From: Ferruginibacter lapsinanis
GTDB taxonomy: Bacteria; Bacteroidota; Bacteroidia; Chitinophagales; Chitinophagaceae
NCBI RefSeq assembly: GCF_020783315.1
Contig: NZ_CP086063.1
Span: forward strand, 2,654,501 to 2,718,500
Reading direction: 5' to 3'
Length of the DNA: 64,000 bases
Part shown: positions 1 to 64,000 of the stretch, one piece after another
Numbering within the stretch: the stretch's first letter is position 1
Layout of the letters: the number at the start of each line of letters is the position of its first letter
The notes under the pieces: generated by a model
Databases searched by the model: none
The model's input: only the letters and a program-made list of their open reading frames with translations
What the model was told of the DNA's origin: nothing
Program-made: the position numbers and the translations under genes

Positions 1-124
1 TATAGGGTTGTTGTTTTGTTTCATTTGGATCTGTTGGATCCTGTTTACTTTGATTGTACTCTTTGTTAGTTTTTGTATCAGGTTGATTGTTGGTCGTTGG
101 TAAATTATTATGAGTAGTTTCCAT
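1..124 (-). CDS. Partial hypothetical protein, N-terminus only
   Basis: A reading frame starts at an ATG at 124 and stays open for 41 codons to the left edge, so only the N-terminus is present. The visible peptide is hydrophilic and rich in Asn, Gln, Thr, Lys and Pro, with no signal peptide or membrane segment. It resembles a disordered N-terminal extension. No ribosome binding site is seen, which is normal in Bacteroidota. Function cannot be assigned, and a chance open frame is possible given the low complexity. Confidence 0.4.
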   Translation of the reverse strand, partial: METTHNNLPTTNNQPDTKTNKEYNQSKQDPTDPNETKQQPY

Positions 125-301
125 TTTGTGCGCTTTAGTTACGAATGAATTATCGTAACACAAAGATGCGTTTCCTGATAGGATAAATTGTTACACAATT
201 ATATGCAATGCTTACATTATTGCTATGTAGCGTATTGGGCCCTTGTTGATATGATAATAAATTACAGGAAAGGGCAGGAGTGGCTTTAAAATTATTATTT
301 C

Positions 302-1267
302 TTATGCTCTCGATTGCTCAGCAATTTCGCCGGATTTTTTTCTTAATCCTTTTGCTTTCAGCATTTCGCCGATCTTATTAACCAGGAAGATCGAGGCATC
401 AATTTCTTCTTTGCGTATAGCTACGCTCTCAATATTAAATCCAAAAGGTATTGATTTCTCCGAACAATAATTGATCAGTTCATCAGCAATATCCAGTGCA
501 ATTTTTACAGATTGTTCTACCGTGTTATCAGTTGTTATCAGTTCATTCTTTAATGAATCCGGAATATGTATGCCCAGCCATTCCATAAACTCAAGTGTTT
601 TAACCGAACCACATACAGTCAAGGTGAAAATAACCGTAGGCATTTCCTGTTTTTTATATTTACAGGTTGCAGCTAGTGCTTCCAGTGTTTCTCTGGCATA
701 ATCAATATTGAATATACATTGCGATACAAAAAATGACACACCTGATTCCATTTTGTCCATCATTCTGATGTCTTCATCTCCGAGAGTGGCATGTCTTTCA
801 GGAATAGTAACGGCACCAATTACAGAGTCGTTTTTATGTTTACTCCATATTTCATAAGCTTCCTTAAGACTTGTTTTTACTTTATAATCCGGAGCTGGAA
901 GTCCTACAAGTACAGGGTAACACTTATTATCAGTAAGGTCTTGTAACCATTGCGCTAATTCTTCTTTGGTAAATTTTCCTGCCGGTCTGTAAATGATCTT
1001 GGGAATAGAAAGCGACTGTAAATGCGTGGTAGTAAATTCAAATGGATCCAGTGCGCCGGTAAACGGGAAAGGCCTTACTTCAGAAGTTCTGGCCGATTCA
1101 TCCTGAACATCGTACACCACCAGGGCATCAATATCTAAAGGGTAAATACGTTCCAGTGTTTTCTCTGCTATTGTTATAACCTTTTCTGGAGCGGTCTGTA
1201 TTTTTGGAGGAGTAATTCCGTATAATAAAATGCCCGATTCTTTTTCCTTTATCTTCCTTAAAAACAT
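302..1267 (-). CDS. Methylenetetrahydrofolate reductase-like FAD oxidoreductase
   Basis: This 321-residue protein resembles the MetF/MTHFR TIM-barrel family, which uses FAD and NAD(P)H to reduce 5,10-methylenetetrahydrofolate. Supporting stretches are an internal GVSFFVSQ strand that parallels the conserved GADFF(V/I)TQ of MetF, a preceding segment with VIGAVTIPERH, and a C-terminal FGFNIESVAIRKEEI stretch like the end of the barrel. Length is slightly above the usual 290-300 residues. The N-terminal LYGITPPK is where MetF has its (E)xxPP motif. It sits alone behind its own promoter, downstream of a hypothetical gene. Because overall similarity to canonical MetF is modest, it may be a divergent family member acting on another folate or in one-carbon salvage rather than the methionine-pathway enzyme. 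Confidence 0.6.
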   Translation of the reverse strand: MFLRKIKEKESGILLYGITPPKIQTAPEKVITIAEKTLERIYPLDIDALVVYDVQDESARTSEVRPFPFTGALDPFEFTTTHLQSLSIPKIIYRPAGKFTKEELAQWLQDLTDNKCYPVLVGLPAPDYKVKTSLKEAYEIWSKHKNDSVIGAVTIPERHATLGDEDIRMMDKMESGVSFFVSQCIFNIDYARETLEALAATCKYKKQEMPTVIFTLTVCGSVKTLEFMEWLGIHIPDSLKNELITTDNTVEQSVKIALDIADELINYCSEKSIPFGFNIESVAIRKEEIDASIFLVNKIGEMLKAKGLRKKSGEIAEQSRA

Positions 1268-1293
1268 ATAGCAGTATTATTTTATAAAGGTTG

Positions 1294-1325
1294 CAAAGGT
1301 AAGCAATTGCGGTTAAATAAGCCAA
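1294..1325 (-). promoter_or_regulatory. Bacteroidota-type promoter for the MTHFR-like gene
   Basis: On the minus strand TTGG (1325-1322) is followed after 20 bases by TACCTTTG (1301-1294), matching the Bacteroidota -33/-7 pattern TTTG-N19-TAnnTTTG. Predicted transcription start is near 1287, about 20 bases before the ATG at 1267. Confidence 0.6.
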
Positions 1326-1328
1326 CGA

Positions 1329-1799
1329 TCAGTTGAATGAGTAATCCCAGCTGCGCTTTTGTGATGGCTTATGCTGCATAAAGGTTAAGGCATTTATAGC
1401 CACTTCTCTTACTTTATCGTCAGCATAGTACAGGTACCTGGAAATAACAGGGGAGTATTTTATGTTATAAGTCAGTGATAATAAGTGTAATGTGTTGCAA
1501 ATAAAGACAGGCCCGCTTTCATTCAGCATTTCAAGGATAGGCGTAAGCTGTATATCTGCCAAACCGGAGGTTTGAGTATAAGCAGCAGAAATATTCCTGA
1601 ATAACAATTTTCTTATTATCAGATTGTCTTCAAGTGGTAATAAGTTTACCAATTCCTGAACGGTTTGTGCTATTTCTTCATTGTGGGTGTTATCGGCTCC
1701 CGATCGCATATACCTTCCTATGGCAGCTAATCTATTGGCTTTTTCTTCCGGGCTGCATTGCCCGATGCCTTCAAATAATATTTGAATAGTCTGGTTCAT
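1329..1799 (-). CDS. Hypothetical helical protein, HEAT-like
   Basis: A 156-residue protein with no signal peptide. It appears almost wholly alpha-helical: amphipathic segments around residues 15-35, 42-55, 58-75, 85-110 and 115-145. The last ends in DDKVREVAINALTFM, which looks like a HEAT/armadillo repeat helix. This suggests a protein-interaction scaffold in the cytoplasm, but no family is recognised. It is upstream of and co-oriented with the MTHFR-like gene, though that gene has a promoter in the 60-base gap, so a shared transcript is not required. Confidence 0.55.
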   Translation of the reverse strand: MNQTIQILFEGIGQCSPEEKANRLAAIGRYMRSGADNTHNEEIAQTVQELVNLLPLEDNLIIRKLLFRNISAAYTQTSGLADIQLTPILEMLNESGPVFICNTLHLLSLTYNIKYSPVISRYLYYADDKVREVAINALTFMQHKPSQKRSWDYSFN

Positions 1800-1984
1800 A
1801 GGGATTGGTACTTACACAACGTTTTTTTTACATCTTTAGTATGTTTCATCGTATGTAAGAATAAATATGGGCAAAAAGTGGTTGTTGTATAATATCTGTG
1901 TTTCATTGCATAATTCACACATGTAGTTGATCTGTGGTGTTATAGCCCTACATTACAGAAAGTATTAACATAAAACTCATCGCT

Positions 1985-2566
1985 ATGTCTATTAACTTAT
2001 TAGAAAAGATCCAACAAAATTTAGGATATCCTGTGTTGCAAAAAATTGACCCCAATACAGAAGAAATTGTCTTAGATGAAAAAACTCCGGATGAGGACAG
2101 GTTAAGTCAGGCTGCAATTCCTTCTATGCTGGCAGGGTTGTACATGTATGTGCAATCGGATGAAGGAGCTATAGCCTTTTTGAGAAATAACGGTTCAATA
2201 AATTGGACCAGTGAAATATTTACTGAAAATAAAATTGAAGCGATTCAAAAAATTGCCGGCTATGCAAACGTATCTGACGAAATAGTTGTTGCTACGATGA
2301 ATAATATTGCCAATGAAGCGGTAAAAGTGGTAAAAGAAAATTTAACTGATGCGGCAGCGATAAAAGACATAAAACTGTTCTTTAGTAACCAAAGGAATAC
2401 TATACTTTTATATTTACCTGCAGTATTAAATATGGGAGTATTACTACATAATGATTCGCTGGATGATAGTACCAACAAAATGGAAGGCCCCATATCCAGC
2501 TTGATGCAAAGTTTAGGTAGCGCTTTTTCTACACCGGTCACAGATAAAGAGATCAAAACTCAATAA
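1985..2566 (+). CDS. Hypothetical cytoplasmic protein
   Basis: A 193-residue protein without a signal peptide, predicted mostly helical and acidic. The N-terminus (MSINLLEKIQQNLGYP) and the central segment with IPSMLAGLYMYVQSDEGA look like well-packed helices. A short hydrophobic stretch near residues 145-160 (TILLYLPAVLNMGVLL) could be a buried helix. No catalytic motif or family is recognised. The ATG at 1985 is the first in frame and the coding pattern (A/T-ending codons) matches surrounding housekeeping genes. It lies alone between a divergent gene and a 375-base gap. Confidence 0.6.
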   Translation: MSINLLEKIQQNLGYPVLQKIDPNTEEIVLDEKTPDEDRLSQAAIPSMLAGLYMYVQSDEGAIAFLRNNGSINWTSEIFTENKIEAIQKIAGYANVSDEIVVATMNNIANEAVKVVKENLTDAAAIKDIKLFFSNQRNTILLYLPAVLNMGVLLHNDSLDDSTNKMEGPISSLMQSLGSAFSTPVTDKEIKTQ

Positions 2567-2941
2567 TTATTTTTCCCTGCTTTTATATTTGTATGCAATT
2601 TGTCTTCATATTATTAAGGTCAAATTGCCTGGCATTGGTCAGCTCAGATTTGAAGCCATTCTTTTGAATTATAGTGATCCTTACCCAATCGTTTTCAACA
2701 ATTACAATATTGCTTTGTGGGCATAAATACTCACGTTAATGGAGATATGAATAAAATCATTATCTCGTTTTATTGTTTAGAGATGCCTGAAAAAATACGA
2801 ACAAATTAGTAGACGTTTCAAAAAAATGATGCGACACAATGATAGGGTTGCATTCACGTGGTTAAAATAAACTGTAACATTTTTTTCACGTATGATGCAT
2901 TATTTTTAAAACATCATTCACGCTTGCAAAAACTTTAAACA
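2567..2941. other. Intergenic gap, no gene seen
   Basis: This 375-base AT-rich stretch contains stop codons in all frames and no convincing RNA or long hairpin. A TATATTTG box at 2584-2591 fits a -7 element on the plus strand, but no gene starts soon after it. Confidence 0.4.
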
Positions 2942-3391
2942 ATGAAAACCTTACTTCTTTTCTCCGTGGTATCCTTTTGTACAGTACAGGCAGATAGTCA
3001 ATTAGCTTATGTTGAAAAGCCTGAGTCCGTAAATTATTTTTCATCTACTACTAACAATCCTGAAGAAGATCCTGACCGGGTATTACAACTTGGTACTGAT
3101 GGAGGACGGATGTCTGCAGTAGTATTTAAAAATCAGGAGTATTGTCGTGCAGAGTTAGAACGTTTTGATTTCGATGCTCATTTCAGTGTGGTAGGTGCTA
3201 CAGTTTATTTTTCCGGTGCTAATTTTAAGAACCTGGAAAAAGGTACTATCACCAGCAGCAGTTTAAAACCTATCAAAGAACTTATGTTGCGTTGTGTGCC
3301 TGGTTCTATAGTTGTTTTTGATGATGTAAAAGTGATAGGCCCGGATAAAAAATTACGTACTATTCCCGGCGCTACATACATATTGTATTAA
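2942..3391 (+). CDS. Secreted protein with GldM C-terminal-like domain
   Basis: A 149-residue protein with an N-terminal signal peptide (about residues 1-18). The rest resembles the C-terminal beta domain of GldM, the periplasmic T9SS/gliding motor component: a strand pair around FSVVGATVYFSGANF, then the ending PGSIVVFDDVKVIGP followed by a basic-polar turn and a last strand. This matches the GldM terminal pattern in which a glycine-rich turn, a DI/DV-K strand and PDG-like loop close the domain. The full GldM N-terminal helices are absent, so it is not GldM itself. It may be a stand-alone periplasmic module that docks onto a GldK/M/N-type assembly. The assignment is from motif resemblance only. 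Confidence 0.5.
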   Translation: MKTLLLFSVVSFCTVQADSQLAYVEKPESVNYFSSTTNNPEEDPDRVLQLGTDGGRMSAVVFKNQEYCRAELERFDFDAHFSVVGATVYFSGANFKNLEKGTITSSSLKPIKELMLRCVPGSIVVFDDVKVIGPDKKLRTIPGATYILY

Positions 3392-3549
3392 TGATCTGAT
3401 TCCAGCTGGAAGCGGCAGCCGGTAAAATAGTTTGATAGCATTTGGAGTCTTGCGATCAGCAAGAGTATGATGACTAATATCAGGCTAAGATTATTGTGTT
3501 TGTTGAAATCAATCAGTACTTTCATTCTTCAAACACCTGGTTTAAACAA

Positions 3550-4053
3550 ATGAACATTAACGCCGGCACATTGCTTATCAGCACGCCTTCTCTGGATGGA
3601 AGTATCTTTGAGAGATCCGTTCTTTTTATCGCAGAATATAATGATAAGGGAGCAATGGGTTTTGTCATCAATAAATTATTCCCAAGAACACTGAATGAAT
3701 TGGAAGAATTTAAAACATCTCAGGCCTTCCCTCTATATGAAGGAGGGCCTGTTGCAAATGAAAGCCTTTTCTTTTTGCATCAGCGGCCTGGTTTAATAGA
3801 TGAGGGTATACATGTTATTGATACAATTTATTTAGGAGGAGATTTTAAAAAGGCAGTGATGCATATCAATCTCAAAACCATCAATGAAAATGATATTAAA
3901 TTGTTCATCGGGTATTGTGGTTGGGATCATGGGCAATTAGAGGAAGAAGTGCAGGAGGGGAGTTGGTTATTATCTGATGCATCTATTCAAACTGTTTTTG
4001 TTCAGCCGGTTCAAGATCTTTGGCAGCAACAATATCAAAAATATAATAAATAA
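3550..4053 (+). CDS. yqgE: YqgE/AlgH family protein
   Basis: A member of the YqgE/AlgH family (UPF0301, DUF179), a widely conserved cytoplasmic fold with no agreed biochemical role. Diagnostic features: an N-terminal GTLLISTPSL segment, FERSVLFIAEYNDKGAMGFV with the invariant GAMGxV(I/V)NK, YEGGPV, and the closing IGYCGWDHGQLEEEVQ with the family GYxGWxxGQL(E)xE motif. I chose the ATG at 3550 (167 residues) because the family fold begins right there; an earlier in-frame ATG at 3496 would add 18 residues that match nothing. It lies upstream of, and in the same direction as, a tRNA-Leu. Confidence 0.88.
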   Translation: MNINAGTLLISTPSLDGSIFERSVLFIAEYNDKGAMGFVINKLFPRTLNELEEFKTSQAFPLYEGGPVANESLFFLHQRPGLIDEGIHVIDTIYLGGDFKKAVMHINLKTINENDIKLFIGYCGWDHGQLEEEVQEGSWLLSDASIQTVFVQPVQDLWQQQYQKYNK

Positions 4054-4175
4054 TTTCTACGATCTGTTAGTAGAAGTTTTAGCGATCACGCTTTATATTT
4101 CTTTACCAGGTACTGGTTTATTATTTAGGTTCAATTTACATAAAACATTATCTTGCGTTTTCTTAATGCAAAAAT

Positions 4176-4259
4176 GCCCGGGTGGCGAAATTGGTAGACG
4201 CACTGCCTTCAGGTGGCAGCGTTCGAAAGGATGTGCTGGTTCGAATCCAGTCCCGGGCA
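4176..4259 (+). tRNA. tRNA-Leu, anticodon CAG
   Basis: A class II tRNA cloverleaf can be folded. The acceptor stem GCCCGGG/CCCGGGC is followed by discriminator A at 4259. The D arm contains TTGGTAGACGC. The anticodon stem CTGCC/GGCAG encloses loop TTCAGGT, giving anticodon CAG for CUG. A long variable arm runs CGTTCGAAAGGATG, and the T arm CTGG-TTCGAAT-CCAG is standard. The CCA end is not encoded. The long variable arm and CAG anticodon identify leucine. Confidence 0.96.
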
Positions 4260-4272
4260 CAAAACTGGATGT

Positions 4273-4306
4273 AAGGCAATTCTCTTTAGAATTGCCTTTT
4301 TTATTT
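4273..4306 (+). terminator. Intrinsic terminator of tRNA-Leu
   Basis: A perfect 11-bp stem (4273-4283 with 4288-4298) closes a CTTT loop and is followed at once by a T-rich run. It lies 14 bases after the tRNA. Confidence 0.9.
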
Positions 4307-4420
4307 TTTTATTTTTTTTCGGAATATTAAAAAATAAAAGATTTTTTCTCCCAGCGAGGTTTCACTTTGTTCTCTTCAATATACTATTCTTTCTGTGCTC
4401 ACCCGTCCGCCTAAATAATA

Positions 4421-4602
4421 ATACAATGTAGAATTACCAATGTTGATTTTACAGTTTGAAAATCCCGAGCGTAGTCTCGGGAAGTACAAAAGTTAAATCA
4501 GGGAACCATCCGACAAACGTGCCGTAATCGTTTGTCGGGCTCTTTTTTGTTTCTTTTTGGAGAAGTTGTAAATCCCGATTATTTCGGGGCAAAAAAGAAA
4601 AA
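4421..4602. repeat. Structured repeat, copy 1 of 2
   Basis: An imperfect direct repeat also found at 6111-6290. Shared core: ATGTAGAATT, CAGTTTGAAAATCCCGAGCG through TCTCGGGAAGTA and AATCAGGGAAC. It can form three hairpins: TCCCGAG/CTCGGGA (4463-4469 with 4476-4482), CCGACAAACG/CGTTTGTCGG (4510-4519 with 4529-4538) and CCCGA/TCGGG (near 4573-4587). The second stem is followed by a T run and could act as a terminator. In copy 2 this stem has a different sequence but still pairs perfectly. Together the copies bracket the tandem array and the A/C-rich gene between them. Confidence 0.75.
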
Positions 4603-4731
4603 TAGCAAATACTGCAGCAAGAAACATACTGAAAAGAGTTTTAATTCTCTTACAGAACCCTGCCCTGCAACCATTCCCCATCAATTCCCGTCTATCTAAA
4701 ATAAACAATTAATAACCAACAGTCTATAACC

Positions 4732-5088
4732 AACTATTTCAAAGAAATGATAAACTATTTAAAAGAAATAAGCAACTACTAACGGTAAATAACAAACTAT
4801 TCAAAAGAAACGATTAACTACAAGCGAGAAATGACCAACTATTCAAAAGAAATGATAAACTATTAAGAAGAAATGACCAACTGTTCAAAAGAAATGATAA
4901 ACTATCAAGAAGAAATAACCAACTGCTCAAAAGAAATGATAAACTATCAAGAAGAAATAACAAACTGTTCAAAAGAAACGATCAACTATAATCGAGAAAT
5001 GCCCAACTATAATAAAGAAATGGTGAACTACGCCAAAGAAATAACCAACTCCTTCAAAGAAAACCCCAACTATTCCAACGCAATCAAA
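4732..5088 (+). repeat. 21-bp tandem array, 17 units in perfect register
   Basis: Seventeen units begin with AAC at exact 21-base steps (4732, 4753, 4774 ... 5068) with no insertions or deletions. A typical unit is AACTATTCAAAAGAAATGAT plus one base. Read in the frame of the AAC codon, a unit encodes the heptad N-(Y/C)-(S/Q/N)-(K/E)-E-(M/I)-x. Units 3 and 7 carry in-frame stops (TAA at 4780, 4786 and 4864), so only the last ten units belong to an open frame. Confidence 0.9.
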
Positions 5089-5091
5089 TAA
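4873..5091 (+). CDS. Heptad-repeat peptide, about 72 residues
   Basis: An open frame of 72 codons made entirely of 7-residue repeats of the type NYQEEIT / NCSKEMI. Charge and hydrophobic spacing (Y/C at position 2, M/I at 6) could give a short amphipathic coiled coil. It has no signal peptide. The ATG used lies inside a repeat unit, directly after an in-frame stop in unit 7, so the gene may be the surviving 3' part of a longer repeat protein. Its stop is 12 bases from the ATG of the next gene, which suggests co-transcription. It may instead be a non-coding array that happens to keep a frame; the absence of stops through ten units favours coding. Confidence 0.45.
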   Translation: MTNCSKEMINYQEEITNCSKEMINYQEEITNCSKETINYNREMPNYNKEMVNYAKEITNSFKENPNYSNAIK

Positions 5092-5103
5092 AAAACTAAG
5101 AAA

Positions 5104-6015
5104 ATGAATGCAAAACAAGAAGCAAAACTAAACATGCTCAGAGCAGTAGAAACACATCTCAACGATAACAGCAGCATTGTCGCCACAATACCCGCATTCC
5201 AGGCATCAGTTCAGGTGTTAAGCACAAAAATTCAGGCCATTATCGATACTGTCCAAAACGAAGTTGTAATAACAACAGGCATCGCAGCAGATAAGACCGC
5301 TGCCAAAAAAGAACTCAGCACCGAAGCCGCCGCAATAGCCGGTATCATCGCCGCCTACGCAGCCGCCATCGGCAACAATGAATTATTACAATCAGTAAAC
5401 ATTACCTACAGCACATTACTCAAAACAAAAGACGACCTCTTAGCCCCACGCTCACAAAATATTCATGCCGCCGCACAAAATAACATCGCAGCATTAGCAC
5501 CTTACGGCATCACACAAATGCAGATCGATCATTTACAACAAACAATAAACAACTATCAGTCAAAAGTTCCCAACACAAGAAACGCAACCGCACAAAAAAA
5601 GACATACATCGCCAATTTAAAAATGCAATTACAAGAAGCCTCCGCATTACTCACCGATCAGGTAGACAAAATAATACTAGCCTTCAGATCCACCCATCCC
5701 GATTTTGTCACAACTTACATTGCCAATAGGGTCATCATCGATCCACCTACAGCACACACCCAGATAAAAGGCACTATCACCAATTCTCAAACTACAAAGC
5801 CCATCGCCGGCGCAGCCATTCAGGTCATCGGTCGTTCAACCACCGACATATCCGATGCCGAAGGCAACTACACCCTAAAACCTCTAAAAAGCGGACACTA
5901 TTCCATCATCATCACCAAAGCAGGCTACCAAACCCAAACCCTCAACCTCATCAAAGTAAAACTCGGCCAAACACTCACCCTCAATATTTCCATGCTTCTA
6001 TCAACAAATAATTAA
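5104..6015 (+). CDS. Helical protein with C-terminal CarboxypepD-regulatory-like domain
   Basis: A 303-residue protein without an obvious signal peptide. Residues 1-210 look helical and Ala/Asn/Gln-rich, with segments likely to form coiled coils. Residues about 218-300 match the carboxypeptidase-regulatory-like (CNA-B-like, transthyretin-type) beta sandwich: IKGTITN, then PIAGAAIQVIG, the turn TDISDAEGNYTLKPLKSGHY and a YQTQTLNL strand. This module is common in Bacteroidota surface and TonB-linked proteins. Codon use is unusual: C-ending codons and an A+C-rich coding strand contrast with T/A-ending codons in neighbours, suggesting transfer. It follows the heptad-repeat frame by 12 bases and sits between two structured repeats. 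Similar proteins are known only as hypothetical. Confidence 0.75.
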   Translation: MNAKQEAKLNMLRAVETHLNDNSSIVATIPAFQASVQVLSTKIQAIIDTVQNEVVITTGIAADKTAAKKELSTEAAAIAGIIAAYAAAIGNNELLQSVNITYSTLLKTKDDLLAPRSQNIHAAAQNNIAALAPYGITQMQIDHLQQTINNYQSKVPNTRNATAQKKTYIANLKMQLQEASALLTDQVDKIILAFRSTHPDFVTTYIANRVIIDPPTAHTQIKGTITNSQTTKPIAGAAIQVIGRSTTDISDAEGNYTLKPLKSGHYSIIITKAGYQTQTLNLIKVKLGQTLTLNISMLLSTNN

Positions 6016-6110
6016 AGCTGTCAGCCTGACAGTAAAGTAAAGAGTGGTATTTTTTCACATCAATAAATCAGCACATATCAAACAAACAACTATTTCGAGT
6101 CAAATCATAA

Positions 6111-6290
6111 CATAATGTAGAATTCCAAATGTCCAGTTTACAGTTTGAAAATCCCGAGCGTAGTCTCGGGAAGTATAAAAGCTTAATCAGGGAACTCACC
6201 AGAAAAGCGGATGTAATGCTTTTCTGGCGGCTTTGGCGCCTGTCCCGATTATTTTGGGAGTTACTTTTTTTTCGCAAAAAAAGTAAGAAT
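6111..6290. repeat. Structured repeat, copy 2 of 2
   Basis: Second copy of the repeat at 4421-4602, same orientation. Stems are TCCCGAG/CTCGGGA (6152-6158 with 6165-6171), CCAGAAAAGC/GCTTTTCTGG (6199-6208 with 6218-6227), CCCGA/TTGGG (near 6244-6258) and TTACTTTTTTT/AAAAAAAGTAA (6261-6287). The flanks of the second stem, AATCAGGGAAC before and TGTAAT in its loop, match copy 1, while both arms differ and still pair. An ORF across it is not credible as a gene. Confidence 0.75.
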
Positions 6291-6554
6291 AATACTTCTT
6301 CCGTTGTCGGTGTTTCGTTTAATTTTCAGGAAGCCCCTAGGGGCCGTTGCCTGGTTTCCAACCAGCACTAAAATAGTATAGCTACGCCTCCGGCACAAAA
6401 TAACCTGGTACCATCCGTTTACGAAATCGATGCAACTTCCATTAACTATGCAAGATGTGAATTATGCAACTTTTTATTGAAATGATGTAACAATCGCTAA
6501 GCATCTTCAATCTACATTCGCATTGGTTTTCGTAAGGTTAATAAAAATTTAATC

Positions 6555-6587
6555 GGAGCGGATCTCTATCTGCTCCTTTTTATTTTT
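6555..6587 (+). terminator. Terminator-like hairpin
   Basis: GGAGCGGAT pairs with ATCTGCTCC (one G-U) around a short loop and is followed by TTTTTATTTTT. It stands about 70 bases before the next gene. No annotated gene ends just before it, so it may terminate a small RNA or a readthrough transcript from 6300-6550, where I see no gene. Confidence 0.6.
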
Positions 6588-6653
6588 CACTGCTTGTTGT
6601 AACAGGCACTTAATTCGCTTCTTAACAAATAATATATATCAAACTAAAAATTT

Positions 6654-7250
6654 ATGAAAAAGAAACTAATCGGTTTTACGGCAATTGTTATGACAATATT
6701 GATCAGTTGTAATAGTGCTGAAACTAAAACAGATGACAAAGACACTGTAGTTGTACAGGAAAAAACTAAAGAAGTGACTACCGTATACAAAACAGTAGAA
6801 GTAGCTCCGATAGTACGAACAAAATTTGTTGAAAGATATCCTGCTGCAACAGATGTACAATGGGTGAATTACCAGGATGTGCCTGAAACAGTAGTTGATT
6901 GGGATCTTACCGGCCAGGCTCCATTAGATACGATGGATTATGCCGCTAATTATAAGATCGATACCACCAGTTTCTGGAGTTGGTATACATCTCAGGGCGA
7001 TTGGATATATACAGTATCTACCATCTATAGTGCAGAATTACCTGATGCAGTAAACAAAACACTTCAAAGTCAATTTCCAACTTATACTATTACATCTATA
7101 AAAAAGGAAAATGATAAAAACAGAACAGCTTACCAGGTAAAAATGGAAAATGGTGAAGATAAAATGACTGCTTTGATAGATGAAAAAGGAAACATAATGA
7201 AAAAGAAAGGCAAAGTAGACGGACAGAAGATAAAAGAAAAGAATTTGTAA
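6654..7250 (+). CDS. PepSY-like periplasmic lipoprotein
   Basis: A 198-residue lipoprotein. Residues 1-18 are a signal peptide ending in ILIS with Cys19 as the lipidation site. After a charged linker, residues about 55-190 resemble the PepSY-like (DUF2874) fold found in Bacteroidota secreted proteins. Signs are FVERYPAATDVQWVNY, where an aromatic-Pro then W pattern precedes a strand, and LQSQFPTYTITSIKK followed by Y-V-M-x-N-G-E and a final strand pair. The module usually occurs twice per protein, as here. Such proteins are periplasmic with unknown ligand. The C-terminus is very Lys-rich. It is a single-gene unit with a strong terminator 26 bases downstream. Confidence 0.7.
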   Translation: MKKKLIGFTAIVMTILISCNSAETKTDDKDTVVVQEKTKEVTTVYKTVEVAPIVRTKFVERYPAATDVQWVNYQDVPETVVDWDLTGQAPLDTMDYAANYKIDTTSFWSWYTSQGDWIYTVSTIYSAELPDAVNKTLQSQFPTYTITSIKKENDKNRTAYQVKMENGEDKMTALIDEKGNIMKKKGKVDGQKIKEKNL

Positions 7251-7276
7251 GCGTATACTTTAAGTAAATACATTTT

Positions 7277-7314
7277 ACAAATGCACAGGTTTATGCCTGT
7301 GCATTTGTGTTTTA
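7277..7314 (+). terminator. Intrinsic terminator
   Basis: A perfect 13-bp stem (7277-7289 with 7296-7308) around a TTTATG loop, then GTTTTATC. It ends the PepSY-like lipoprotein transcript. Confidence 0.88.
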
Positions 7315-7536
7315 TCACTATCAAAGTATTCCCACATATGGTAGTTATAAATGCACACACAATGCAATGAATTGACGCATTGATTGCAATGTATTACGAT
7401 TATTAATGTAAGAGCCGATAGAATATAACTTGCGATCTGCAAAGGCTTCATTTAAAAATTACTATTGCATCTCACATTCTCAAGTAGTAATTTAGTTTCC
7501 CTTTTTTCAATTTTTTACTTTTTAAATTTTACTAAA

Positions 7537-8250
7537 ATGAAAAAGCATAATTTGAATCTGCCATCACAACGCAGGGAATTTTTAGGAACGCTTGCCACAG
7601 GGGTAGCAGCTTTTGGTTTAACCACACTTGCTGCACCTTTACATTTGGGAGCTGCCAGCCTTCCTTTATCCGATGAAGAAGATAATTTACCCGATGACCC
7701 TGAAGCCTGGTTTGCCAAAATAAAAGGTAAGCATCGTATTATGTTTGATGTAACTCACCCAAAAGAAATAATGCCCTTTGTATGGCCACGGGTCTTTCTC
7801 ATTACCAATGAAAAGACAGGCGCTACTGCAAAGGATTGTGGTGTAGTAGTTGTATTGAGGCATGATGGAATTCCTTATGCATTTGAAAACAGGCTTTGGG
7901 AAAAATATAATTTTGGTGAAATATTCAAGGCAGATGATCCTGCAACAAAAGCACCAGCTATTCGTAATCCATTTTGGAAACCTAAGAAAGGAGACTTTAA
8001 AGTTCCCGGATTTGGTGAAGTGCCTATTGGCATTAATGAATTGCAGGATAGCGGCGTAATGTTTTGTGTATGCGATGTTGCTATTACAGTGTATAGTGCT
8101 GTAGTTGCAGACAAAATGAAGATGACCGCAGCTGAAGTTAAAAAAGATTGGCTATCCGGTTTATTACCAAAAGTAAAAGTAGTTCCTTCCGGAGTGTGGG
8201 CAGTTGGCAGAGCGCAGGAACACGGTTGTGCTTATTGTGCGGTAGCTTAA
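7537..8250 (+). CDS. Tat-exported DsrE-like protein with CxC and CxxC motifs
   Basis: A 237-residue protein with a twin-arginine signal (SQRREFLG, Arg12-Arg13, then a hydrophobic stretch to about residue 40), so it is exported folded by the Tat system. The mature part looks like a DsrE/DsrF-type sulfurtransferase fold: the strand GVVVVLRHDGIPYAF, a central INELQDSGVMFCVCDVA and the end VPSGVWAVGRAQEHG. The end parallels VPDGIYEIITKEHEG in the second DsrE protein at 9275-9691. Cys177/Cys179 (CxC) and Cys231/Cys234 (CxxC near the C-terminus) could bind a metal or carry sulfane sulfur. I used the ATG at 7537 because it gives a proper Tat signal; the frame upstream is non-coding. It converges on a TsdA-like cytochrome, pointing to periplasmic sulfur chemistry. 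Confidence 0.7.
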   Translation: MKKHNLNLPSQRREFLGTLATGVAAFGLTTLAAPLHLGAASLPLSDEEDNLPDDPEAWFAKIKGKHRIMFDVTHPKEIMPFVWPRVFLITNEKTGATAKDCGVVVVLRHDGIPYAFENRLWEKYNFGEIFKADDPATKAPAIRNPFWKPKKGDFKVPGFGEVPIGINELQDSGVMFCVCDVAITVYSAVVADKMKMTAAEVKKDWLSGLLPKVKVVPSGVWAVGRAQEHGCAYCAVA

Positions 8251-8269
8251 GCAGGTTGCATTTTTTATT

Positions 8270-8298
8270 AAAGCCGTTATCATTGTTATAACGGCTTT
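8270..8298. terminator. Bidirectional terminator between convergent genes
   Basis: AAAGCCGTTAT (8270-8280) pairs with ATAACGGCTTT (8288-8298) and is flanked by T runs on both strands. The right arm overlaps the stop codon of the cytochrome gene. Confidence 0.85.
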
Positions 8299-9260
8299 TT
8301 ATTTGCCTTTGCTATCTCTTCAAATGGACCGTATTTATGTTGCTGTGCTGAAAAACTGTCGGCATAAGGACCAAAAGGATAGTCAACGGGTTTATTGGCT
8401 ATTTCCGGCCAATCGTAATTAAAGAATACAACAGGCCTTTGTTTGGAAAGAATGAATGCAGCCACATCCCACGCTTCTTCATCTGTAAGTTCTGGCTCGG
8501 CAGGAGTATTTTTATAAGGCATGTTATTTTTTACAAAAGCAGCCAGCTTTGTTATGCGATACATTCCTGCACTAACGTTGTAACTATGTTGCCCCCACAA
8601 AGGAGGATATATATACCCACCGGAATCAATTTTTGCAGTTCCTTCGCCATCTACACCATGGCAACGTGCACATTTTGTTATAAATATTGATCTGCCATGT
8701 TCCGGATCGGCGGCTTTTTTCAAATAGGGCAATGCTTTAAAATCTGTTCCTGCAGAAGGTTTTGATCCTTTCGGAATATCTTTACCCACCCAGTTTATAT
8801 AACAAACAATTGCAGACATTTCTTTACTGAGGCTGTCTATTTTTTTTCCGTTCATGCTTCTTTCCATACACTCATTTACACGAAATTCAACAGACTCTAT
8901 TCTGCCGCTTCTGTTTCGGAATTTAGGATAAGTGGAGGCAACCATTGCAAAACAATTTGCATTCAGTCTTGTGCCGGCATCCAGATGACAATTCTGGCAG
9001 TTCATCCCATTGCTGATAACAGCAATAGTTCCTTTAGGGCCAAAATATTTCGATGTGTTGGCAATCAGTTCTTTTCCATAACGGATAAGGTCACCCTCTT
9101 TTCCATCCGGTAACAGATAAAAATTGGGCGCAGCCCACTCATTTGTTTTAATAGTTTCTGCCGTAGATATTGAAGCCGAATAATACAAAACAGAAGATAA
9201 CACAAAAAGTATCAGCCAGGAGAGTGGTACATAATATGCAATGAGCCTGTTTTTTTTCAT
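8286..9260 (-). CDS. TsdA-like dihaem cytochrome c (thiosulfate/tetrathionate type)
   Basis: A 324-residue dihaem cytochrome c with an N-terminal membrane anchor or signal (residues 10-30). Haem sites are CQNCH (88-92) and CARCH (197-201). The surroundings match thiosulfate dehydrogenase TsdA: CxxCHLDAGT, then R-V-N-E-C-M-E-R-S-M-N-G (127-138), a DPEHGRSIF lead into haem 2, PPLWGQHSYN and NNMP as the likely distal Met. Cys103 and Cys131 could supply the cysteine ligand typical of TsdA haem 1. TsdA enzymes couple thiosulfate to tetrathionate, in either direction, in the periplasm. It lies 14 bases after a DsrE-family gene and converges on a Tat-DsrE gene. A role with another sulfur compound is possible. 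Confidence 0.72.
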   Translation of the reverse strand: MKKNRLIAYYVPLSWLILFVLSSVLYYSASISTAETIKTNEWAAPNFYLLPDGKEGDLIRYGKELIANTSKYFGPKGTIAVISNGMNCQNCHLDAGTRLNANCFAMVASTYPKFRNRSGRIESVEFRVNECMERSMNGKKIDSLSKEMSAIVCYINWVGKDIPKGSKPSAGTDFKALPYLKKAADPEHGRSIFITKCARCHGVDGEGTAKIDSGGYIYPPLWGQHSYNVSAGMYRITKLAAFVKNNMPYKNTPAEPELTDEEAWDVAAFILSKQRPVVFFNYDWPEIANKPVDYPFGPYADSFSAQQHKYGPFEEIAKANKKPL

Positions 9261-9274
9261 ACCCCTTACTGTTG

Positions 9275-9691
9275 TTAATGTGCAACTTTAATGTATCCCC
9301 AGCCTTCATGTTCCTTTGTAATGATCTCATAAATACCATCGGGCACCACTTCAATACCGGCTATCAACTGATCGGCGGTAATATTGTTACGTTTCATAGT
9401 AACAGCGCATACTTTAAAATTCACGTTCTTTTTTGTTAGTAATTGCTGTATTGCTGCCAGTTGTTTAGATTGGTTGTTTACAACAAGATTAATTGCCTGC
9501 CCGTACACAACCACTTCAAGTGAAGCATCCGGGTTTGCGTTTTTTATCAGCTCCACTTCACGAACTACTGCCTGTTGGCTTACAGAATCTTTACTGCTGA
9601 TATCAAAGACAACTTTATAGTTGGGTAGTTGTGTATATGCAGTGGAGTATAGCAACAACTGCAACATGATGAATAAAATATTTGCTTTCAT
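9275..9691 (-). CDS. Secreted DsrE-family protein
   Basis: A 138-residue protein with a signal peptide (about residues 1-21, MKANILFIMLQLLLYS then TAYTQ). The mature part is a compact DsrE/DsrF-like alpha/beta domain: YKVVFDISS, SLEVVVYGQAINLVV, VNFKVCAVTM and the closing VPDGIYEIITKEHEGWGYIKV. It keeps one cysteine (in VNFKVCAV) at the position where DsrE-like sulfur carriers have their active Cys. It is the first gene of a two-gene unit with the TsdA-like cytochrome and may shuttle sulfur to or from it. Start chosen at the ATG at 9691, which begins the signal peptide; an upstream in-frame start would add ten unlikely residues. Confidence 0.78.
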   Translation of the reverse strand: MKANILFIMLQLLLYSTAYTQLPNYKVVFDISSKDSVSQQAVVREVELIKNANPDASLEVVVYGQAINLVVNNQSKQLAAIQQLLTKKNVNFKVCAVTMKRNNITADQLIAGIEVVPDGIYEIITKEHEGWGYIKVAH

Positions 9692-9895
9692 GACAGTAAA
9701 ATTTAACTGCTGAAAGTACAAATACTTTTAGCCAATTGCAAGAGATAAATAATGCAGAGGGAAATATGTATCCATACATATATCAATGAATATAGTAGTG
9801 CAGGATAGTGTGTGGAACAACAGAGAAAGAAAAGAGATTTTTTACTACGTATAGTATCGTGTAAAATAATTTGTTATAGATAAAAATGAGCGATG

Positions 9896-9946
9896 CACTG
9901 GTAGGTATCAAGTCATCCGCCCTAAAGCGGAAGACTTGCACCAGTG
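9896..9946 (-). terminator. Two-part hairpin downstream of the metalloprotease
   Basis: CACTGGT (9896-9902) pairs with ACCAGTG (9940-9946) and inside it AAGTCATCCGC (9910-9920) pairs with GCGGAAGACTT (9927-9937) with one mismatch. It begins 13 bases after the metalloprotease stop and a CTCATTTTTATC stretch follows on the minus strand, so it may terminate that gene. Confidence 0.55.
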
Positions 9947-9958
9947 AGCCAGCTAGGG

Positions 9959-11539
9959 TTATTGCTTTATAATTCTTTCTACTTGTCTTTGATCGTTGCT
10001 CATCAATTGCAATATGTATACTCCTTTAGACAAGCCATTTACATTTATGTCATTTACACCTTCTGTACCATTTCCCGTCATAATTACTTTGCCGCTCATA
10101 TCATTTAACCGATATTGGAATTTTGCCAGGCCACGTACAGTAATATCATTGTACACAAACGTAGAAACAGTAAATGCTTTTGATGTTACTTCACTGTTCT
10201 TTAAAGCGATGACATTTGAAAAAACAGTTTCGCCGGTTGTTGAAGTAGCTGTTAATCGATAATAAATATTATTGCTGTTTGCAGATGGGGTATATGAATA
10301 ACTTTTCTCAGCAACAGGGAAACTATGTACAGGTTTAAAAGTGACGCCATCTATTGATGCTTCTATAGTTACTGATCTTAAAGGCTCATCAGCAATGATA
10401 TTCCAGTTAAGGTCATGCTTGTTATTATCTTTTTTTCCAGACAACACAATGCTGCGTATGGGTAACAATACAGATGTAGCTCCTCTTAAGCGGTATGATC
10501 CGAGGCTGTTATATTGGGTTGCGTTTGCATTGTCAGAACCATTTACCACCAGGTAATAATCTCCTGAATTTAAAACCGTATCTATTGTAACGCTCAGGAT
10601 AGTAGGTTGATCAAATGTTCCTATAAGTTTTTTTGAGGCATCATACAATTGCACTCTAAGATCAACATCAGCACCATTATTATCCGGGCCAACGCTAAAA
10701 GGAGCTGCTTCCAAATGAAAATTGGCGTTCTTAGCTATCTTAAATTTAAATGCATCCTTATCTGTAGAAGTAGAGATCAAACCATCTGCATTAATATTGA
10801 TCGGGTCAAGCAAAGTTGGTGATACATTAATATCATCAGAATGATCATCTGTTCTGTAAGAGAATCCATTTGAAGAAGTAATAATAGAAAGATTATCCTG
10901 TTTTAAGGAACAGCTCAGTGGAGTGGGGCCATTGTTCCAGCTACTCATATTTCTGTAATAACTGTTACCCATAATAGGAGCCCAGCCAATTTCTCCGGTG
11001 CCTTGTCCTTGATTATAGACTGCAGTTCTGTTGCATGAGTTATCATAACTTGATTGGTGATCCAAGCCTAATGAATGGCCACTTTCGTGTGAACAACATT
11101 CAGCAACCATTTTTGGACTATTGGGGCCTAGTTTGTCGCAAAAAACAAAACAAGGTGTATCATCTCCCCAGGTAAATGAGTTCTTGTAAGTAACACCTCC
11201 AACGCCGGGATACCAGCTGCTGGTAGGAGTAACTACAACTCTTATTCTTTGTGTTAACGGAGCTGCTAAATAAACAGTGCTGTCGGTTGTAATGTTGATG
11301 TTGAAAGGTCTGTAATCTTCCGATACCCTGTTAAAAATTTCTGTTATTTCTGCATCTGTCATTGGTGAAGGCGCACAGTTGAATGGCACTGCATTATTCC
11401 ACACGGGATTGTCTACATAGTACCCGTCGAAATCAAGATAAATGGTCGCTGCAGCCGTCGGCCAGCTATTCAACTTTGGGATGCAGTAACCATTTAACGA
11501 AATGAGTAATAACACAAGGAATGTTAATAGCTTGTTCAT
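9959..11539 (-). CDS. Secreted zinc metalloprotease with PPC-like domain and T9SS tail
   Basis: A 526-residue exported protein (signal peptide residues 1-20). The zinc motif HESGHSLGLDH at 151-161 (His151, Glu152, His155, His161) is a metzincin HExxHxxGxxH. The segment YLDFDGYYVDNPVWN and the region around EIFNRVSEDYRPF form the N-terminal half of the catalytic domain. Residues about 245-350 look like a PPC (pre-peptidase C-terminal) beta domain with DKDAFKFKI and SGDYYLVVNGSDN. The last 80 residues end in GLSKGVYILQLMSNDQRQ and a final short strand, typical of the type A T9SS sorting domain. It is therefore probably secreted through T9SS. I start at the ATG at 11539, which gives the signal peptide. 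Substrate is unknown. Confidence 0.85.
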   Translation of the reverse strand: MNKLLTFLVLLLISLNGYCIPKLNSWPTAAATIYLDFDGYYVDNPVWNNAVPFNCAPSPMTDAEITEIFNRVSEDYRPFNINITTDSTVYLAAPLTQRIRVVVTPTSSWYPGVGGVTYKNSFTWGDDTPCFVFCDKLGPNSPKMVAECCSHESGHSLGLDHQSSYDNSCNRTAVYNQGQGTGEIGWAPIMGNSYYRNMSSWNNGPTPLSCSLKQDNLSIITSSNGFSYRTDDHSDDINVSPTLLDPININADGLISTSTDKDAFKFKIAKNANFHLEAAPFSVGPDNNGADVDLRVQLYDASKKLIGTFDQPTILSVTIDTVLNSGDYYLVVNGSDNANATQYNSLGSYRLRGATSVLLPIRSIVLSGKKDNNKHDLNWNIIADEPLRSVTIEASIDGVTFKPVHSFPVAEKSYSYTPSANSNNIYYRLTATSTTGETVFSNVIALKNSEVTSKAFTVSTFVYNDITVRGLAKFQYRLNDMSGKVIMTGNGTEGVNDINVNGLSKGVYILQLMSNDQRQVERIIKQ

Positions 11540-11632
11540 GATATTGGATTTATAAAGAATAACAAGTTGGCGCAATTGTAAATATTTTTTTGTCTGACAT
11601 ATATGCTAAAGATTCGTGTATTTCTTGTCTCA

Positions 11633-12094
11633 TTATAATTGAGTGCAAGCTGGTAATATTTCGTCCATATTTATTTTTACAAATTGATAAGTATCATCTG
11701 CATTCTTTTTCAGTTCATACCCGTCTGCAGAGTTTTGCTGAAAAATATGTCCGGTAAAGACTGGTTTGTTATTTTCATCAATTCTTTTTGAAATTGAGAA
11801 GATAGCATCATTGTAAGCAGATAGCTTAATGGCCATAGTAAACAGCTTATTGTATTTAGCTGTATTACTAATAACTGTGCCGCTGATATCCAGCTGACCC
11901 GAAATAGAGGTTTGCATTTTTTGCTGTCCTTTGGGAAACGCAAAAAAATTGTTCAGATCAAGAGAGGTGCAAGTGATCGTTCTAGGCATTGATTTAAAAA
12001 GCGGGACTTTAACTAATTGGTTGCTTTGTGCAACACTTGTAACTGTTATACAACTAAACAGTACTACATTTAAAATGGCAAGGCGTCTTTTCAC
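11633..12094 (-). CDS. Secreted hypothetical protein
   Basis: A 153-residue protein starting with GTG, with a signal peptide (about residues 1-22, ending SVAQ). The mature part has alternating strands (MQTSISGQLDISGTV, LFTMAIKLSAYNDAIFSIS, PVFTGHIFQ) suggesting a small all-beta fold. Two cysteines (CTSLDL and PACTQL) might form a disulfide. No family is recognised. Because the region upstream is a long non-coding gap, it is likely a single-gene unit. Confidence 0.55.
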   Translation of the reverse strand: MKRRLAILNVVLFSCITVTSVAQSNQLVKVPLFKSMPRTITCTSLDLNNFFAFPKGQQKMQTSISGQLDISGTVISNTAKYNKLFTMAIKLSAYNDAIFSISKRIDENNKPVFTGHIFQQNSADGYELKKNADDTYQFVKINMDEILPACTQL

Positions 12095-12645
12095 GTTAAT
12101 TTTTTATATAATACTTAATAGAAAAACTTGAAATCGTTTCATTACAAAAGTCAAGTTGTCTTTTGCTTATTTAGTATCAGATAAAATTAAGGTTACGTTT
12201 TAACAGGGGGGAGGCGTTCAACAATCGGACACAAAAGTAGTGTACGTTTTACATATTTTTTAATGTATAACGTATGTTTATTTACGGAAACGTTCTCGGA
12301 GAGCCGTAAATTACTGATGCTCAGGATGTACCCAAAAACTGCGTTTATACGTTATTTTGTAGTCTTTTTTTGATAATTTTTTTTATGATTGGAAGATGAG
12401 TCGGAAAATCTTTGATTCAGCATGTACAAAACAGGTAATAATCAAGTATTTAGTACTATAACAGTTGCCTTGAAATACATCTTTTACTTTTTTGAGAAGA
12501 ATTTTAACTCGGAAATATTTGTGGGATGGTAATAAATAGCCGCAGAAACAAAAGGTGATTATCCATTTCTATATAGCTATTACCATGCATATCAATGTAG
12601 TAGTTAAATGATTGTTGATTAAGCTATGCAGAATGAATGAGTATC
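12095..12645. other. AT-rich intergenic region
   Basis: About 550 bases without a believable gene on either strand. A CAAAAGTA box at 12232-12239 would be a minus-strand -7 element (TACTTTTG), which could drive the gene ending at 11633 with a long leader of about 130 bases. No RNA family is recognised. Confidence 0.4.
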
Positions 12646-13194
12646 TTAATCAAAGATCGTAACGATCATGTTACCCCAAACATTTCCGCAACCCCAACCT
12701 GTATTATCGGCAGGAACAACCTGGATGGTGTGTGCACCTGCTTGCAGCATTCCTCCGTAAGTGAAGTAAGCTTCTGCCCATTCAGTGTTTGTTGTAACAC
12801 AAAGTACTGCTTGAACCAGTATTCCATCGATGGTTAGATTTATATCATGCCTGCCTAAAGCAAGTCTGATAGATTTACCAGTAACTGTTATTGCTGCAGA
12901 GTCTGTAAGTGTGAATGAATAATTATAAATAGGAGTATGATAGGGAGCAGGACAGGTAGTAACGGGATCAGTAACACGTATTACTCTTGTTTTTTTTCTA
13001 CTTTCCCAGGTTGCCAAACCACTGTTGTCGCTGGTTAATACATAGCCGGCCTTTTGTGTACCATCTGTAATTTTTATATTACCTCCTACATCTAATTTGG
13101 CTTCCGGGGTTGCTACACCGATACCTACATTTTGAGCAATGACACAAGTGATGAAAGCAAAAAAAGTAATAAGAGATAATACCAGATGTTTCAT
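12646..13194 (-). CDS. Secreted NVGIG-type adhesin-like protein
   Basis: A 182-residue exported protein (signal peptide residues 1-20). Straight after cleavage comes NVGIGVATPEAKLDVGGNI, the head motif of many Bacteroidota surface proteins related to phage tail-fibre stalks (often with a peptidase S74-type end). The rest is beta-rich (YNYSFTLTDSAAITVTGKS, GAHTIQVVP, GNMIVTIF), probably a small jelly-roll-like head. There is no S74 autoproteolytic domain. Other proteins with the same head lie at 35652-36446 and, truncated, at 19535-19657. Probably a surface-exposed fibre or binding protein. Confidence 0.65.
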   Translation of the reverse strand: MKHLVLSLITFFAFITCVIAQNVGIGVATPEAKLDVGGNIKITDGTQKAGYVLTSDNSGLATWESRKKTRVIRVTDPVTTCPAPYHTPIYNYSFTLTDSAAITVTGKSIRLALGRHDINLTIDGILVQAVLCVTTNTEWAEAYFTYGGMLQAGAHTIQVVPADNTGWGCGNVWGNMIVTIFD

Positions 13195-13333
13195 GTCTTT
13201 TATTTTATATTGTATAAACTTACTACTAATTACTTTGTAAATGGAATAAAATGCAATTCCATATCAAGGGCTAAGCGTAGCGTTAATGGCAGGTGAAAGT
13301 ATTGAATAAAATAAATTACAGTAGTTTTCTATA

Positions 13334-14098
13334 TCAAAAATAATTTTTGATATAGTCCCAAATCAGATCAGCGATCATCCTCATTCCTTTGTCTGATGGA
13401 TGTGATGCAACGGAAGCATCTTTAAATCTCTTTCCGGCCATATTTGTAGAGTCCTGCGATAAATTTGTTGTGGTTATAAAGGGGTAGTTGTTTTTGATGG
13501 CATATTGCCTGATCATATCGTTTACATCACCACCTTCAACTGTCCATAGGTGGTACCTTGTATACTTATATCCTTTTGGCCAAAAACCGTCGGCAATTAC
13601 TCTTTCCGCTTTTTTGTTTGGATCTACATAATTGATGAGTTTGTCGTAATGCGCTATGAAGTTGCTGTCCTCTGCTTTTTTAACATCCACATTTTCAGAT
13701 ATTTTCAGGATCAAAAGATCAGGGTTCTTTAAAGAATCAAGTTTTGAAAAATTGTAAGAAGTAAAGTTTCGTTCAAAGTCAGATATGTTTTTGAAATGAA
13801 CAACAACAGTGCTGTCTTTAAGGTTAATATTACGGATAAGTAAATGCACAAAATCACTATCCTTCGTTGATGCGGCCATTCCCCAGTCGCCATACCATTC
13901 AACAGCAGGATCAGGAGGAAGCCTGACGATACTGTTGCCTAAGATCAGTACTGTTTTTATTTTCCCGATCTTACTGCTATCAATACGGTTATGAACCACA
14001 GCTGGTGTTTTTTTGTTGCTACAGGCAACAAAAAAACAAACTAAGAGTATGAGACCGGAAGAGATCAGTATTCGATTGATGAAAGTTTGTTTTTTCAC
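13334..14098 (-). CDS. SGNH/GDSL-type hydrolase lipoprotein
   Basis: A 254-residue lipoprotein (lipobox VACS, Cys26). The mature protein has an SGNH-hydrolase layout. Block I is VLILGNSIV with the presumed catalytic Ser56, written GNS rather than GDS. A strand LLILKISENV carries an Asn as in block III. The C-terminal block V is HPSDKGMRMIADLIW with His233. The Asp that usually lies three residues before the His (DxxH) is replaced by Val, so the charge relay is altered or supplied elsewhere. SGNH enzymes are periplasmic or surface esterases or acetylhydrolases acting on glycans. Function is inferred from motifs alone. It stands between secreted hypothetical genes with no operon partner. Confidence 0.62.
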   Translation of the reverse strand: MKKQTFINRILISSGLILLVCFFVACSNKKTPAVVHNRIDSSKIGKIKTVLILGNSIVRLPPDPAVEWYGDWGMAASTKDSDFVHLLIRNINLKDSTVVVHFKNISDFERNFTSYNFSKLDSLKNPDLLILKISENVDVKKAEDSNFIAHYDKLINYVDPNKKAERVIADGFWPKGYKYTRYHLWTVEGGDVNDMIRQYAIKNNYPFITTTNLSQDSTNMAGKRFKDASVASHPSDKGMRMIADLIWDYIKNYF

Positions 14099-14216
14099 TT
14101 TGTATATGATGACATTTTTTTATTTGCAGTATCTGGCACATCAGAAAGCAACTCAATGATCAACAAATTGATCAATCCAATTTTTGAATCACTTACTCAA
14201 AATATTTGTATTTATC

Positions 14217-15131
14217 CTATAGATGATTCCGTTGTTTGTATTGACTTATAAATACAAGGATCCAATTGTCTTCTTTTACCATCTTGTTGGAATTTCTTTC
14301 GAGTATTTCAAGCATGCTCAATATTGTCTCATTATCTGTATCGATTTGACTAATGTTATCTGCCCAAACGCTGCAAGATGTTACAAAACTATTTGCAGCG
14401 GAGAGGTATGTTGTTAAACTGTCATACAGTTCGTTTTGTCCACGGGTAAGCCCCAGGGAGGCTAATTCGTTTTGATAACTTTTAATATTCTCGAATAGCC
14501 CCTTGCAATGGGTGTCTTTGATCTGTGATGAATAATAAGGCCATGCGCTACGGTTGAAATTGCCTTGTCCATCCATTTTCATGCTTCCCTCCAGGTATTT
14601 TAAGAGCGTTTTTATTTTGGGGCGATGAATGGCATCCTGTTGTGTATACATATCAAATAGTTGTTTTGCTTTTTTATCAACTTCAACTACTTCAACGTTT
14701 TTATTAATGGGCTGTTTGGGAGGGGCAGTAGTTGTTATCTGTTGCGGAGGCCTGTTGAGAATGATAACAGCTTTACCCATATTCAGTTTTAATTCTTTAT
14801 TTGTCAGTCCTTTTATTTCCCATTCAGATATTGACTTGTCATCGGGTCTTAAAGGATTGTTCATCGTAACGATCACTTTATTTTCTTCCTTGTTAAATTT
14901 CCATGTGCCCTTGAGAGAATTGTATAAATATTTTCCATCAGCAGCAAAATCCATTTCTGTATTACGAAAAATGACGTTCGCCTGTTTCAAAGTCATAGAG
15001 TCGAGTTTTTCTTTATCAGCAACATCTTTAAATTTCCATTTGCCTTCTATCAGTTTTGTTTTTTGAGCGTTAGTTGTATTTACGAGGAGGCAGAAAAACA
15101 GGGTTGCCAGGTAGAGGTATTTGCTTGTCAT
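14217..15131 (-). CDS. Secreted lipocalin-like hypothetical protein
   Basis: A 304-residue exported protein (signal peptide residues 1-22). Residues 25-130 resemble the lipocalin-like domain of Bacteroidota lipoproteins: LIEGKWKFKDVAD at the start, FAADGKYLYNSLKGTWKF, and alternating strands up to KAVIILNRPP. A Thr/Pro-rich linker (QITTTAPPKQPINK) follows. The rest, residues 150-304, is helical, with a Cys pair (DTHCKG and VTSCSV). No ligand is apparent. A -7 promoter box lies 38 bases upstream of its ATG, so it is probably transcribed alone. Confidence 0.55.
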   Translation of the reverse strand: MTSKYLYLATLFFCLLVNTTNAQKTKLIEGKWKFKDVADKEKLDSMTLKQANVIFRNTEMDFAADGKYLYNSLKGTWKFNKEENKVIVTMNNPLRPDDKSISEWEIKGLTNKELKLNMGKAVIILNRPPQQITTTAPPKQPINKNVEVVEVDKKAKQLFDMYTQQDAIHRPKIKTLLKYLEGSMKMDGQGNFNRSAWPYYSSQIKDTHCKGLFENIKSYQNELASLGLTRGQNELYDSLTTYLSAANSFVTSCSVWADNISQIDTDNETILSMLEILERNSNKMVKEDNWILVFISQYKQRNHL

Positions 15132-15168
15132 AAATGCTTGTGATAAATGTTAAATATTACTTTAGTGT

Positions 15169-15176
15169 CAAATATA
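15169..15176 (-). promoter_or_regulatory. -7 box (TATATTTG) for the lipocalin-like gene
   Basis: CAAATATA on the plus strand gives TATATTTG on the minus strand, a perfect TAnnTTTG, about 38 bases before the ATG at 15131. Confidence 0.55.
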
Positions 15177-15210
15177 TTTTAGTTTTATTGCTCACTTGTT
15201 ATTTGCCGTT

Positions 15211-16548
15211 CTATAACTCATACACCACATATCCCCATGGTGGCATATTCCATTTTTTATTGGTTATCATTACTTTTGAGCCCTTAAAAACATTGTATGC
15301 TTTGCCATATAATGTTTTATCTTTTATAACCACAGGTTGCTGATGAGCAGAAAAATTTAGAATTACCAATATCTTTTTTCCTGCTTTTTCTCTTACAAAT
15401 GCATAAATCGCTCCGTCGTTTCCTGTGCTTAATTTTTTAAATGAGGCATCGGCAGAAAGAGCTACATTTCTTTTACGAAGATCAAGCAAAGTTTTATAAA
15501 ATGCAGCTCTTTGAAGTTTATTAAAAGTCATCGGGTCTTTATCGAAAAACTTTAGTGCTCTCAATACCGGTTCTTCCTGCCCGCTATAAATTAATGGAAC
15601 ACTGTTGATCATTGTTTGTGTAAATACAGCAAAAGGCTGATGTACGTTGCCGGGGAAGGTTCCATAGTCTGCTTTGTTCCAGCTGTTTTCATCATGGTTG
15701 CTTGTAAAGTACATTTGAATAGTATTGGCAGGATACATCTTGTCATTTTCCTGCTTAATGCTATCTAAACCAAATGCAGGTCTTTCACCCTTTGCAATCT
15801 TTTCCATCATTTTAAACATATGCCATGGATAAACAGCATCAAAACCACTTTCAGGAAGATAAGCACTATCACCTTCTGCAAGCATGAAAATACTTTTCAT
15901 CTTTTTTAATTGAGGGATACATTTATGCCAAAAAGAAGCAGGGATATTCCAGGCTACATCGCATCTGAAACCATCTATATCTGTAGTGGAGACCCAGAAT
16001 TTCATAGCCGCTATCATACTATCCTGCATTACAGGGTTTTTATAATTCAATTGCCTGGTGTCTGCCCAGTCGGCAGCCATAGCTGCATTACCATTGCTAT
16101 CTTTTACAAAGAAATCGGGGTGTTCTGTAAGCCATCTGTTATCTGCACCTGTGTGATTGGGAACCCAATCAATGATCACTTTCATTCCCTTATTATGTAT
16201 TGACCGAACCAGCTGTTTGAATGCAGCGATCGAACCAAATTCAGGATTAAGGGCTGTGTAATCGGATACAGCATAATAGCTTCCTAAAGAGCCTTTTCTA
16301 TCTACCTTACTGATAGGGTTAATGGGCATGAACCAGATCGTTTGTACACCCATCTTTTTTAAACGGTCTACATGTTTTGAAAATGCAGCTAATGTACCTT
16401 CCGGTGTATACTGTCTAACATTTACCTCATAAATATTGCCTTGCATTATCCAGGAAGGATGGCTGTTGGTGCCTGATACATTTATCTGACAGAAACCAAC
16501 AACAGCAATCAACTGAAACAGAAGGATAGATAATATTTTTTTCATCAT
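15211..16548 (-). CDS. Secreted GH13 alpha-amylase family enzyme
   Basis: A 445-residue exported glycoside hydrolase of family 13 (signal peptide residues 1-20, ending VGFCQ). All GH13 regions are visible: region I DWVPNH (127-132), region II GFRCDVAW with nucleophile Asp197, region III LAEGD with acid/base Glu225, and region IV FTSNHDEN with Asp286. The N-terminal WIMQGNIYEVNVRQYTPEG fits maltogenic or neopullulanase-like members. A C-terminal beta domain ends the protein. It would hydrolyse alpha-1,4-glucan or maltodextrin in the periplasm. There are no susC/susD genes nearby, so it is not part of a typical polysaccharide locus here. Confidence 0.9.
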   Translation of the reverse strand: MMKKILSILLFQLIAVVGFCQINVSGTNSHPSWIMQGNIYEVNVRQYTPEGTLAAFSKHVDRLKKMGVQTIWFMPINPISKVDRKGSLGSYYAVSDYTALNPEFGSIAAFKQLVRSIHNKGMKVIIDWVPNHTGADNRWLTEHPDFFVKDSNGNAAMAADWADTRQLNYKNPVMQDSMIAAMKFWVSTTDIDGFRCDVAWNIPASFWHKCIPQLKKMKSIFMLAEGDSAYLPESGFDAVYPWHMFKMMEKIAKGERPAFGLDSIKQENDKMYPANTIQMYFTSNHDENSWNKADYGTFPGNVHQPFAVFTQTMINSVPLIYSGQEEPVLRALKFFDKDPMTFNKLQRAAFYKTLLDLRKRNVALSADASFKKLSTGNDGAIYAFVREKAGKKILVILNFSAHQQPVVIKDKTLYGKAYNVFKGSKVMITNKKWNMPPWGYVVYEL

Positions 16549-16786
16549 GAAAATTTTAGTAAGCAGGTAAGGTTTACTTTAAGCAAAAGCCATTGCTTGT
16601 GTAAAACGAATATAGTTTTGTGTGTTCAGGAATTGATTGACTGTTTGCTCAAGACTTAACCTAAATGTATAATTAAAAGTTGATTTTTTCAACTACTGTT
16701 CATCAATTTATAGCTGAAAATAAGAGGGAAAGATCTTATGTATTTGTGCTGTATTAAATAGGAGAGGGTAATGCCGATACCGTAAT

Positions 16787-17089
16787 CTATCTTTCTGCTT
16801 TTGACAGATGATCTGCAAACAGCTTTTCATCAAATTTGTTTGCCATTTTCTTTGCAAGAAATGATACGCCGAAAACAAAAGCATTTTTTACAATGCTGCG
16901 AATACTCAGTCCCTCTTCCGGCTTTTGGGTAAATGCTGTATTGAAAAGGTCTTTTGCAATGCTTACAGGGTGTAAGCAATCTTTAAACTGATCCCAGTTA
17001 TATTGTAATTCTTCTTCCAGTTCCAGCTGGCGCAACAGAAGACGTCTTTTTTCCTTTTGTAAATGCTTTATACTTTTAATCTTCTTCAT
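16787..17089 (-). CDS. Hypothetical protein of a YtxH/holin-like envelope operon
   Basis: A 100-residue, strongly charged protein. Residues 1-50 are a long amphipathic helix (KEKRRLLLRQLELEEELQYN). A less polar segment near residues 68-82 (SIVKNAFVFGVSFLA) could contact the membrane. It overlaps the 3' end of the holin-like gene by 14 bases, so the two are translationally coupled. Last gene of three. It resembles small proteins that follow YtxH and DUF1469 genes in other Bacteroidota, all of unknown role. Confidence 0.65.
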   Translation of the reverse strand: MKKIKSIKHLQKEKRRLLLRQLELEEELQYNWDQFKDCLHPVSIAKDLFNTAFTQKPEEGLSIRSIVKNAFVFGVSFLAKKMANKFDEKLFADHLSKAER

Positions 17090-17432
17090 GATCGTTGAAT
17101 ATTTTTTTGATCAAAGCATTCATTACGGGTAAGCGTATGAGTCTCTCTCTTGCGATCCATATAATGATCGCAAGTAACAGATGCAGGCAGCCTACAATCA
17201 GGAACCCCGACCAGGAACTTCGGGTGTATTCATTTAAGTAAATGGATAAAGCAATACTGGCGAACAAAATAAAAAACAAGAACAAAGAAGCGGCTATAAA
17301 GATTGCGATGGCGCTTGAGATGATATCTGAACATATCTCTGCTACATCAAGTTTAACAGACTCGATCCTGACATTTACATATTCCTTTACAGTGCCAATC
17401 ATCTCTTCGACTTTGGCGAATGTTTCTCTCAT
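17076..17432 (-). CDS. Phage-holin-superfamily III (DUF1469) membrane protein
   Basis: A 118-residue membrane protein with an amphipathic N-terminal helix (residues 1-35) and two transmembrane segments around 38-60 (SAIAIFIAASLFLFFILFA) and 75-97 (LIVGCLHLLLAIIIWIA). This is the layout of the Actinobacteriophage holin III/DUF1469 family, common in non-phage chromosomes and often linked to stress or envelope roles. It is the middle gene of a three-gene operon with YtxH upstream and a charged hypothetical protein downstream. There are no phage genes around it, so a lytic role is unlikely. Confidence 0.82.
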   Translation of the reverse strand: MRETFAKVEEMIGTVKEYVNVRIESVKLDVAEICSDIISSAIAIFIAASLFLFFILFASIALSIYLNEYTRSSWSGFLIVGCLHLLLAIIIWIARERLIRLPVMNALIKKIFNDHEED

Positions 17433-17478
17433 TATTTTTACGCTTCATTGATGCTATGCCTGTCTGATCAATTGCTCT

Positions 17479-17691
17479 CTACGCAAATTCACTTTTTCTG
17501 TCTTTTGCGCCGTTACCATGATGTCTTAATTGTTCCAGTTTTTCTTTAGCGGCATCAGTAATTTTTTTTGTTCTGTCGCTTATCTTTTTCCTGGTTTCTA
17601 CTCCTTTATCAGGAGCATACAATACGCCTAATATACCGCCGATAGCTGCGCCGACAGCTAATGCTGTCAGTAATTTACGATTAGTATTCAT
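17479..17691 (-). CDS. YtxH domain protein
   Basis: A 70-residue protein with an N-terminal Ala/Gly-rich membrane helix (TALAVGAAIGGILGVLYAP), then a charged helix with KGVETRKKISDRTKK, the YtxH family signature. YtxH-like proteins are small membrane proteins linked to stress in Bacillus and common in Bacteroidota. First gene of the operon with the holin-like and charged hypothetical genes. Confidence 0.85.
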   Translation of the reverse strand: MNTNRKLLTALAVGAAIGGILGVLYAPDKGVETRKKISDRTKKITDAAKEKLEQLRHHGNGAKDRKSEFA

Positions 17692-17796
17692 GATGTAAAA
17701 TTTAAGGTGATGTGTTACTTAAATTTAAATAAAATAATTTGTAAATGCCAGCAATGGAGCTATTATTTTTTTTAAATTTCACATGTGATCAATGAT

Positions 17797-17829
17797 AATA
17801 AACCACTGCCTGTAAACCAGTGGTTTATT
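17797..17829. terminator. Perfect 12-bp hairpin
   Basis: AATAAACCACTG (17797-17808) pairs with CAGTGGTTTATT (17818-17829). It lies 29 bases past the stop of the SnoaL-like gene on the minus strand. The A/T-rich arms form part of a terminator in both directions, but no long T run follows. Confidence 0.6.
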
Positions 17830-17857
17830 GATTATTGATCGAACGTATTTTGAGATG

Positions 17858-18400
17858 CTACATTTTTTTAGGAGCCATCTTTGTTGAATCTGCAGGAGGT
17901 GCTCCTCCCATCATTCCCATTTGTGCCATCATACTCATATTGTCAAAAATACCCCAGCGTTCAACAGCTTTATCTCCTTTGATAACAACGATGTCAATGC
18001 CATCCATAGTAAATGATTTATTGGTTGCCGGCATTTTTCCCATCGGACCGGTATTTGTTCCATTAATGGTAACATACGCTACTACCGTATCGCCTTCAGC
18101 CACCATGAATTTAGTTGTTACTTTCACATCCGGTATTCCGGTCATCATATCAGTGAACTGAGCCTTCAGGTCATCGGTGCCTTTTCCTGAATGGCCGGGA
18201 TCGGGATTGTGGTCAACAAAATCGGATACACAAAATGAATCGATCATTGCAGGAGCATGTGCATTGAATACCTGGTCATAAAATTGCTGCATCCTCATTT
18301 TGTTATGAGCTTCGGTGCCGGCCATATCACTGCCGGCTGGGCTGTTTTTGCAGGAATAGATACCTGCTGCTACTAGCAGAAATACAATAATTTTTTTCAT
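17858..18400 (-). CDS. SnoaL-like (NTF2-fold) lipoprotein
   Basis: A 180-residue lipoprotein (signal residues 1-16, lipobox IYSC, Cys17). Residues 35-155 fit the SnoaL-like polyketide cyclase/ester cyclase fold: MQQFYDQVFNAHAPAMID, the strand with FVDHNPDPGHSGKG, LKAQFTDMMTGIPDVKVT, MVAEGDTVVAYVTINGT and IVVIKGDKAVERWGIFDNM. These are cone-shaped NTF2-like domains that bind small hydrophobic ligands. The Met-rich tail (MMAQMGMMGG) is odd and may bind metal or be a flexible end. I start at the ATG at 18400 since it yields a canonical lipoprotein signal; the frame upstream is not coding-like. Confidence 0.78.
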   Translation of the reverse strand: MKKIIVFLLVAAGIYSCKNSPAGSDMAGTEAHNKMRMQQFYDQVFNAHAPAMIDSFCVSDFVDHNPDPGHSGKGTDDLKAQFTDMMTGIPDVKVTTKFMVAEGDTVVAYVTINGTNTGPMGKMPATNKSFTMDGIDIVVIKGDKAVERWGIFDNMSMMAQMGMMGGAPPADSTKMAPKKM

Positions 18401-18550
18401 ATGCCTTAGTTTTAAAATGAACGGATAAAAGTAAATATTGACCTCGAAAAATGCAATGGTTTTGTGCCGGATTTTTTTGTGATTGTACAATATGTTGAAG
18501 ATCAAAAGGAGGGAAGACAGATAGCCGGAATAGCCGTTGAAACAATAGGT

Positions 18551-18678
18551 AATAAAAAAGGGCTCATCATAGAAATGAAAGCCCGGTTATTACTAAAATA
18601 TTCTACATAGTAAACGTATAGTATTAAACTCTATTGTCTTTTTCTGTAATTATCATAAGAAGTAGAATTTATTCTACA
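18551..18678 (-). repeat. 128-bp repeat with terminator, copy 1
   Basis: Nearly identical to 19386-19513, same orientation. On the minus strand it ends with a GC hairpin (GGGCT 18560-18564 with AGCCC 18580-18584) followed by TTTTTTATT, an intrinsic terminator. At its other end it has the palindrome GTAGAATTTATTCTAC. It lies 60 bases past the stop of the lipoprotein gene at 18740. Confidence 0.9.
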
Positions 18679-18739
18679 TGCTTACTTATTTACAAACACA
18701 GATGTGTAGACGTTGCTTTTGCTATGCTATGATGGCTGA

Positions 18740-19183
18740 CTATTTTCTGAAAGTGAATCTTACTTTTATAGGAGTACTACCAACGGTGCCAAAATCTGCT
18801 TCTGCTACAAGTGTGCTACAATCAAAAGAAATGATAGTGAGGTCATCAAGATTGAAGGGCCCTACAGATCCGATATTCAAATGACCGGTAATATCAATAT
18901 CCCAATTACCGGTACTGCTTTCATCAGTAGTACAAACAGTGCCTGCATCAGTATAGGTATAAGTGCCGTTAGCATTTAAGGTAAGTTTATTATCTCTTTC
19001 ACAGGCTTCTGTATAATAGCTGGTAACATCTGAGTAAGTACCACCTCCGCCACTTTCAACTTTTACAAAACTATAAGTCCCGGCAAGGTCAGCCATGGAG
19101 GTCGGGCAGCTTTTAGTAGCTTCTTTTTTACAGGATATTATTGTAATTGCTGCCAGAGATAAAAACAGGAATACTTTTTTCAT
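18740..19183 (-). CDS. Lipocalin-like lipoprotein
   Basis: A 147-residue lipoprotein (lipobox IISC, Cys18). Residues 28-147 form a small beta barrel of the Bacteroidota lipocalin-like type: DLAGTYSFVKVES, LTLNANGTYTYTDAG, STGNWDIDITG and a last strand pair. Cysteines in SCPTS, EACER, TVCTT and SFDCST could pair into two disulfides. Ligand unknown. The gene lies between two copies of a 128-bp repeat, one of which provides its terminator, and has its own -7 box about 70 bases upstream. Confidence 0.65.
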   Translation of the reverse strand: MKKVFLFLSLAAITIISCKKEATKSCPTSMADLAGTYSFVKVESGGGGTYSDVTSYYTEACERDNKLTLNANGTYTYTDAGTVCTTDESSTGNWDIDITGHLNIGSVGPFNLDDLTIISFDCSTLVAEADFGTVGSTPIKVRFTFRK

Positions 19184-19250
19184 GTATTGATTTTTATAAG
19201 AGTAGCATAAAGAAATGAAGTGATATACGTTTGTTTACTTTATGCTAAAG

Positions 19251-19258
19251 CAAATATA
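19251..19258 (-). promoter_or_regulatory. -7 box (TATATTTG) for the lipocalin-like lipoprotein
   Basis: Plus-strand CAAATATA gives TATATTTG on the minus strand, 68 bases before the ATG at 19183. Confidence 0.5.
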
Positions 19259-19385
19259 TTATTAAAATAGGATTGTAGGATATTTGTAACAGTTAGGTTT
19301 AGATATTCTTCATTTTGTTTTGTATCTATATGTATCATTTGCAGGGACACAAATCGTGGTAGAGAAATTCGTTAAAATAAGGGAT

Positions 19386-19513
19386 AATAAAAAAGGGCTC
19401 ATCATAGAAATGAAAGCCCGGTTATTACTAAAATATTCTAAGTAGCAAACGTATAGTATTAGTTTATATTGTCTTTTTTTGTAATTATCGGAAGAAGTAG
19501 AATTTATTCTACA
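19386..19513 (-). repeat. 128-bp repeat with terminator, copy 2
   Basis: Second copy of 18551-18678 with only a few differences. The terminator stem is GGGCT (19395-19399) with AGCCC (19415-19419), then TTTTTTATT on the minus strand. It begins 22 bases past the stop of the truncated NVGIG gene. Confidence 0.9.
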
Positions 19514-19534
19514 AAAGCCCTCTTAAAATTAATT

Positions 19535-19657
19535 TCAAGGCGCATGGACTAAGGCACTGTCGGCAGGTGTAGTAGTGCCGATACCAACACTTTGCGCTGT
19601 AAGAATTGTACTTAGTAACAAAAATAATGCAGTAACAGATGCGTATAGAGGTCTCAT
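19535..19657 (-). pseudogene. 5' stub of an NVGIG-type surface protein
   Basis: A 40-codon frame encodes a signal peptide (MRPLYASVTALFLLLSTILT, then AQ) followed by SVGIGTTTPADSALVHAP and a stop. The VGIGTTTP motif directly after the cleavage site is the head of the surface-protein class at 12646-13194 and 35652-36446, which continue for 160-240 residues. Here everything after the head is missing, so I treat it as a truncated gene. The copy of the 128-bp repeat starts right after it. A genuine mini-protein is possible but unlikely. Confidence 0.7.
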
Positions 19658-19914
19658 GAAAATAGGTTTATAGTTTTTGAAACTTACACGATAGCTTTAA
19701 AAATAATATTTCACATTTGGTTTTTCAAATTTTTACCAGATTTTTTCTGAAATAATATAGAAAGGAAAAGTTATAGTGGTAGTTACCTGTATTAGAAATT
19801 GAGGATAGTAGAAAGTAAAATAACAGTGTCGTTTGCAGCAGATGAAATTATCAACGTGTTTGATTTACTTTCAGCTGTTGGCACAATGATTTGTTCTTTC
19901 CAAGAATTTATTCT

Positions 19915-22878
19915 CTAATGCACAATGGTTAATTTATTGCCTTCTGAAACTGTTATGGTGGCTGCTGCGGTTCTTATATTTAAACTATTACAAACAGCAT
20001 CGGTTATGTTAACCACTACATTTCCGCTGTTTATTTTTACATCTGTATTGATAGTTGGAATAGTGCCGCAACTCCAGTTGCCCGGAACATTCCAATTATT
20101 ATTAACAGCACCTGTCCAGGTGTTTACCATTTCAATGCTAAAAGTATGACTGTATTTGAAAGTACTTACGGTATTAGCAACATAGTTTAGCAAGCAGCGA
20201 TATTGGTAACCGTTATATGTGTCCGGTATATTTGTTAATTGTAATGTTTTTGTTGTAGCACCTGCATAGGTACTGTTATTAGAAATATTTGTAAAGCCGC
20301 TGCCGGTATTTACCTGCCATTGATAAGTGGCCTGGTACTCATCGGCGTTAGAAACAAATGTAGTGTTAGTGCCGGGACATATTTTTGAAACAAGGCTGCC
20401 ACCGCTGATAAAAAAATTATTTAATGCGCTGGGTTGAACTTCTATATAATAATCTTCTCCATATTTTCCGAAAGCAGTGGGAGGAAATACAAGCTCCGTT
20501 CCGGCATATACACCACTGCAGGCAGTATTGGTATTTAACACCTGTAATAAATTATATTCAACCGAAGCGTCGGCCTGTTTCAATAGTTGCAGTTCTTTTT
20601 TAGTGAAATATATTCTGATATATACATAGCTGCTCCCCGAAGACAGATTGTTTTGACTGGTAAATGAAACATTCCTGTTAAGTAAATAATTGCCGGTTGG
20701 TGTAGAGCGTAAAGATGAATCTGAAGAATGAGTATACACCTTTGTATTGATAGCTCCTAAAAGGTTATTCGGGAATATCTCTGCTACAATTTTTCCTTCA
20801 GTATCAAATATGGGCAACCATCTATACATGTCATCTAAATTTACAGTACTGCTCACCGTTATAGAAGGGTTGCTTACACAATTACCTCCGGCTGATATGG
20901 GAGGTAGTACGCTGGCAGTAGTGTCTTTGGCACCAATACCCAGGCGGCCTGCGGTAAAAAAGACATATTGACTGTTAAGTGCATCAGGTAACATTCTGAA
21001 ATAGATCGTTTCGCCTGGAGTTCTTCCCGTTAACGAAATTTTTGCCTGGTACCCTTCCGAAGCCCAGTAAGGATCGTCGGGGCCACCATCTCTGTCGCAG
21101 GCTATTTCCGTAAGGTTGCCGCAGTCTCCGCTATATGCTATCAACATACTATTATAAGCGCTGATACCAGTATTTGATGCATTTAATGGTACATTAAATG
21201 TTTGTACCACCACATTGCCCGTAGCCGGTACCGTTACCTTGTACCAGGCATCGTTGAGAGGGTTGGTTGTACCGCTTCCATTATTGATCAATGCACAACT
21301 GCTGGATAATCCGGTAGTAGGAACTGCTCTGCTTAGGTCTATGGTTTTAATGCTTGTACAAAATCCTTTGCCCACTATCAATTCAACGGCATCGGAGCAG
21401 ACTTCATTGATGATGCCCGTAGAGATACTACCGGTATATTTGACCCAGCTACTGCTGTTACCTGATGCACAACGGTTCCTTACATACACGCTATAATAAG
21501 TGAGCGGCTGAAGGCCGGTAACATCTGCAAAAGTATTGGTGGTAGTTCCGCTGGTAACCAACCCTGTCGCTCCACTTCCTCCGGCTCCGGATAGCCGCAC
21601 TTCCCAATCGTATCCCACCGAAGGGCTACTGACACTCGGTGCACCCCAATACAACAGGAATCCATCTTTACGCACATTGGAATAACTTAAATTTGCAATG
21701 CTTCCGCAAGCAGTGGTATTAGTAGTAAATGTTGTTGCACCACTCCATACTCCGTAAGAAGGACTGGTACAATTTGTTTTAAGATAGAACTTATAGGTAG
21801 TACCCATTGCTAATCCTGATAAATTGATGGAGTCGGCTGCTGCTATATTTCCGGAGTTATATAAACCGGAGAAGCCAGAGCCAGGAAGACCACTTGTTCT
21901 TACTTCCCAATCATAACTGACAGGGGTACCCGATGAAGGTGAGGTCCATCTGATAGTAGCTTTGTTGGTACCAATACTATCGGCGGTAAAATTTGTTGCG
22001 ATGCCACAATTCGGATCGGGGCCGATATCAATGAATAAATTATCTAACAGCATCTGAAAATTATACGCACCAGCAGGGGTATAATTATGTATACCGATAT
22101 AATAAATGCCTGTTTGCGGAACGGTATAAGAAAATGAAGCCTGTTGTAAACTTGTGTTATTAAGACTGTTACTGTAAATGACACCGCTGGTCATGGCAGA
22201 TGCTACCGGTGCTTTACCAAATTTAATTTCAATTTGATTGGGGAAGCCTGCAAAAAGTACCCTGTACCAAAATTGCATTCTGTAGTAAACCCCCTGTGTT
22301 AAATTAATAGCAGGAGTGTATATCCAGTCATTAGCAGCATTGGCTTGTTCTGTAGCGTAAATGATTGCATTAGGAGAGGAGTAAGGGGCAAAAGAACCTG
22401 ATAAACTGGTATTAGTAAAGGTATTGCCACCATTAATATTTTGAACGGTGAAACAGTTGGGTAATGCCGGAGCAGTTACACCATCAAAATTTTCTGAAAA
22501 AGGAATGCTGTTTATAGTGCAGGCTGTTTTAATACTTACCGGCCCTGCCCATGCACTGGTGGATGATGTACATGCAGTTCTTACATATATATCGTATGTA
22601 GTGGCGGCGGTAAGGCTGCTGACGTTAATGAACGTATCTGCTGTATTGCCACTATTGATAAGACCTGTATTGCCTGAACCTGCGGCTAATCCGCTTGTAC
22701 GTGCCTCCCAATCATATGTAGCACCTGCATTACCTGCAGGTATATTCCACTGAACACCAATAGAAGTTGTAGTTAATGAAGTGATCTTTATATTAGTTGG
22801 AACATTGCATATTTGAGAAAAACAAAGACCTGGTATTATAACAAAGATGAGGTAGGCAGCGGAACGAATTAAATGCAT
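19915..22878 (-). CDS. Large secreted FN3 and adhesin-domain protein with shared C-terminal domain
   Basis: A 987-residue exported protein (signal residues 1-21, ending LCFSQ). Order: FN3 (22-110, with VQWNIPAGNAGATYDWEARTSG); a cleaved-adhesin/MAM-like jelly roll (120-285, FSENFDGVTAPALPNCF); two more FN3 domains (290-490) with the same YDWEVR-x-SG pattern; a PPC-like segment (AWYKVTVPATGNVVVQT); a beta region; an Ig-like domain (YQWQVNTGSGF); and a 68-residue C-terminal domain (TWTGAVNNNWNVPGNWSCG up to a terminal LTIVH). The last domain recurs in three more proteins in the next 12 kb. There is no GlyGly or type A T9SS tail. Probably a cell-surface adhesin. The ATG at 22878 gives the signal peptide. 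Confidence 0.82.
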   Translation of the reverse strand: MHLIRSAAYLIFVIIPGLCFSQICNVPTNIKITSLTTTSIGVQWNIPAGNAGATYDWEARTSGLAAGSGNTGLINSGNTADTFINVSSLTAATTYDIYVRTACTSSTSAWAGPVSIKTACTINSIPFSENFDGVTAPALPNCFTVQNINGGNTFTNTSLSGSFAPYSSPNAIIYATEQANAANDWIYTPAINLTQGVYYRMQFWYRVLFAGFPNQIEIKFGKAPVASAMTSGVIYSNSLNNTSLQQASFSYTVPQTGIYYIGIHNYTPAGAYNFQMLLDNLFIDIGPDPNCGIATNFTADSIGTNKATIRWTSPSSGTPVSYDWEVRTSGLPGSGFSGLYNSGNIAAADSINLSGLAMGTTYKFYLKTNCTSPSYGVWSGATTFTTNTTACGSIANLSYSNVRKDGFLLYWGAPSVSSPSVGYDWEVRLSGAGGSGATGLVTSGTTTNTFADVTGLQPLTYYSVYVRNRCASGNSSSWVKYTGSISTGIINEVCSDAVELIVGKGFCTSIKTIDLSRAVPTTGLSSSCALINNGSGTTNPLNDAWYKVTVPATGNVVVQTFNVPLNASNTGISAYNSMLIAYSGDCGNLTEIACDRDGGPDDPYWASEGYQAKISLTGRTPGETIYFRMLPDALNSQYVFFTAGRLGIGAKDTTASVLPPISAGGNCVSNPSITVSSTVNLDDMYRWLPIFDTEGKIVAEIFPNNLLGAINTKVYTHSSDSSLRSTPTGNYLLNRNVSFTSQNNLSSGSSYVYIRIYFTKKELQLLKQADASVEYNLLQVLNTNTACSGVYAGTELVFPPTAFGKYGEDYYIEVQPSALNNFFISGGSLVSKICPGTNTTFVSNADEYQATYQWQVNTGSGFTNISNNSTYAGATTKTLQLTNIPDTYNGYQYRCLLNYVANTVSTFKYSHTFSIEMVNTWTGAVNNNWNVPGNWSCGTIPTINTDVKINSGNVVVNITDAVCNSLNIRTAAATITVSEGNKLTIVH

Positions 22879-22896
22879 GTAAAATTTAAATTTTCG

Positions 22897-22904
22897 CAAA
22901 AATA
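22897..22904 (-). promoter_or_regulatory. -7 box (TATTTTTG) for the FN3 surface protein
   Basis: Plus-strand CAAAAATA gives TATTTTTG on the minus strand, with a predicted transcription start near 22890, about 12 bases before the ATG at 22878. Confidence 0.5.
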
Positions 22905-23066
22905 GCTGCATTGAGTTAAAAAAGACTTTTTTGTCTTTTAATAGTTGGAATTGCTGGCTTGCAGATAGGATAGGGAATACCTCCGGCAGTTGGGGATAAG
23001 GGCAAAATAAAAATGATTAACTTTAACGCCACAATGATCAAATTATAACGGCTAGAATAACATGTC

Positions 23067-26000
23067 ATGGGTTTTAAAAAGGAGTTGCTTTTAATTGTAC
23101 TTGTTTTATGTATACATAACGTGTATGCGCAAGTTCCTGTGATAAATTCTTTTAGTCCTGTGACTGGTAAAATCGGTACAATTGTAACTATCACCGGTAG
23201 TAACTTTAGTACCAATCCTGCAAGCAATATTGTATATTTTGGCGCTACCAGGGCAACTGTTAATTCAGCTGCTGCAACGGCTTTGTCAGTAAGCGTTCCT
23301 GCACAAGCTACTTATGCTCCCATTAGTGTTTTGGTGAATGGCTTAACGGGGTATTCCTCTCAATATTTCCAGGTAAAATATGATGGCGCCGGGCAGGATT
23401 TTGATAATGCTTCCTTTAGCTTTTATAGTGCATATCTCACCGGCATATATGCCGCAGGCACGACTTACAGTTCTCCCAGGAAAATCCTCTACACTGATAT
23501 AGATGGAGACAGCAAAGCGGATATTGTTGCTATGAATAGTAATGTTTCTACTGTAGCAGTATTGTTGAATACAAGCACACCGGGATCAATAAACTTTTCG
23601 AGTTATGTGCCGATACCAATCTCAGCATTAAAGATAGATATGACCACAGGGGATTTTGATGGAGATGGTAAAATAGATATAGCAGTTAATGATGCGAATA
23701 ATCATAAATTCAGTATTTTAAGAAATACAAGTACTCCGGGCAACGTATCATTTGCCAACCAGTTTGATATGGCATTTGACACTATATCTTTTAGTATAGC
23801 CAATGGGGATATAGATGGAGATGGTAAGCTGGATATCATTATATCTGAATGTTATTCCTCTAAAATATTGATCTATAGAAATACAAGTACTGCAGGTAAT
23901 TTGTCGTTTGATAGTAAACTAAGTTTTGCAACAGAGGCTAAGCCCTGGGATGTAAAAGTAGCCGATCTTAATAATGATCAAAAACCGGAAATAATTGTTG
24001 GGTATGACAGTGTAGCAAAAGTTTCTGTGTTTAAAAATAATAGTAGCCCCGGAATAATTTCTCTTTTGCCTAGAGTGAATTTTAAAGCCGACAGCCGCAC
24101 AAGGCGTATTGCTATGGGAGATGTTGACCAGGACGGAAGGCTTGAAATTTGTGCAAGCAGCCTTAATAGCATTTCCATTTTCCGTAATACCATTACTGAT
24201 GATATCATACAATTTGATTCTGCCTTTACTTTTATAAACCAGTATGCATATTATCAGGATCCGGATCCGATTGCCGTGGATGATATGAATGGGGATGGTA
24301 AACTCGATATTGTAACAGCAGGAGTTGACCCTGATCTCGATTATCCGGAAACACGTTCATTCTTTGTGGCAAAAAATATAAGCACACCTGGAAATATAGC
24401 TTTTGCTATCCCGGCACGATACGACAATGTCTGGACTCCCGGTATTGCCTTAGGTGATATAGATGGGGACAATGCATGTGATTATATTTCCGGGGATTAT
24501 GCGTCCAGTTCTGTAAGGGTAAGGAGAAATCAAACAGCTGATCCAACATTAAAATCATTTTCTCCGGCATCGGGTGATTCGGGTATTGTACTAACACTAA
24601 AGGGGTACAATATGAATAAAACCACAGTTGTATCACTTGGGGGTGTGCTGTTGGATTCATTTAAAATAATAGATCCGCAAACTATTACTGTTGTTGTGCC
24701 CGGCGGACTTAAAACCGATTCTGTAGTAATCAGATCTGCCATTAGTTATAGTGGAATGACAGGCTTTACATATACCGGGCCAATGATCACATCCTTTACT
24801 CCGAATAAAGCAGGACGTGGAGATACCATAACCATTACAGGTAAAAATTTTACAGGAACAACTGTAGTGAAATTTGGCAACACCAATTGCCGTTCTTTTA
24901 TTGTAAAAGATTCTGCACATATACTTGCGGTAGTAGATACAGGCTCAACTGGTAAGATCTATGTATCCTCACCTGCAGGCTATGGTGATATTTCGGGGTT
25001 CAGTTTTTTTAATGGACCTGCTATCAGTTCTTTTACTCCCACTACAGCAAAAAAGGGAGATGTTATTCAGATATACGGGCAGCGCTTTACCGGGCTTATC
25101 GGTGTTAGGTTTGGAGATATCAGTGCTTCTTCATTTACTTTAGTAAATGATAATGCTGCTACTGCTGTTGTTAATTTTGGTAGCTCAGGTGATGTTACTG
25201 TAAGTACATATGGTGGTTCAGCTACCAAAAGTGGCTTTACACATACCACAGCTTATATAAAAAGAATTTATCCTACCTCAGGTGCAACCGACGATACAAT
25301 CACTATCATAGGCAGTAGTTTCACCAATGCAACAGTAGTTAAGATAGGAACGATCAATTATAATGCGGCATCATTTACTGTAATAAATGATACCATGATA
25401 AAAGCTGTGGTTGGTGTTACAGTATCAGGAAGCATATTAGTAAAAACAACCGATGGTGTTTATTCTAACCCAGTCGGGTTTACTTATATTTCCAATACAC
25501 CACTTACTGCATTTTATCCCACTACTGCAAAAACAGGTGATGCAGTTACTATCTATGGATTGAATGTTGAAAATGCATCAAGCGTAACATTTGGAGGAGT
25601 GCCGGCCGCTTCATGGAGTGTAAATGTAGCTTCACAAATTACTGCAATAGTAGGTAATGGTGCTTCGGGAATTGTAACAGTAGTAACCCCTTCAGGTACT
25701 TCAAGTTTAGCCGGATTTACCTATGGAGTTGCCCTATGTTATAATCCATATAACATATATACAAGTATTCATTCCACCTTATCAGGAAGCACCTATCAAT
25801 GGCAGGTAAAAAAAGACAGTACCGGGTTTGTAAATATTCCCAATGGCGGTAATTATACCCTGGTAAATACCTCTTCGCTATCATTAAATAATATACCCAC
25901 CAGTTTTTATGGTTATTTATACAGATGTAAAGTTGATGGAAATTATACTGTTCCCTATGAGTTGAAATTTGCTGACACATGGACAGGTGCATCGGGTGCT

Positions 26001-26177
26001 GCATGGGAAGATGGTAGTAACTGGAGTTGTAATTATCCCCCTGATGCAAATACAGATGTTGTAATTATTAACGGAACCGTATCTCTAAATTCTGATAAAA
26101 CTGTACGAAGTCTGACGGTAAAAGCAGGAGCGAAGGTTACAGTAACCAGCGGTCATACACTTACAGTGACGCATTGA
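23067..26177 (+). CDS. Secreted IPT/TIG and FG-GAP repeat protein with shared C-terminal domain
   Basis: A 1036-residue exported protein (signal residues 1-21, ending VYAQ). Order: one IPT/TIG domain (24-103, INSFSPVTGKIGTIVTITG); seven FG-GAP/VCBS propeller repeats (140-490) with Ca-binding loops such as DIDGDSKADI, DFDGDGKIDI, DIDGDGKLDI and DMNGDGKLDI; five IPT/TIG domains (492-900) each with a FTP-x-A-K-GD-x-(I/V)-TI-x-G motif; an Ig-like segment (YQWQVKKDSTGF); and the shared C-terminal domain (TWTGASGAAWEDGSNWSC up to terminal LTVTH). Such proteins are adhesive and calcium-stabilised. It diverges from the FN3 protein at 19915-22878. Confidence 0.85.
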   Translation: MGFKKELLLIVLVLCIHNVYAQVPVINSFSPVTGKIGTIVTITGSNFSTNPASNIVYFGATRATVNSAAATALSVSVPAQATYAPISVLVNGLTGYSSQYFQVKYDGAGQDFDNASFSFYSAYLTGIYAAGTTYSSPRKILYTDIDGDSKADIVAMNSNVSTVAVLLNTSTPGSINFSSYVPIPISALKIDMTTGDFDGDGKIDIAVNDANNHKFSILRNTSTPGNVSFANQFDMAFDTISFSIANGDIDGDGKLDIIISECYSSKILIYRNTSTAGNLSFDSKLSFATEAKPWDVKVADLNNDQKPEIIVGYDSVAKVSVFKNNSSPGIISLLPRVNFKADSRTRRIAMGDVDQDGRLEICASSLNSISIFRNTITDDIIQFDSAFTFINQYAYYQDPDPIAVDDMNGDGKLDIVTAGVDPDLDYPETRSFFVAKNISTPGNIAFAIPARYDNVWTPGIALGDIDGDNACDYISGDYASSSVRVRRNQTADPTLKSFSPASGDSGIVLTLKGYNMNKTTVVSLGGVLLDSFKIIDPQTITVVVPGGLKTDSVVIRSAISYSGMTGFTYTGPMITSFTPNKAGRGDTITITGKNFTGTTVVKFGNTNCRSFIVKDSAHILAVVDTGSTGKIYVSSPAGYGDISGFSFFNGPAISSFTPTTAKKGDVIQIYGQRFTGLIGVRFGDISASSFTLVNDNAATAVVNFGSSGDVTVSTYGGSATKSGFTHTTAYIKRIYPTSGATDDTITIIGSSFTNATVVKIGTINYNAASFTVINDTMIKAVVGVTVSGSILVKTTDGVYSNPVGFTYISNTPLTAFYPTTAKTGDAVTIYGLNVENASSVTFGGVPAASWSVNVASQITAIVGNGASGIVTVVTPSGTSSLAGFTYGVALCYNPYNIYTSIHSTLSGSTYQWQVKKDSTGFVNIPNGGNYTLVNTSSLSLNNIPTSFYGYLYRCKVDGNYTVPYELKFADTWTGASGAAWEDGSNWSCNYPPDANTDVVIINGTVSLNSDKTVRSLTVKAGAKVTVTSGHTLTVTH

Positions 26178-26240
26178 TCCTTTGCTTTGGTACATGTTCT
26201 GCAAGCTTGCCGTAATTAATTTTTATAGATCCCGGTCATA

Positions 26241-28631
26241 TCAAAACAAAGTAAGTGTGTATCCAGAATTGATCGTAAAATTTGCTGAATTTGAAACTGA
26301 AAGACTTCTGCACGAAGTAGTAGAATTTAAAATAACAGTACCGCTATTAATGATCACATCAGTGTTCGCATCAGGCACTACACCACAACTCCAGTTGGCC
26401 GGATTTTCCCAGGCAGTAGTGCCGCCGGCACCAGTCCAGGTATCTGTGAATTTTAAAGTGAATGTATTGCTGTATGTACTGTTGCTTACATAACACCTGT
26501 ATTGATAGCCATACCAGGATGATGGAATGTTATTTAACAGAAGCGTAGAAGATGAAGCACCACTATAATTTATTCCATCAGTTACGTTCGTAAAACCGCC
26601 ACCGGTGTTTACCTGCCATTGATAACTGCTGCCGGTAATATTGGAGACCAATGATGAATTGACACCACCAGGACAAAGCATATAATTAAATCCTGTTTTC
26701 GTTATTGTTCCGTTAGCTGTTGTTACTGAAACAGCACCAAATGTTCCGTTACCAACAACAGCTGTTATCATTGTATCTGACACAACTGTAAATGATGCTG
26801 CGGCAGTTCCCCCAAAACTTACAGCCGTTGTTCCTGTTAAACTCGATCCTTTAATAGTTATGATAGAACCTGTAATGGCATTTGTAGGTGTAAATGATTT
26901 AATTAATGGAGGACAAGTTGATGAAGCCGTCCATGCAAAAGCACCTTTGCCGCTAACGTCTTCATCCACCACAGCATTACCACCTCGGCCCGAATAATTC
27001 ATGCCGCAATAAGTGCCATTGCCATTGGGAGAACCATTGAAACGCACAAACATTCCTCTTTTAGCACCAGAATTATTGTTATTGTTATAAGGATATTCTT
27101 TTCCTGTATTGGTGATCGTTATGTTCTCAAAGATCAAATTATAAAAACCATCGCCAGCGGTCTTATTAAAATAGATGCCATCATTTTTAGAATCGATGAT
27201 ATCGATATTATAAAACTTAACGTTCCTCACTTGTGTGCCGCTAACACTGGTGCACAAAAGATCGATAGCTCCAACAGGATTATTATACAGATCGTTAAAA
27301 GTGCCGCAGGCAATTAATGTAATATCATGAAACACATGCTGACCTGTAGCATTAAAGGTAACGCCGGGAAAAGTATTGTTTGCCCTGAGGCCGGCTTCCA
27401 GATTGTCTTTTACGATGATGTTATACGCCTGGTTATTTTTACCTCCGTAGATAGCTACCCCAGAGGCACGCCAGCAATTTTCTGAGGTGTTGTAACGAAA
27501 AGTATTATTGATACATTCCTGCCCGTTAGCACTCCAGATCGCCATGTCATCATCACCGTTATTCCTGAAATTACTATGTTCAACAATTGAATTTAATGTA
27601 CCCTTACAAAGGTTAAGGCCATCAGCATAATTATTACGGAAGCGGCAATTAGAAACAGTAAATCCATCTGCAACTGATGGCCCTGTACCGGAGTAATTAG
27701 CGATCCATGCGCCACATTCAAAATGCTCGGCCCATATATTTGTGATAGTAGAGCCCGAAGTGTACACGCCGTTTATTCCTTTATAAGAATTACTTCTTGA
27801 TGCATTATTGGTGGTTAGGTAAAGGCCATCATAACTGATGTTGCTGGCATATCCCCAAAGTCCTCCATTATTAGATGTTCCGTTGGTAAAATTGAGTTGG
27901 GTATACCACATGCCGGCACCTTGCAATTTGGTGTTGGCAGTAGTGAACTGAATTAAATTATTGATATTATAAATACCCGTCGGTACAAAGATCGTTTTGC
28001 CACCATTGCTATTGATAAAGCTTTGCAGATCACTTCCGGTACCTGAATAAACTGCAGCGCCTACAGGTGCTGTTATTGCAGCCGGTACAGGTTCCAGTTC
28101 AGCAAAATCAATAGATACATTGCCGCTTTCTCTTACCAGTTTCAATTTACCATTCACCGCTATTTTATCAGGCAGTTTATACCGTACTTCATCAAACCTC
28201 ATTTTAGGGTTTTTATTTGAGACCCCGCCATTATTCGGATTGCCGTTATTCCAAAGTGATTCCCACGACCATTTGGTAGTTAAGGTGATCCCTGTTATGC
28301 GAACATTATCTACATATACGCCAATAACATCTGTTTCTCCGTTAGGAATAGAATACCTTATTACCAATCCGTCTGCTGCTTCAATCACCGTCCATTCAAC
28401 AGCTGCATTGGCGGCGCTCATATTTACACATATCTGGTCAGATGCTTCCGATTGAAGATCTGCCTGTGCGTATGATTTAGCAGTGGCAAATGCACCACTT
28501 GATAAAACGCCTGCATTGGCTTCATATCTTTTATACGGTGCATCATAATAGCCACGTTGCGCAAGCACATTTACAGCATTGGTTATAAAGAAGAGGGTAA
28601 TGATTGAAAACTTTACTAAAATGTTGTTCAT
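26241..28631 (-). CDS. Putative GH87 alpha-1,3-glucanase with TIG, Ig and shared C-terminal domains
   Basis: A 796-residue exported protein (signal residues 1-24, ending VLAQ). Residues 27-185 look like the carbohydrate-binding front part of GH87 enzymes: a start with YKRYEANAG, EASDQICVNM, and GLVIRYSIPNGE. Residues 195-560 form a right-handed parallel beta helix. Asp337 and the pair Asp360-Asp361 in NNGDDDMAIWS keep the spacing (23, then 1) of the catalytic Asp residues known from the GH87 enzyme Agl-FH1. Then come one IPT/TIG domain, an Ig-like domain and the shared C-terminal domain ending in TLTLF. It likely cuts alpha-1,3-glucan, as in fungal walls or dental-type glucans. The ATG at 28631 is used rather than a TTG nine bases upstream. 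Confidence 0.68.
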   Translation of the reverse strand: MNNILVKFSIITLFFITNAVNVLAQRGYYDAPYKRYEANAGVLSSGAFATAKSYAQADLQSEASDQICVNMSAANAAVEWTVIEAADGLVIRYSIPNGETDVIGVYVDNVRITGITLTTKWSWESLWNNGNPNNGGVSNKNPKMRFDEVRYKLPDKIAVNGKLKLVRESGNVSIDFAELEPVPAAITAPVGAAVYSGTGSDLQSFINSNGGKTIFVPTGIYNINNLIQFTTANTKLQGAGMWYTQLNFTNGTSNNGGLWGYASNISYDGLYLTTNNASRSNSYKGINGVYTSGSTITNIWAEHFECGAWIANYSGTGPSVADGFTVSNCRFRNNYADGLNLCKGTLNSIVEHSNFRNNGDDDMAIWSANGQECINNTFRYNTSENCWRASGVAIYGGKNNQAYNIIVKDNLEAGLRANNTFPGVTFNATGQHVFHDITLIACGTFNDLYNNPVGAIDLLCTSVSGTQVRNVKFYNIDIIDSKNDGIYFNKTAGDGFYNLIFENITITNTGKEYPYNNNNNSGAKRGMFVRFNGSPNGNGTYCGMNYSGRGGNAVVDEDVSGKGAFAWTASSTCPPLIKSFTPTNAITGSIITIKGSSLTGTTAVSFGGTAAASFTVVSDTMITAVVGNGTFGAVSVTTANGTITKTGFNYMLCPGGVNSSLVSNITGSSYQWQVNTGGGFTNVTDGINYSGASSSTLLLNNIPSSWYGYQYRCYVSNSTYSNTFTLKFTDTWTGAGGTTAWENPANWSCGVVPDANTDVIINSGTVILNSTTSCRSLSVSNSANFTINSGYTLTLF

Positions 28632-28965
28632 AACAGGCAAGTCAATTAGAATTCCGGAGATTACTGAGCGTATAACTTTTTATAAAGGTATTAAGAAACG
28701 GGGGCCTGGTAGTTTATATAACATATGTATAAGAAATATTAACAAAAAAATGAATTTACATTGCGTAAGTAGCTGATTTACATTGCAATAAAAACAAATA
28801 AAAAAAAGATGTATATAGTTGAATATAATGATAGAAGTTGGAATTTGTGATCACTTTTAGGTGATTTCTTACGGGTAATGTCTTCGGCACATTGCGACAA
28901 TTATAAAATTGGTGGTATTAGTAATAGGCCGAAACGTTCTTAGTTTTGTTTAGGTTAGGAGAGAC
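28632..28965. other. Intergenic region between divergent genes
   Basis: About 330 AT-rich bases with no gene. It should hold the promoter of the GH87-like gene on the minus strand, but I see no clear TAnnTTTG there. Confidence 0.4.
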
Positions 28966-28966
28966 G

Positions 28967-28995
28967 TTGTAGGGAAGAAAAAGCCTTTAATTTTG
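28967..28995 (+). promoter_or_regulatory. Promoter giving a possibly leaderless DMT transporter mRNA
   Basis: TTG (28967-28969) and TAATTTTG (28988-28995) are 18 bases apart, close to the Bacteroidota consensus. The ATG at 29001 lies 5 bases after the -7 box, so transcription would begin at or next to the start codon. Confidence 0.6.
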
Positions 28996-29000
28996 CCCCT

Positions 29001-29879
29001 ATGAAAAAAGTGGGCGGGTACCGGATAAAATTGATCATTGCAGGAATTTGTTTTGCCATACTATGGGCATCGGCATCAGCGGCTACAAAAATTGCCCTGC
29101 TATCAGCTCAGCCATTTGTAATAGCGGTTACCCGTTTTTTTATAGCTGCCGTTATCATGCTGTTTGTTTCACATGTTTTATTAAAAAAAAGAGTGCCACA
29201 AAAACAGGAGTGGAGGCAATTGGTTATTTATGGCACTTTCAATATCAGTATCTATTTGGGATTGTATGTAATTGCAATGATGAATGTATCGGCCGGATTG
29301 GGTACTTTATCTGTGGGCACCAACCCTGTTATTATCAGTATCATCTCAGCCATCTGGTTAAAACAACAAATAAAACGGGCCACTATTATTAGTTTGCTGT
29401 TGTGTTCAGCCGGTATATTAGTAGCAGCATGGCCATTGCTGCAAAACAGTTATGCCACACCGATGGGATTAACTTTATTACTCACCAGTATGCTGGCATA
29501 TTCTGCAGGAGCTGTTTATTTTTCCAACAACAAATGGAATGGGCTGCACATTCTTGTTATCAATGGATGGCAAACATTGTTCGGCGGTATTTTATTGCTT
29601 CCTTTCTTATTTGCTTTTTATGATGCCCATAAAAATGTATACGATATCAGATCCATTGGAGGGATTGTATGGCTGGCCATTCCGGTATCTATTGGTGCTG
29701 TACAGTTGTGGTTGTATTTATTAAAAGACAATCCGGTAAAAGCATCTTTCTGGTTATTCTTATGCCCGGTGTTTGGATTTGCCATAGCATCTGCAATGCT
29801 GCATGAACCAATTAGCATCCATACATTCATTGGAGTTGCATTAGTGATAGGAGGATTATATATTGTGCAGAAGAAGTAA
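29001..29879 (+). CDS. EamA/DMT-family transporter
   Basis: A 292-residue inner-membrane protein with ten predicted transmembrane helices arranged as two EamA repeats (about residues 8-138 and 150-290). The first repeat begins CFAILWASASAATKIAL and has PFVIAVTRFFIAAVIML, and the second has SMLAYSAGAVYF and GFAIASAMLHEPIS-(8 residues)-ALVIGGLYI, the family's typical endings. DMT exporters of this kind export amino acids, metabolites or drugs; the substrate cannot be told from the sequence. It is a single gene with its own promoter. Confidence 0.9.
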   Translation: MKKVGGYRIKLIIAGICFAILWASASAATKIALLSAQPFVIAVTRFFIAAVIMLFVSHVLLKKRVPQKQEWRQLVIYGTFNISIYLGLYVIAMMNVSAGLGTLSVGTNPVIISIISAIWLKQQIKRATIISLLLCSAGILVAAWPLLQNSYATPMGLTLLLTSMLAYSAGAVYFSNNKWNGLHILVINGWQTLFGGILLLPFLFAFYDAHKNVYDIRSIGGIVWLAIPVSIGAVQLWLYLLKDNPVKASFWLFLCPVFGFAIASAMLHEPISIHTFIGVALVIGGLYIVQKK

Positions 29880-30000
29880 AAACAATGGTTGGTGTGCTTT
29901 TGCCGTGTGGTCTTTTGTACAGTGCCGAAGACGTTGCCCGGAAGTATGCTATCCATATCTCTTGCTGTACTTTATTATATTTGACCTATAATTACAATGT

Positions 30001-30798
30001 GTGTTGAAAAAGATATTCTTCTTTATTATTATAGCAGGTTGTTGTCAATCGCTGAAAGCACAAATACTTACTGTAGATCTTACAGACACTGCAGCTTATG
30101 CAAAAAAAACTGTTTGCAAGGGGAGTCTTTCGTTGGGGTTGGAAGGTGACAAACAAAAAACGTTGTTGTTAGATGGTACCAATGTTTTTAATTTTCAACT
30201 GCAGCATTATAAAGAATTACTGATTCTGGCAGCCAGTTATCGTTTTACTAATGACGGCGACCAGAATTTTCTTAACTCAGGATTTGTCCATTTACGCTGG
30301 AGGCATGATTATAAAAACACCTGGCAGCCTGAAACATTTGTGCAATACCAATGGGATGGTTCAAGAGGAATGCTGGACAGGTTTTTAATAGGAGAGAATG
30401 CACGCTATACCTTCTGGCATAAAAAGAATTGGGAGCTTAGTATTGCCACTGGTGTTATGTACGAAGCAGAAACCTGGAATTATAATGGCGTGGATACGGT
30501 ATTAAAACCGCTTGCGCCCAACAATCAAATGACCAGTTTGCTTAAATCAAATAATTATGTGAAACTGGATGGAAAGACATCCGCCAATAGTGATCTTTCT
30601 TTTATTGTTTTTTACCAAGCCCCCTTCAAATCTTTTTTTGATACTTATCGTATTGCAACAAGTGCAAAGTTTGAAGTAGCCTTTGCAAAACATTTTGATT
30701 TTGCCATTGCATTCAGCAGTTTGTACGATTCAAAACCGGTGGTGCCCATAACAAAATTCTATTATAATTTTTCCAATGGGATCGTGTATAAATTTTGA
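30001..30798 (+). CDS. DUF481-like outer-membrane beta-barrel protein
   Basis: A 265-residue exported protein (signal residues 1-20, SLKAQ) beginning with GTG at 30001. The mature part is made of amphipathic beta strands, about twelve, ending in FYYNFSNGIVYKF with an aromatic C-terminus (Phe), the outer-membrane insertion signal. Segments such as VHLRWRHDYKNTWQPETFVQYQW, LIGENARYTFW and LSIATGVMYEAETWNY resemble DUF481, a salt-induced outer-membrane protein family. A TATATTTG box at 29976-29983 could be its -7 element. Substrate unknown. The TTG at 30004 is an alternative start with the same product. Confidence 0.68.
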   Translation: MLKKIFFFIIIAGCCQSLKAQILTVDLTDTAAYAKKTVCKGSLSLGLEGDKQKTLLLDGTNVFNFQLQHYKELLILAASYRFTNDGDQNFLNSGFVHLRWRHDYKNTWQPETFVQYQWDGSRGMLDRFLIGENARYTFWHKKNWELSIATGVMYEAETWNYNGVDTVLKPLAPNNQMTSLLKSNNYVKLDGKTSANSDLSFIVFYQAPFKSFFDTYRIATSAKFEVAFAKHFDFAIAFSSLYDSKPVVPITKFYYNFSNGIVYKF

Positions 30799-30943
30799 GT
30801 GATTCATTCTTGTCGGTCGGTGTCCTCATAGATCGGTAATGATAGTTGTACCGACCAAGGATAAAAAGTTTTAGTTGTTAAATACGCTCACTCTTAGCGC
30901 AAATATTTACTTATGCAGCATACTGCATTTCATTCAGAAGATT

Positions 30944-30985
30944 GTTAGTGTATTAAATTCGGGCACAAGCAAATGCTTGCGCCAA
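30944..30985. repeat. REP-like palindrome, copy A
   Basis: A 42-base block beginning GTTAGTGTATTAAATTCGGG and ending in the palindrome GCAAGC-AAAT-GCTTGC. It is identical to 35551-35592; two diverged copies lie at 32878 and 35449. Confidence 0.85.
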
Positions 30986-31008
30986 TGTGAGGCGGAAAGG
31001 CTGAAAAA

Positions 31009-32364
31009 TTAATGCAAAACTGTAAGCTCATATCCTGAACTAACGGTAACTGTTGCAGAAGGATCAATTTTTATACTTCTTATTGTAGGGTTTGAATTTA
31101 TTGTAACTGTTTTACCACTTGCAATAATTACCTCTGCATTTATATCCGGAACTTTTCCTGTATTCCAGTTAGCAGCATTTTCCCAGGCTCCATCCCCGGT
31201 AAAAATATAAGTGATGTAGTTTGCGGGTGTATATTGAGCAATATATTTTTTGCCTTTAGCATTCTTAATAGAACCTCCTGCATATAAAGTTCCCTTATTA
31301 TATAGAAGCGTGTATATCTCATCGGTAGCATTGATGCCGATGCCAGCATTACCAACTTGTTTCCACGAAAGTCCATTCCATTTATAAACAGTAGTGATTG
31401 TAATGCTAGAGTCAACGTATGTAGTTGCATATACATTGCCTGAAGTATCTGTAGCCAAAGCCAATACGCCCCACTCCGAATAAAAATTATCAACTTTTGC
31501 CCATGTGGCCCCATTCCACTTATAGGCATATCCTCCTACAGAAGATGTGCCGAAACCATTTGGATAACCATAATCTTCCCCTACATATAAGTTTCCTGAT
31601 TTATCAATTTCAATTGCTACACAACTGTTTTTTAAAGGAAATGTATCTACACCAGCACCTAATTCTGTCCATGCAGTACCATTCCATTTAGCTGCACATC
31701 TTTTATTTATAGCATTCTTATAATCTACTGCATAAAGATTGTTTGAATTGTCGCATTTTATTTTTTTAATATACTTGGTAGGATTAAGTGCATTTACTCC
31801 TGTTCCTACTTCAGTCCATACAGCACCACCCCATTTAGCAACATAATATTTACCACTACCGTTAACAAATGATCCAGTGACATATAAGTTTCCTGCAGTA
31901 TCCAGAGCAATGGAATTTATATACTGATAGGTATTTGCATATGCATTCAATGCATTTCCTCCCACTTGTGCCCATGTAGTACCATTCCACTTAGCTACAT
32001 AATATTGACCATTTGCATTGGTAAAAAAACCTGCTGCATATATATTATTTTTCTTGTCACATGCAAGCATTGTAATTTCACCATTTGCATTCAGAGCATT
32101 TCCTCCTATTCCTAATTCTGCCCATGCAGTGCCATCATATTTTGCTACATAGTACTTGGAAAGCGTAGGATTATTATAATTTTTAAAAGCTATCGTTGTG
32201 TAAAAATTACCATTGTTATCAGCAATAAGCTCTTGAACACTTCCTGTTTGTTCACTTATAATAGAAGAATCAGGGCCAAATGTTGTCCAGCCATCTTGTG
32301 CATGAATATATGCAGGAGTAATGATCAGTAAAACAATATAAAAAAGAGGTGCAATTTTTTTCAT
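31009..32364 (-). CDS. Secreted beta-propeller protein with shared C-terminal domain
   Basis: A 451-residue exported protein (signal residues 1-22, YIHAQ). Residues 30-380 contain about seven blades of the form YYVAKWNGTTWAQVGG, each with an aromatic-Asn-Gly-x-W turn and a following D-x-x-GNLY strand, typical of SBBP/Kelch-like secreted propellers. The C-terminal 66 residues (FTGDGAWENAANWNTGKVPD to LTVLH) are the domain also found at the ends of the proteins at 19915, 23067 and 26241. Probably a surface protein. A -7 box lies 17-24 bases upstream of the ATG at 32364. Confidence 0.8.
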   Translation of the reverse strand: MKKIAPLFYIVLLIITPAYIHAQDGWTTFGPDSSIISEQTGSVQELIADNNGNFYTTIAFKNYNNPTLSKYYVAKYDGTAWAELGIGGNALNANGEITMLACDKKNNIYAAGFFTNANGQYYVAKWNGTTWAQVGGNALNAYANTYQYINSIALDTAGNLYVTGSFVNGSGKYYVAKWGGAVWTEVGTGVNALNPTKYIKKIKCDNSNNLYAVDYKNAINKRCAAKWNGTAWTELGAGVDTFPLKNSCVAIEIDKSGNLYVGEDYGYPNGFGTSSVGGYAYKWNGATWAKVDNFYSEWGVLALATDTSGNVYATTYVDSSITITTVYKWNGLSWKQVGNAGIGINATDEIYTLLYNKGTLYAGGSIKNAKGKKYIAQYTPANYITYIFTGDGAWENAANWNTGKVPDINAEVIIASGKTVTINSNPTIRSIKIDPSATVTVSSGYELTVLH

Positions 32365-32380
32365 GCTGAAAATTAAGTTT

Positions 32381-32388
32381 CAAATATA
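32381..32388 (-). promoter_or_regulatory. -7 box (TATATTTG) for the beta-propeller protein
   Basis: Plus-strand CAAATATA gives TATATTTG on the minus strand, 17 bases before the ATG at 32364. Confidence 0.55.
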
Positions 32389-32469
32389 GATTATAGTTTT
32401 TGTAATCAGGTAAACGATTGTAGTTATAAGAACAAACTCTGTTGCTTCCGCACTTTTGGCCACTCTTTA

Positions 32470-32523
32470 TTCCTAGCAACGTCTCCGGCTCTGCTAAGGC
32501 TCGGGGATAGACGTTGCTAGGAA
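32470..32523. repeat. 15-bp perfect inverted repeat
   Basis: TTCCTAGCAACGTCT (32470-32484) pairs with AGACGTTGCTAGGAA (32509-32523) across 24 bases. It directly precedes the 45-bp tandem array. No T run follows, so it is not a standard terminator. Confidence 0.8.
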
Positions 32524-32530
32524 GAAGAAA

Positions 32531-32845
32531 CCTATCGTGGATATGTTCTGAACCTAATTAGGATACATTGCTCAACCTATCATGGATATGGTCTTAACCT
32601 AATGAGGATATGTTACCCAATCTATTGTGGATATATTCTGAACCTAATGAAGATAGGACACCCAACCTATCGTGGATACGTTCTTAACCTAATGAAGATA
32701 GGTTACCCAACCTATCGTGGATACTCTCTTAATCTAATGTGGATACGTTACCAAACCTATCGTGGATACGTTCTAAAGCTAATGAAGATAGGTTACCCAA
32801 CCTATCGTGGATACGTTGATTGACCTAATTAGGATAGGTTAAGAT
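32531..32845 (+). repeat. 45-bp tandem array, seven units
   Basis: Units start at 32531, 32576, 32621, 32666, 32711, 32756 and 32801, an exact 45-base step with no indels. A typical unit starts CCTATCGTGGATACGTTCTT and goes on AACCTAATGAAGATAGGTTA. Each unit has the arms AACCTATC and GATAGGTT and so can form its own hairpin. The array keeps one plus frame open over 32602-32823 (15-residue repeats like NLMKIGYPTYRGYVL), but I do not claim a protein. Confidence 0.9.
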
Positions 32846-32877
32846 CATTTTTAGGGTGTGAGTTACTGTTAGCATTT

Positions 32878-32910
32878 ATAAATTCGGGCGCAAGCAAATG
32901 CTTGCGCCAA
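32878..32910. repeat. REP-like palindrome, copy B
   Basis: TAAATTCGGGCGCAAGC-AAAT-GCTTGCGCC, a perfect GGCGCAAGC/GCTTGCGCC palindrome. It lies 7 bases left of the cassette's left inverted repeat. Confidence 0.85.
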
Positions 32911-32917
32911 TATGGGA

Positions 32918-32937
32918 GCCACGAACCAGGGCGGAGA
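32918..32937. repeat. Left 20-bp inverted repeat of a three-gene cassette
   Basis: GCCACGAACCAGGGCGGAGA is the exact reverse complement of 35013-35032. The two enclose the SRPBCC, DinB and GlxA-type genes (about 2.1 kb). Confidence 0.85.
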
Positions 32938-32969
32938 AACACCTACGGCGGCGGAAAATTTTTATAATT

Positions 32970-33404
32970 TTAATTAAACACATTTACTCCTTGTCCTGTC
33001 TCTATTAAACTTTTGAGGCTAGTTTGTATTAGCTGGCCCCAAGCCCAAGAACAATTATTATAACATTCGAAAGCAGGAACTAACCCTTTATGAGTGAACT
33101 TCACTTGTGTATTTCCATCTACATTTTCAATAAGAAATTCAATTGTTGAACCTGTCCATTCAGTAGGTATAGGAAATTTAAGACTACTTTCAGTTACCTT
33201 CCACACAACTTTCTTGTTTGGAATAAGCTCTACAATTTTTTGCTTTGAAAAATGAACATCCTTCATTTGGTATGTAAATTCATTGTTTAGTGTATCTGTC
33301 TGTCCAATGATTTCGCCTTGCCACCAAGCTCTTACATTATTGATAGCTTTATAAACTTCTTCCGTTGAATTGCTTACTTGAATTGTTGTTGTAAAATCTT
33401 GCAT
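32970..33404 (-). CDS. SRPBCC (AHSA1/START-like) protein
   Basis: A 144-residue cytoplasmic protein of the SRPBCC superfamily, with a deep hydrophobic ligand pocket. Typical order is seen: DFTTTIQVSNSTEEVYKAIN, AWWQGEIIG, the strand pair FTYQMKDVHFSKQKIVELIP, VVWKVTES, TEWTGSTIEFLIENVDG-(4)-VKFTHKGL and a C-terminal helix (WGQLIQTSLKSLIETG). AHSA1-like members serve as Hsp90 co-chaperone-type domains or small-molecule binders, often next to AraC/ArsR regulators. It lies 17 bases after the DinB gene, forming a two-gene operon. Confidence 0.85.
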   Translation of the reverse strand: MQDFTTTIQVSNSTEEVYKAINNVRAWWQGEIIGQTDTLNNEFTYQMKDVHFSKQKIVELIPNKKVVWKVTESSLKFPIPTEWTGSTIEFLIENVDGNTQVKFTHKGLVPAFECYNNCSWAWGQLIQTSLKSLIETGQGVNVFN

Positions 33405-33421
33405 AATATTTTTTTATAAAA

Positions 33422-33901
33422 TTATTTTAGTAAAACTAATTGTCCTGTATGATATTGTAAATGTGATGTTCTTGTAATTATAATATTAAGTTTATTGCGA
33501 TGTGGTTCTTTCAAAAAATCTTCTTCGGAAACTGCTGTGTGTTTTGCAAACCACTCATCGGCAGTTACTTTTTCAAACTTTTCTTGTAGCATTTCGTTAT
33601 GCTTTACCCACATTACTCTTAATTCAGATGCAGAAGGAATTTGTGGAGCCACTCTGTCGGCTTCTTTAATAAATGGTTCGTTTAATTCAGGAAATAGCTT
33701 TTCACCTATTCCCAATAATATCAACATATCATCGTGAACTGCAATAAGGTGTCCTAAAAGATAAATTCCTCTGTTTTTTCCTGTCGCAATTTCTCTTTGC
33801 AACTGCTCATCACTCAATTCATTCAAGTGTTTGTTGAAATTTAAGATAGAACCAATCCATCTGTCCAATACCATTTTAATGGCGATTTCTGTTTGTGTCA
33901 T
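33422..33901 (-). CDS. DinB-family four-helix protein
   Basis: A 159-residue protein of the DinB/YfiT superfamily. It has four helices with the metal-binding histidines expected: LLGHLIAVHDDM (helix 2) and SHLQYHTGQLVLL (helix 4). DinB-fold proteins are metal-dependent hydrolases or thiol transferases (bacillithiol or similar substrates). It is the first gene of the DinB-SRPBCC unit and diverges from the GlxA-type regulator, which probably controls it. Its promoter is the TATGTTTG box at 33928-33921. Confidence 0.82.
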   Translation of the reverse strand: MTQTEIAIKMVLDRWIGSILNFNKHLNELSDEQLQREIATGKNRGIYLLGHLIAVHDDMLILLGIGEKLFPELNEPFIKEADRVAPQIPSASELRVMWVKHNEMLQEKFEKVTADEWFAKHTAVSEEDFLKEPHRNKLNIIITRTSHLQYHTGQLVLLK

Positions 33902-33920
33902 TTTATTAAATTTTATTTTG

Positions 33921-33928
33921 CAAACATA
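33921..33928 (-). promoter_or_regulatory. -7 box (TATGTTTG) for the DinB-SRPBCC unit
   Basis: Plus-strand CAAACATA gives TATGTTTG on the minus strand, 20 bases before the DinB start at 33901. Confidence 0.6.
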
Positions 33929-33930
33929 AT

Positions 33931-33987
33931 GTCTAATTTATAATATATATGTGTGTTAATTAGACAATATAAAGGGTTGATTTAGAC
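33931..33987. promoter_or_regulatory. Candidate operator, repeated TTAGAC motif
   Basis: GTCTAATT (33931-33938) is inverted as AATTAGAC (33958-33965), and ATTTAGAC follows at 33980-33987. They lie between the two divergent -7 boxes, where an AraC-type regulator would bind to control both genes. Confidence 0.5.
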
Positions 33988-34007
33988 AAGTCTTTTATTT
34001 ATCTTTG
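33977..34007 (+). promoter_or_regulatory. Promoter for the GlxA-type regulator
   Basis: TTGA (33977-33980) and TATCTTTG (34000-34007) are 19 bases apart, a good match to the Bacteroidota pattern. Start of transcription is predicted near 34013, about 10 bases before the ATG at 34023. Confidence 0.65.
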
Positions 34008-34022
34008 CCCCAAAAAAAGCAA

Positions 34023-35009
34023 ATGAGGCACTTGTCTATTTTAGTTCCTGACGAACAAACCAATATGAGTACAATTGCTTGTATTGTTGGTACTTACCAA
34101 ATATTTAGCGAGGCGAATAAATTTAGAGAATTAAACGGCAACAAAGCACTCTTTGAAATTGCCTTGGTGGGTGCTACAAAAACTGATTTTTTGAATGATA
34201 ATTTTCTATCTGTAAAACCTCAATGTTCTATTGCTGAAATCGACCATACACAACTCATTATAATTCCTGCCTCATTAATAAAAAGCTATGAAACTGCTAC
34301 TAAAAATAATAAATTATTGATAGATTGGATTACCAAACAATACAAGCTAGGTGCTGAAGTGGCAAGTATGTGTATCGGCAGTTTTATGTTGGCATCTACT
34401 GGTTTATTAACTGGCAAAACGTGTTCTACTCATTGGGCATTGTCAGAAAGTTTTAAAAACCTGCACCCCGATGTTAATTTGCAAACAGATAAATTAATAA
34501 CTGATGAAAATGGTATATATACAAATGGTGGTGCATATTCTTTTTTAAACTTATTACTTTATTTAGTAGAAAAATTTTATGACAGAGCCACTGCTATTCA
34601 TTGTGCAAAATATTTTCAGATAGATGTAGATAGAAACTTACAAGCTGAATTTTCAATATTTAATGGTCATAAAAAACACAATGACGATGAAGTTTTGTCT
34701 GCACAACAATTTCTTGAAAAAAATTATCAAGATAAAATTTCTATGGAGAAGTTGTCTGCAAAATTGAATATTGGAAGACGAAATTTTGACAGAAGATTTA
34801 TAAAAGCTACTGGAATAACACCACTTGATTATTTGCAACGAGTTAGAATAGAAGTTTCCAAAAAGTTATTAGAAACTTCTCGAAAATCGGTCAATGAAAT
34901 TATGTATGAAGTAGGCTATAATGATGTCAAAGCATTTCGTGATGTATTTAGTCGTGTAAGTGGTTTGTCACCTTTAGATTATAAATCAAAGTACAACAAG
35001 GAAAACTGA
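34023..35009 (+). CDS. GlxA-type AraC regulator with DJ-1/PfpI domain
   Basis: A 328-residue regulator. Residues 1-190 form a DJ-1/PfpI-like domain with an elbow SMCIGSFMLASTGLL carrying a Cys at the nucleophile position. Residues about 222-325 hold two AraC helix-turn-helix motifs: MEKLSAKLNIGRRNFDRRF and VNEIMYEVGYNDVKAFRDVF, followed by LSPLDYKSKY. Such regulators respond to small molecules, often amine- or nitrile-type compounds. It diverges from the DinB-SRPBCC pair. I take the ATG at 34023 rather than a TTG at 34005, because the -7 box overlaps that TTG. Confidence 0.87.
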   Translation: MRHLSILVPDEQTNMSTIACIVGTYQIFSEANKFRELNGNKALFEIALVGATKTDFLNDNFLSVKPQCSIAEIDHTQLIIIPASLIKSYETATKNNKLLIDWITKQYKLGAEVASMCIGSFMLASTGLLTGKTCSTHWALSESFKNLHPDVNLQTDKLITDENGIYTNGGAYSFLNLLLYLVEKFYDRATAIHCAKYFQIDVDRNLQAEFSIFNGHKKHNDDEVLSAQQFLEKNYQDKISMEKLSAKLNIGRRNFDRRFIKATGITPLDYLQRVRIEVSKKLLETSRKSVNEIMYEVGYNDVKAFRDVFSRVSGLSPLDYKSKYNKEN

Positions 35010-35012
35010 TTG

Positions 35013-35032
35013 TCTCCGCCCTGGTTCGTGGC
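35013..35032. repeat. Right 20-bp inverted repeat of the cassette
   Basis: TCTCCGCCCTGGTTCGTGGC is the exact reverse complement of 32918-32937. It lies 4 bases after the GlxA-type stop codon and continues into CACACGAAACAGC, the same unit seen in the next three copies. Confidence 0.85.
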
Positions 35033-35140
35033 ACACGAAACAGCGAGTCTGACTAGCAACCGAATATATAAAACATTGTATCGGCTATAATTTATTATAA
35101 GGAAAAAAATATTTTTTAATGATTTTGTTACAGTTTAAAT

Positions 35141-35423
35141 TTTGCTGTTTCGTGTGCCACGAACCAGGGCGGAGGGCGGAGGATATTTACGCCAGATGGA
35201 TGAACTGATATAAATCGATAGCCCCGGTTCGTGGCACACGAAACGGCAAAGCTTGAGTTGTATCTAATTTTTTGAAACGAACATTTGTGCTTCGTGGCAT
35301 CATCGTTGTGTCACTCACTTGTACTGTATACCGTTATTGAACTTTTATGGAAGAAGTATTTGAATTGCTGTTTTCGTTACAGTTTTAAACTTGCTGTTTC
35401 GTGTGCCACGAATCAGGGCAGAG
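35141..35423. repeat. Three more copies of the cassette-end repeat, alternating
   Basis: The unit (GGTTCGTGGCACACGAAAC and its complement) recurs at 35141-35174 (inverted), 35222-35252 (direct) and 35391-35423 (inverted). Pairs 35013/35174 and 35222/35423 each enclose a 95-140-base AT-rich spacer. Each right copy is preceded by a similar CGTTACAGTTT or TGTTACAGTTT stretch, so the two pairs look like duplicated small palindromic elements. No gene is present in 35033-35651. Confidence 0.8.
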
Positions 35424-35448
35424 GGGTATGAAATCTATTCAATATGCT

Positions 35449-35490
35449 GTTAGTTCTTTTAAATTCTAGCACAAGCGGACGCTTGCGCTA
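35449..35490. repeat. REP-like palindrome, copy D (diverged)
   Basis: GTTAGTTCTTTTAAATTCTA followed by GCACAAGC-GGAC-GCTTGCGC. It has the same layout as copies A-C, with base changes in the loop and arms. Confidence 0.75.
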
Positions 35491-35550
35491 AAAACTTTTA
35501 AATTTGTTACAAGCTTGGACCAATAGGGGGGGATTATACTTTAGTAAAAT

Positions 35551-35592
35551 GTTAGTGTATTAAATTCGGGCACAAGCAAATGCTTGCGCCAA
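35551..35592. repeat. REP-like palindrome, copy C
   Basis: Identical over 42 bases to copy A at 30944-30985. It ends 59 bases before the stop codon of the next gene. Confidence 0.85.
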
Positions 35593-35651
35593 GAGCATTA
35601 ATTTTGTTGGCTTCTTATGCCAATATGGTAACTAATATATTTCAAACTTAT

Positions 35652-36446
35652 TTAGTCACCAATCATCATTACATCAAAAGTAATATCGTAGTTAATGGCA
35701 CTGGTGCTGGTATTAATCAGCCGAGCTTTACAACTCGTGGAATTGCAATCATACAGTTTTACAAATACCCTGTAAAGTTGACCGACGGTACCACCTGTTG
35801 AAATTTCATTTCCTACAAACACGGTGGGCCTGTTGGTGAAAATGCCATTTGGCCATACTATAGAAAACTCAGCCGATTGTGCACTACCATTCAGTATGGC
35901 AGTAACTGAATAACTTTGGTTATAAATCTTAATATTGCCACCAGCAGCAGTACCTGCCCGGACAACCGGCTTATCGCCACCTACCACCGCATTGCCGCTA
36001 ATAGTTGCATTACCGGTAATAGCCAATGTACCGTTAATAGCCGCATTACCTATTACGTTAAGTCCGTTGTGAGCGGTAACAATGCCGGTAGTATTGGCAA
36101 TACTTAAGGGAGTTGAATTAGTTAATGTTCCTGCACCATAACTGAAAGCCAGGCCACTGTTGCTTGCATCATAATTCATACGCCAGGTAACATCGGCAGT
36201 AGAATTATAAATGGCATAACTGCCATTTTTTACTGTAACTCTATAGTTAAGTAGATCAGAAAGAGTATAGCCTATTCCTAGATTGGCATCAATGTAAACA
36301 TTACCGGTTGTATGCAAATTGCCATTCACATCCAATTTATATGCAGGATCGGGAAAGCCAATTCCTACATTCTGACTGCGTAATACCATACAAAAAAGAC
36401 TTAGGCAAATAGTAAGGCCTAGTGTAATGGGAAAAGAACTTTTCAT
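35652..36446 (-). CDS. Secreted NVGIG-type protein with H-lectin-like end
   Basis: A 264-residue exported protein (signal residues about 1-24). NVGIGFPDPAYKLDVNGN follows directly, the head motif of tail-fibre-like surface proteins. Residues 110-170 hold a stalk of short repeats (AAINGTLAITGNATISGNAV), which suggests a trimeric beta helix. The end (SAEFSIVWPNGIF and a final VKLYDCNSTSCKARL and strand pair) resembles H-type-lectin beta sandwiches that bind glycans at trimer tips. Two Cys in the end domain could pair. Probably a trimeric glycan-binding fibre on the surface. Assignment of the head domain is tentative. Confidence 0.65.
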   Translation of the reverse strand: MKSSFPITLGLTICLSLFCMVLRSQNVGIGFPDPAYKLDVNGNLHTTGNVYIDANLGIGYTLSDLLNYRVTVKNGSYAIYNSTADVTWRMNYDASNSGLAFSYGAGTLTNSTPLSIANTTGIVTAHNGLNVIGNAAINGTLAITGNATISGNAVVGGDKPVVRAGTAAGGNIKIYNQSYSVTAILNGSAQSAEFSIVWPNGIFTNRPTVFVGNEISTGGTVGQLYRVFVKLYDCNSTSCKARLINTSTSAINYDITFDVMMIGD

Positions 36447-36699
36447 GTAAGCATATTTTAGTTAATGAATGGATAAGTTTGGTAAACTGTATCTAAGATA
36501 TAAAAAAGTTAATTAAAAATATCAATTTTGGTTTTTGTACGCTAACCATCCCGCTTTTTACCTTTGTAGGTATTCTGTAATTGCGAAAAATACCAACATC
36601 TGCATGTATGTCGTCAAATCAAAGTGAACTTTCTCTTAGAGAGTGTTTCGTGATTTAAAGATACTTTTTATTTTTAGTTTTATAGTGTACAGATTAAAA

Positions 36700-37674
36700 T
36701 TAAGATGCTATTTTTTGTCTTAAATAATTTTGCCTTCTTCTTTGAAGCGTTAGCATTTTTATTCTTTGCCTGTATTTAAAAATCTCTTCTTGCCTTCCGT
36801 AATAAACATCTGCCGGTGTGACATTCCCAAGAGACTCATGATAGCGTTCATGATTATAGTAGTGTACAAAAGCCGTTAATGATGCTTCCAGTTCTTCAGG
36901 GCAGTAGTAATTATCCAACTTAACAACGTTTTTCATTGACCGATGATAACGTTCAATTTTCCCTTGTGTTTGCGGATGATTGGGCCTGCCATGTAAAAGT
37001 TTCATTTTCTTGTTTTGTAAAAAGATTTTGAGTTCTGATGCGATATAGCAAGCTCCATTGTCCGATAATAACTTTGGCCTGAACTCATTTGGCAACTCTG
37101 AAGCCTCCAGGGCTCTATTAACTGTTCGTTGTACATCCTCTGTTTTCATTGTCTTACAGAGTTCCCAATGAACAATAAAACGGCTGTAATCATCCAGTAC
37201 TGTACTCAGATAATACCATCCCCATCCCAATATCTTGAAGTAAGTAAAATCTGTTTGCCACATTTCATGAACAAAGCAGGTCTTTTGACTAAATTCATTT
37301 CCTGCTGCTAACAAAATATGTGAAGGGCTGGTGATTAACCCTTTGGCCTTCAAAATCCGGTACACGCTGGATTCTGATATGAATATTCCTTTTACATCAC
37401 TGAGTTTACAGGATAATTCTCTGGGTGATAACTCGGCATATTCCAGCGCAATCTCCACTACAAGATTCTTTTCAGACTGTGGTATCGTATTCCAGCGTTG
37501 CCGGGTAGCACGTTTTGATTCAAGGCCATTAGCACCCTTATCCAAATAAGCTTTGTACCAATTGTAAAACGTACTCTTGTTGATCCCCAACTGTACCAAA
37601 GTTCTGTTTACTCCCAGTTCTGAACGTTCAACCAATTGAATGATTTCCTCCTTTTCTGCTACTGATAATCTCAT
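36700..37674 (-). CDS. IS3-family transposase OrfB (DDE integrase)
   Basis: A 324-residue transposase. Residues 1-110 contain helix-turn-helix parts (LVQLGINKSTFYNWY) and the IS3 lead-in domain. The rve integrase core (about 130-300) has Asp142 (QTDFTYF), Asp205 (LSDNGACY) and Glu241 (QGKIERYHRSMK), a D-D(35)E triad. It is intact. The frame is open upstream through an A-run in orfA, so the functional enzyme is probably an OrfAB fusion made by -1 frameshifting. The separate ATG at 37674 would give OrfB alone. Confidence 0.93.
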   Translation of the reverse strand: MRLSVAEKEEIIQLVERSELGVNRTLVQLGINKSTFYNWYKAYLDKGANGLESKRATRQRWNTIPQSEKNLVVEIALEYAELSPRELSCKLSDVKGIFISESSVYRILKAKGLITSPSHILLAAGNEFSQKTCFVHEMWQTDFTYFKILGWGWYYLSTVLDDYSRFIVHWELCKTMKTEDVQRTVNRALEASELPNEFRPKLLSDNGACYIASELKIFLQNKKMKLLHGRPNHPQTQGKIERYHRSMKNVVKLDNYYCPEELEASLTAFVHYYNHERYHESLGNVTPADVYYGRQEEIFKYRQRIKMLTLQRRRQNYLRQKIAS

Positions 37675-37694
37675 ACGACGTTGATATTTTTCGC

Positions 37695-38048
37695 TTACTC
37701 CAAGATGGTTAAGCTTTTTTTTACAATGTCATAGCGGAGCATCAGATCAGCTACCATTTCTTTTAACCTTTGATTCTCTTTACGTAGTTCAGTTACTTCG
37801 TCACTAGTAGCTTCACGAGTAGTATCACCATTAAGGCGTTTCTTACCTGCTTCCATGAACTCTTTATTCCATTTGTAAAACAATGCCTGGTTAATCCCAT
37901 GTTTACGACATATCTCTGCGGTAGAGCTTTCACCTCGTAGTGCTTCCATAACTATAAGGATCTTTTGTTCGGAGGTGAACAATCGCCTAGTCCTGCGACG
38001 GATGTCTTTAATGAAGTTTTCTGTGGACTGTTTTTGTTTCTTTTCCAT
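37695..38048 (-). CDS. IS3-family transposase OrfA (HTH)
   Basis: A 117-residue DNA-binding subunit. The helix-turn-helix (residues 20-65) has RLFTSEQKILIVMEALRGES and KHGINQALFYKWNKEF; a leucine-zipper-like helix (residues 78-110, ELRKENQRLKEMVADLM) ends it. OrfA binds the IS ends. It terminates 20 bases before the OrfB ATG, and its last codons carry the slippery A-run. Confidence 0.93.
   Translation of the reverse strand: MEKKQKQSTENFIKDIRRRTRRLFTSEQKILIVMEALRGESSTAEICRKHGINQALFYKWNKEFMEAGKKRLNGDTTREATSDEVTELRKENQRLKEMVADLMLRYDIVKKSLTILE
37715..37722 (-). other. Programmed -1 frameshift site
   Basis: On the minus strand orfA ends GTA AAA AAA AGC, an A8 run. Slipping back one base gives AAG CTT AAC CAT, which stays open for 14 codons into the OrfB ATG at 37674. 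A-run slippage of this type makes the OrfAB transposase in IS3 elements. Confidence 0.75.
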
Positions 38049-38102
38049 GTTATTCTATTTTAATGATGAACAATGGAAATACTCTCTAAAATTAACTTAT
38101 TT

Positions 38103-38240
38103 TTAGTCCAGTTTTAGCTGACGATTTACAGTTTTTGCAACACTTTCAAGTGACTTGCCAATTTGTTTCATGGCTGGACTTAATGAATCCTCATATACTT
38201 TATCTAGAGGAACTATACTTTTAATATCGTCTGGTTTCAT
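38103..38240 (-). pseudogene. 5' stub of a probable DUF4393 gene next to the IS
   Basis: A 45-codon frame starts at ATG 38240. Its sequence MKPDDIKSIVPLDKVYEDSL, then SPAMKQIGKSLESVAKTVN, resembles the N-terminus of DUF4393 proteins, which run to about 200-280 residues. After TVN it diverges and stops 14 bases from the IS right end. The rest of the gene is not on the other side of the IS, so insertion was probably accompanied by deletion. DUF4393 proteins occur in accessory and defence-associated regions; function unknown. Confidence 0.65.
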
Positions 38241-38411
38241 ATACTATTCAATTAATAAATCAAATATACAAAAGAATAAACTTGACTACGCTTCGATAAA
38301 AGTTCAATAAAGATATAGCGCACAAGAGTGCGACGCCACTGCAGCCCAATAGCACCACAACTGCTTGTTACCCCGAGTTCCACTTCGTTCGTCGGGGCAG
38401 GCATAAAAATA

Positions 38412-38438
38412 AAAAAGCCCCACTTTGTGGGGCTTTTT
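38412..38438. terminator. Bidirectional terminator after ahcY
   Basis: AAAAAGCCCCAC (38412-38423) pairs perfectly with GTGGGGCTTTTT (38427-38438) around a TTT loop. It lies 22 bases after the ahcY stop on the minus strand. Confidence 0.92.
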
Positions 38439-38459
38439 ATTATAACGCTTTTGCGAATA

Positions 38460-39788
38460 TTAATAACGGTAAGCATCAGTTTTGTACGGGCCTTCTTTTG
38501 GAATTCCTAAGTACGCAGCTTGCTCTGTAGTTAATTCGTCTAAACGAACACCGATTTTTGCAAGGTGTAAACGAGCTACTTTTTCATCCAAATGTTTTGG
38601 AAGAACGTACACTTTGTTTTCGTATTTTTCGCCTTTTGTCCACAACTCAATTTGAGCCAGGGTTTGGTTGGTGAAAGAGTTACTCATCACAAATGATGGG
38701 TGACCTGTAGCACAACCTAAGTTCACTAAACGGCCTTCAGCTAAAACGATCACATCTTTACCATCGATCGTATACAGATCAACTTGTGGTTTGATGGTAT
38801 TTTTAGTGTTACCATAGTTAGCGTTCAACCATGCCATGTCAATTTCAATATCAAAGTGACCGATGTTACAAACGATCGCTTTATCTTTCATTACACGGAA
38901 ATGTTTTTCAGTGATCAGGTCTCTACAACCAGATGCAGTAACGATGATATCCGCTTCTTTAACCGCTTCGATCATTGGTTTTACTTCAAAACCATCCATT
39001 GCAGCTTGTAATGCACAGATAGGATCGATCTCAGTAACAATTACACGGCAACCGGCACCTTGTAATGAAGCAGCAGAACCTTTACCTACGTCACCGTAAG
39101 AACCAACCACTGCAACTTTACCGGCCATCATCACGTCAGTAGCACGACGGATCGCATCTACCAATGATTCTTTACAACCGTATTTGTTATCGAATTTAGA
39201 TTTAGTTACTGAATCGTTTACGTTGATAGCAGGAATAGGCAACGTACCTTTTTCCATTCTTTCGTATAAACGGTGTACACCTGTAGTGGTTTCTTCAGAT
39301 AAACCTTTAACGTGCTGGATCAACTCAGGGTAAGTATCAAATACCATGTTAGTTAAATCACCACCATCATCCAAGATCATGTTCAACGGACGGTCTGCAC
39401 CACCGAAGAATAAAGTTTGTTCGATACACCAGTCAGCTTCAGCTTGTGTTTGTCCTTTCCAGGCAAAAACACCGATACCTGCAGCAGCGATAGCAGCAGC
39501 AGCCTGATCTTGTGTAGAGAAGATATTACATGAGCTCCATTTAACTTCTGCACCTAACGCAACTAACGTTTCGATCAATACAGCTGTTTGGATGGTCATG
39601 TGTAAACAACCTGCAATACGAGCGCCTTTTAAAGGTTGGCTTGGTCCGTATTCTGCACGGATAGCCATTAAGCCCGGCATTTCTGCTTCGGCTAACATAA
39701 TTTCTTTACGGCCCCATTCTGCAAGACTGATATCAGCTACTTTGTATTTCAAGCTGAAATCAATGTTGGTTTTTGTTATTGTTGACAT
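38460..39788 (-). CDS. ahcY: Adenosylhomocysteinase
   Basis: A 442-residue NAD-dependent S-adenosylhomocysteine hydrolase, splitting SAH to adenosine and homocysteine and relieving inhibition of methyltransferases. Hallmarks: [44 protein letters not shown], the NAD-binding [18 protein letters not shown] and the C-terminal KTDAYRY. Length and order match the bacterial enzyme. It is single and diverges from an Lrp/AsnC regulator across 119 bases, which may control it. A bidirectional terminator follows. Confidence 0.98.
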
Positions 39789-39807
39789 ATTTGATTTTTT
39801 TAGACCA

Positions 39808-39815
39808 CAAAAGTA
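39808..39815 (-). promoter_or_regulatory. -7 box (TACTTTTG) for ahcY
   Basis: Plus-strand CAAAAGTA gives TACTTTTG on the minus strand, with a predicted start near 39801, about 13 bases before the ahcY ATG. Confidence 0.6.
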
Positions 39816-39848
39816 CAGTTTTGTAGTGTAATTTTCTGTATCTTGTAG

Positions 39849-39856
39849 TAAATTTG
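39849..39856 (+). promoter_or_regulatory. -7 box (TAAATTTG) for the Lrp/AsnC gene
   Basis: A plus-strand TAAATTTG lies 51 bases before the ATG at 39908, on the opposite side of the same intergenic region as the ahcY -7 box. Confidence 0.5.
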
Positions 39857-39907
39857 GAATATTGTTACATTTTTCAATCGTTTAACAGAATAAAATAGTA
39901 GTTTATC

Positions 39908-40408
39908 ATGGGAAAAGCGGCACAAAAAGAAGATTTATCTACCACAACATTTGTACCAGACAGTAAAGATCTGGCCATACTGAAAATGTTGCAGGAAAAT
40001 GCCCGTGTAACGGTGAAGGAAATTTCTGCAGCGATACACTTAAGTACCACGCCGGTGCATGAGCGTATCAAGCGGATGGAGGATGCCGGGGTGATCAAAC
40101 AGTATGTTACTATAGTAGATAGGAATGCGGTGAATAAAGGGCTGATGATCATTTGTTATGTCTCTTTAAAGGAGCATAGTAAGAATGCCGGTAATAAATT
40201 CATCAAAACCATTCATGAACTGAATGAAGTGGTGGAGTGCTTCAGTATTTCGGGTGAGTTTGATTTTTTATTGAAAGTGATGTGTGCGGATATGAATGCG
40301 TATTACAATTTCCACGTAAATAAATTATCGCCGATTGAGAACATGGGGCATGTGCAGAGTGTATTTGTGATGGGGGAGGTGAAGAATACGCAGCAATTAG
40401 TTTGGTAA
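39908..40408 (+). CDS. Lrp/AsnC-family regulator
   Basis: A 166-residue transcription factor. Residues 18-70 contain the winged helix-turn-helix (LAILKMLQENARVTVKEISA then LSTTPVHERIKRMEDAGVI). Residues 75-160 form the RAM/ASNC ligand-binding domain (CYVSLKEHSK, VVECFSISGEFDFLLKVMCAD, and an HVQSVFVMGEV end). These proteins form octamers that bind amino acids. Position next to ahcY suggests control of methionine-cycle or methyl-transfer genes; that link is inference. It has a longer N-terminus than most. Confidence 0.93.
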   Translation: MGKAAQKEDLSTTTFVPDSKDLAILKMLQENARVTVKEISAAIHLSTTPVHERIKRMEDAGVIKQYVTIVDRNAVNKGLMIICYVSLKEHSKNAGNKFIKTIHELNEVVECFSISGEFDFLLKVMCADMNAYYNFHVNKLSPIENMGHVQSVFVMGEVKNTQQLVW

Positions 40409-40580
40409 AGATTTGATTTGAAGATTTGGAAATTTGAAGATTTGGTGATGATGGAAGTAGGAAGCGTCAATCATATAAACTGTTTTCTATTGGGTTATAC
40501 TGCAACACAACTTTGAACTTCTAACTATTTGCACACTCTTAACAATTAACGGATTATCTTAACATGAAAATATTTGAAAC

Positions 40581-41312
40581 ATGAAAAATTATATTGCTGC
40601 TGCTATTATTGCTCTTGGTGTTATAGTGGCATTTGCCATATTGGGGAATGCATATAAATACAAATTCAGAGCGGAGGAAACCATTAGTGTGACGGGGTTG
40701 GCGGAAAAAGATTTTGTGAGTGATCAAATCGTTTGGACAGGTAATTACAGTCGTAAAACGATGGATCTTAAAACAGCCTACCAGGAGTTGAAAGATGATG
40801 AAGGTAAGATACGTACTTACTTAAAAGGTAAAGGGGTGAATGAGGCAGAGATGGTTTTTAGTGCAGTATCTATTGATAAAGATTTTACTACCAAATATGA
40901 TGAGAACGGAAAAATGATCGGCAGTGAGTTTACCGGATACAACCTGAAGCAAAATGTTACAGTAGATTCTAAAGACATTGAAAAAGTAGAAAGAATTTCG
41001 AGAGAAGTAACTGAGTTGATTGAAAGTGGTATAGAATTCAATTCATCTTCACCATCTTATTATTACACAAAATTATCTGAATTGAAAGTTGACCTGCTGG
41101 CCAAAGCCAGTGCAGATGCTAAACAGCGGGCAGAAACCATTGCAAAGAATTCTGGTGGCGGATTAGGCAAGATAAAAAAAGCAACAATGGGAATTTTTCA
41201 GATCACCGGAAAGAACAGCAATGAAGATTATAGTTATGGCGGCACTTTTAATACTTCTTCAAAAAACAAAACGGCTTCTATTACTACTAAGATAGATTAT
41301 GCGGTTGAGTAG
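40581..41312 (+). CDS. SIMPL (DUF541) domain protein
   Basis: A 243-residue exported or membrane-anchored protein (hydrophobic segment residues 4-22). The SIMPL domain spans 30-243: ISVTGLAEKDFVSDQIVWTG, a helical KTAYQELKDDEGKIRTYLKG, VFSAVSIDKDF, the GYNLKQNVTVDSKDIEKVER strand-helix, KASADAKQRAETIAK and a final ITTKIDYAV. BP26/OMP28-like SIMPL proteins are periplasmic, with roles in envelope stress. No partner gene is adjacent, and a 10-copy octamer repeat begins two bases after the stop codon. Confidence 0.88.
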   Translation: MKNYIAAAIIALGVIVAFAILGNAYKYKFRAEETISVTGLAEKDFVSDQIVWTGNYSRKTMDLKTAYQELKDDEGKIRTYLKGKGVNEAEMVFSAVSIDKDFTTKYDENGKMIGSEFTGYNLKQNVTVDSKDIEKVERISREVTELIESGIEFNSSSPSYYYTKLSELKVDLLAKASADAKQRAETIAKNSGGGLGKIKKATMGIFQITGKNSNEDYSYGGTFNTSSKNKTASITTKIDYAVE

Positions 41313-41314
41313 TT

Positions 41315-41396
41315 GATGTGCTGATGTGCTGATGTGCTGATGTGCTGATGTGCTGATGTGCTGATGTGCTGATGTGCTGATGTGCTGATGTGCTGA
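41315..41396 (+). repeat. Octamer tandem repeat (GATGTGCT) x10
   Basis: Ten perfect copies of GATGTGCT plus two bases, beginning two bases after the SIMPL stop codon. Because 8 is not a multiple of three, changes in copy number would shift any frame crossing it, but it lies between convergent genes. Confidence 0.95.
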
Positions 41397-41501
41397 ATTT
41401 GATTTCGCAATCTAATTAAAATAAAAACAGCTTCTATTTTTGATCTTTGAGGATTTTAAACGTAGGGGCTGTTTTCATTAGCACATCTGCATATTATCGA
41501 A

Positions 41502-42002
41502 TCAGCACATTAATTGCATGATATAATCATCCATAAAAAATCCATTACCGATATCCAGCATCTGTTCTTCTGCAACAGTAAATCCTTTTGCTGTATAAAA
41601 CAGAACGGAGGGATTCATCTTATTTACATTCAATTGTATTGCGGTAGCACCGGTTGGTTGTATGTCGCTGATGATATAATTCAATAACCGTGTAGCAATG
41701 CCCTTACGCTGCTGATCAACGGATACATATAATTTATGCAGTCTGTAAGTGTTTATTTCTGTCTCGCTTTTTATGGAGTAAGATGAATAGCCAACAGGCA
41801 GGTCATTTTCATACGCCATAATGAATTGATGTTTCTTTTCGAGTATTTGCTGTTGTAAGGATGTGGGGCTGTACATCAACTCTAACATATAATCGATCTG
41901 TTCATCAGTGATGATATTTTTGTAAGCAATTGGCCAGATAGACCTGGCTAGCGAATGAATTGCAGGGATGGCTTCTTCGCCAACCTTTTTAATACTGATC
42001 AT
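41502..42002 (-). CDS. GNAT-family N-acetyltransferase
   Basis: A 166-residue acetyltransferase. The acetyl-CoA motif A/B is RLHKLYVSVDQQRKGIATRL with the R/Q-x-x-G-x-A pyrophosphate loop, followed by AIQLNVNKMNPSVLFYTAKGF, the family's N-x-x-A-x-x-(F/L)Y-x-x-x-GF pattern. The N-terminus (AIHSLARSIWPIAYKNIITD) fits GNATs of the YitH/RimI-like type. Substrate unknown. It lies 5 bases after an upstream secreted-protein gene on the same strand and is likely co-transcribed with it. Confidence 0.9.
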   Translation of the reverse strand: MISIKKVGEEAIPAIHSLARSIWPIAYKNIITDEQIDYMLELMYSPTSLQQQILEKKHQFIMAYENDLPVGYSSYSIKSETEINTYRLHKLYVSVDQQRKGIATRLLNYIISDIQPTGATAIQLNVNKMNPSVLFYTAKGFTVAEEQMLDIGNGFFMDDYIMQLMC

Positions 42003-42007
42003 GAAAA

Positions 42008-42499
42008 CTATTGGATGGTAATTTTAATTTCGGGTGCAAAGAACAGATTGCCTGTTTTGTCATAAGCGATGATGTCGTAGAAATATAACTCTTCTCCGCT
42101 ATGTAAAAATTCTGTGATATTTGTTTGCCATATTTCTGGTAGGGGAGTTGTTGTAAATCTGTCGGCAGATAAAGTGCTTTTTTGTGAGATCTTACCCGTG
42201 GCTTCATCTTCTACAGCCCCCCATTTTGTATAGGCAAATTGGTACGATAATAATTTGTATGTAACATTTTTTTCATCTACAATTCTTAATGGCAAACCAA
42301 TTACCTGTTTACCTTCTGCAGCTGTGGCTACAGCAGATTTACCTGTAAAATTCCCTAAAAAAGATTTTACGTGAGACGGATTGAATTTATCTGTTGATTT
42401 CTGAGTAGGTTTAGTATTCGGAACCTGAGCAACGGCAACTGCTGTTGATATTGTTATTACAAGAATTACACAAAATTGTATAAAGTATATTTTTTTCAT
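42008..42499 (-). CDS. Secreted hypothetical protein, GldM-domain-like ending
   Basis: A 163-residue exported protein (signal residues about 1-25, AVAVAQ). The mature part is beta-rich: VIGLPLRIVDEKNVTYKLLS, FTTTPLPEIWQTNITEFLH and the close GEELYFYDIIAYDKTGNLFF. The last stretch, strand-D-I-x-A-x-D-x-x-G then a final strand, resembles the GldM C-terminal domain also seen at 2942-3391, though more weakly. I use the ATG at 42499; a GTG six bases earlier is possible. It precedes the GNAT gene by 5 bases. Confidence 0.5.
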   Translation of the reverse strand: MKKIYFIQFCVILVITISTAVAVAQVPNTKPTQKSTDKFNPSHVKSFLGNFTGKSAVATAAEGKQVIGLPLRIVDEKNVTYKLLSYQFAYTKWGAVEDEATGKISQKSTLSADRFTTTPLPEIWQTNITEFLHSGEELYFYDIIAYDKTGNLFFAPEIKITIQ

Positions 42500-42582
42500 A
42501 GACACACATTTTAACTACCACTAATTTACAGCAGAATTCTCATAATAAACTGTTAACGGGATTATTTATGCAGTTGAAAAGG

Positions 42583-42623
42583 TCCGCAAAGTACACAAAT
42601 AGAATCTGCGTATACTTTGCGGA
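42583..42623 (-). terminator. 11-bp hairpin after valS
   Basis: TCCGCAAAGTA (42583-42593) pairs perfectly with TACTTTGCGGA (42613-42623). It starts 7 bases past the valS stop on the minus strand, and CCTTTTC follows; a moderate terminator. Confidence 0.6.
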
Positions 42624-42629
42624 GTTGTA

Positions 42630-45281
42630 TTAATTCAGTCCGGCCAGGCTTTCCTGAATGGTTTTAATGCGGTTTTCTGCATCTGCTTGCTTCTTTTGCT
42701 CTAGCGCCAATACCTCGGGTTTGGCATTCTGCACAAACTTTTCATTGCTGAGTTTTTTGGCAATGCTTTCAAGAAATTTCTTCTGATGCTCAAGATCTTT
42801 CAGCAGATCATTTTTTAATGTAGCACTATCTAATTGTTTTTCGCTTTCAATGTAGAATTTGTCTTTTTCAATTGCCACAACAATAGTGTTGGCAACAGTA
42901 TCATTTACATAATGTATCGCTTCTGCATTTACTTGCTTGCTTACTATGTTTTCAATAGCGGCATATGCTGCTGCATCAGCAGTTTGAATATGTAGTTTTA
43001 CTGTTTCTTTCGGCTTTAATTGGTTTTTATTTCTGGCATCTCTCAATGCAGAGATCACTTGTTTCAATAATTCTCCCTGTGTTAAGATGGCTGTTGCAGG
43101 TTGTCCTTTAGTGGTAGTTTCTTTTATACAGAGATCATCTTTTTTATCTGACAATAAATGATAGATTTCTTCAGAAATGAAAGGCATGAAAGGATGTAAT
43201 AATTCCATTAGCTGTTCAAAGAAAGAGACAGTTTTATCATACACTGCCTTTTCGATCGGTTGTTCAAAACCCGGTTTAATCCATTCCAGGTACCAACTAC
43301 AGAAATCGTCCCATATCAATGAGTAGATCGTTTTCAATGCTTCGCTTAATCTGAACTGTTTCATCAGGTCGTCTACCTCAATAGCCACCTGCTTCAATCT
43401 GTTCTCAAACCAATTGATAGCGAAGTTGTCTTTTGTCGATTGTTCATTGCTCGTTGCCGATTGCCGCCCTTCCCACATTTTCAACAGCTTCAAGGCATTC
43501 CACAATTTATTATTGAAATTTCGTCCTTGTTCTAAGGCACTTTCATCAAATAATAGGTCATTGCCAGCAGGAGAAGAGATCATGATACCAAATCTTACAG
43601 CATCAGCACCATATTGGTCGATCAAACCTAAAAGATCAGGTGAGTTACCTAAACTCTTGCTCATTTTTCTTCCCTGCTTATCTCTAACAATACCAGTAAA
43701 ATACACTTCGCTGAAAGGCTTTTCTTCCATGTATTCAAATCCTGCCATGATCATACGTGCTACCCAGAAAAAAATGATCTCAGGAGCTGTAACCAATGTA
43801 TTGGTAGGGTAGTAGTATTTTATTTCGTTGTTTCCGGGATTACTAAATCCTTTAAACACTTCGAAAGGCCACAACCATGAAGAGAACCAGGTGTCAAGAC
43901 AATCTTCATCTTGTTTGATGTCTTTACTGTTAGAAGTTGGATGTTGGATATTGAATTGTTCAATCGCAGCTTCCTTTGTTTCAGCCACCACATAATTCCC
44001 TTCCGCATCGTACCAGGCTGGTATTCTATGTCCCCACCAAAGCTGGCGACTGATACACCAGTCTTTGATGTTCTCCATCCAATGGCGATATAAATTTTTA
44101 AACTTAGGCGGATAGAATTTTATTTCTTCCTCCATTACAGTTTTTAATGCAGGGGTACTTAATTCTTTCATGCTCACCCACCATTGCAAACTCAATCTTG
44201 GTTCAACAACAGCATCGGTTCTTTCGCTAAAACCAACCTGGTTGGTATAATCTTCTATCTTAGCTATATGTCCTGCTTCCTGTAATAAAGGAATGATCTT
44301 TTTACGAACATCCATTCTGTCTTCACCTACAAACAATTGAGCGGCTTCACTTAAGGTACCGTCATCATTCATAGTGTCAATGATCTCCAGGTTGTATTTT
44401 AATCCTAACTGATAATCATTGATGTCATGCGCCGGCGTTACTTTTAGTGCACCTGTACCAAAATCTGTAGCAACATATTCATCAGCAATGATAGGGATGC
44501 GTCTGTTGATCAAAGGCACAAAAGCAAATTTGCCATGCAAATGCGTATACCTTTTATCGTTAGGATTTACACAAATAGCGGTATCTCCTAAAATAGTTTC
44601 GGGTCTTACAGTAGCAATGGTGATATAGTCGGCAATTGTCATGCTGTCTTCATGCTCTCTGTCATCATCAATCAAATAATTGATATAGTATAATTTGCTT
44701 TGTATTTCTTTGTGGATCACTTCTTCATCACTCAACGCAGTTTTTGCTTTTACATCCCAGTTGATCATTCGTTTGCCACGATAGATCACGCCTTTTTTAT
44801 GTAATGCAATAAAAACTTTTATTACGCTTTCGTAATAGTCTTTATCCATTGTAAAGGATGTTCTGTTCCAATCCAGGCTACACCCTAATTTTTTTAATTG
44901 TTGTAAGATGATGCCTCCGTATTTTTCTTTCCATTCCCAGGCATAGCCTAAAAATTCATCCCTGGTTAAAGAAGATTTAGTGATGCCTCTTTCTCTGAGC
45001 ATTTGCACCACTTTTGCTTCTGTTGCGATAGAGGCATGATCTGTACCCGGAACCCAGCAGGCATTTTTGCCTTCCATCCTGGCACGACGGATCAGAATAT
45101 CCTGGATAGTATTATTAAGGCAATGTCCCATGTGCAATACACCGGTCACATTAGGAGGTGGCATTACAATGGTATAAGGTTCTCTGCCATCGGGGATGCT
45201 GCTAAAATAATTCTTATCCAGCCAATGCTGATACCATTTAACTTCTACTTCGTTGGGTATGTAATTTTTGGTCAGTTCCAT
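42630..45281 (-). CDS. valS: Valyl-tRNA synthetase
   Basis: An 883-residue class I aminoacyl-tRNA synthetase that charges tRNA-Val. It has PPPNVTGVLHMGHCLNN (HIGH motif), the editing domain with VTPAHDINDYQLGLKYNLE, the ISRQLWWGHRIPAW segment, GRKMSKSLGN (KMSKS loop), an anticodon-binding domain and a C-terminal coiled-coil arm (residues 815-883). I start at the ATG at 45281; an upstream in-frame start would precede the promoter's predicted start site. Confidence 0.97.
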   Translation of the reverse strand: MELTKNYIPNEVEVKWYQHWLDKNYFSSIPDGREPYTIVMPPPNVTGVLHMGHCLNNTIQDILIRRARMEGKNACWVPGTDHASIATEAKVVQMLRERGITKSSLTRDEFLGYAWEWKEKYGGIILQQLKKLGCSLDWNRTSFTMDKDYYESVIKVFIALHKKGVIYRGKRMINWDVKAKTALSDEEVIHKEIQSKLYYINYLIDDDREHEDSMTIADYITIATVRPETILGDTAICVNPNDKRYTHLHGKFAFVPLINRRIPIIADEYVATDFGTGALKVTPAHDINDYQLGLKYNLEIIDTMNDDGTLSEAAQLFVGEDRMDVRKKIIPLLQEAGHIAKIEDYTNQVGFSERTDAVVEPRLSLQWWVSMKELSTPALKTVMEEEIKFYPPKFKNLYRHWMENIKDWCISRQLWWGHRIPAWYDAEGNYVVAETKEAAIEQFNIQHPTSNSKDIKQDEDCLDTWFSSWLWPFEVFKGFSNPGNNEIKYYYPTNTLVTAPEIIFFWVARMIMAGFEYMEEKPFSEVYFTGIVRDKQGRKMSKSLGNSPDLLGLIDQYGADAVRFGIMISSPAGNDLLFDESALEQGRNFNNKLWNALKLLKMWEGRQSATSNEQSTKDNFAINWFENRLKQVAIEVDDLMKQFRLSEALKTIYSLIWDDFCSWYLEWIKPGFEQPIEKAVYDKTVSFFEQLMELLHPFMPFISEEIYHLLSDKKDDLCIKETTTKGQPATAILTQGELLKQVISALRDARNKNQLKPKETVKLHIQTADAAAYAAIENIVSKQVNAEAIHYVNDTVANTIVVAIEKDKFYIESEKQLDSATLKNDLLKDLEHQKKFLESIAKKLSNEKFVQNAKPEVLALEQKKQADAENRIKTIQESLAGLN

Positions 45282-45332
45282 TTTATCCTTTTTGATGCCG
45301 TTACTGCGGCCTTCTATCGCTATTAATGAGTG

Positions 45333-45340
45333 CAAATGTA
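45333..45340 (-). promoter_or_regulatory. -7 box (TACATTTG) for valS
   Basis: Plus-strand CAAATGTA gives TACATTTG on the minus strand, 52 bases before the valS ATG. Confidence 0.55.
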
Positions 45341-45419
45341 CGAATTGCGTTACATTTTTTGATACCCCTATCTTTTATGACAAATTCAAAAATTTTATCT
45401 TTACTATGTAATCTTATAT

Positions 45420-46424
45420 TTGCTGCCTCAATTTTATCATTTGCAAAAAGTCTTACAAAACCTGCGTCTTCAAAAAATAGTGACTACAGTTGCTATTGTC
45501 CTTTTCATTATGAAGCTGGTTGCCTGGTATTTGACCGGGTCTGTGGCAATACTAACCGATGCGTTGGAAAGTACTGTAAATGTGATAGCCGGATTGATTG
45601 GAGTATACAGTTTATATGTAAGTGCAAAGCCGAAGGATCTGGATCATCCATATGGCCATGGTAAGGCAGAGTTTATTTCAGCTGCTGTAGAGGGTACTTT
45701 GATCAGTGTAGCCGGTTTGATCATCATCTATGAAGCCATTAATAATTTTATTCATCCACATAAGATCCAAAAATTAGATTACGGGATTATACTGGTAGCG
45801 ATTACAGCTGTTATCAATTATGTGGCTGGTGTTTATTGTGTGAATACAGGTAAGAAAAATAACTCATTGGCATTGATCGCCAGCGGTAAACATCTTCAGA
45901 CAGATACGTATTCTACTATTGGGATTATCATTGGCTTAATATTACTATATATTTTAAAATATAGCTGGATAGATAGTGCTGTCGCCATTTTATTTGCTTT
46001 CATTATTATGTTCACCGGGTACAGAATTGTAAGAAGTTCTATAGCCGGTATTATGGATGAGGCAGATGAAGCACTGATGGAAAAAATGGTAGTAATGTTA
46101 AATGCTAACAGGAGAGAGAACTGGATCGATTTTCATAATCTGCGGATCATAAAAAATGGAGGCACCTTGCATTTGGATTGTCATCTTACTGTGCCATGGT
46201 ATTTGAATGTGCACGAGGCGCATGTAGAAATCGATGCATTATCTTATTTGGTAAAAAATGAGTTTGGCGAATCGATGGAATTATTTGTACACTCGGATGG
46301 TTGTTTGGATTTTAGTTGTAACATTTGTACCAAGCAAGATTGTCCTGTGCGTAAACATCCATTTGAGAAAAAGATCGAATGGACGATGAGAAATATTTCG
46401 GCAGATACGAAACATCATTTATAA
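45420..46424 (+). CDS. Cation diffusion facilitator (CDF) transporter
   Basis: A protein of about 334 residues. Six transmembrane helices occupy 20-210, with the CDF signature TDALESTVNVIAGLIGVYSL (metal site Asp and neighbours in helix 2), DHPYGHGKAEFISAA and HLQTDTYSTIGIIIG (His/Asp of helix 5). A cytoplasmic ferredoxin-like domain follows, and the tail carries CNICTKQDCP, an extra cysteine cluster for metal binding. It exports zinc, iron or similar ions in exchange for protons. The start is uncertain: the first possible start, TTG at 45420, coincides with the box TATATTTG at 45415-45422, so a later TTG (45441) could be the real one. Confidence 0.9.
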   Translation: MLPQFYHLQKVLQNLRLQKIVTTVAIVLFIMKLVAWYLTGSVAILTDALESTVNVIAGLIGVYSLYVSAKPKDLDHPYGHGKAEFISAAVEGTLISVAGLIIIYEAINNFIHPHKIQKLDYGIILVAITAVINYVAGVYCVNTGKKNNSLALIASGKHLQTDTYSTIGIIIGLILLYILKYSWIDSAVAILFAFIIMFTGYRIVRSSIAGIMDEADEALMEKMVVMLNANRRENWIDFHNLRIIKNGGTLHLDCHLTVPWYLNVHEAHVEIDALSYLVKNEFGESMELFVHSDGCLDFSCNICTKQDCPVRKHPFEKKIEWTMRNISADTKHHL

Positions 46425-46492
46425 AGTAGAAATAAGAGCGTATTAGTTTTTGAATTAAATGGCTTTTTCTTATTCCTTATTTGATTTCTTTG

Positions 46493-47197
46493 TTATTCGA
46501 ATAGTTTGGCTACACCAAATGCAGCAGCAGCAGCCATTGCGCCGATAAGTGTAACCCTTAATGCACCGTACCAAGGATTTACTCCCGTGATCTTACTTTT
46601 AAAATATCCGAAAATAAATAGACATACTAATGTAGCCACTACAGATATTTCTAATGCCTGTGTAGAATCGGCAATAAAAAAATACGGACTCAACGGAATG
46701 ATGCCTCCGGCAATGTAGGAAAGTCCGATATTAAGTGCACTTTTGGTGGCTCTTTTAGGATCCGGTTTTTCCAATCCTAATTCATATTTCATCATAAAGT
46801 CGACCCAACGATCCTTATCTTGTGCTATTTCTTCCGTAGCCTGTTCCTGCAAAGCAGGGCTTAAACCAATATTAGCAAAAAACTCTTTTGTTTCTTCAAT
46901 TTCTTTATGGCGCAAATTTTCTACCTCATCATATTCTCTTTTCACTTCACTTCTATAATGGTCTTGCTCAGTTTTTCCTGAAAGATACCCTCCTAAACCC
47001 ATTGCGATACTACCGGCAGCAATTTCAGCAATACCGGCAATAACAATGATGCTGCTTTTGTCTACAGCACCACTTAATCCTGCAGCTAATGCAAACGGAA
47101 CGGTCAACCCGTCACTCATGCCGATCACTATATCTCTTAAAGCTTCTGAACTTTTTAAATGACTTTCTGTATGCTCGTGATGAAGATGTGTATCCAT
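46493..47197 (-). CDS. VIT1/CCC1-family metal transporter
   Basis: A 234-residue membrane protein. It has an N-terminal His-rich stretch (MDTHLHHEHTESHL), the family motif IVIGMSDGLTVPFALAAGLS, IVIAGIAEIAAGSIAMGLGG, a long cytoplasmic helix pair rich in Glu (KTEQDHYRSEVKREYDEVEN), and three C-terminal transmembrane helices. It is the VIT1/CCC1 type that transports Fe2+ or Mn2+. It lies convergent to the CDF transporter, so the two metal exporters meet tail to tail. Confidence 0.94.
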   Translation of the reverse strand: MDTHLHHEHTESHLKSSEALRDIVIGMSDGLTVPFALAAGLSGAVDKSSIIVIAGIAEIAAGSIAMGLGGYLSGKTEQDHYRSEVKREYDEVENLRHKEIEETKEFFANIGLSPALQEQATEEIAQDKDRWVDFMMKYELGLEKPDPKRATKSALNIGLSYIAGGIIPLSPYFFIADSTQALEISVVATLVCLFIFGYFKSKITGVNPWYGALRVTLIGAMAAAAAFGVAKLFE

Positions 47198-47296
47198 TTG
47201 GTTTTTAGTTTAGAGTGTTCAGGAAGTTTGGGAGTTCAGATTTGATGTAATATACTAATAGCTTACTATCTAAACTCTTAAACCTTCTACACTATA

Positions 47297-48529
47297 TCAA
47301 AGTGTTTGTAAACTTTTATTAATAATAGCCACACATTCCATTATCTGTTCTTTTGTAATGATCAATGGTGGAGCAAAACGGATCTTATCTCCATGTGTAG
47401 GTTTTGCCAATAGACCATTTTCTTTTAATGCCAGGCAAAGTTCCCACGCTGCATCAGGATTACTATGTTTTATTACGATAGCATTTAACAAGCCTTTCCC
47501 TCTTACAATATCAATAAAAGGAGAGTTGAGCTTTTTTAATTCACTTCGTAATAATTCTCCCATTGCTTCTGCATTGGCCATCATGTTTTCGTCCTTTAAT
47601 ACCTGCAATGCAGTGATAGCCACAGCACAGGCTAATGGGTTACCTCCATACGTGCTGCCATGTTCTCCAGGTTTAATGGTCAGCATAATTTCATTATCAG
47701 CCAATACAGCACTTACAGGTAAAACACCGCCACTTAAAGCCTTTCCTAAGATCAAAACATCCGGACGTACATTTTCATGATCGCATGCCAGCATTTTTCC
47801 GGTACGGGCCAACCCTGTTTGGATCTCATCGGCGATCATTAATACATTGTATTCGGTGCACAGGTTTCTTACTCCGGCAAAGTAACCTTCATCTGGTACA
47901 ACCACACCAGCCTCTCCTTGTATAGGTTCAAACATAAAGGCAGCTACATTATTATCCTGCAAAGCCTTTTCTAATGCCAACAGGTCGTTATGTGGTATAG
48001 TAACATACCCTGTTGTGTACGGGCCAAAATTATTTTTTGCAGAAGGATCAGAACTGAATGATATCACACCTGTTGTACGACCATGAAAATTTCCTTCGCA
48101 AACTATGATCACTGCTTTATTGGGTTCAATACCTTTTACTTCGTAGCCCCATTTTCTGCCTAATTTTAAAGCTGTTTCAACAGCCTCTACACCGGTATTC
48201 ATTGGTAATACTTTGTCATAGCCAAAATATTCAGTGATATATTTTTCGTAATGTCCTAAAAGATTGCTGTGAAAAGCCCTGCTCGTTAGTGTTAGCTTTT
48301 TTGCCTGCTCAATTAATGATGCAATGATTTTTGGATGGCAATGTCCCTGGTTAACAGCAGAATATCCGCTTAAAAAATCGAAATAACGTTTTCCATCTAC
48401 ATCATACACAAAAACACCTTCGCCTTTTTCCAGTACTACTGGCAGAGGATGATAGTTGTGTGCTCCGTAATTTTCTTCAAGGTCGATGTATTGTTGCGAA
48501 TTAGCCGATATGTTTATTGTTGAATGCAT
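47297..48529 (-). CDS. rocD: Ornithine--oxo-acid transaminase
   Basis: A 410-residue PLP enzyme of the class-III aminotransferase family, converting ornithine and 2-oxoglutarate to glutamate semialdehyde and glutamate. It shows the OAT N-terminus [56 protein letters not shown], the PLP-binding [14 protein letters not shown] and the catalytic Lys in [19 protein letters not shown], and a [10 protein letters not shown] segment. Length is normal. It links arginine/ornithine degradation to proline and glutamate. It is transcribed alone, facing away from a VOC-family gene. Confidence 0.96.
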
Positions 48530-48728
48530 TTATTTAAAGTTTCAGATGTTTAAAATGTTGAATAGGTTTAAAAACTGGGTTGTGCCAATTTACCTGATGT
48601 TTGATGATATAGACAAGGATAGCTGCTCCTCTGAAACAGAGGAGTGCCTAAGAAATTCACTTAGTGATTCAGCAGATCAAGATTACTGCTGAGAAAATAC
48701 GATATGTATCTGTTAGAAGAGATAGTTG

Positions 48729-48736
48729 TAAATTTG
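48729..48736 (+). promoter_or_regulatory. -7 box (TAAATTTG) for the VOC protein
   Basis: A plus-strand TAAATTTG lies 22 bases before the ATG at 48758. Confidence 0.5.
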
Positions 48737-48757
48737 AGTGCAAATTAAAAAAAATAT

Positions 48758-49240
48758 ATGACATATACAATTCCTGCACAAACCCGTATCGGACATGTTC
48801 ATTTAAAAGTAGCAGATATTGAGCGTTCGTTGAAATTTTACCGAGATATTCTGGGCTTTCAGGTAATGCAGCATTATGGTGATAGTGCAGTGTTTATCAG
48901 TGCCGGGGGCTACCATCATCATATAGGGTTGAATACCTGGCATAGTAAAGGAGCAGGGCCTGCACCGGTGAATGCAGTAGGCTTATATCATACTGCGATC
49001 TTATATCCAACAAGAAAAGATCTTGCTGCCATAGTTCAGCGTTTATTGGAAATAAAATATCCGTTGACCGGAGCTGCAGACCATGGCGTATCAGAGGCTA
49101 TTTATTTAAATGACCCCGATGGCAATGGGGTGGAGTTGTATTGGGACAAGCCACAGGCTGATTGGCCTGTTGATGCAAATGGCAATTTAGATATGATCAC
49201 AGCCAGATTAGATATTGATGAATTGTTAACTGAACTGTAA
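48758..49240 (+). CDS. VOC-family (glyoxalase/dioxygenase-fold) protein
   Basis: A 160-residue VOC protein of two babab units. Metal ligands fit: His in RIGHVHLKVADIERSLKFY, then GLYHTAILYP and a Glu in DPDGNGVELYWD. Those are the three positions used by catechol 2,3-dioxygenase-like and glyoxalase-like enzymes. The order and the stretch HIGLNTWHSKGAGPAP resemble CatE-like dioxygenases. It would act on an aromatic or dicarbonyl; the substrate is open. It converges tail to tail with the ALDH7 gene (4-base gap). Confidence 0.88.
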   Translation: MTYTIPAQTRIGHVHLKVADIERSLKFYRDILGFQVMQHYGDSAVFISAGGYHHHIGLNTWHSKGAGPAPVNAVGLYHTAILYPTRKDLAAIVQRLLEIKYPLTGAADHGVSEAIYLNDPDGNGVELYWDKPQADWPVDANGNLDMITARLDIDELLTEL

Positions 49241-49244
49241 GGTT

Positions 49245-50768
49245 TTACAGATCAAATCTTATTCCTTGTGCTAATGGTAATTTATCAGTGTAGTTGATGG
49301 TATTTGTTTGTCTACGCATATAAACTTTCCATGCATCACTGCCGCTTTCTCTGCCGCCGCCTGTTTCTTTTTCGCCGCCAAATGCGCCACCGATCTCAGC
49401 CCCGGAGGTTCCGATATTTACATTCGCAATACCACAATCACTACCGGCATGAGATAAAAATCTTTCAGCTTCTCTTAAATTATTTGTCATGATAGCAGAT
49501 GATAAACCTTGTGGTACATCATTCTGCAAAGCAATGGCTTCATCTAAGGTTTTATATTTGATCAAATATAAAATAGGAGCGAAGGTTTCATGCTGTACAA
49601 TTTTAAAATGATTCTTCACTTCGGCAATACAAGGTTTTACATAACAACCGCTTTCATAACCTTTGCCTTTTAATACGCCACCTTCAACAATAAATTTGCC
49701 GCCCTCTGCTTTACATTTCTCTATAGCATCTAAATACATTTTTACTGCATCTTTATCGATCAATGGGCCGACATGATTTTTTTCATTTAGAGGGTTGCCA
49801 ATTTTTAATTGCCTGTATGCATTCACTAATTTGTCTCTGAATTTATTATAAACCTTTTCTTGAATGATCAATCTTCGTGTAGAAGTGCATCTTTGACCTG
49901 CTGTACCAACAGCGCCAAATGCAGCGCCGATCAATGCCATATCAAGATCAGCATTTTCAGTAATGATGATAGCGTTGTTGCCACCTAATTCTAATAAGCT
50001 CTTTCCAAGCCTTGCGGCTACGGCTGCGGCTACGGCTTTGCCCATTCTGGTGCTGCCCGTTGCAGAGATCAATGCAATGTTTGTATCATTACTCATCCAC
50101 TCACCAACATCTCTGCCACCAACAATTAAATTATTAACGCCTTTTGGTACATTATTCTTTTTAAAAATTTCCGTTACAATATTGGTGCATGCAATGGCGG
50201 TTAATGGTGTTTTTTCACTTGGCTTCCATACACATACATTGCCGCAGATCCATGCCAATGCAGTATTCCATGCCCATACCGCCACAGGGAAATTAAATGC
50301 TGAAATAATGCCTACAACTCCAAGTGGATGGTATTGTTCATACATTCTATGCCCGGGTCTTTCACTATGCATTGTTAAGCCATGTAACTGGCGTGATAGA
50401 CCAACTGCAAAATCACAGATATCGATCATCTCCTGAACTTCGCCTAATCCTTCCTGTAAGCTCTTGCCCATTTCATAACTTACCAGTTGCCCAAGTGCAG
50501 ATTTGTTTTCTCTTAATTTATCACCGATCTGTCTTACGATTTCGCCACGTTTTGGGGCAGGCCATAATTGCCATTCAGCAAAAGCTGTTTTGGCAGTATT
50601 TATAACTTCATCGTATGATCTTTTATCTGCACCTTGAACCGATGCAATTAATTTCCCATCAACAGGAGAGAAGGAATCAAAGATATCACCTTTGGATTTG
50701 ATCCATTGTAAACCGGTAGATACTCCCGGATTATTTTCTTTTATCTGAAGTAATTCAAGAAATTTCAT
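49245..50768 (-). CDS. ALDH7-family aldehyde dehydrogenase (antiquitin type)
   Basis: A 507-residue NAD-dependent aldehyde dehydrogenase of the ALDH7 type, which oxidises 2-aminoadipate 6-semialdehyde (piperideine-6-carboxylate) in lysine breakdown. Features: FSPVDGKLIASVQGA, GVVGIISAFNFPVAVWAWNTA, the catalytic Glu in LLELGGNNAI and Cys in GTAGQRCTSTRRL, and the family-specific CGIANVNIGTSGAEIGGAFG. I use the ATG at 50768; a GTG 18 bases upstream is a weaker choice. There are no other lysine genes here. Confidence 0.93.
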   Translation of the reverse strand: MKFLELLQIKENNPGVSTGLQWIKSKGDIFDSFSPVDGKLIASVQGADKRSYDEVINTAKTAFAEWQLWPAPKRGEIVRQIGDKLRENKSALGQLVSYEMGKSLQEGLGEVQEMIDICDFAVGLSRQLHGLTMHSERPGHRMYEQYHPLGVVGIISAFNFPVAVWAWNTALAWICGNVCVWKPSEKTPLTAIACTNIVTEIFKKNNVPKGVNNLIVGGRDVGEWMSNDTNIALISATGSTRMGKAVAAAVAARLGKSLLELGGNNAIIITENADLDMALIGAAFGAVGTAGQRCTSTRRLIIQEKVYNKFRDKLVNAYRQLKIGNPLNEKNHVGPLIDKDAVKMYLDAIEKCKAEGGKFIVEGGVLKGKGYESGCYVKPCIAEVKNHFKIVQHETFAPILYLIKYKTLDEAIALQNDVPQGLSSAIMTNNLREAERFLSHAGSDCGIANVNIGTSGAEIGGAFGGEKETGGGRESGSDAWKVYMRRQTNTINYTDKLPLAQGIRFDL

Positions 50769-50863
50769 GGCATTTGTTTTAGTCACAGGTGTTGATCAAT
50801 TTTATTATAATGAATCAATCACTAACTGTAAGTAAATGTAAACTTTTTAAGGCATTCTTACGA

Positions 50864-53800
50864 TTACTGATCTTTTACACATCGGACAGAATATCCAATT
50901 CTTTTATCGTCACCAACATTGTTACTTGAGAGGGTACTGCTTGTACCAGTTAAGCCACGCCATAAGGCCCAGTTAATATTGGAAGTAGATTGTGTACTTG
51001 TCCAAAAAGAACCTGCATTACCTGTTACTGGTAAAAGAAATGCTCCGCCGGAAGTTCTGTACCCCCCTGCAAGTGCGGTAAAATTGCTGTTGTTGGTGGC
51101 GCCTGTATTCGGGCTTGGCCAGAATATAGTGCCTGTATCTTTCAATGCTGCACCAGAATTACTGTAAGTACCTGCACAGTTGGATAATGTATCCCATTCT
51201 ATACTGGTAGGAATATGCCATCCCTGCGGAGCTAAGCCCCTTGGATCATTAACAGCATACCAATTATATAATTTACCAAATAAGACCCCATTGACAGTAT
51301 CATTATTGTTATTGTAACACCATGCACCAGTAGTTAGACTAGCCCATTCTGTTGCAGATTTTACTTGTGGTATTGTGTCGCCGTTTTTATAGGTAACTAC
51401 ATCAAGGTTACGGGCCATCCATACCTGATTACAAGTTTTTACTTCAGGTATGCTGATAATATCTTTTGCAGTGAAGCTGCGTTCATTGCCATAAAATACA
51501 CCCAAACTATTAGCTACATATGCTCTTACATAATACACAGTGTTAGGGGTCAGGTTTGTCATGTTTGCGGTATATATGCCAGTGCCACCTGCACTGTATG
51601 TTACTTTTGTTGGAAGGTTAATTGTCGGATTAGGATTGATATCCCATACAATACCTTTTGAAGTTAAGACTACACTGCCTTCAGATGATACACTAGCACC
51701 TGATACAGCAGTGTTGCCTGTTATAGCTACAGTTGGAATTGTTTTTAAAGAAGGTTCTATCAGTGTTACTACATTTTTTTCTGTGCCATATGCGGTGCCG
51801 TTAGCATTGGTAGCGTATGCTCTGAAATAGTAATTCTTGTTGGATAACAAACCAGTAATATTGCTGGTGAATGAAGCAGTTCCTGATCCATCATTGGTTT
51901 TTGTAGCTAGGTCAACAGTAGGGTTATGTGCTGTACTCCATACCACACCTTTTGCAGTTATAGGGCTACCTCCATCGGAAGAGATCACACCACCTGAAAC
52001 AGTTGAATTATTGGTAGTTGATGATGCAGTATTTGTTGTAATTGCTGGTGTTGTAGTTAAAGTGGTAAAGCTGATTTCATTACCATAACCAGTACCTATC
52101 GCATTTGTAGCATAAGCTTTTACATAATAAGTAGTGTTTGGTAATAAGCCTGACATAATATTGCCGTATGACCCCGGGGCACCATATCCATCATTGGTTT
52201 TTGTTGGGAGGTTAATTGTCGGATTAGGATTAGTACTCCAAACAATTCCTTTTGCAGTGACAGCACTTCCTTTATCATTAACAAGTCTCCACCATACTGT
52301 TCCTGAATTGCTGGATATTCCATTGATCGAATCGGTTGCCAAAGAAGGAATATCTAAAGTAGTAAAACTGATCTCATTACCATAGCCTGTACCAATACTA
52401 TTCGTAGCATAAGCTCTTATGTAATAGGTAGTGTATGGTTGTAATCCATTGATATCAGTTATATAAGTTGTATTACCTGACCCATCATTTGTTTTAGTAG
52501 TAAGTGCTATAGTAGGATTGGGGCTTGTGCTCCAAACAATACCTTTTGCAGTAACTGCATATCCTCCATTAAGAGAAATAGTACCACCGGATCTGACAGA
52601 ATTGGTTGTGACCAATGTTGGTGATGTCGTTGTAATGGTTGGTACTTTATCTTTAGCGCAGCGGATTGAAAAACCTCTCCATTTTGTAGTTGGTACTGAT
52701 TGGAAATAAGTTGAATAGCTATTTGTAGCGATCACTACCGCATTATTAGCATCCGTTTCAGTAGCCAGCCACCAATCTGCCCAGTCACGTAGATTGCCAA
52801 AATTGCCATCAGAACTATTGGTATTGCCACCCGGAAGAGCAGTGAAGTTTGTACTATTGGTTGCACCGCTATTAGGACTGTTCCAGTGTATGTAACCAGT
52901 TTCTTTCAACGGGCCACCACCTACAGTAGAGCCGCCTAAACAATTAGCAAGATCAGTATACTCAGCATTGTCAGGGATATGCCAACCTTGAGGTGCTAGA
53001 CCTCTTGGATCATTCACAGCATACCAGTTATACATTTTGCCATATACGGAACCGTTAGCAGGGTCATTGTTGTAATAACACCATGCACCTGTTCTCATAG
53101 CATTCCATTGAGTACGATCTGTAACTTGTGGTATAGTATCTCCATTTTTATAAGTTGATACATCTAAATTTTTACCTGACCATATCTGGTTGCACATAGC
53201 AACTTCTGTTATTGTGGGATCAACAGTAGTAAAACCAATTTCATTGCCATACGAGGTAATGACGCTGTTAGTAGCATATGCTCTGACAAAATAAGTAACA
53301 CCAGGCAGTAACCCTGAAAGGTTACTTGTAAAACTGCCCGAGCCGCTACCATCAACAGTTTTGGTTGATAACGCAATTGTTGGATTATGACTTGTGCTCC
53401 ATACCACACCTCTTGTTGTTACAGGAGTTCCTCCTTCTGCAGTAATACTTCCTCCACTCATAGCGGTAGTACTGGTAATGGATGATATACTATTAGTTGT
53501 CAGAATGGCTCCGTTCAGTGTTGTAAAACTAATTTCATTTCCATAGCTCGTTCCACCACTGTTAGTAGCATAGGCTCTTATGTAATAAGTAGTATTGTTT
53601 GAAAGACCTGCAATATTGCTGATAAATGAACCTGTACCGGTTCCATCTATCGTTTTAGTTGTAAGATTTACTGTCGGGTTAGAAGATGTACTCCACACAA
53701 CTCCTCTAGCGGTAATACCTGCACCACTAACAACATTTCCCCCGGAAACAACTGAGTTGTTAGTTAGTGAAGAAATAGACGTGGTAGTAACAACTGGAGG

Positions 53801-54688
53801 ATCTGGTAATGTTTTAAAACGAATAATGTTACCGAAGATCAAATTTGTTTTAGTTTGTAGATAAGCTGCAACAAAATAAGTTGTAGCAGGTAACAGTCCT
53901 GTTATAAAACTTGAATAATGGCCTGATATATTTCCTGACGGTCCGTCCGATGTTTTTTTATTAGAGAAAACAACGGTATTTGAATCTGTGCTCCAAAGCA
54001 CTCCTTTAAAAAATATTGGGGAACATGGATCAGTAATAAAAGTGCCACCCGAAGTTGCTGTTGTATTAGTAATAACCGTAGGAGAATCTGTAAATACAAT
54101 AGTAAAAGTATTTGAAGTAATAAAGCTTGATTCGTTGCCGTAAGCTGTGCCAACTGCATTGGTAGCATAAGCTCTTACGTAGTATTGGGTAGACGCCTGT
54201 AAATTACTGATACTAGATTGAAAAACACCTTTTCCTGTACCATCATAAGTTTTAGTGGATAGGTTAATTGTAGGGTTTGGCGAAGTGCTCCACACAACAC
54301 CTCTTGATGTTACAGGAGCATTGCCATCAGCAGTTACATTGCCGCCAGTCATTACAGAACAACCTGTTATTTCAGCAAGGCTTGTAGTAGTGACAGTAGG
54401 AAGCTGTACATTCATATTAAGGTTGCCATGTATGATAAACTTAGCATTGGTAGCCACAATAAAAAAAGCTCCATCTGAAATTGTTTGAGTTACATCCAAT
54501 ACACAACTGTCATTAATGGCCGGAGCTATTACGATGCTGTCTCCTGATGGTAATGTTAATGGAGGAATGATGTTATTAGTCCAATTGGAGGATACTGACC
54601 AATTACCATTGCCGGTAAATGTATAAGTTTGTGAGAATCCAACTGTTGCAATTAGTAAAAAAACAAATGATAAAAAAAATGCTTTCAT
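50864..54688 (-). CDS. Large secreted FISUMP/repeat protein
   Basis: A 1274-residue exported protein (signal residues 1-19, VGFSQ). Order: a region like the shared C-terminal domain but placed at the N-terminus (YTFTGNGNWSVSSNWTNN); four repeats of about 90 residues, each with GVVWSTSPNPTI, TKT-x-DG and YYVRAYATN; a FISUMP domain (NQIWSGKNLDVSTYKNGDTI to FSIRCAKD); four more repeats; and a second FISUMP domain ending at the C-terminus (YSVRCVKD). The protein is thus two tandem blocks of 4 repeats plus FISUMP. FISUMP domains are typical of Bacteroidota and Fibrobacter surface proteins, probably for binding. It has no T9SS tail. Confidence 0.86.
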   Translation of the reverse strand: MKAFFLSFVFLLIATVGFSQTYTFTGNGNWSVSSNWTNNIIPPLTLPSGDSIVIAPAINDSCVLDVTQTISDGAFFIVATNAKFIIHGNLNMNVQLPTVTTTSLAEITGCSVMTGGNVTADGNAPVTSRGVVWSTSPNPTINLSTKTYDGTGKGVFQSSISNLQASTQYYVRAYATNAVGTAYGNESSFITSNTFTIVFTDSPTVITNTTATSGGTFITDPCSPIFFKGVLWSTDSNTVVFSNKKTSDGPSGNISGHYSSFITGLLPATTYFVAAYLQTKTNLIFGNIIRFKTLPDPPVVTTTSISSLTNNSVVSGGNVVSGAGITARGVVWSTSSNPTVNLTTKTIDGTGTGSFISNIAGLSNNTTYYIRAYATNSGGTSYGNEISFTTLNGAILTTNSISSITSTTAMSGGSITAEGGTPVTTRGVVWSTSHNPTIALSTKTVDGSGSGSFTSNLSGLLPGVTYFVRAYATNSVITSYGNEIGFTTVDPTITEVAMCNQIWSGKNLDVSTYKNGDTIPQVTDRTQWNAMRTGAWCYYNNDPANGSVYGKMYNWYAVNDPRGLAPQGWHIPDNAEYTDLANCLGGSTVGGGPLKETGYIHWNSPNSGATNSTNFTALPGGNTNSSDGNFGNLRDWADWWLATETDANNAVVIATNSYSTYFQSVPTTKWRGFSIRCAKDKVPTITTTSPTLVTTNSVRSGGTISLNGGYAVTAKGIVWSTSPNPTIALTTKTNDGSGNTTYITDINGLQPYTTYYIRAYATNSIGTGYGNEISFTTLDIPSLATDSINGISSNSGTVWWRLVNDKGSAVTAKGIVWSTNPNPTINLPTKTNDGYGAPGSYGNIMSGLLPNTTYYVKAYATNAIGTGYGNEISFTTLTTTPAITTNTASSTTNNSTVSGGVISSDGGSPITAKGVVWSTAHNPTVDLATKTNDGSGTASFTSNITGLLSNKNYYFRAYATNANGTAYGTEKNVVTLIEPSLKTIPTVAITGNTAVSGASVSSEGSVVLTSKGIVWDINPNPTINLPTKVTYSAGGTGIYTANMTNLTPNTVYYVRAYVANSLGVFYGNERSFTAKDIISIPEVKTCNQVWMARNLDVVTYKNGDTIPQVKSATEWASLTTGAWCYNNNNDTVNGVLFGKLYNWYAVNDPRGLAPQGWHIPTSIEWDTLSNCAGTYSNSGAALKDTGTIFWPSPNTGATNNSNFTALAGGYRTSGGAFLLPVTGNAGSFWTSTQSTSNINWALWRGLTGTSSTLSSNNVGDDKRIGYSVRCVKDQ

Positions 54689-54714
54689 GTTTATGGAAGT
54701 GTAATAAGGATTGC

Positions 54715-54722
54715 CAAAAATA
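54715..54722 (-). promoter_or_regulatory. -7 box (TATTTTTG) for the FISUMP protein
   Basis: Plus-strand CAAAAATA gives TATTTTTG on the minus strand, 27 bases before the ATG at 54688. Confidence 0.5.
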
Positions 54723-54856
54723 AAGTTATTTCTTTTTACATCGATCAATTATGTGTGAAATCCTTGCCTGTTAACACTTTTAAAACTTGTAAACAATTTG
54801 TGAAAAACATTATCGAATTGTTGCCGTCATCAGGTGTAATATTGCACTGTTGTTGA

Positions 54857-55035
54857 GGTTCTTAGTTCTATTTCCAATTCATTAGTAGTAACAAGATTAA
54901 AAGGGAATCCTGTTCAATTCAGGAGCTATCCCCGTAGCTGTAAGTCTTAAAGATTTTTGCACCTCAAAGCCACTTTCCGCCGTCAGGCGGATGGGAAGGC
55001 AGCAAAAACAGGACGAGCCAGAAGACCTGCCTTTA
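54857..55035 (+). promoter_or_regulatory. Cobalamin (B12) riboswitch upstream of nrdBA
   Basis: The cobalamin aptamer hallmarks occur in order: AAGGGAATCC, TTCAATTCAGGAGC, CCCCGTAGCTGTAAG, GCCAC, GGGAAGGC, and GACGAGCCAGAAGACCTGCC at 55012-55031 (the B12-box region). Inside, CCGCC-GTCA-GGCGG forms a local hairpin. It lies 116 bases before the nrdB ATG. Further downstream, CGGCGGAAAAGT (55063-55074) is nearly complementary to ACTTTCCGCCG (54972-54982), a candidate switching helix. Binding of adenosyl- or methylcobalamin presumably lowers expression. Confidence 0.93.
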
Positions 55036-55150
55036 ACAATGACATAACAAAAACTATACTTTCGGCGGAAAAGTAGCGGTATAATAAAGTAGACGATTTT
55101 GCTCTTCTTTTTTGCACCTTATTTGTGTCGACGGTAATCAAAAAATAAAT

Positions 55151-56122
55151 ATGCAGAACGAACCGATTTTACAGGATAACAAAGACCGCTTTGTGCTCTT
55201 TCCGATCAACCATCAGGATATCTGGAAAATGTATAAACAGGCGGAAGCAAGTTTCTGGACTGCTGAAGAAATTGATCTTACAGCCGACTTGCAGGATTGG
55301 GCAAATAAGTTAACGGAGGATGAAAAATATTTCATCAAACATGTGCTGGCATTTTTTGCGGCAAGCGATGGTATTGTAAATGAAAATCTGGCAGTTAATT
55401 TTTTACAGGAGGTGCAATATCCTGAAGCCCGCTGTATGTATGGCTTTCAGGTGATGATAGAAAATATTCATAGCGAAGCGTATTCACTATTGATCGATAC
55501 TTATATTAAAGACCCGATTGAAAAAGACAGATTACTTAGAGCAATTGATACCATTGATTGTGTTAAGAAAAAAGCTGAATGGGCTTTACGCTGGATCGAT
55601 AAAGGAAGTTTTGCAGAAAGATTAATTGCTTTCGCTGCTGTTGAAGGTATCTTTTTTAGCGGAAGTTTCTGTTCTATTTTCTGGCTAAAAAAACGTGGAC
55701 TAATGCCTGGTTTAAGTTTTGCCAATGAATTGATCAGCCGTGATGAAGGGTTACATTGTGATTTTGCATGTTTGCTTTATACCAATCACTTAATAAATCA
55801 ATTACCAAAAGAAACAGTTACCCAAATTATCAGAGATGCGGTAACGATAGAAAAAGAATTTGTAAGCGATGCTTTACCTGTGGGATTAATTGGCATGAAT
55901 GCAACCTTGATGTGCCAATACATTGAGTTTGTTGCAGACAGATTATTGGTGGCCTTGGGTTGTGATAAAATTTACAATGCCACCAATCCTTTCGATTTTA
56001 TGGAATTGATCTCTCTGCAGGGCAAAACCAACTTCTTTGAAAAAAGGGTAGGCGAATATCAAAAAGCAGGTGTGATGAATGACAGCAGTTCGAAAGCATT
56101 TACAATGGATGAAGATTTTTAA
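55151..56122 (+). CDS. nrdB: Class Ia ribonucleotide reductase, small subunit
   Basis: A 323-residue R2 protein, holding the diiron-tyrosyl radical. The metal ligands fit E. coli NrdB order: Asp42 (EEIDLTAD), Glu104 and His107 with radical Tyr111 (ENIHSEAY), Glu165 (VEGIFF), and Glu199/His202 (RDEGLHCDF). The radical Tyr is kept, so this is not a Tyr-less subclass Ic enzyme. The C-terminal KAFTMDEDF is the tail that binds NrdA. It is preceded by a cobalamin riboswitch and followed by nrdA after 46 bases. I start at the ATG at 55151. Confidence 0.97.
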
Positions 56123-56168
56123 ATAAAAAATTACCCTTAATATAATTACTACCTAAATTCTCTAACAC

Positions 56169-58517
56169 ATGAAAGTAATAAAACGCAATGGCAAAAGTGA
56201 AGCCGTACACTTTGATAAAATCACTTCGAGAGTAATGAAGCTGAGTTACGGTTTGCAATTAAAGAATGAAGATGTTATTGAAATCGCAAAAAAAGTAATT
56301 GCAGGTATTTACAATAATGTTACCACTACAGAATTAGATAATCTGGCTGCGGAAACCGCAGCATCATTTACCACTAAGCATCCTGATTTTGCAGTATTGG
56401 CAGCACGTATAGCTGTTTCTAATTTGCATAAAAATACATTAAAGTCATTTTCAGAAACAGCTGGATTATTGTATAATTATGTTGATGAGAAAACAGGCGA
56501 GGTGGCTCCATTGATCGCTGATGATGTTTGGGCTATCATTCAAGAGCATCAGGATGTGTTGAATGCATCAATTATTTATGAAAGAGATTATCATTTTGAT
56601 TTTTTTGGATTTAAAACATTGGAAAAATCTTACTTATTAAAAGTTAACGGTAAAATAGTTGAACGTCCGCAACATTTGTTTATGAGAGTTGCATTGGGAA
56701 TTCATAAAACAGATATTGATGCTGCGATTGAAACTTATAATTTGATGAGTGAAAAATGGTTTATTCATGCAACTCCAACTTTATTCAATGCTGGTACACC
56801 AAAACCGCAAATGAGCAGTTGCTTTTTGCTGAGTATGAAGGATGACAGTATTGCTGGTATCTATGATACGTTAAAAAACTGTGCCATGATCTCTCAATCT
56901 GCAGGAGGAATTGGTTTAAACATTCATAATATCAGAGCTACAGGTAGTTATATAAAAGGAACAAACGGTACAAGTAACGGAATCATTCCAATGTTGAGGG
57001 TATTCAATGATACAGCACGTTATGTAGATCAGGGCGGAGGAAAACGCAAAGGAGCATTCTCTGTTTATTTAGAACCATGGCATGCAGATGTGTTTGAATT
57101 TCTAGACCTGAGAAAAAATCATGGGAAAGAAGAAATGAGAGCAAGAGATCTGTTCTTAGCGCTTTGGATTCCTGATCTGTTTATGAAAAGGGTAGAAGAG
57201 AATGGCAACTGGAGCTTGTTCTGCCCGAATGAAGCAAAAGACCTCCACACCAATCATGGAAAAGTTTTCGAAGCATTGTATGAGCAGTATGAAGCTGAAG
57301 GAAAAGCAAAGAAAACAGTTCCTGCACGTGATTTGTGGAATGCAATTTTAGAATCGCAAATAGAAACGGGGACACCGTACATTTTATATAAAGACGCTGC
57401 AAATGAAAAGAGTAATCAAAAGAATTTAGGTACGATACGCTGCAGCAATCTTTGTACAGAGATCATCGAATACAGTGATGAAAATGAAACAGCGGTTTGT
57501 AATCTGGCGTCACTTTCTTTACCTCGTTTTGTTGAAGGCAAGACTTTCAATTTTGAAAAATTATTAGAGATCACTCAGATCGTCACTAAAAATCTGAACA
57601 AGGTAATTGATAACAATTACTATCCAATCCCTGAAACGAAGTTGAGTAACTTCCGTCATCGACCTATTGGTTTAGGTGTACAAGGTTTGGCGGATGTATT
57701 CATGTTATTAGGTTTGCCATTTGAAAGTGATATGGCAAAGATGCTGAACAAGAATATTTTTGAAACGATCTATTATGGCGCTTTAGTAGCATCAAACAAT
57801 GTTGCAAAAGAATTTGGTGCTTACGAAACATTTAAAGGTTCTCCATTAAGTCAGGGTATTTTACAATTTGATATGTGGAATGTACAACCAAGCGATCGTT
57901 ATGATTGGGATAGTTTACGTAAATCAATTATGGAACATGGCGTACGCAACTCTTTATTGTTGGCACCGATGCCTACTGCCTCTACGTCTCAAATTTTAGG
58001 AAATAACGAATGTTTTGAACCATATACTTCAAATATCTATAACCGTCGTGTATTAAGCGGTGAGTTTGCAGTGGTAAACAAACATTTACTGAAAGATCTG
58101 ATGAACTTAGGTTTGTGGAACGATCATATGAAACAACGTATCATCGCTGCTAATGGTTCTGTTCAAAATATTGAAGAGATACCTGCAGATATGAAAGAAA
58201 TTTATAAAACAGTTTGGGAGATCAAGCAACGTAATATCATTGATATGGCGGCAGACAGGGGAGCATTCATTTGTCAATCACAATCATTGAATTTGTTTGT
58301 AGCTGATGCAAATTTCGCAAAACTTTCATCAATGCATTTCTACACATGGAAGAAAGGGCTGAAGACCGGGATGTATTACCTTCGTACCAAAGCAGCAGCT
58401 GATGCAATTAAATTCACAGTTGATGCATCTGTTTTAAATCAAACAAAAGATGAGCAAGCTGCACAAATATCTTGCTCTTTAGATAATAAAGATGAGTGTA
58501 TGAGCTGCGGTTCTTAA
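56169..58517 (+). CDS. nrdA: Class Ia ribonucleotide reductase, large subunit
   Basis: A 782-residue R1 protein reducing ribonucleoside diphosphates. Residues 1-90 form an ATP cone ([20 protein letters not shown]). The catalytic barrel shows [18 protein letters not shown], the radical-cysteine segment [12 protein letters not shown] and the nucleotide-site [20 protein letters not shown] and PTASTSQI. The end is ECMSCGS, a redox Cys pair (Cys777, Cys780). The pattern is closer to eukaryote-type class Ia than to E. coli NrdA. It follows nrdB and ends at a strong terminator. Confidence 0.97.
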
Positions 58518-58534
58518 AGAAATAAACTGTAACC

Positions 58535-58569
58535 AAAAAGGGCCTCAACTTTTTTTGAAGGCCCTTTTT
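58535..58569. terminator. Bidirectional terminator between nrdA and the diiron gene
   Basis: AAAAAGGGCCT (58535-58545) pairs with AGGCCCTTTTT (58559-58569). It serves both convergent transcripts. Confidence 0.92.
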
Positions 58570-58587
58570 AATTTTAATAAATTATTA

Positions 58588-59196
58588 TTAGTTAGCTAAA
58601 ATTTCTTTCTCTACTGCATTGATCCAAACATTGAATAATTTTTCTTCCACTTCAACAACAGTACTGCAAAGTTTTTCCCAATCAGGTGAAAATTCTTTCA
58701 ACTGATGTTTCATCTCTGCCAAGTGATTGATCTCTTCAGCGATGATACTTTTTACGTTCACGGAACTTTTCGTTTCAGTCAATACATCCTGGTATTTGGG
58801 GTAGAGTTCATCTGCTCTTACTTCGATGGCATAGGTTACCAGAAGATAAGCAGCATATTTCAGGTCATTGCCTATGTAGCCAAATGTATCTTTCAAAAAA
58901 CGGCACACTTTAATATCCAGCTCATGAATATAATAGAAGCTCATTTTAGGAGCAAGTAAATATTTTTTTTCATAGGTAGGACAGCTACCCTTATCTATCT
59001 TCTGAATTTGCTTTTTCAGGTAATAAGCATGCCTGGCTTCTTCAGCAGAATGTTTTAAGATCATTTCTGTTGCTAAAATAGGGTGCTCACACTTTTTGAT
59101 CTTTTTAGCGCCTGCATTCTCCATCATAGAAAGCGTATTCAGCCACTTTGCATGCAGTTTATTGTCTTTCACTACTGTTTCAAAAATATTTTCCAT
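58588..59196 (-). CDS. Ferritin-like diiron protein downstream of the biotin genes
   Basis: A 202-residue, all-helical cytoplasmic protein. Two ExxH motifs are visible: Glu53-Ala-Arg-His56 (AEEARHAYYLKK) and Glu155-Ile-Asn-His158 (AEEINHLAEM). With Glu125 or Glu130 of EVRADELYPKY they make a likely diiron carboxylate site of the ferritin-like/rubrerythrin fold. There is no signal peptide. It is 87 bases after bioA, same strand, but has a strong -7 box of its own, so it can be transcribed apart from bio. No known biotin enzyme matches it. It might oxygenate an acyl chain or protect from oxidants; function is open. Confidence 0.75.
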   Translation of the reverse strand: MENIFETVVKDNKLHAKWLNTLSMMENAGAKKIKKCEHPILATEMILKHSAEEARHAYYLKKQIQKIDKGSCPTYEKKYLLAPKMSFYYIHELDIKVCRFLKDTFGYIGNDLKYAAYLLVTYAIEVRADELYPKYQDVLTETKSSVNVKSIIAEEINHLAEMKHQLKEFSPDWEKLCSTVVEVEEKLFNVWINAVEKEILAN

Positions 59197-59206
59197 AATT
59201 ATGGGG

Positions 59207-59214
59207 CAAAGATA
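59207..59214 (-). promoter_or_regulatory. -7 box (TATCTTTG) for the diiron gene
   Basis: Plus-strand CAAAGATA gives TATCTTTG on the minus strand, 11 bases before the ATG at 59196, so the message may have nearly no leader. Confidence 0.6.
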
Positions 59215-59283
59215 AATTTTTATCGAACACAGATGGTACTGATTTGACTTATGACCACTTATCTGTGTAATCGGCCTAATCAG

Positions 59284-60567
59284 TTAAATCAGTGTTCTAT
59301 CATTCAGGTAGGTCAATGATTGTTCTATAGTGGTATAGATCTTACTCAATTCCTTCTTAGTAATGCAGTATGGCGGCATGATGTAGACGATATTGCCAAG
59401 CGGACGTAACAGTACCCCATTTGACAAATAGAACTTATAAGCCAGATCTCTGATTGAATTAAAATAAGAGGTATTCTGTTTGGTATTCAACTCAATTGCC
59501 AGAATAGTGCCCTGTTGACGAAGCTCTTTTACAAAATCGTGAGATGAAATTGATTCAGCAAATTTTTTATGTTGCTCAGTGATCATTGTGATCTGATCCT
59601 TACATTTTTTACTTTTTAGTAATTCAATACTTGCATTGGCTGCAGCACACGATAAAGGATTGCCTGTATAAGAATGTCCGTGATAAAATGTTTTTGTTTT
59701 GTCATTGGCATAAAATGCATCATATATTTTATTTGAACATGCCGTAACACCCAAAGGCATAAAGCCCCCTGTTATTCCTTTCGATAAACAAATAATATCA
59801 GGTTTACTCTTTACGTATTCTATGGCAAAATTTTTGCCTGTTCTACCAAATCCCGTCATCACTTCATCTGCAATGCAGAGGATATTTTTTTTCTTTGCAA
59901 TAGAAAGCAGCGTATCTAAATGTTTAGCACTATACATTTTCATTCCGGCAGTGCCTTGTATCAACGGTTCAAAAATAAATGCTGCCACATTTTCTTTATC
60001 AATTAAAGCAGTAAATTTTTCAGTTACTTCTTTAATGTTTTCTTTTGTTGGAACAGGTATATGTGAAACTTTGAATAAATGTTTACTGAAAGCAGCATTG
60101 AATTCATTTCTCTCTGCTATACTCATAGCACCGAAAGTATCACCATGGTAAGCGCCTTCAAATGCGATAATATTTATTTTGTTTTTGACACCTTGATTGT
60201 GCCAGTATTGAAGCGCCATTTTTAAAGCAACCTCAACGGCTGTTGATCCATTATCTGAAAAAAATATTTTCTTAAAATGATCAGGTAAGACGCTGAGTAA
60301 ATTTTTTGAAAGATCGATCGCCGGTGTATGTGTAAACCCTGCAAATATTACATGTTCTAATTTTTTTGCCTGGTCAGCGATTGCTTTCGCAATGATCGGA
60401 TTGCTATGCCCATGTATGTTTACCCACCAGGAAGATACTGCATCGATGTAAGTATTTCCATCTTTAGCATATAATGTACAGTTCTCTGCACTGTCAATAT
60501 GAATAGGAGCTTCAGCCGTTTTCATCTGGGTGAATGGATACCATATTGCATTATCTTCTTTTGGCAT
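59284..60567 (-). CDS. bioA: Adenosylmethionine-8-amino-7-oxononanoate aminotransferase
   Basis: A 427-residue PLP aminotransferase, making 7,8-diaminopelargonate from KAPA with SAM as amino donor, in biotin synthesis. Features: IWYPFTQMKTAEAPIHI (BioA N-terminus), VSSWWVNIHGHSNPIIA, FSDNGSTAVEVALKMA, GAYHGDTFGAMS, CIADEVMTGFGRTGKNF and the PLP lysine in CLSKGITGGFMPLG, HGHSYTGNPL. Length is normal. It starts one base after the bioD stop, so the two are coupled. Confidence 0.97.
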   Translation of the reverse strand: MPKEDNAIWYPFTQMKTAEAPIHIDSAENCTLYAKDGNTYIDAVSSWWVNIHGHSNPIIAKAIADQAKKLEHVIFAGFTHTPAIDLSKNLLSVLPDHFKKIFFSDNGSTAVEVALKMALQYWHNQGVKNKINIIAFEGAYHGDTFGAMSIAERNEFNAAFSKHLFKVSHIPVPTKENIKEVTEKFTALIDKENVAAFIFEPLIQGTAGMKMYSAKHLDTLLSIAKKKNILCIADEVMTGFGRTGKNFAIEYVKSKPDIICLSKGITGGFMPLGVTACSNKIYDAFYANDKTKTFYHGHSYTGNPLSCAAANASIELLKSKKCKDQITMITEQHKKFAESISSHDFVKELRQQGTILAIELNTKQNTSYFNSIRDLAYKFYLSNGVLLRPLGNIVYIMPPYCITKKELSKIYTTIEQSLTYLNDRTLI

Positions 60568-60568
60568 A

Positions 60569-61180
60569 TTAAATTTTTATTGGCCCTTGCTTTACAAAAT
60601 TATCAATTGATGTTGCATTAATTTCTGATAATGCAGGAATGGAAAACAATATAGGTAAGTCAGTATATTGCCTGATAAAATTTTCTGAAGAAAGATTGCT
60701 TTCCCCTGAAAAAACAAGTCCTTTTAGAAAAATGTTTTTTTGTCTTAAAGCTGAGACGCTTAATAGGGTATGATTAATGCTTCCTAAATAATTATTTGAA
60801 ACGAGTATTACCGGTAAACTGAGTTGTTCTATCAAGTCAATATTCAAATAGTTGTATGCCAAAGGACTCATGATACCGCCAGCGGTTTCTATTACAATAT
60901 TGTTATCTGATCTTGGCAGATTGATATTTGCTTTAATAATTGTTGTCCCATCAATTTCAGCGGCATAATGTGGGGATGCAGGGGTATTTAATCGATATGC
61001 TTCCGGATGAATTTTGCATAAAGGATTACTCACCACTCTTTTGATAAAAACACTGTCTGAGTTTTCCAAATCACCAGCCTGAACTGGTTTCCAGTAATCA
61101 TAGCCTAATGCCTGGCATATTACGGCTGAACAAATTGTTTTGCCGATGTTTGTATGTATCCCTGCAATAATTACACTCAT
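60569..61180 (-). CDS. bioD: Dethiobiotin synthetase
   Basis: A 203-residue ATP-dependent carboligase that closes the ureido ring with CO2. Signs are the start VIIAGIHTNIGKTICSAVI with a P-loop GxxxxxGKT, YWKPVQAGD, and the strand NIVIETAGGIMSPL (the E-G/A-G-G motif). It overlaps the bioF stop by 4 bases (61177-61180), showing translational coupling. Confidence 0.95.
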   Translation of the reverse strand: MSVIIAGIHTNIGKTICSAVICQALGYDYWKPVQAGDLENSDSVFIKRVVSNPLCKIHPEAYRLNTPASPHYAAEIDGTTIIKANINLPRSDNNIVIETAGGIMSPLAYNYLNIDLIEQLSLPVILVSNNYLGSINHTLLSVSALRQKNIFLKGLVFSGESNLSSENFIRQYTDLPILFSIPALSEINATSIDNFVKQGPIKI

Positions 61181-62295
61181 GCAATAAAGTTTTTTATTTC
61201 TTCAACCAACATATCTATTTCATTGACAGTATTGAAAGTATGCAAACTTATGCGTAATCGTTCTGTGCCTACCGGAACCGTTGGAGGCAGGATCGCTTTT
61301 ACAAAAAAGCCCTTATCTCTTAAATAATAGGAGAGTGCCTTTGTTTTAAAACTATCACCAACAATTATTCCCTGAATGGGAGAGCAACTATCAATAAATT
61401 GCAATCCCTTTGTTTTACCAACCGTTTCTCTAAAATGACTGATCAAATCAAATAAGTATTTTCTATCAGCTGTAGGCAACAATTGATATGCCTGCTGAAT
61501 TTGCAAAAATGTATGTGGAGGTAATGCTGTCGCAAAAATGAATGAACGTGCATTATTGATCAGGTAATTACGCAAAACATTACTCCCGGTAACAACAGCA
61601 CCATGTAAACCGATTGCTTTTCCGAAAGTATATACAGTGGCATATACATCATTTTGCAAATTGTATTTGCAAACCAAGCCATCACCTTTATCACCCAATA
61701 CACCAATGGCATGTGCTTCATCAACTAATAACAATGCATTGTATTTTTTGCATAGTTCGCTGATAGCAACCAATGGAGCTTCATCTCCATCCATTGAGTA
61801 AATAGATTCTACTGCAACAAAGATTTGCCCGGTTGCCTGTTGCATTTTTTTTTCCAGGTCAGCTACATCATTATGTTTGAACTTATATCGATTGGCATGG
61901 TTAAGCCTGATACCATCAATAATACTTGCATGAATTAATTCATCGGAAATGATGGTGTCGCCTTTGGTTGCAATACAGGAAAATAATCCAACATTCGCCA
62001 TATAGCCTGCATTAAAAATTAATGCAGCTTCAGCATGATGAAAGTCAGCAATAATTTTTTCTGTAGTTTCTGCTAATTCGGAATTGCCGGTAACCAGTCG
62101 TGAGCCGGTTGCTCCCGTTGGCTGGGTCTTTACTTCTATTGCTTGTAAAGCAGGGAGTTTGGAAAATCCTAAATAGTCGTTGGAGCTAAAATCAATTCTA
62201 TTACCTACAGTAACTAACTCACGTGATAAACCACTTGCTTCTCTGGCATCCAACTTTTGTTGTAAGGTTATATCAAAACGTTGATTAGCATTCAC
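61177..62295 (-). CDS. bioF: 8-amino-7-oxononanoate synthase
   Basis: A 372-residue PLP enzyme condensing pimeloyl-ACP or -CoA with alanine. Features: IDFSSNDYLGFSKLP, GATGSRLVTGNSELAETTEK, LIFNAGYMANVG, LLLVDEAHAIGVLGDKG and the PLP Lys in YTFGKAIGLHGAVV, then FSTAL-like FIFATALPPHT. Length matches the family. It follows bioB by 34 bases in the bio operon. Confidence 0.96.
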   Translation of the reverse strand: MNANQRFDITLQQKLDAREASGLSRELVTVGNRIDFSSNDYLGFSKLPALQAIEVKTQPTGATGSRLVTGNSELAETTEKIIADFHHAEAALIFNAGYMANVGLFSCIATKGDTIISDELIHASIIDGIRLNHANRYKFKHNDVADLEKKMQQATGQIFVAVESIYSMDGDEAPLVAISELCKKYNALLLVDEAHAIGVLGDKGDGLVCKYNLQNDVYATVYTFGKAIGLHGAVVTGSNVLRNYLINNARSFIFATALPPHTFLQIQQAYQLLPTADRKYLFDLISHFRETVGKTKGLQFIDSCSPIQGIIVGDSFKTKALSYYLRDKGFFVKAILPPTVPVGTERLRISLHTFNTVNEIDMLVEEIKNFIA

Positions 62296-62329
62296 AATAA
62301 GGTAGTTTGTTGATGAAGGAGGTTTCTCC

Positions 62330-63307
62330 TTAGTTGCTAACGGCTTCTTTAAAAGGTTTACGTGGTGTTAAACCAAGCATTTTAAACATCTGCATATCTA
62401 CATCAAAATCAGGATTAGGTGTAGTTAATAATTTTTCTCCTGCAAAAATAGAATTAGCACCAGCCATAAAACAAAGTGCCTGTTCAGCTACACTCATCTC
62501 ATTTCTGCCAGCCGATAAACGCACCACGCTTTTTGGCATGATGATCCTTGCAGTAGCAATCATTCTTAATACTTCATCAATAGGTACGATCTGATTGTCC
62601 TGTAATGGGGTTCCTTCTACCGGTACCAACCGGTTGATCGGTACAGAATCGGGGTGAACTTCCATTGTAGATAAAGTATGTAACATTTTTACTCTGTCAT
62701 CATCCGTTTCACCCAAACCAACAATACCTCCACAACATACACTTAGCTTGGCTTTCCGCACATTATTCAGTGTGTTGATGCGATCATCAAAAGTTCTGGT
62801 GGTAATAATATCACCATATTTATCGCTACTGGTATCAATATTATGATTGTAGGCAAAACATCCTGCTTCTTTCAGTCTTTCGGCCTGTTCGTACGTCAGC
62901 ATACCCAATGTACAGCATACTTCTAATCCCATGTCATTTACTTCAGTTACCATTTCCAACACACGGTCAAAATCTTTGTTATCTCTTACTTCTCTCCAGG
63001 CAGCTCCCATACAAAGTCTTGATGCTCCGTTTGCTTTCGCCACTTCAGCTCTTGCTTTTACTTTTTCTACCGTCATCAACGGTTCTACTTCTATATCAGT
63101 TTGGTAACGGGCAGCTTGCGGACAATACGCACAGTCTTCTTTACATCCTCCGGTTTTAATAGAGATCAGGCTACTGATCTGTACTTCGCTGTAGGCCTTA
63201 TTTTGGCGGTGAACCGAGGCTGCTTCAAAGATCAGATCCAGCAGTGGACGGTAATAGATATCTTTTATTTCTTCTAAAGTCCAGTCGTTTCTAAGCGTAA
63301 TTCCCAT
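62330..63307 (-). CDS. bioB: Biotin synthase
   Basis: A 325-residue radical-SAM enzyme inserting sulfur into dethiobiotin. The cluster-binding motif is Cys55-x3-Cys59-x2-Cys62 ([17 protein letters not shown]). It continues with [35 protein letters not shown], the AYNHNIDTS and [14 protein letters not shown] stretches and [12 protein letters not shown], all BioB. It is the first gene of bioB-bioF-bioD-bioA, behind a -7 box at 63331-63338. No bioC or bioH is present in the window. Confidence 0.98.
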
Positions 63308-63330
63308 GGTATGAAATTAATATTTTTTTG

Positions 63331-63357
63331 CAAATATAAAAGTTTACAATGATTCAA
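63331..63357 (-). promoter_or_regulatory. Promoter of the biotin operon
   Basis: On the minus strand TTG (63357-63355) and TATATTTG (63338-63331) are 16 bases apart; the -7 box is perfect and lies 24 bases before the bioB ATG. No biotin-repressor palindrome is evident. Confidence 0.55.
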
Positions 63358-63426
63358 TAGATATATAGAATCGTTTAGTGCGTTGAGTCATTTAACTTCA
63401 GATGACTTAAACCATTAAACAATAAT

Positions 63427-64000
63427 TTAATATTGTTCATTCTCGTTGGGGAAATCTCTGCTTTTAACATCCGAAACATATTGCTGTACAGCTCGCTTTA
63501 TTTGTTCATCCAGGTTAAGATATCTGCGTAAAAAACGAGGTTTAAAATCTGTGTTGATACCCAGCATATCGTGCATTACCAATACTTGTCCATCACAATC
63601 CCCTCCGGCACCAATACCAATAGTAGGAATAGAAAGACTTTCACTTACCTGCTTAGCCAATGCAGCTGGAATTTTTTCCAAAACTATTGCAAAGCATCCA
63701 GCCTGTTGTAATAACAAAGCGTCTTTTCTCAATTTATCAGCTTCCTCTTCTCCGGTAGCTCTTACAACATAGGTTCCGAATTTATTGATGGATTGCGGTG
63801 TTAATCCTAAATGTCCCATTACCGGGATACCTGCACTTACGATCTTTTTTACAGAATCGATGATCTCTTCGCCACCTTCCAGTTTTACGGTATGGCCACC
63901 ACTTTCTTTCATTATTTTGATGGCAGATGCCAGGGCTATTTCAGAATTAGATTGATAATATCCAAATGGGATATCAACAACGATCAAGCATCTTTCTCTT
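63427..64000 (-). CDS. panB: 3-methyl-2-oxobutanoate hydroxymethyltransferase, C-terminal part
   Basis: The frame is open to the right edge, so the N-terminus lies beyond the window; the visible start is about at [16 protein letters not shown]. PanB, a folate-dependent TIM barrel, adds a hydroxymethyl group to ketoisovalerate in pantothenate synthesis. Visible motifs: [54 protein letters not shown] and [22 protein letters not shown]. It is the last gene of its transcript in view, with a 119-base gap to bioB. Confidence 0.96.

Follow-up and report, generated by a model that had tools for sequence, protein, structure and literature searches.

A dispersed intergenic element of Chitinophagaceae whose fold appears to be conserved

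Two direct repeats, copies A and B (Table 1), in a 64,000-nt stretch of the Ferruginibacter lapsinanis genome (hereafter the window) are probably members of a non-autonomous, dispersed, intergenic family of elements of Chitinophagaceae, whose fold would be under selection and which would spread in trans. There is good support for a selected fold in a dispersed element that is probably mobile. Without inserts the element is about 127-135 nt long, and comprises a conserved 5′ part, a hairpin (P1) and a 3′ module made up of a short helix (S1), a T-tract (L1) and a second hairpin (P2). The initial annotation had reported two direct copies; this observation is correct and its extent is larger than first described, with A and B sharing 80% identity across 121 nt free of gaps (4413-4533 vs 6102-6222). 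It had also noted a middle stem whose arms differ on both sides yet pair perfectly, as is the case at P1 of A and B, and that the copies enclose a 21-bp array and an A/C-rich gene, which coordinates and composition bear out. The flanks are indeed shared, but 27 nt of them (TTTGAAAATCCCGAGCGTAGTCTCGGG) make up an optional hairpin insert, which 6 of 20 aligned copies carry, and the covarying S1 and P2 downstream of P1 had gone unnoticed. A tRNA-Leu(CAG) lies at 4176-4260, upstream of copy A.

Table 1. Features of copies A and B and of the segment between them (window coordinates).
Feature	Position	Strand	Remarks
Copy A of the dispersed element	4421..4602	+	Conserved 5′ part, P1, S1/L1/P2 module
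Copy A, optional 27-nt hairpin insert	4455..4481	+	
Copy A, hairpin P1	4510..4538	+	Arms 4510-4519 / 4529-4538, loop 4520-4528; family covariation
Copy A, pseudoknot helix S1 (predicted)	4540..4562	+	CTC 4540-4542 with GAG 4560-4562; family covariation
Copy A, T-tract L1	4543-4549	+	Directly 3′ of the S1 5′ strand
Copy A, hairpin P2	4550..4600	+	4550-4559 with 4590-4600; T5 vs A6, one A unpaired
Copy A, P2-loop hairpin insert	4566-4589	+	24 nt
21-bp tandem array between A and B	4690..5090	+	Outside the element
A+C-rich gene between A and B	5104..6015	+	303 aa, C-terminal CarboxypepD_reg domain; outside the element
Copy B of the dispersed element	6111..6290	+	
Copy B, optional 27-nt hairpin insert	6144..6170	+	Identical in kind to that of copy A
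Copy B, hairpin P1	6199..6227	+	Arms 6199-6208 / 6218-6227
Copy B, 3′ module	6228..6286	+	S1, interrupted L1, P2
Copy B, S1	6228-6230 / 6272-6274	+	CGG opposite TCG, one G.T pair
Copy B, hairpin insert breaking L1	6235-6260	+	
Copy B, P2	6261-6272 / 6276-6286	+	

Copies in the host genome and its relatives

A blastn search with copy A returned 26 matching pieces at about 19 places in the host's single 3.46-Mb contig. A model (R1) built from 20 copies aligned with MAFFT (19 distinct rows) gave 30 matches in the same genome at E<=1e-3, including five units in tandem at 3319055-3319913 of the contig, plus one at E=6.8. Because of these genome-wide matches, a chance pairing of two repeats is excluded. 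At E<=0.01, R1 matched 20 of 59 relatives' genomes, host included. Within the genus Ferruginibacter these were 19 of 36 genomes (again with the host), weakly in G002, G005, G020 and G032, and outside it a single weak match (E=0.0016) was found among 23 genomes. The search of host and relatives that the initial annotation had proposed yielded a family and, as described below, covariation.

The family reaches beyond the genus. An exact pattern was matched by 48 stretches, which come from records named Ferruginibacter, Segetibacter, Paracnuella, Terrimonas and Chitinophagaceae, as well as from records labelled Chitinophagales, Sphingobacteriales or just Bacteroidetes/Bacteroidota. At E<=0.01 a 127-nt model (R2) matched at least 108 of the 396 genomes searched in the order, and at least 26 of 395 genomes matched at E<=1e-3 in a scan of the phylum; in both scans the best 8 candidates per genome were scored, so that copy numbers are lower bounds. 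Five genomes searched more fully held 16, 5, 12, 13 and 9 matches at E<=0.01. Among the order genomes no R2 match outside Chitinophagaceae (f1) reached 1e-9, the best being 1.8e-9, and weak matches there may therefore be chance or the 3′ module alone; in the phylum scan the best match outside the family was 2.6e-7. Strong full-length matches were thus confined to Chitinophagaceae in these searches. Viral contigs searched with the exact pattern contained no element match, nor did phages and plasmids searched by blastn with one query each.

Rfam at gathering score reported just a tRNA and a cobalamin riboswitch in the window, and at a permissive threshold gave nothing above sub-threshold matches in 4400-6310 and five loci. 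The riboswitch (RF00174, 98.7 bits) lies at 54839-55048 on the + strand. A full-text literature search, by title and start of abstract and with most subscription papers and preprints outside its scope, found no paper on this element. The element is widespread in Chitinophagaceae, with its 3′ module also elsewhere in Bacteroidota, yet neither an Rfam nor a literature description was found.

Helices that stay paired while their letters change

The arms of P1 vary between copies and stay paired around a loop resembling GGGCTGTAATC. In the 20-copy alignment 98.9% of P1 cells were paired, 7 of 10 pairs had changed on both sides and 0 on one side, and the covariation score was reached by 0 of 500 shuffles. 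S1 is a helix of 3-6 bp between the linker that follows P1 and the loop of P2, giving a predicted pseudoknot topology. When P1, S1 and P2 were taken together in 13 selected, gap-free sequences, 99.4% of cells were paired; two-sided changes affected 12 of 24 pairs and one-sided changes 0. The covariation score of this set was again reached by 0 of 500 shuffles, and four of five measures beat all 500; the fifth, which counts further pair types, was reached by 73 of 500. Variability fell on 2 of 3 pairs in S1, where the columns omit TTGAC-type copies because of their different register, and on 2 of 11 in P2. Broader alignments were paired at 98.8% (A8), 97.3% (A9) and 97.8% (A4), values that are biased towards the drawn structure by construction since these alignments were fitted to models; A8 contained 19 one-sided cells vs 384 two-sided.

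S1 was also tested free of any model. Pairing that starts at the first loop base was found in 36 of 45 distinct linker/loop combinations, whereas 5000 shuffles gave a mean of 4.9 and a maximum of 13. When each loop kind was represented once, 11 of 18 pair (shuffled mean 1.0, maximum 5), and in a smaller test on 20 combinations the mean helix length was 3.35, where the shuffled maximum was 2.9. The first two of these tests draw on 79 distinct modules from 102 of the 167 listed copies that could be parsed, a procedure that under-represents copies with inserts or P2 mismatches. Kinds of S1 include CTC/GAG, CGG/CCG, GTC/GAC, GCC/GGC, TCGC/GCGA, TTGAC/GTCAA, TTGAA/TTCAA and ATGG/CCAT.

Nested folding of L121 and L286 reproduced the drawn P1 and P2. 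For copy A, whose P2 loop carries an insert, the minimum-energy nested fold (4513-4604) lacked the drawn P2, with the T-tract region paired otherwise. Folding energies of three stretches had z values of -2.3, -4.9 and -4.3. Since the letters vary mostly in matched sets with the predicted fold unchanged, what is kept seems to be the fold itself. Both the selection for structure and the family of structured RNA (or ssDNA) suggested initially are thus strongly supported, by P1, S1 and P2 all staying paired across the family while their letters change.

A protein-coding element was considered and rejected: read by eye, some copies are open through P1 and P2, but copies of the CAGGGAAC type and of the CATAGCT type differ by one in their frame, and in-frame stops occur in two of the optional inserts.

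The T-tract and a predicted triple helix

L1 is a T-tract between S1 and P2, the length of which tracks that of the A-tract in P2 (rho 0.51, n=49, with some rows misread as purine tracts of 2; 94 copies fitted). Parallel U.A-U and C+.G-C triples predict that a C in L1 should lie opposite a G of the purine strand. Modules were collected with a finder that did not require a match between L1 and P2. This yielded 101 distinct modules at 207 places in 1.49 Mb of sequence (overlapping loci included), and 0 modules in 285 kb of shuffled sequence. In seven of the 101, L1 contains a C and the purine tract has a G in its interior: L278 and L286 (G421), L271 (G305), L252 and L231 (G218), L272 (G293) and L318 (G735). 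They span five genomes, and L318 is a module from outside the family that follows the same code. Six of the seven match everywhere in parallel (8/8, 8/8, 8/8, 7/7, 6/6, 6/6), for example TTTTCTTT with AAAAGAAA, TTCTTT with AAGAAA and TTTTCTT with AAAAGAA. The match in L231 is 6/6 after a one-base offset and 5/7 without it. A C alone occurs in 3 of 101 modules: two of them run antisense to an element, and in the third, L245, this C faces the G after the A-tract (7/7). A G alone occurs in 4 of 101, as the first base at the junction, and the remaining 87 of 101 have neither. Fisher's test on 7/3/4/87 gives p=2e-6, which is not the p of independent cases as the modules are related. Two further loci that came from separate parsing, L173 (7448) and L257 (1277, with an offset), also fit the code.

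From this we strongly infer that the 3′ module, as RNA or ssDNA, would fold into an H-type pseudoknot in which the T-tract occupies the P2 major groove and forms a parallel triple helix. An antiparallel alternative for L1, by strand exchange, needs a slip of just one base; when the slip was allowed, the antiparallel check held for nearly all interrupted cases and did not discriminate. L1 is interrupted in copy B and in copies of G018, and the 5′ arm of P2 is broken by an insert in L132 and in two units of the 3319-kb array. Neither the triplex nor P2 is therefore strictly required in every copy. Base-triple covariation is seldom visible from sequence alone and is seen here in modules of five genomes, so that a predicted natural triple helix becomes open to direct test.

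Telomerase RNAs and ENE-type folds combine an S1 helix, a U-rich L1 and an S2 helix with an A-rich 3′ strand into parallel U.A-U triples. The topology of the telomerase pseudoknot, as generally known, equals that of the 3′ module, for which covariation suggests the triplex; unlike those RNAs, the present element is bacterial, intergenic and multi-copy.

The S1/T-tract/P2 module was also found in other Bacteroidota. Places with the module alone, where no P1 part was recognisable by eye, occur in at least G508, G768, G726, G735, G702, G575 and G816, with S1 pairs that include CTTGAT/ATCAAG and AGTC/GACT; in several G508 and G768 copies the linker GTGAATAT leaves S1 incomplete. Repeats from outside Chitinophagaceae end in the same T-tract pseudoknot module at L301 and L311 (G768) and at L304-L309 (G508). 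It is conceivable, though rather doubtful, that Bacteroidota possess counterparts of SINEs, short and dispersed elements in which unrelated 5′ parts would share a common 3′ triple-helix pseudoknot tag read by a trans-acting copying enzyme, on this reading a reverse transcriptase or an ssDNA transposase. The fold would then be a recognition ticket, so that stems would be free to change wholesale provided they changed together.

Placement, mobility and competing explanations

None of 56 copies checked lay inside a long ORF, and 11 were overlapped by ORFs of 81-106 aa. The flanking ORFs were opposite/opposite to the element in 17 cases, same/same in 16, same/opposite in 15 and opposite/same in 8, counting array members apart and entering as opposite 4 rows with a missing neighbour. 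Relative to the upstream ORF, 31 copies were on the same strand and 24 on the opposite one, with 1 having no upstream ORF, and 8 of 56 lay between divergent ORFs. From listed coordinates, 40 close pairs comprised 27 tandem, 11 head-to-head and 2 tail-to-tail arrangements. No recurrent neighbour gene was detected, the largest cluster holding 4 of 409 neighbour ORFs, and no association with a transposase or integrase emerged from these ORFs.

Two species of the same genus have an orthologous site (L258/L284) at which the sequence on either side and the 5′ half of the element can be aligned; P1, S1 and P2 each have different letters in the two and are paired in both. A second such site (L132/L193) has kept the element with an identical P1, and L132 carries an insert; some copies would persist vertically. 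No orthologous empty site was found among the loci compared, including the AlgH/tRNA-Leu locus, where ten loci of the nearest AlgH relatives contained neither the element nor the tRNA nor matches to three window genes. The best reading of these sequences is a non-autonomous repeat whose fold, as RNA or ssDNA, would be under selection. Such an element may spread by means of a trans-acting factor that reads mainly the fold and less the sequence, which would explain why copies are found in every orientation to genes, as tandem arrays and as head-to-head pairs, as well as the wholly different 3′ module at one orthologous site. If one factor recognises the module, this would be a mobile system defined by fold, not sequence. 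The closeness of A and B would then reflect local clustering of copies and not the bounding of a cassette.

The Y1 transposase was considered as the mover and judged unlikely, since the presence of Y1_Tnp does not track the copies: it occurs in 48 of 59 genomes, several copy-free genomes carry it, and it is absent from G013, a genome of 98% completeness with 7 copies. This bears on a DNA-level repeat of REP/BIME type, in which the P1 palindrome would be kept by ssDNA recognition or template-switch correction with no RNA role, an explanation we regard as unlikely. It would account for the rarity of one-sided changes in A8, where an RNA helix would be expected to show more G-U intermediates, and the head-to-head pairs resemble the arrangement known as BIME/REPIN, a name also used in PMC6006769. 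Correction of a palindrome, however, leaves unexplained both S1, which is not one hairpin, and the matching of L1 to P2, and Y1_Tnp is the REP enzyme. As described in PMC6006769, REPs are hairpins of 21-65 nt with GT[AG]G at the foot and a cognate Y1 transposase, TnpA-REP (RAYT). The element shares with them a hairpin, an intergenic position and tandem and inverted clusters, but is about twice as long or more (127-135 nt), and no GT[AG]G was seen by eye at the P1 foot of the printed copies. An ordinary REP, the simpler alternative offered initially, is close in describing a dispersed, intergenic, mobile-looking repeat, but the defining length and foot of REPs do not fit. A transcription terminator or mRNA 3′-end stabiliser serving the neighbouring genes is quite improbable. 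A hairpin followed by a T-tract and the folding energies given above would suit it, but orientation to the upstream ORF is neutral, copies occur between divergent ORFs, 3-5 nt of linker separate stem and T-tract, and S1 and the C-for-G matching are left unexplained. A terminator scan did not include P1 of A or B; as its rule allows loops of 3-8 and the P1 loop is 9, the scan is no test of this reading.

The proposal that A and B are cassette boundaries or recombination sites, importing the array and the gene as one unit, is largely refuted and very improbable. The enclosed gene is compositionally odd (A+C 0.679 vs 0.456-0.579 for 12 other ORFs picked from 0.3-16.5 kb) and patchy, with relatives (E<=1e-12) in at least 22 of the 298 genomes searched in the order (best seven candidates per genome scored). 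However, among 29 loci with gene relatives, in which at most 1.5 kb of flank (less in some) was searched, the element matched strongly in one (L231, E=2.8e-9) and weakly in another (L218, E=0.0013), the others having matches worse than 0.04 or none. These loci speak against the boundary idea; of the initial interpretation the structured family is supported and the recombination site is not. The array has an identity of 0.63 at period 21 and 0.74 at period 42, and one of its frames reads as 7-residue repeats with stops. A clear 21/42-bp array precedes the gene in 7 of the 29 loci (L217, L228-L231, L235, L242), with identities of 0.55-0.91, above all 100 shuffles and other periods; an eighth is marginal. 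Array and strong element occur together in L231 only. Gene and array therefore co-occur mostly without the element, pointing to an association of their own. Other close copy pairs enclose different ORFs or none, and such repeats can evidently bracket a gene by chance, a warning for annotation. Gene and array look like a conserved pair.

An ordinary MITE of an IS1-family element is likewise highly improbable. Inverted IS1-like ends are clear in six host-genome copies and resemble those of a 3.8-kb element coding for DDE_Tnp_IS1, but are absent from the other copies examined, A and B among them; the limitation to six suggests that the core was captured by a MITE. General terminal inverted repeats were not apparent, 32 of 72 copies scoring >=8 vs 18-24 in six shuffles. 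The 3.8-kb element itself (G000:C1:2726646-2730427; L058:3146-6930) carries, besides its IS1-like ends and the DDE_Tnp_IS1 gene, several passenger ORFs, and shows what looks like an 8-bp target duplication, AAATCCTG.

ERIC and MITE-like repeats are roughly 130 nt long, intergenic, dispersed and hairpin-forming, with optional internal inserts. The present element resembles them in each of these respects, but lacks general terminal inverted repeats, has strong matches in Chitinophagaceae only and possesses a pseudoknot helix. ERIC is named among intergenic repeats in PMC3733652. The nearest frame for the element is the class of mobile/repeat sequence candidates (MRSC), for which association with a transposase or integrase is, according to PMC11109978, frequent and not required. 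As described there, likeness extends to several copies per genome, covariation-supported structure, inconsistent orientation to neighbouring genes and an undecided RNA or DNA form. MRSC-65-2 of the same source is a UYCCGG repeat, from which the present element differs in its predicted H-type pseudoknot, its triplex-like covariation and the lack of an adjacent transposase.

Hairpin inserts interrupt the 5′ region, L1 and the loops of P1 and P2; as they also occur within the P2 5′ arm, stems are not wholly spared. Small TCCCGATTATTTCGGGA-like hairpins are inserted at several places of the element (e.g. 4566-4589 and 6235-6260) and look like a separate REP-like family. Lastly, in G333 (L283, L293, L297), G375 (L259) and G421 (L278, L296) two subtypes arranged head-to-head form a recurring composite of about 235-280 bp, which looks to have been amplified as a unit.
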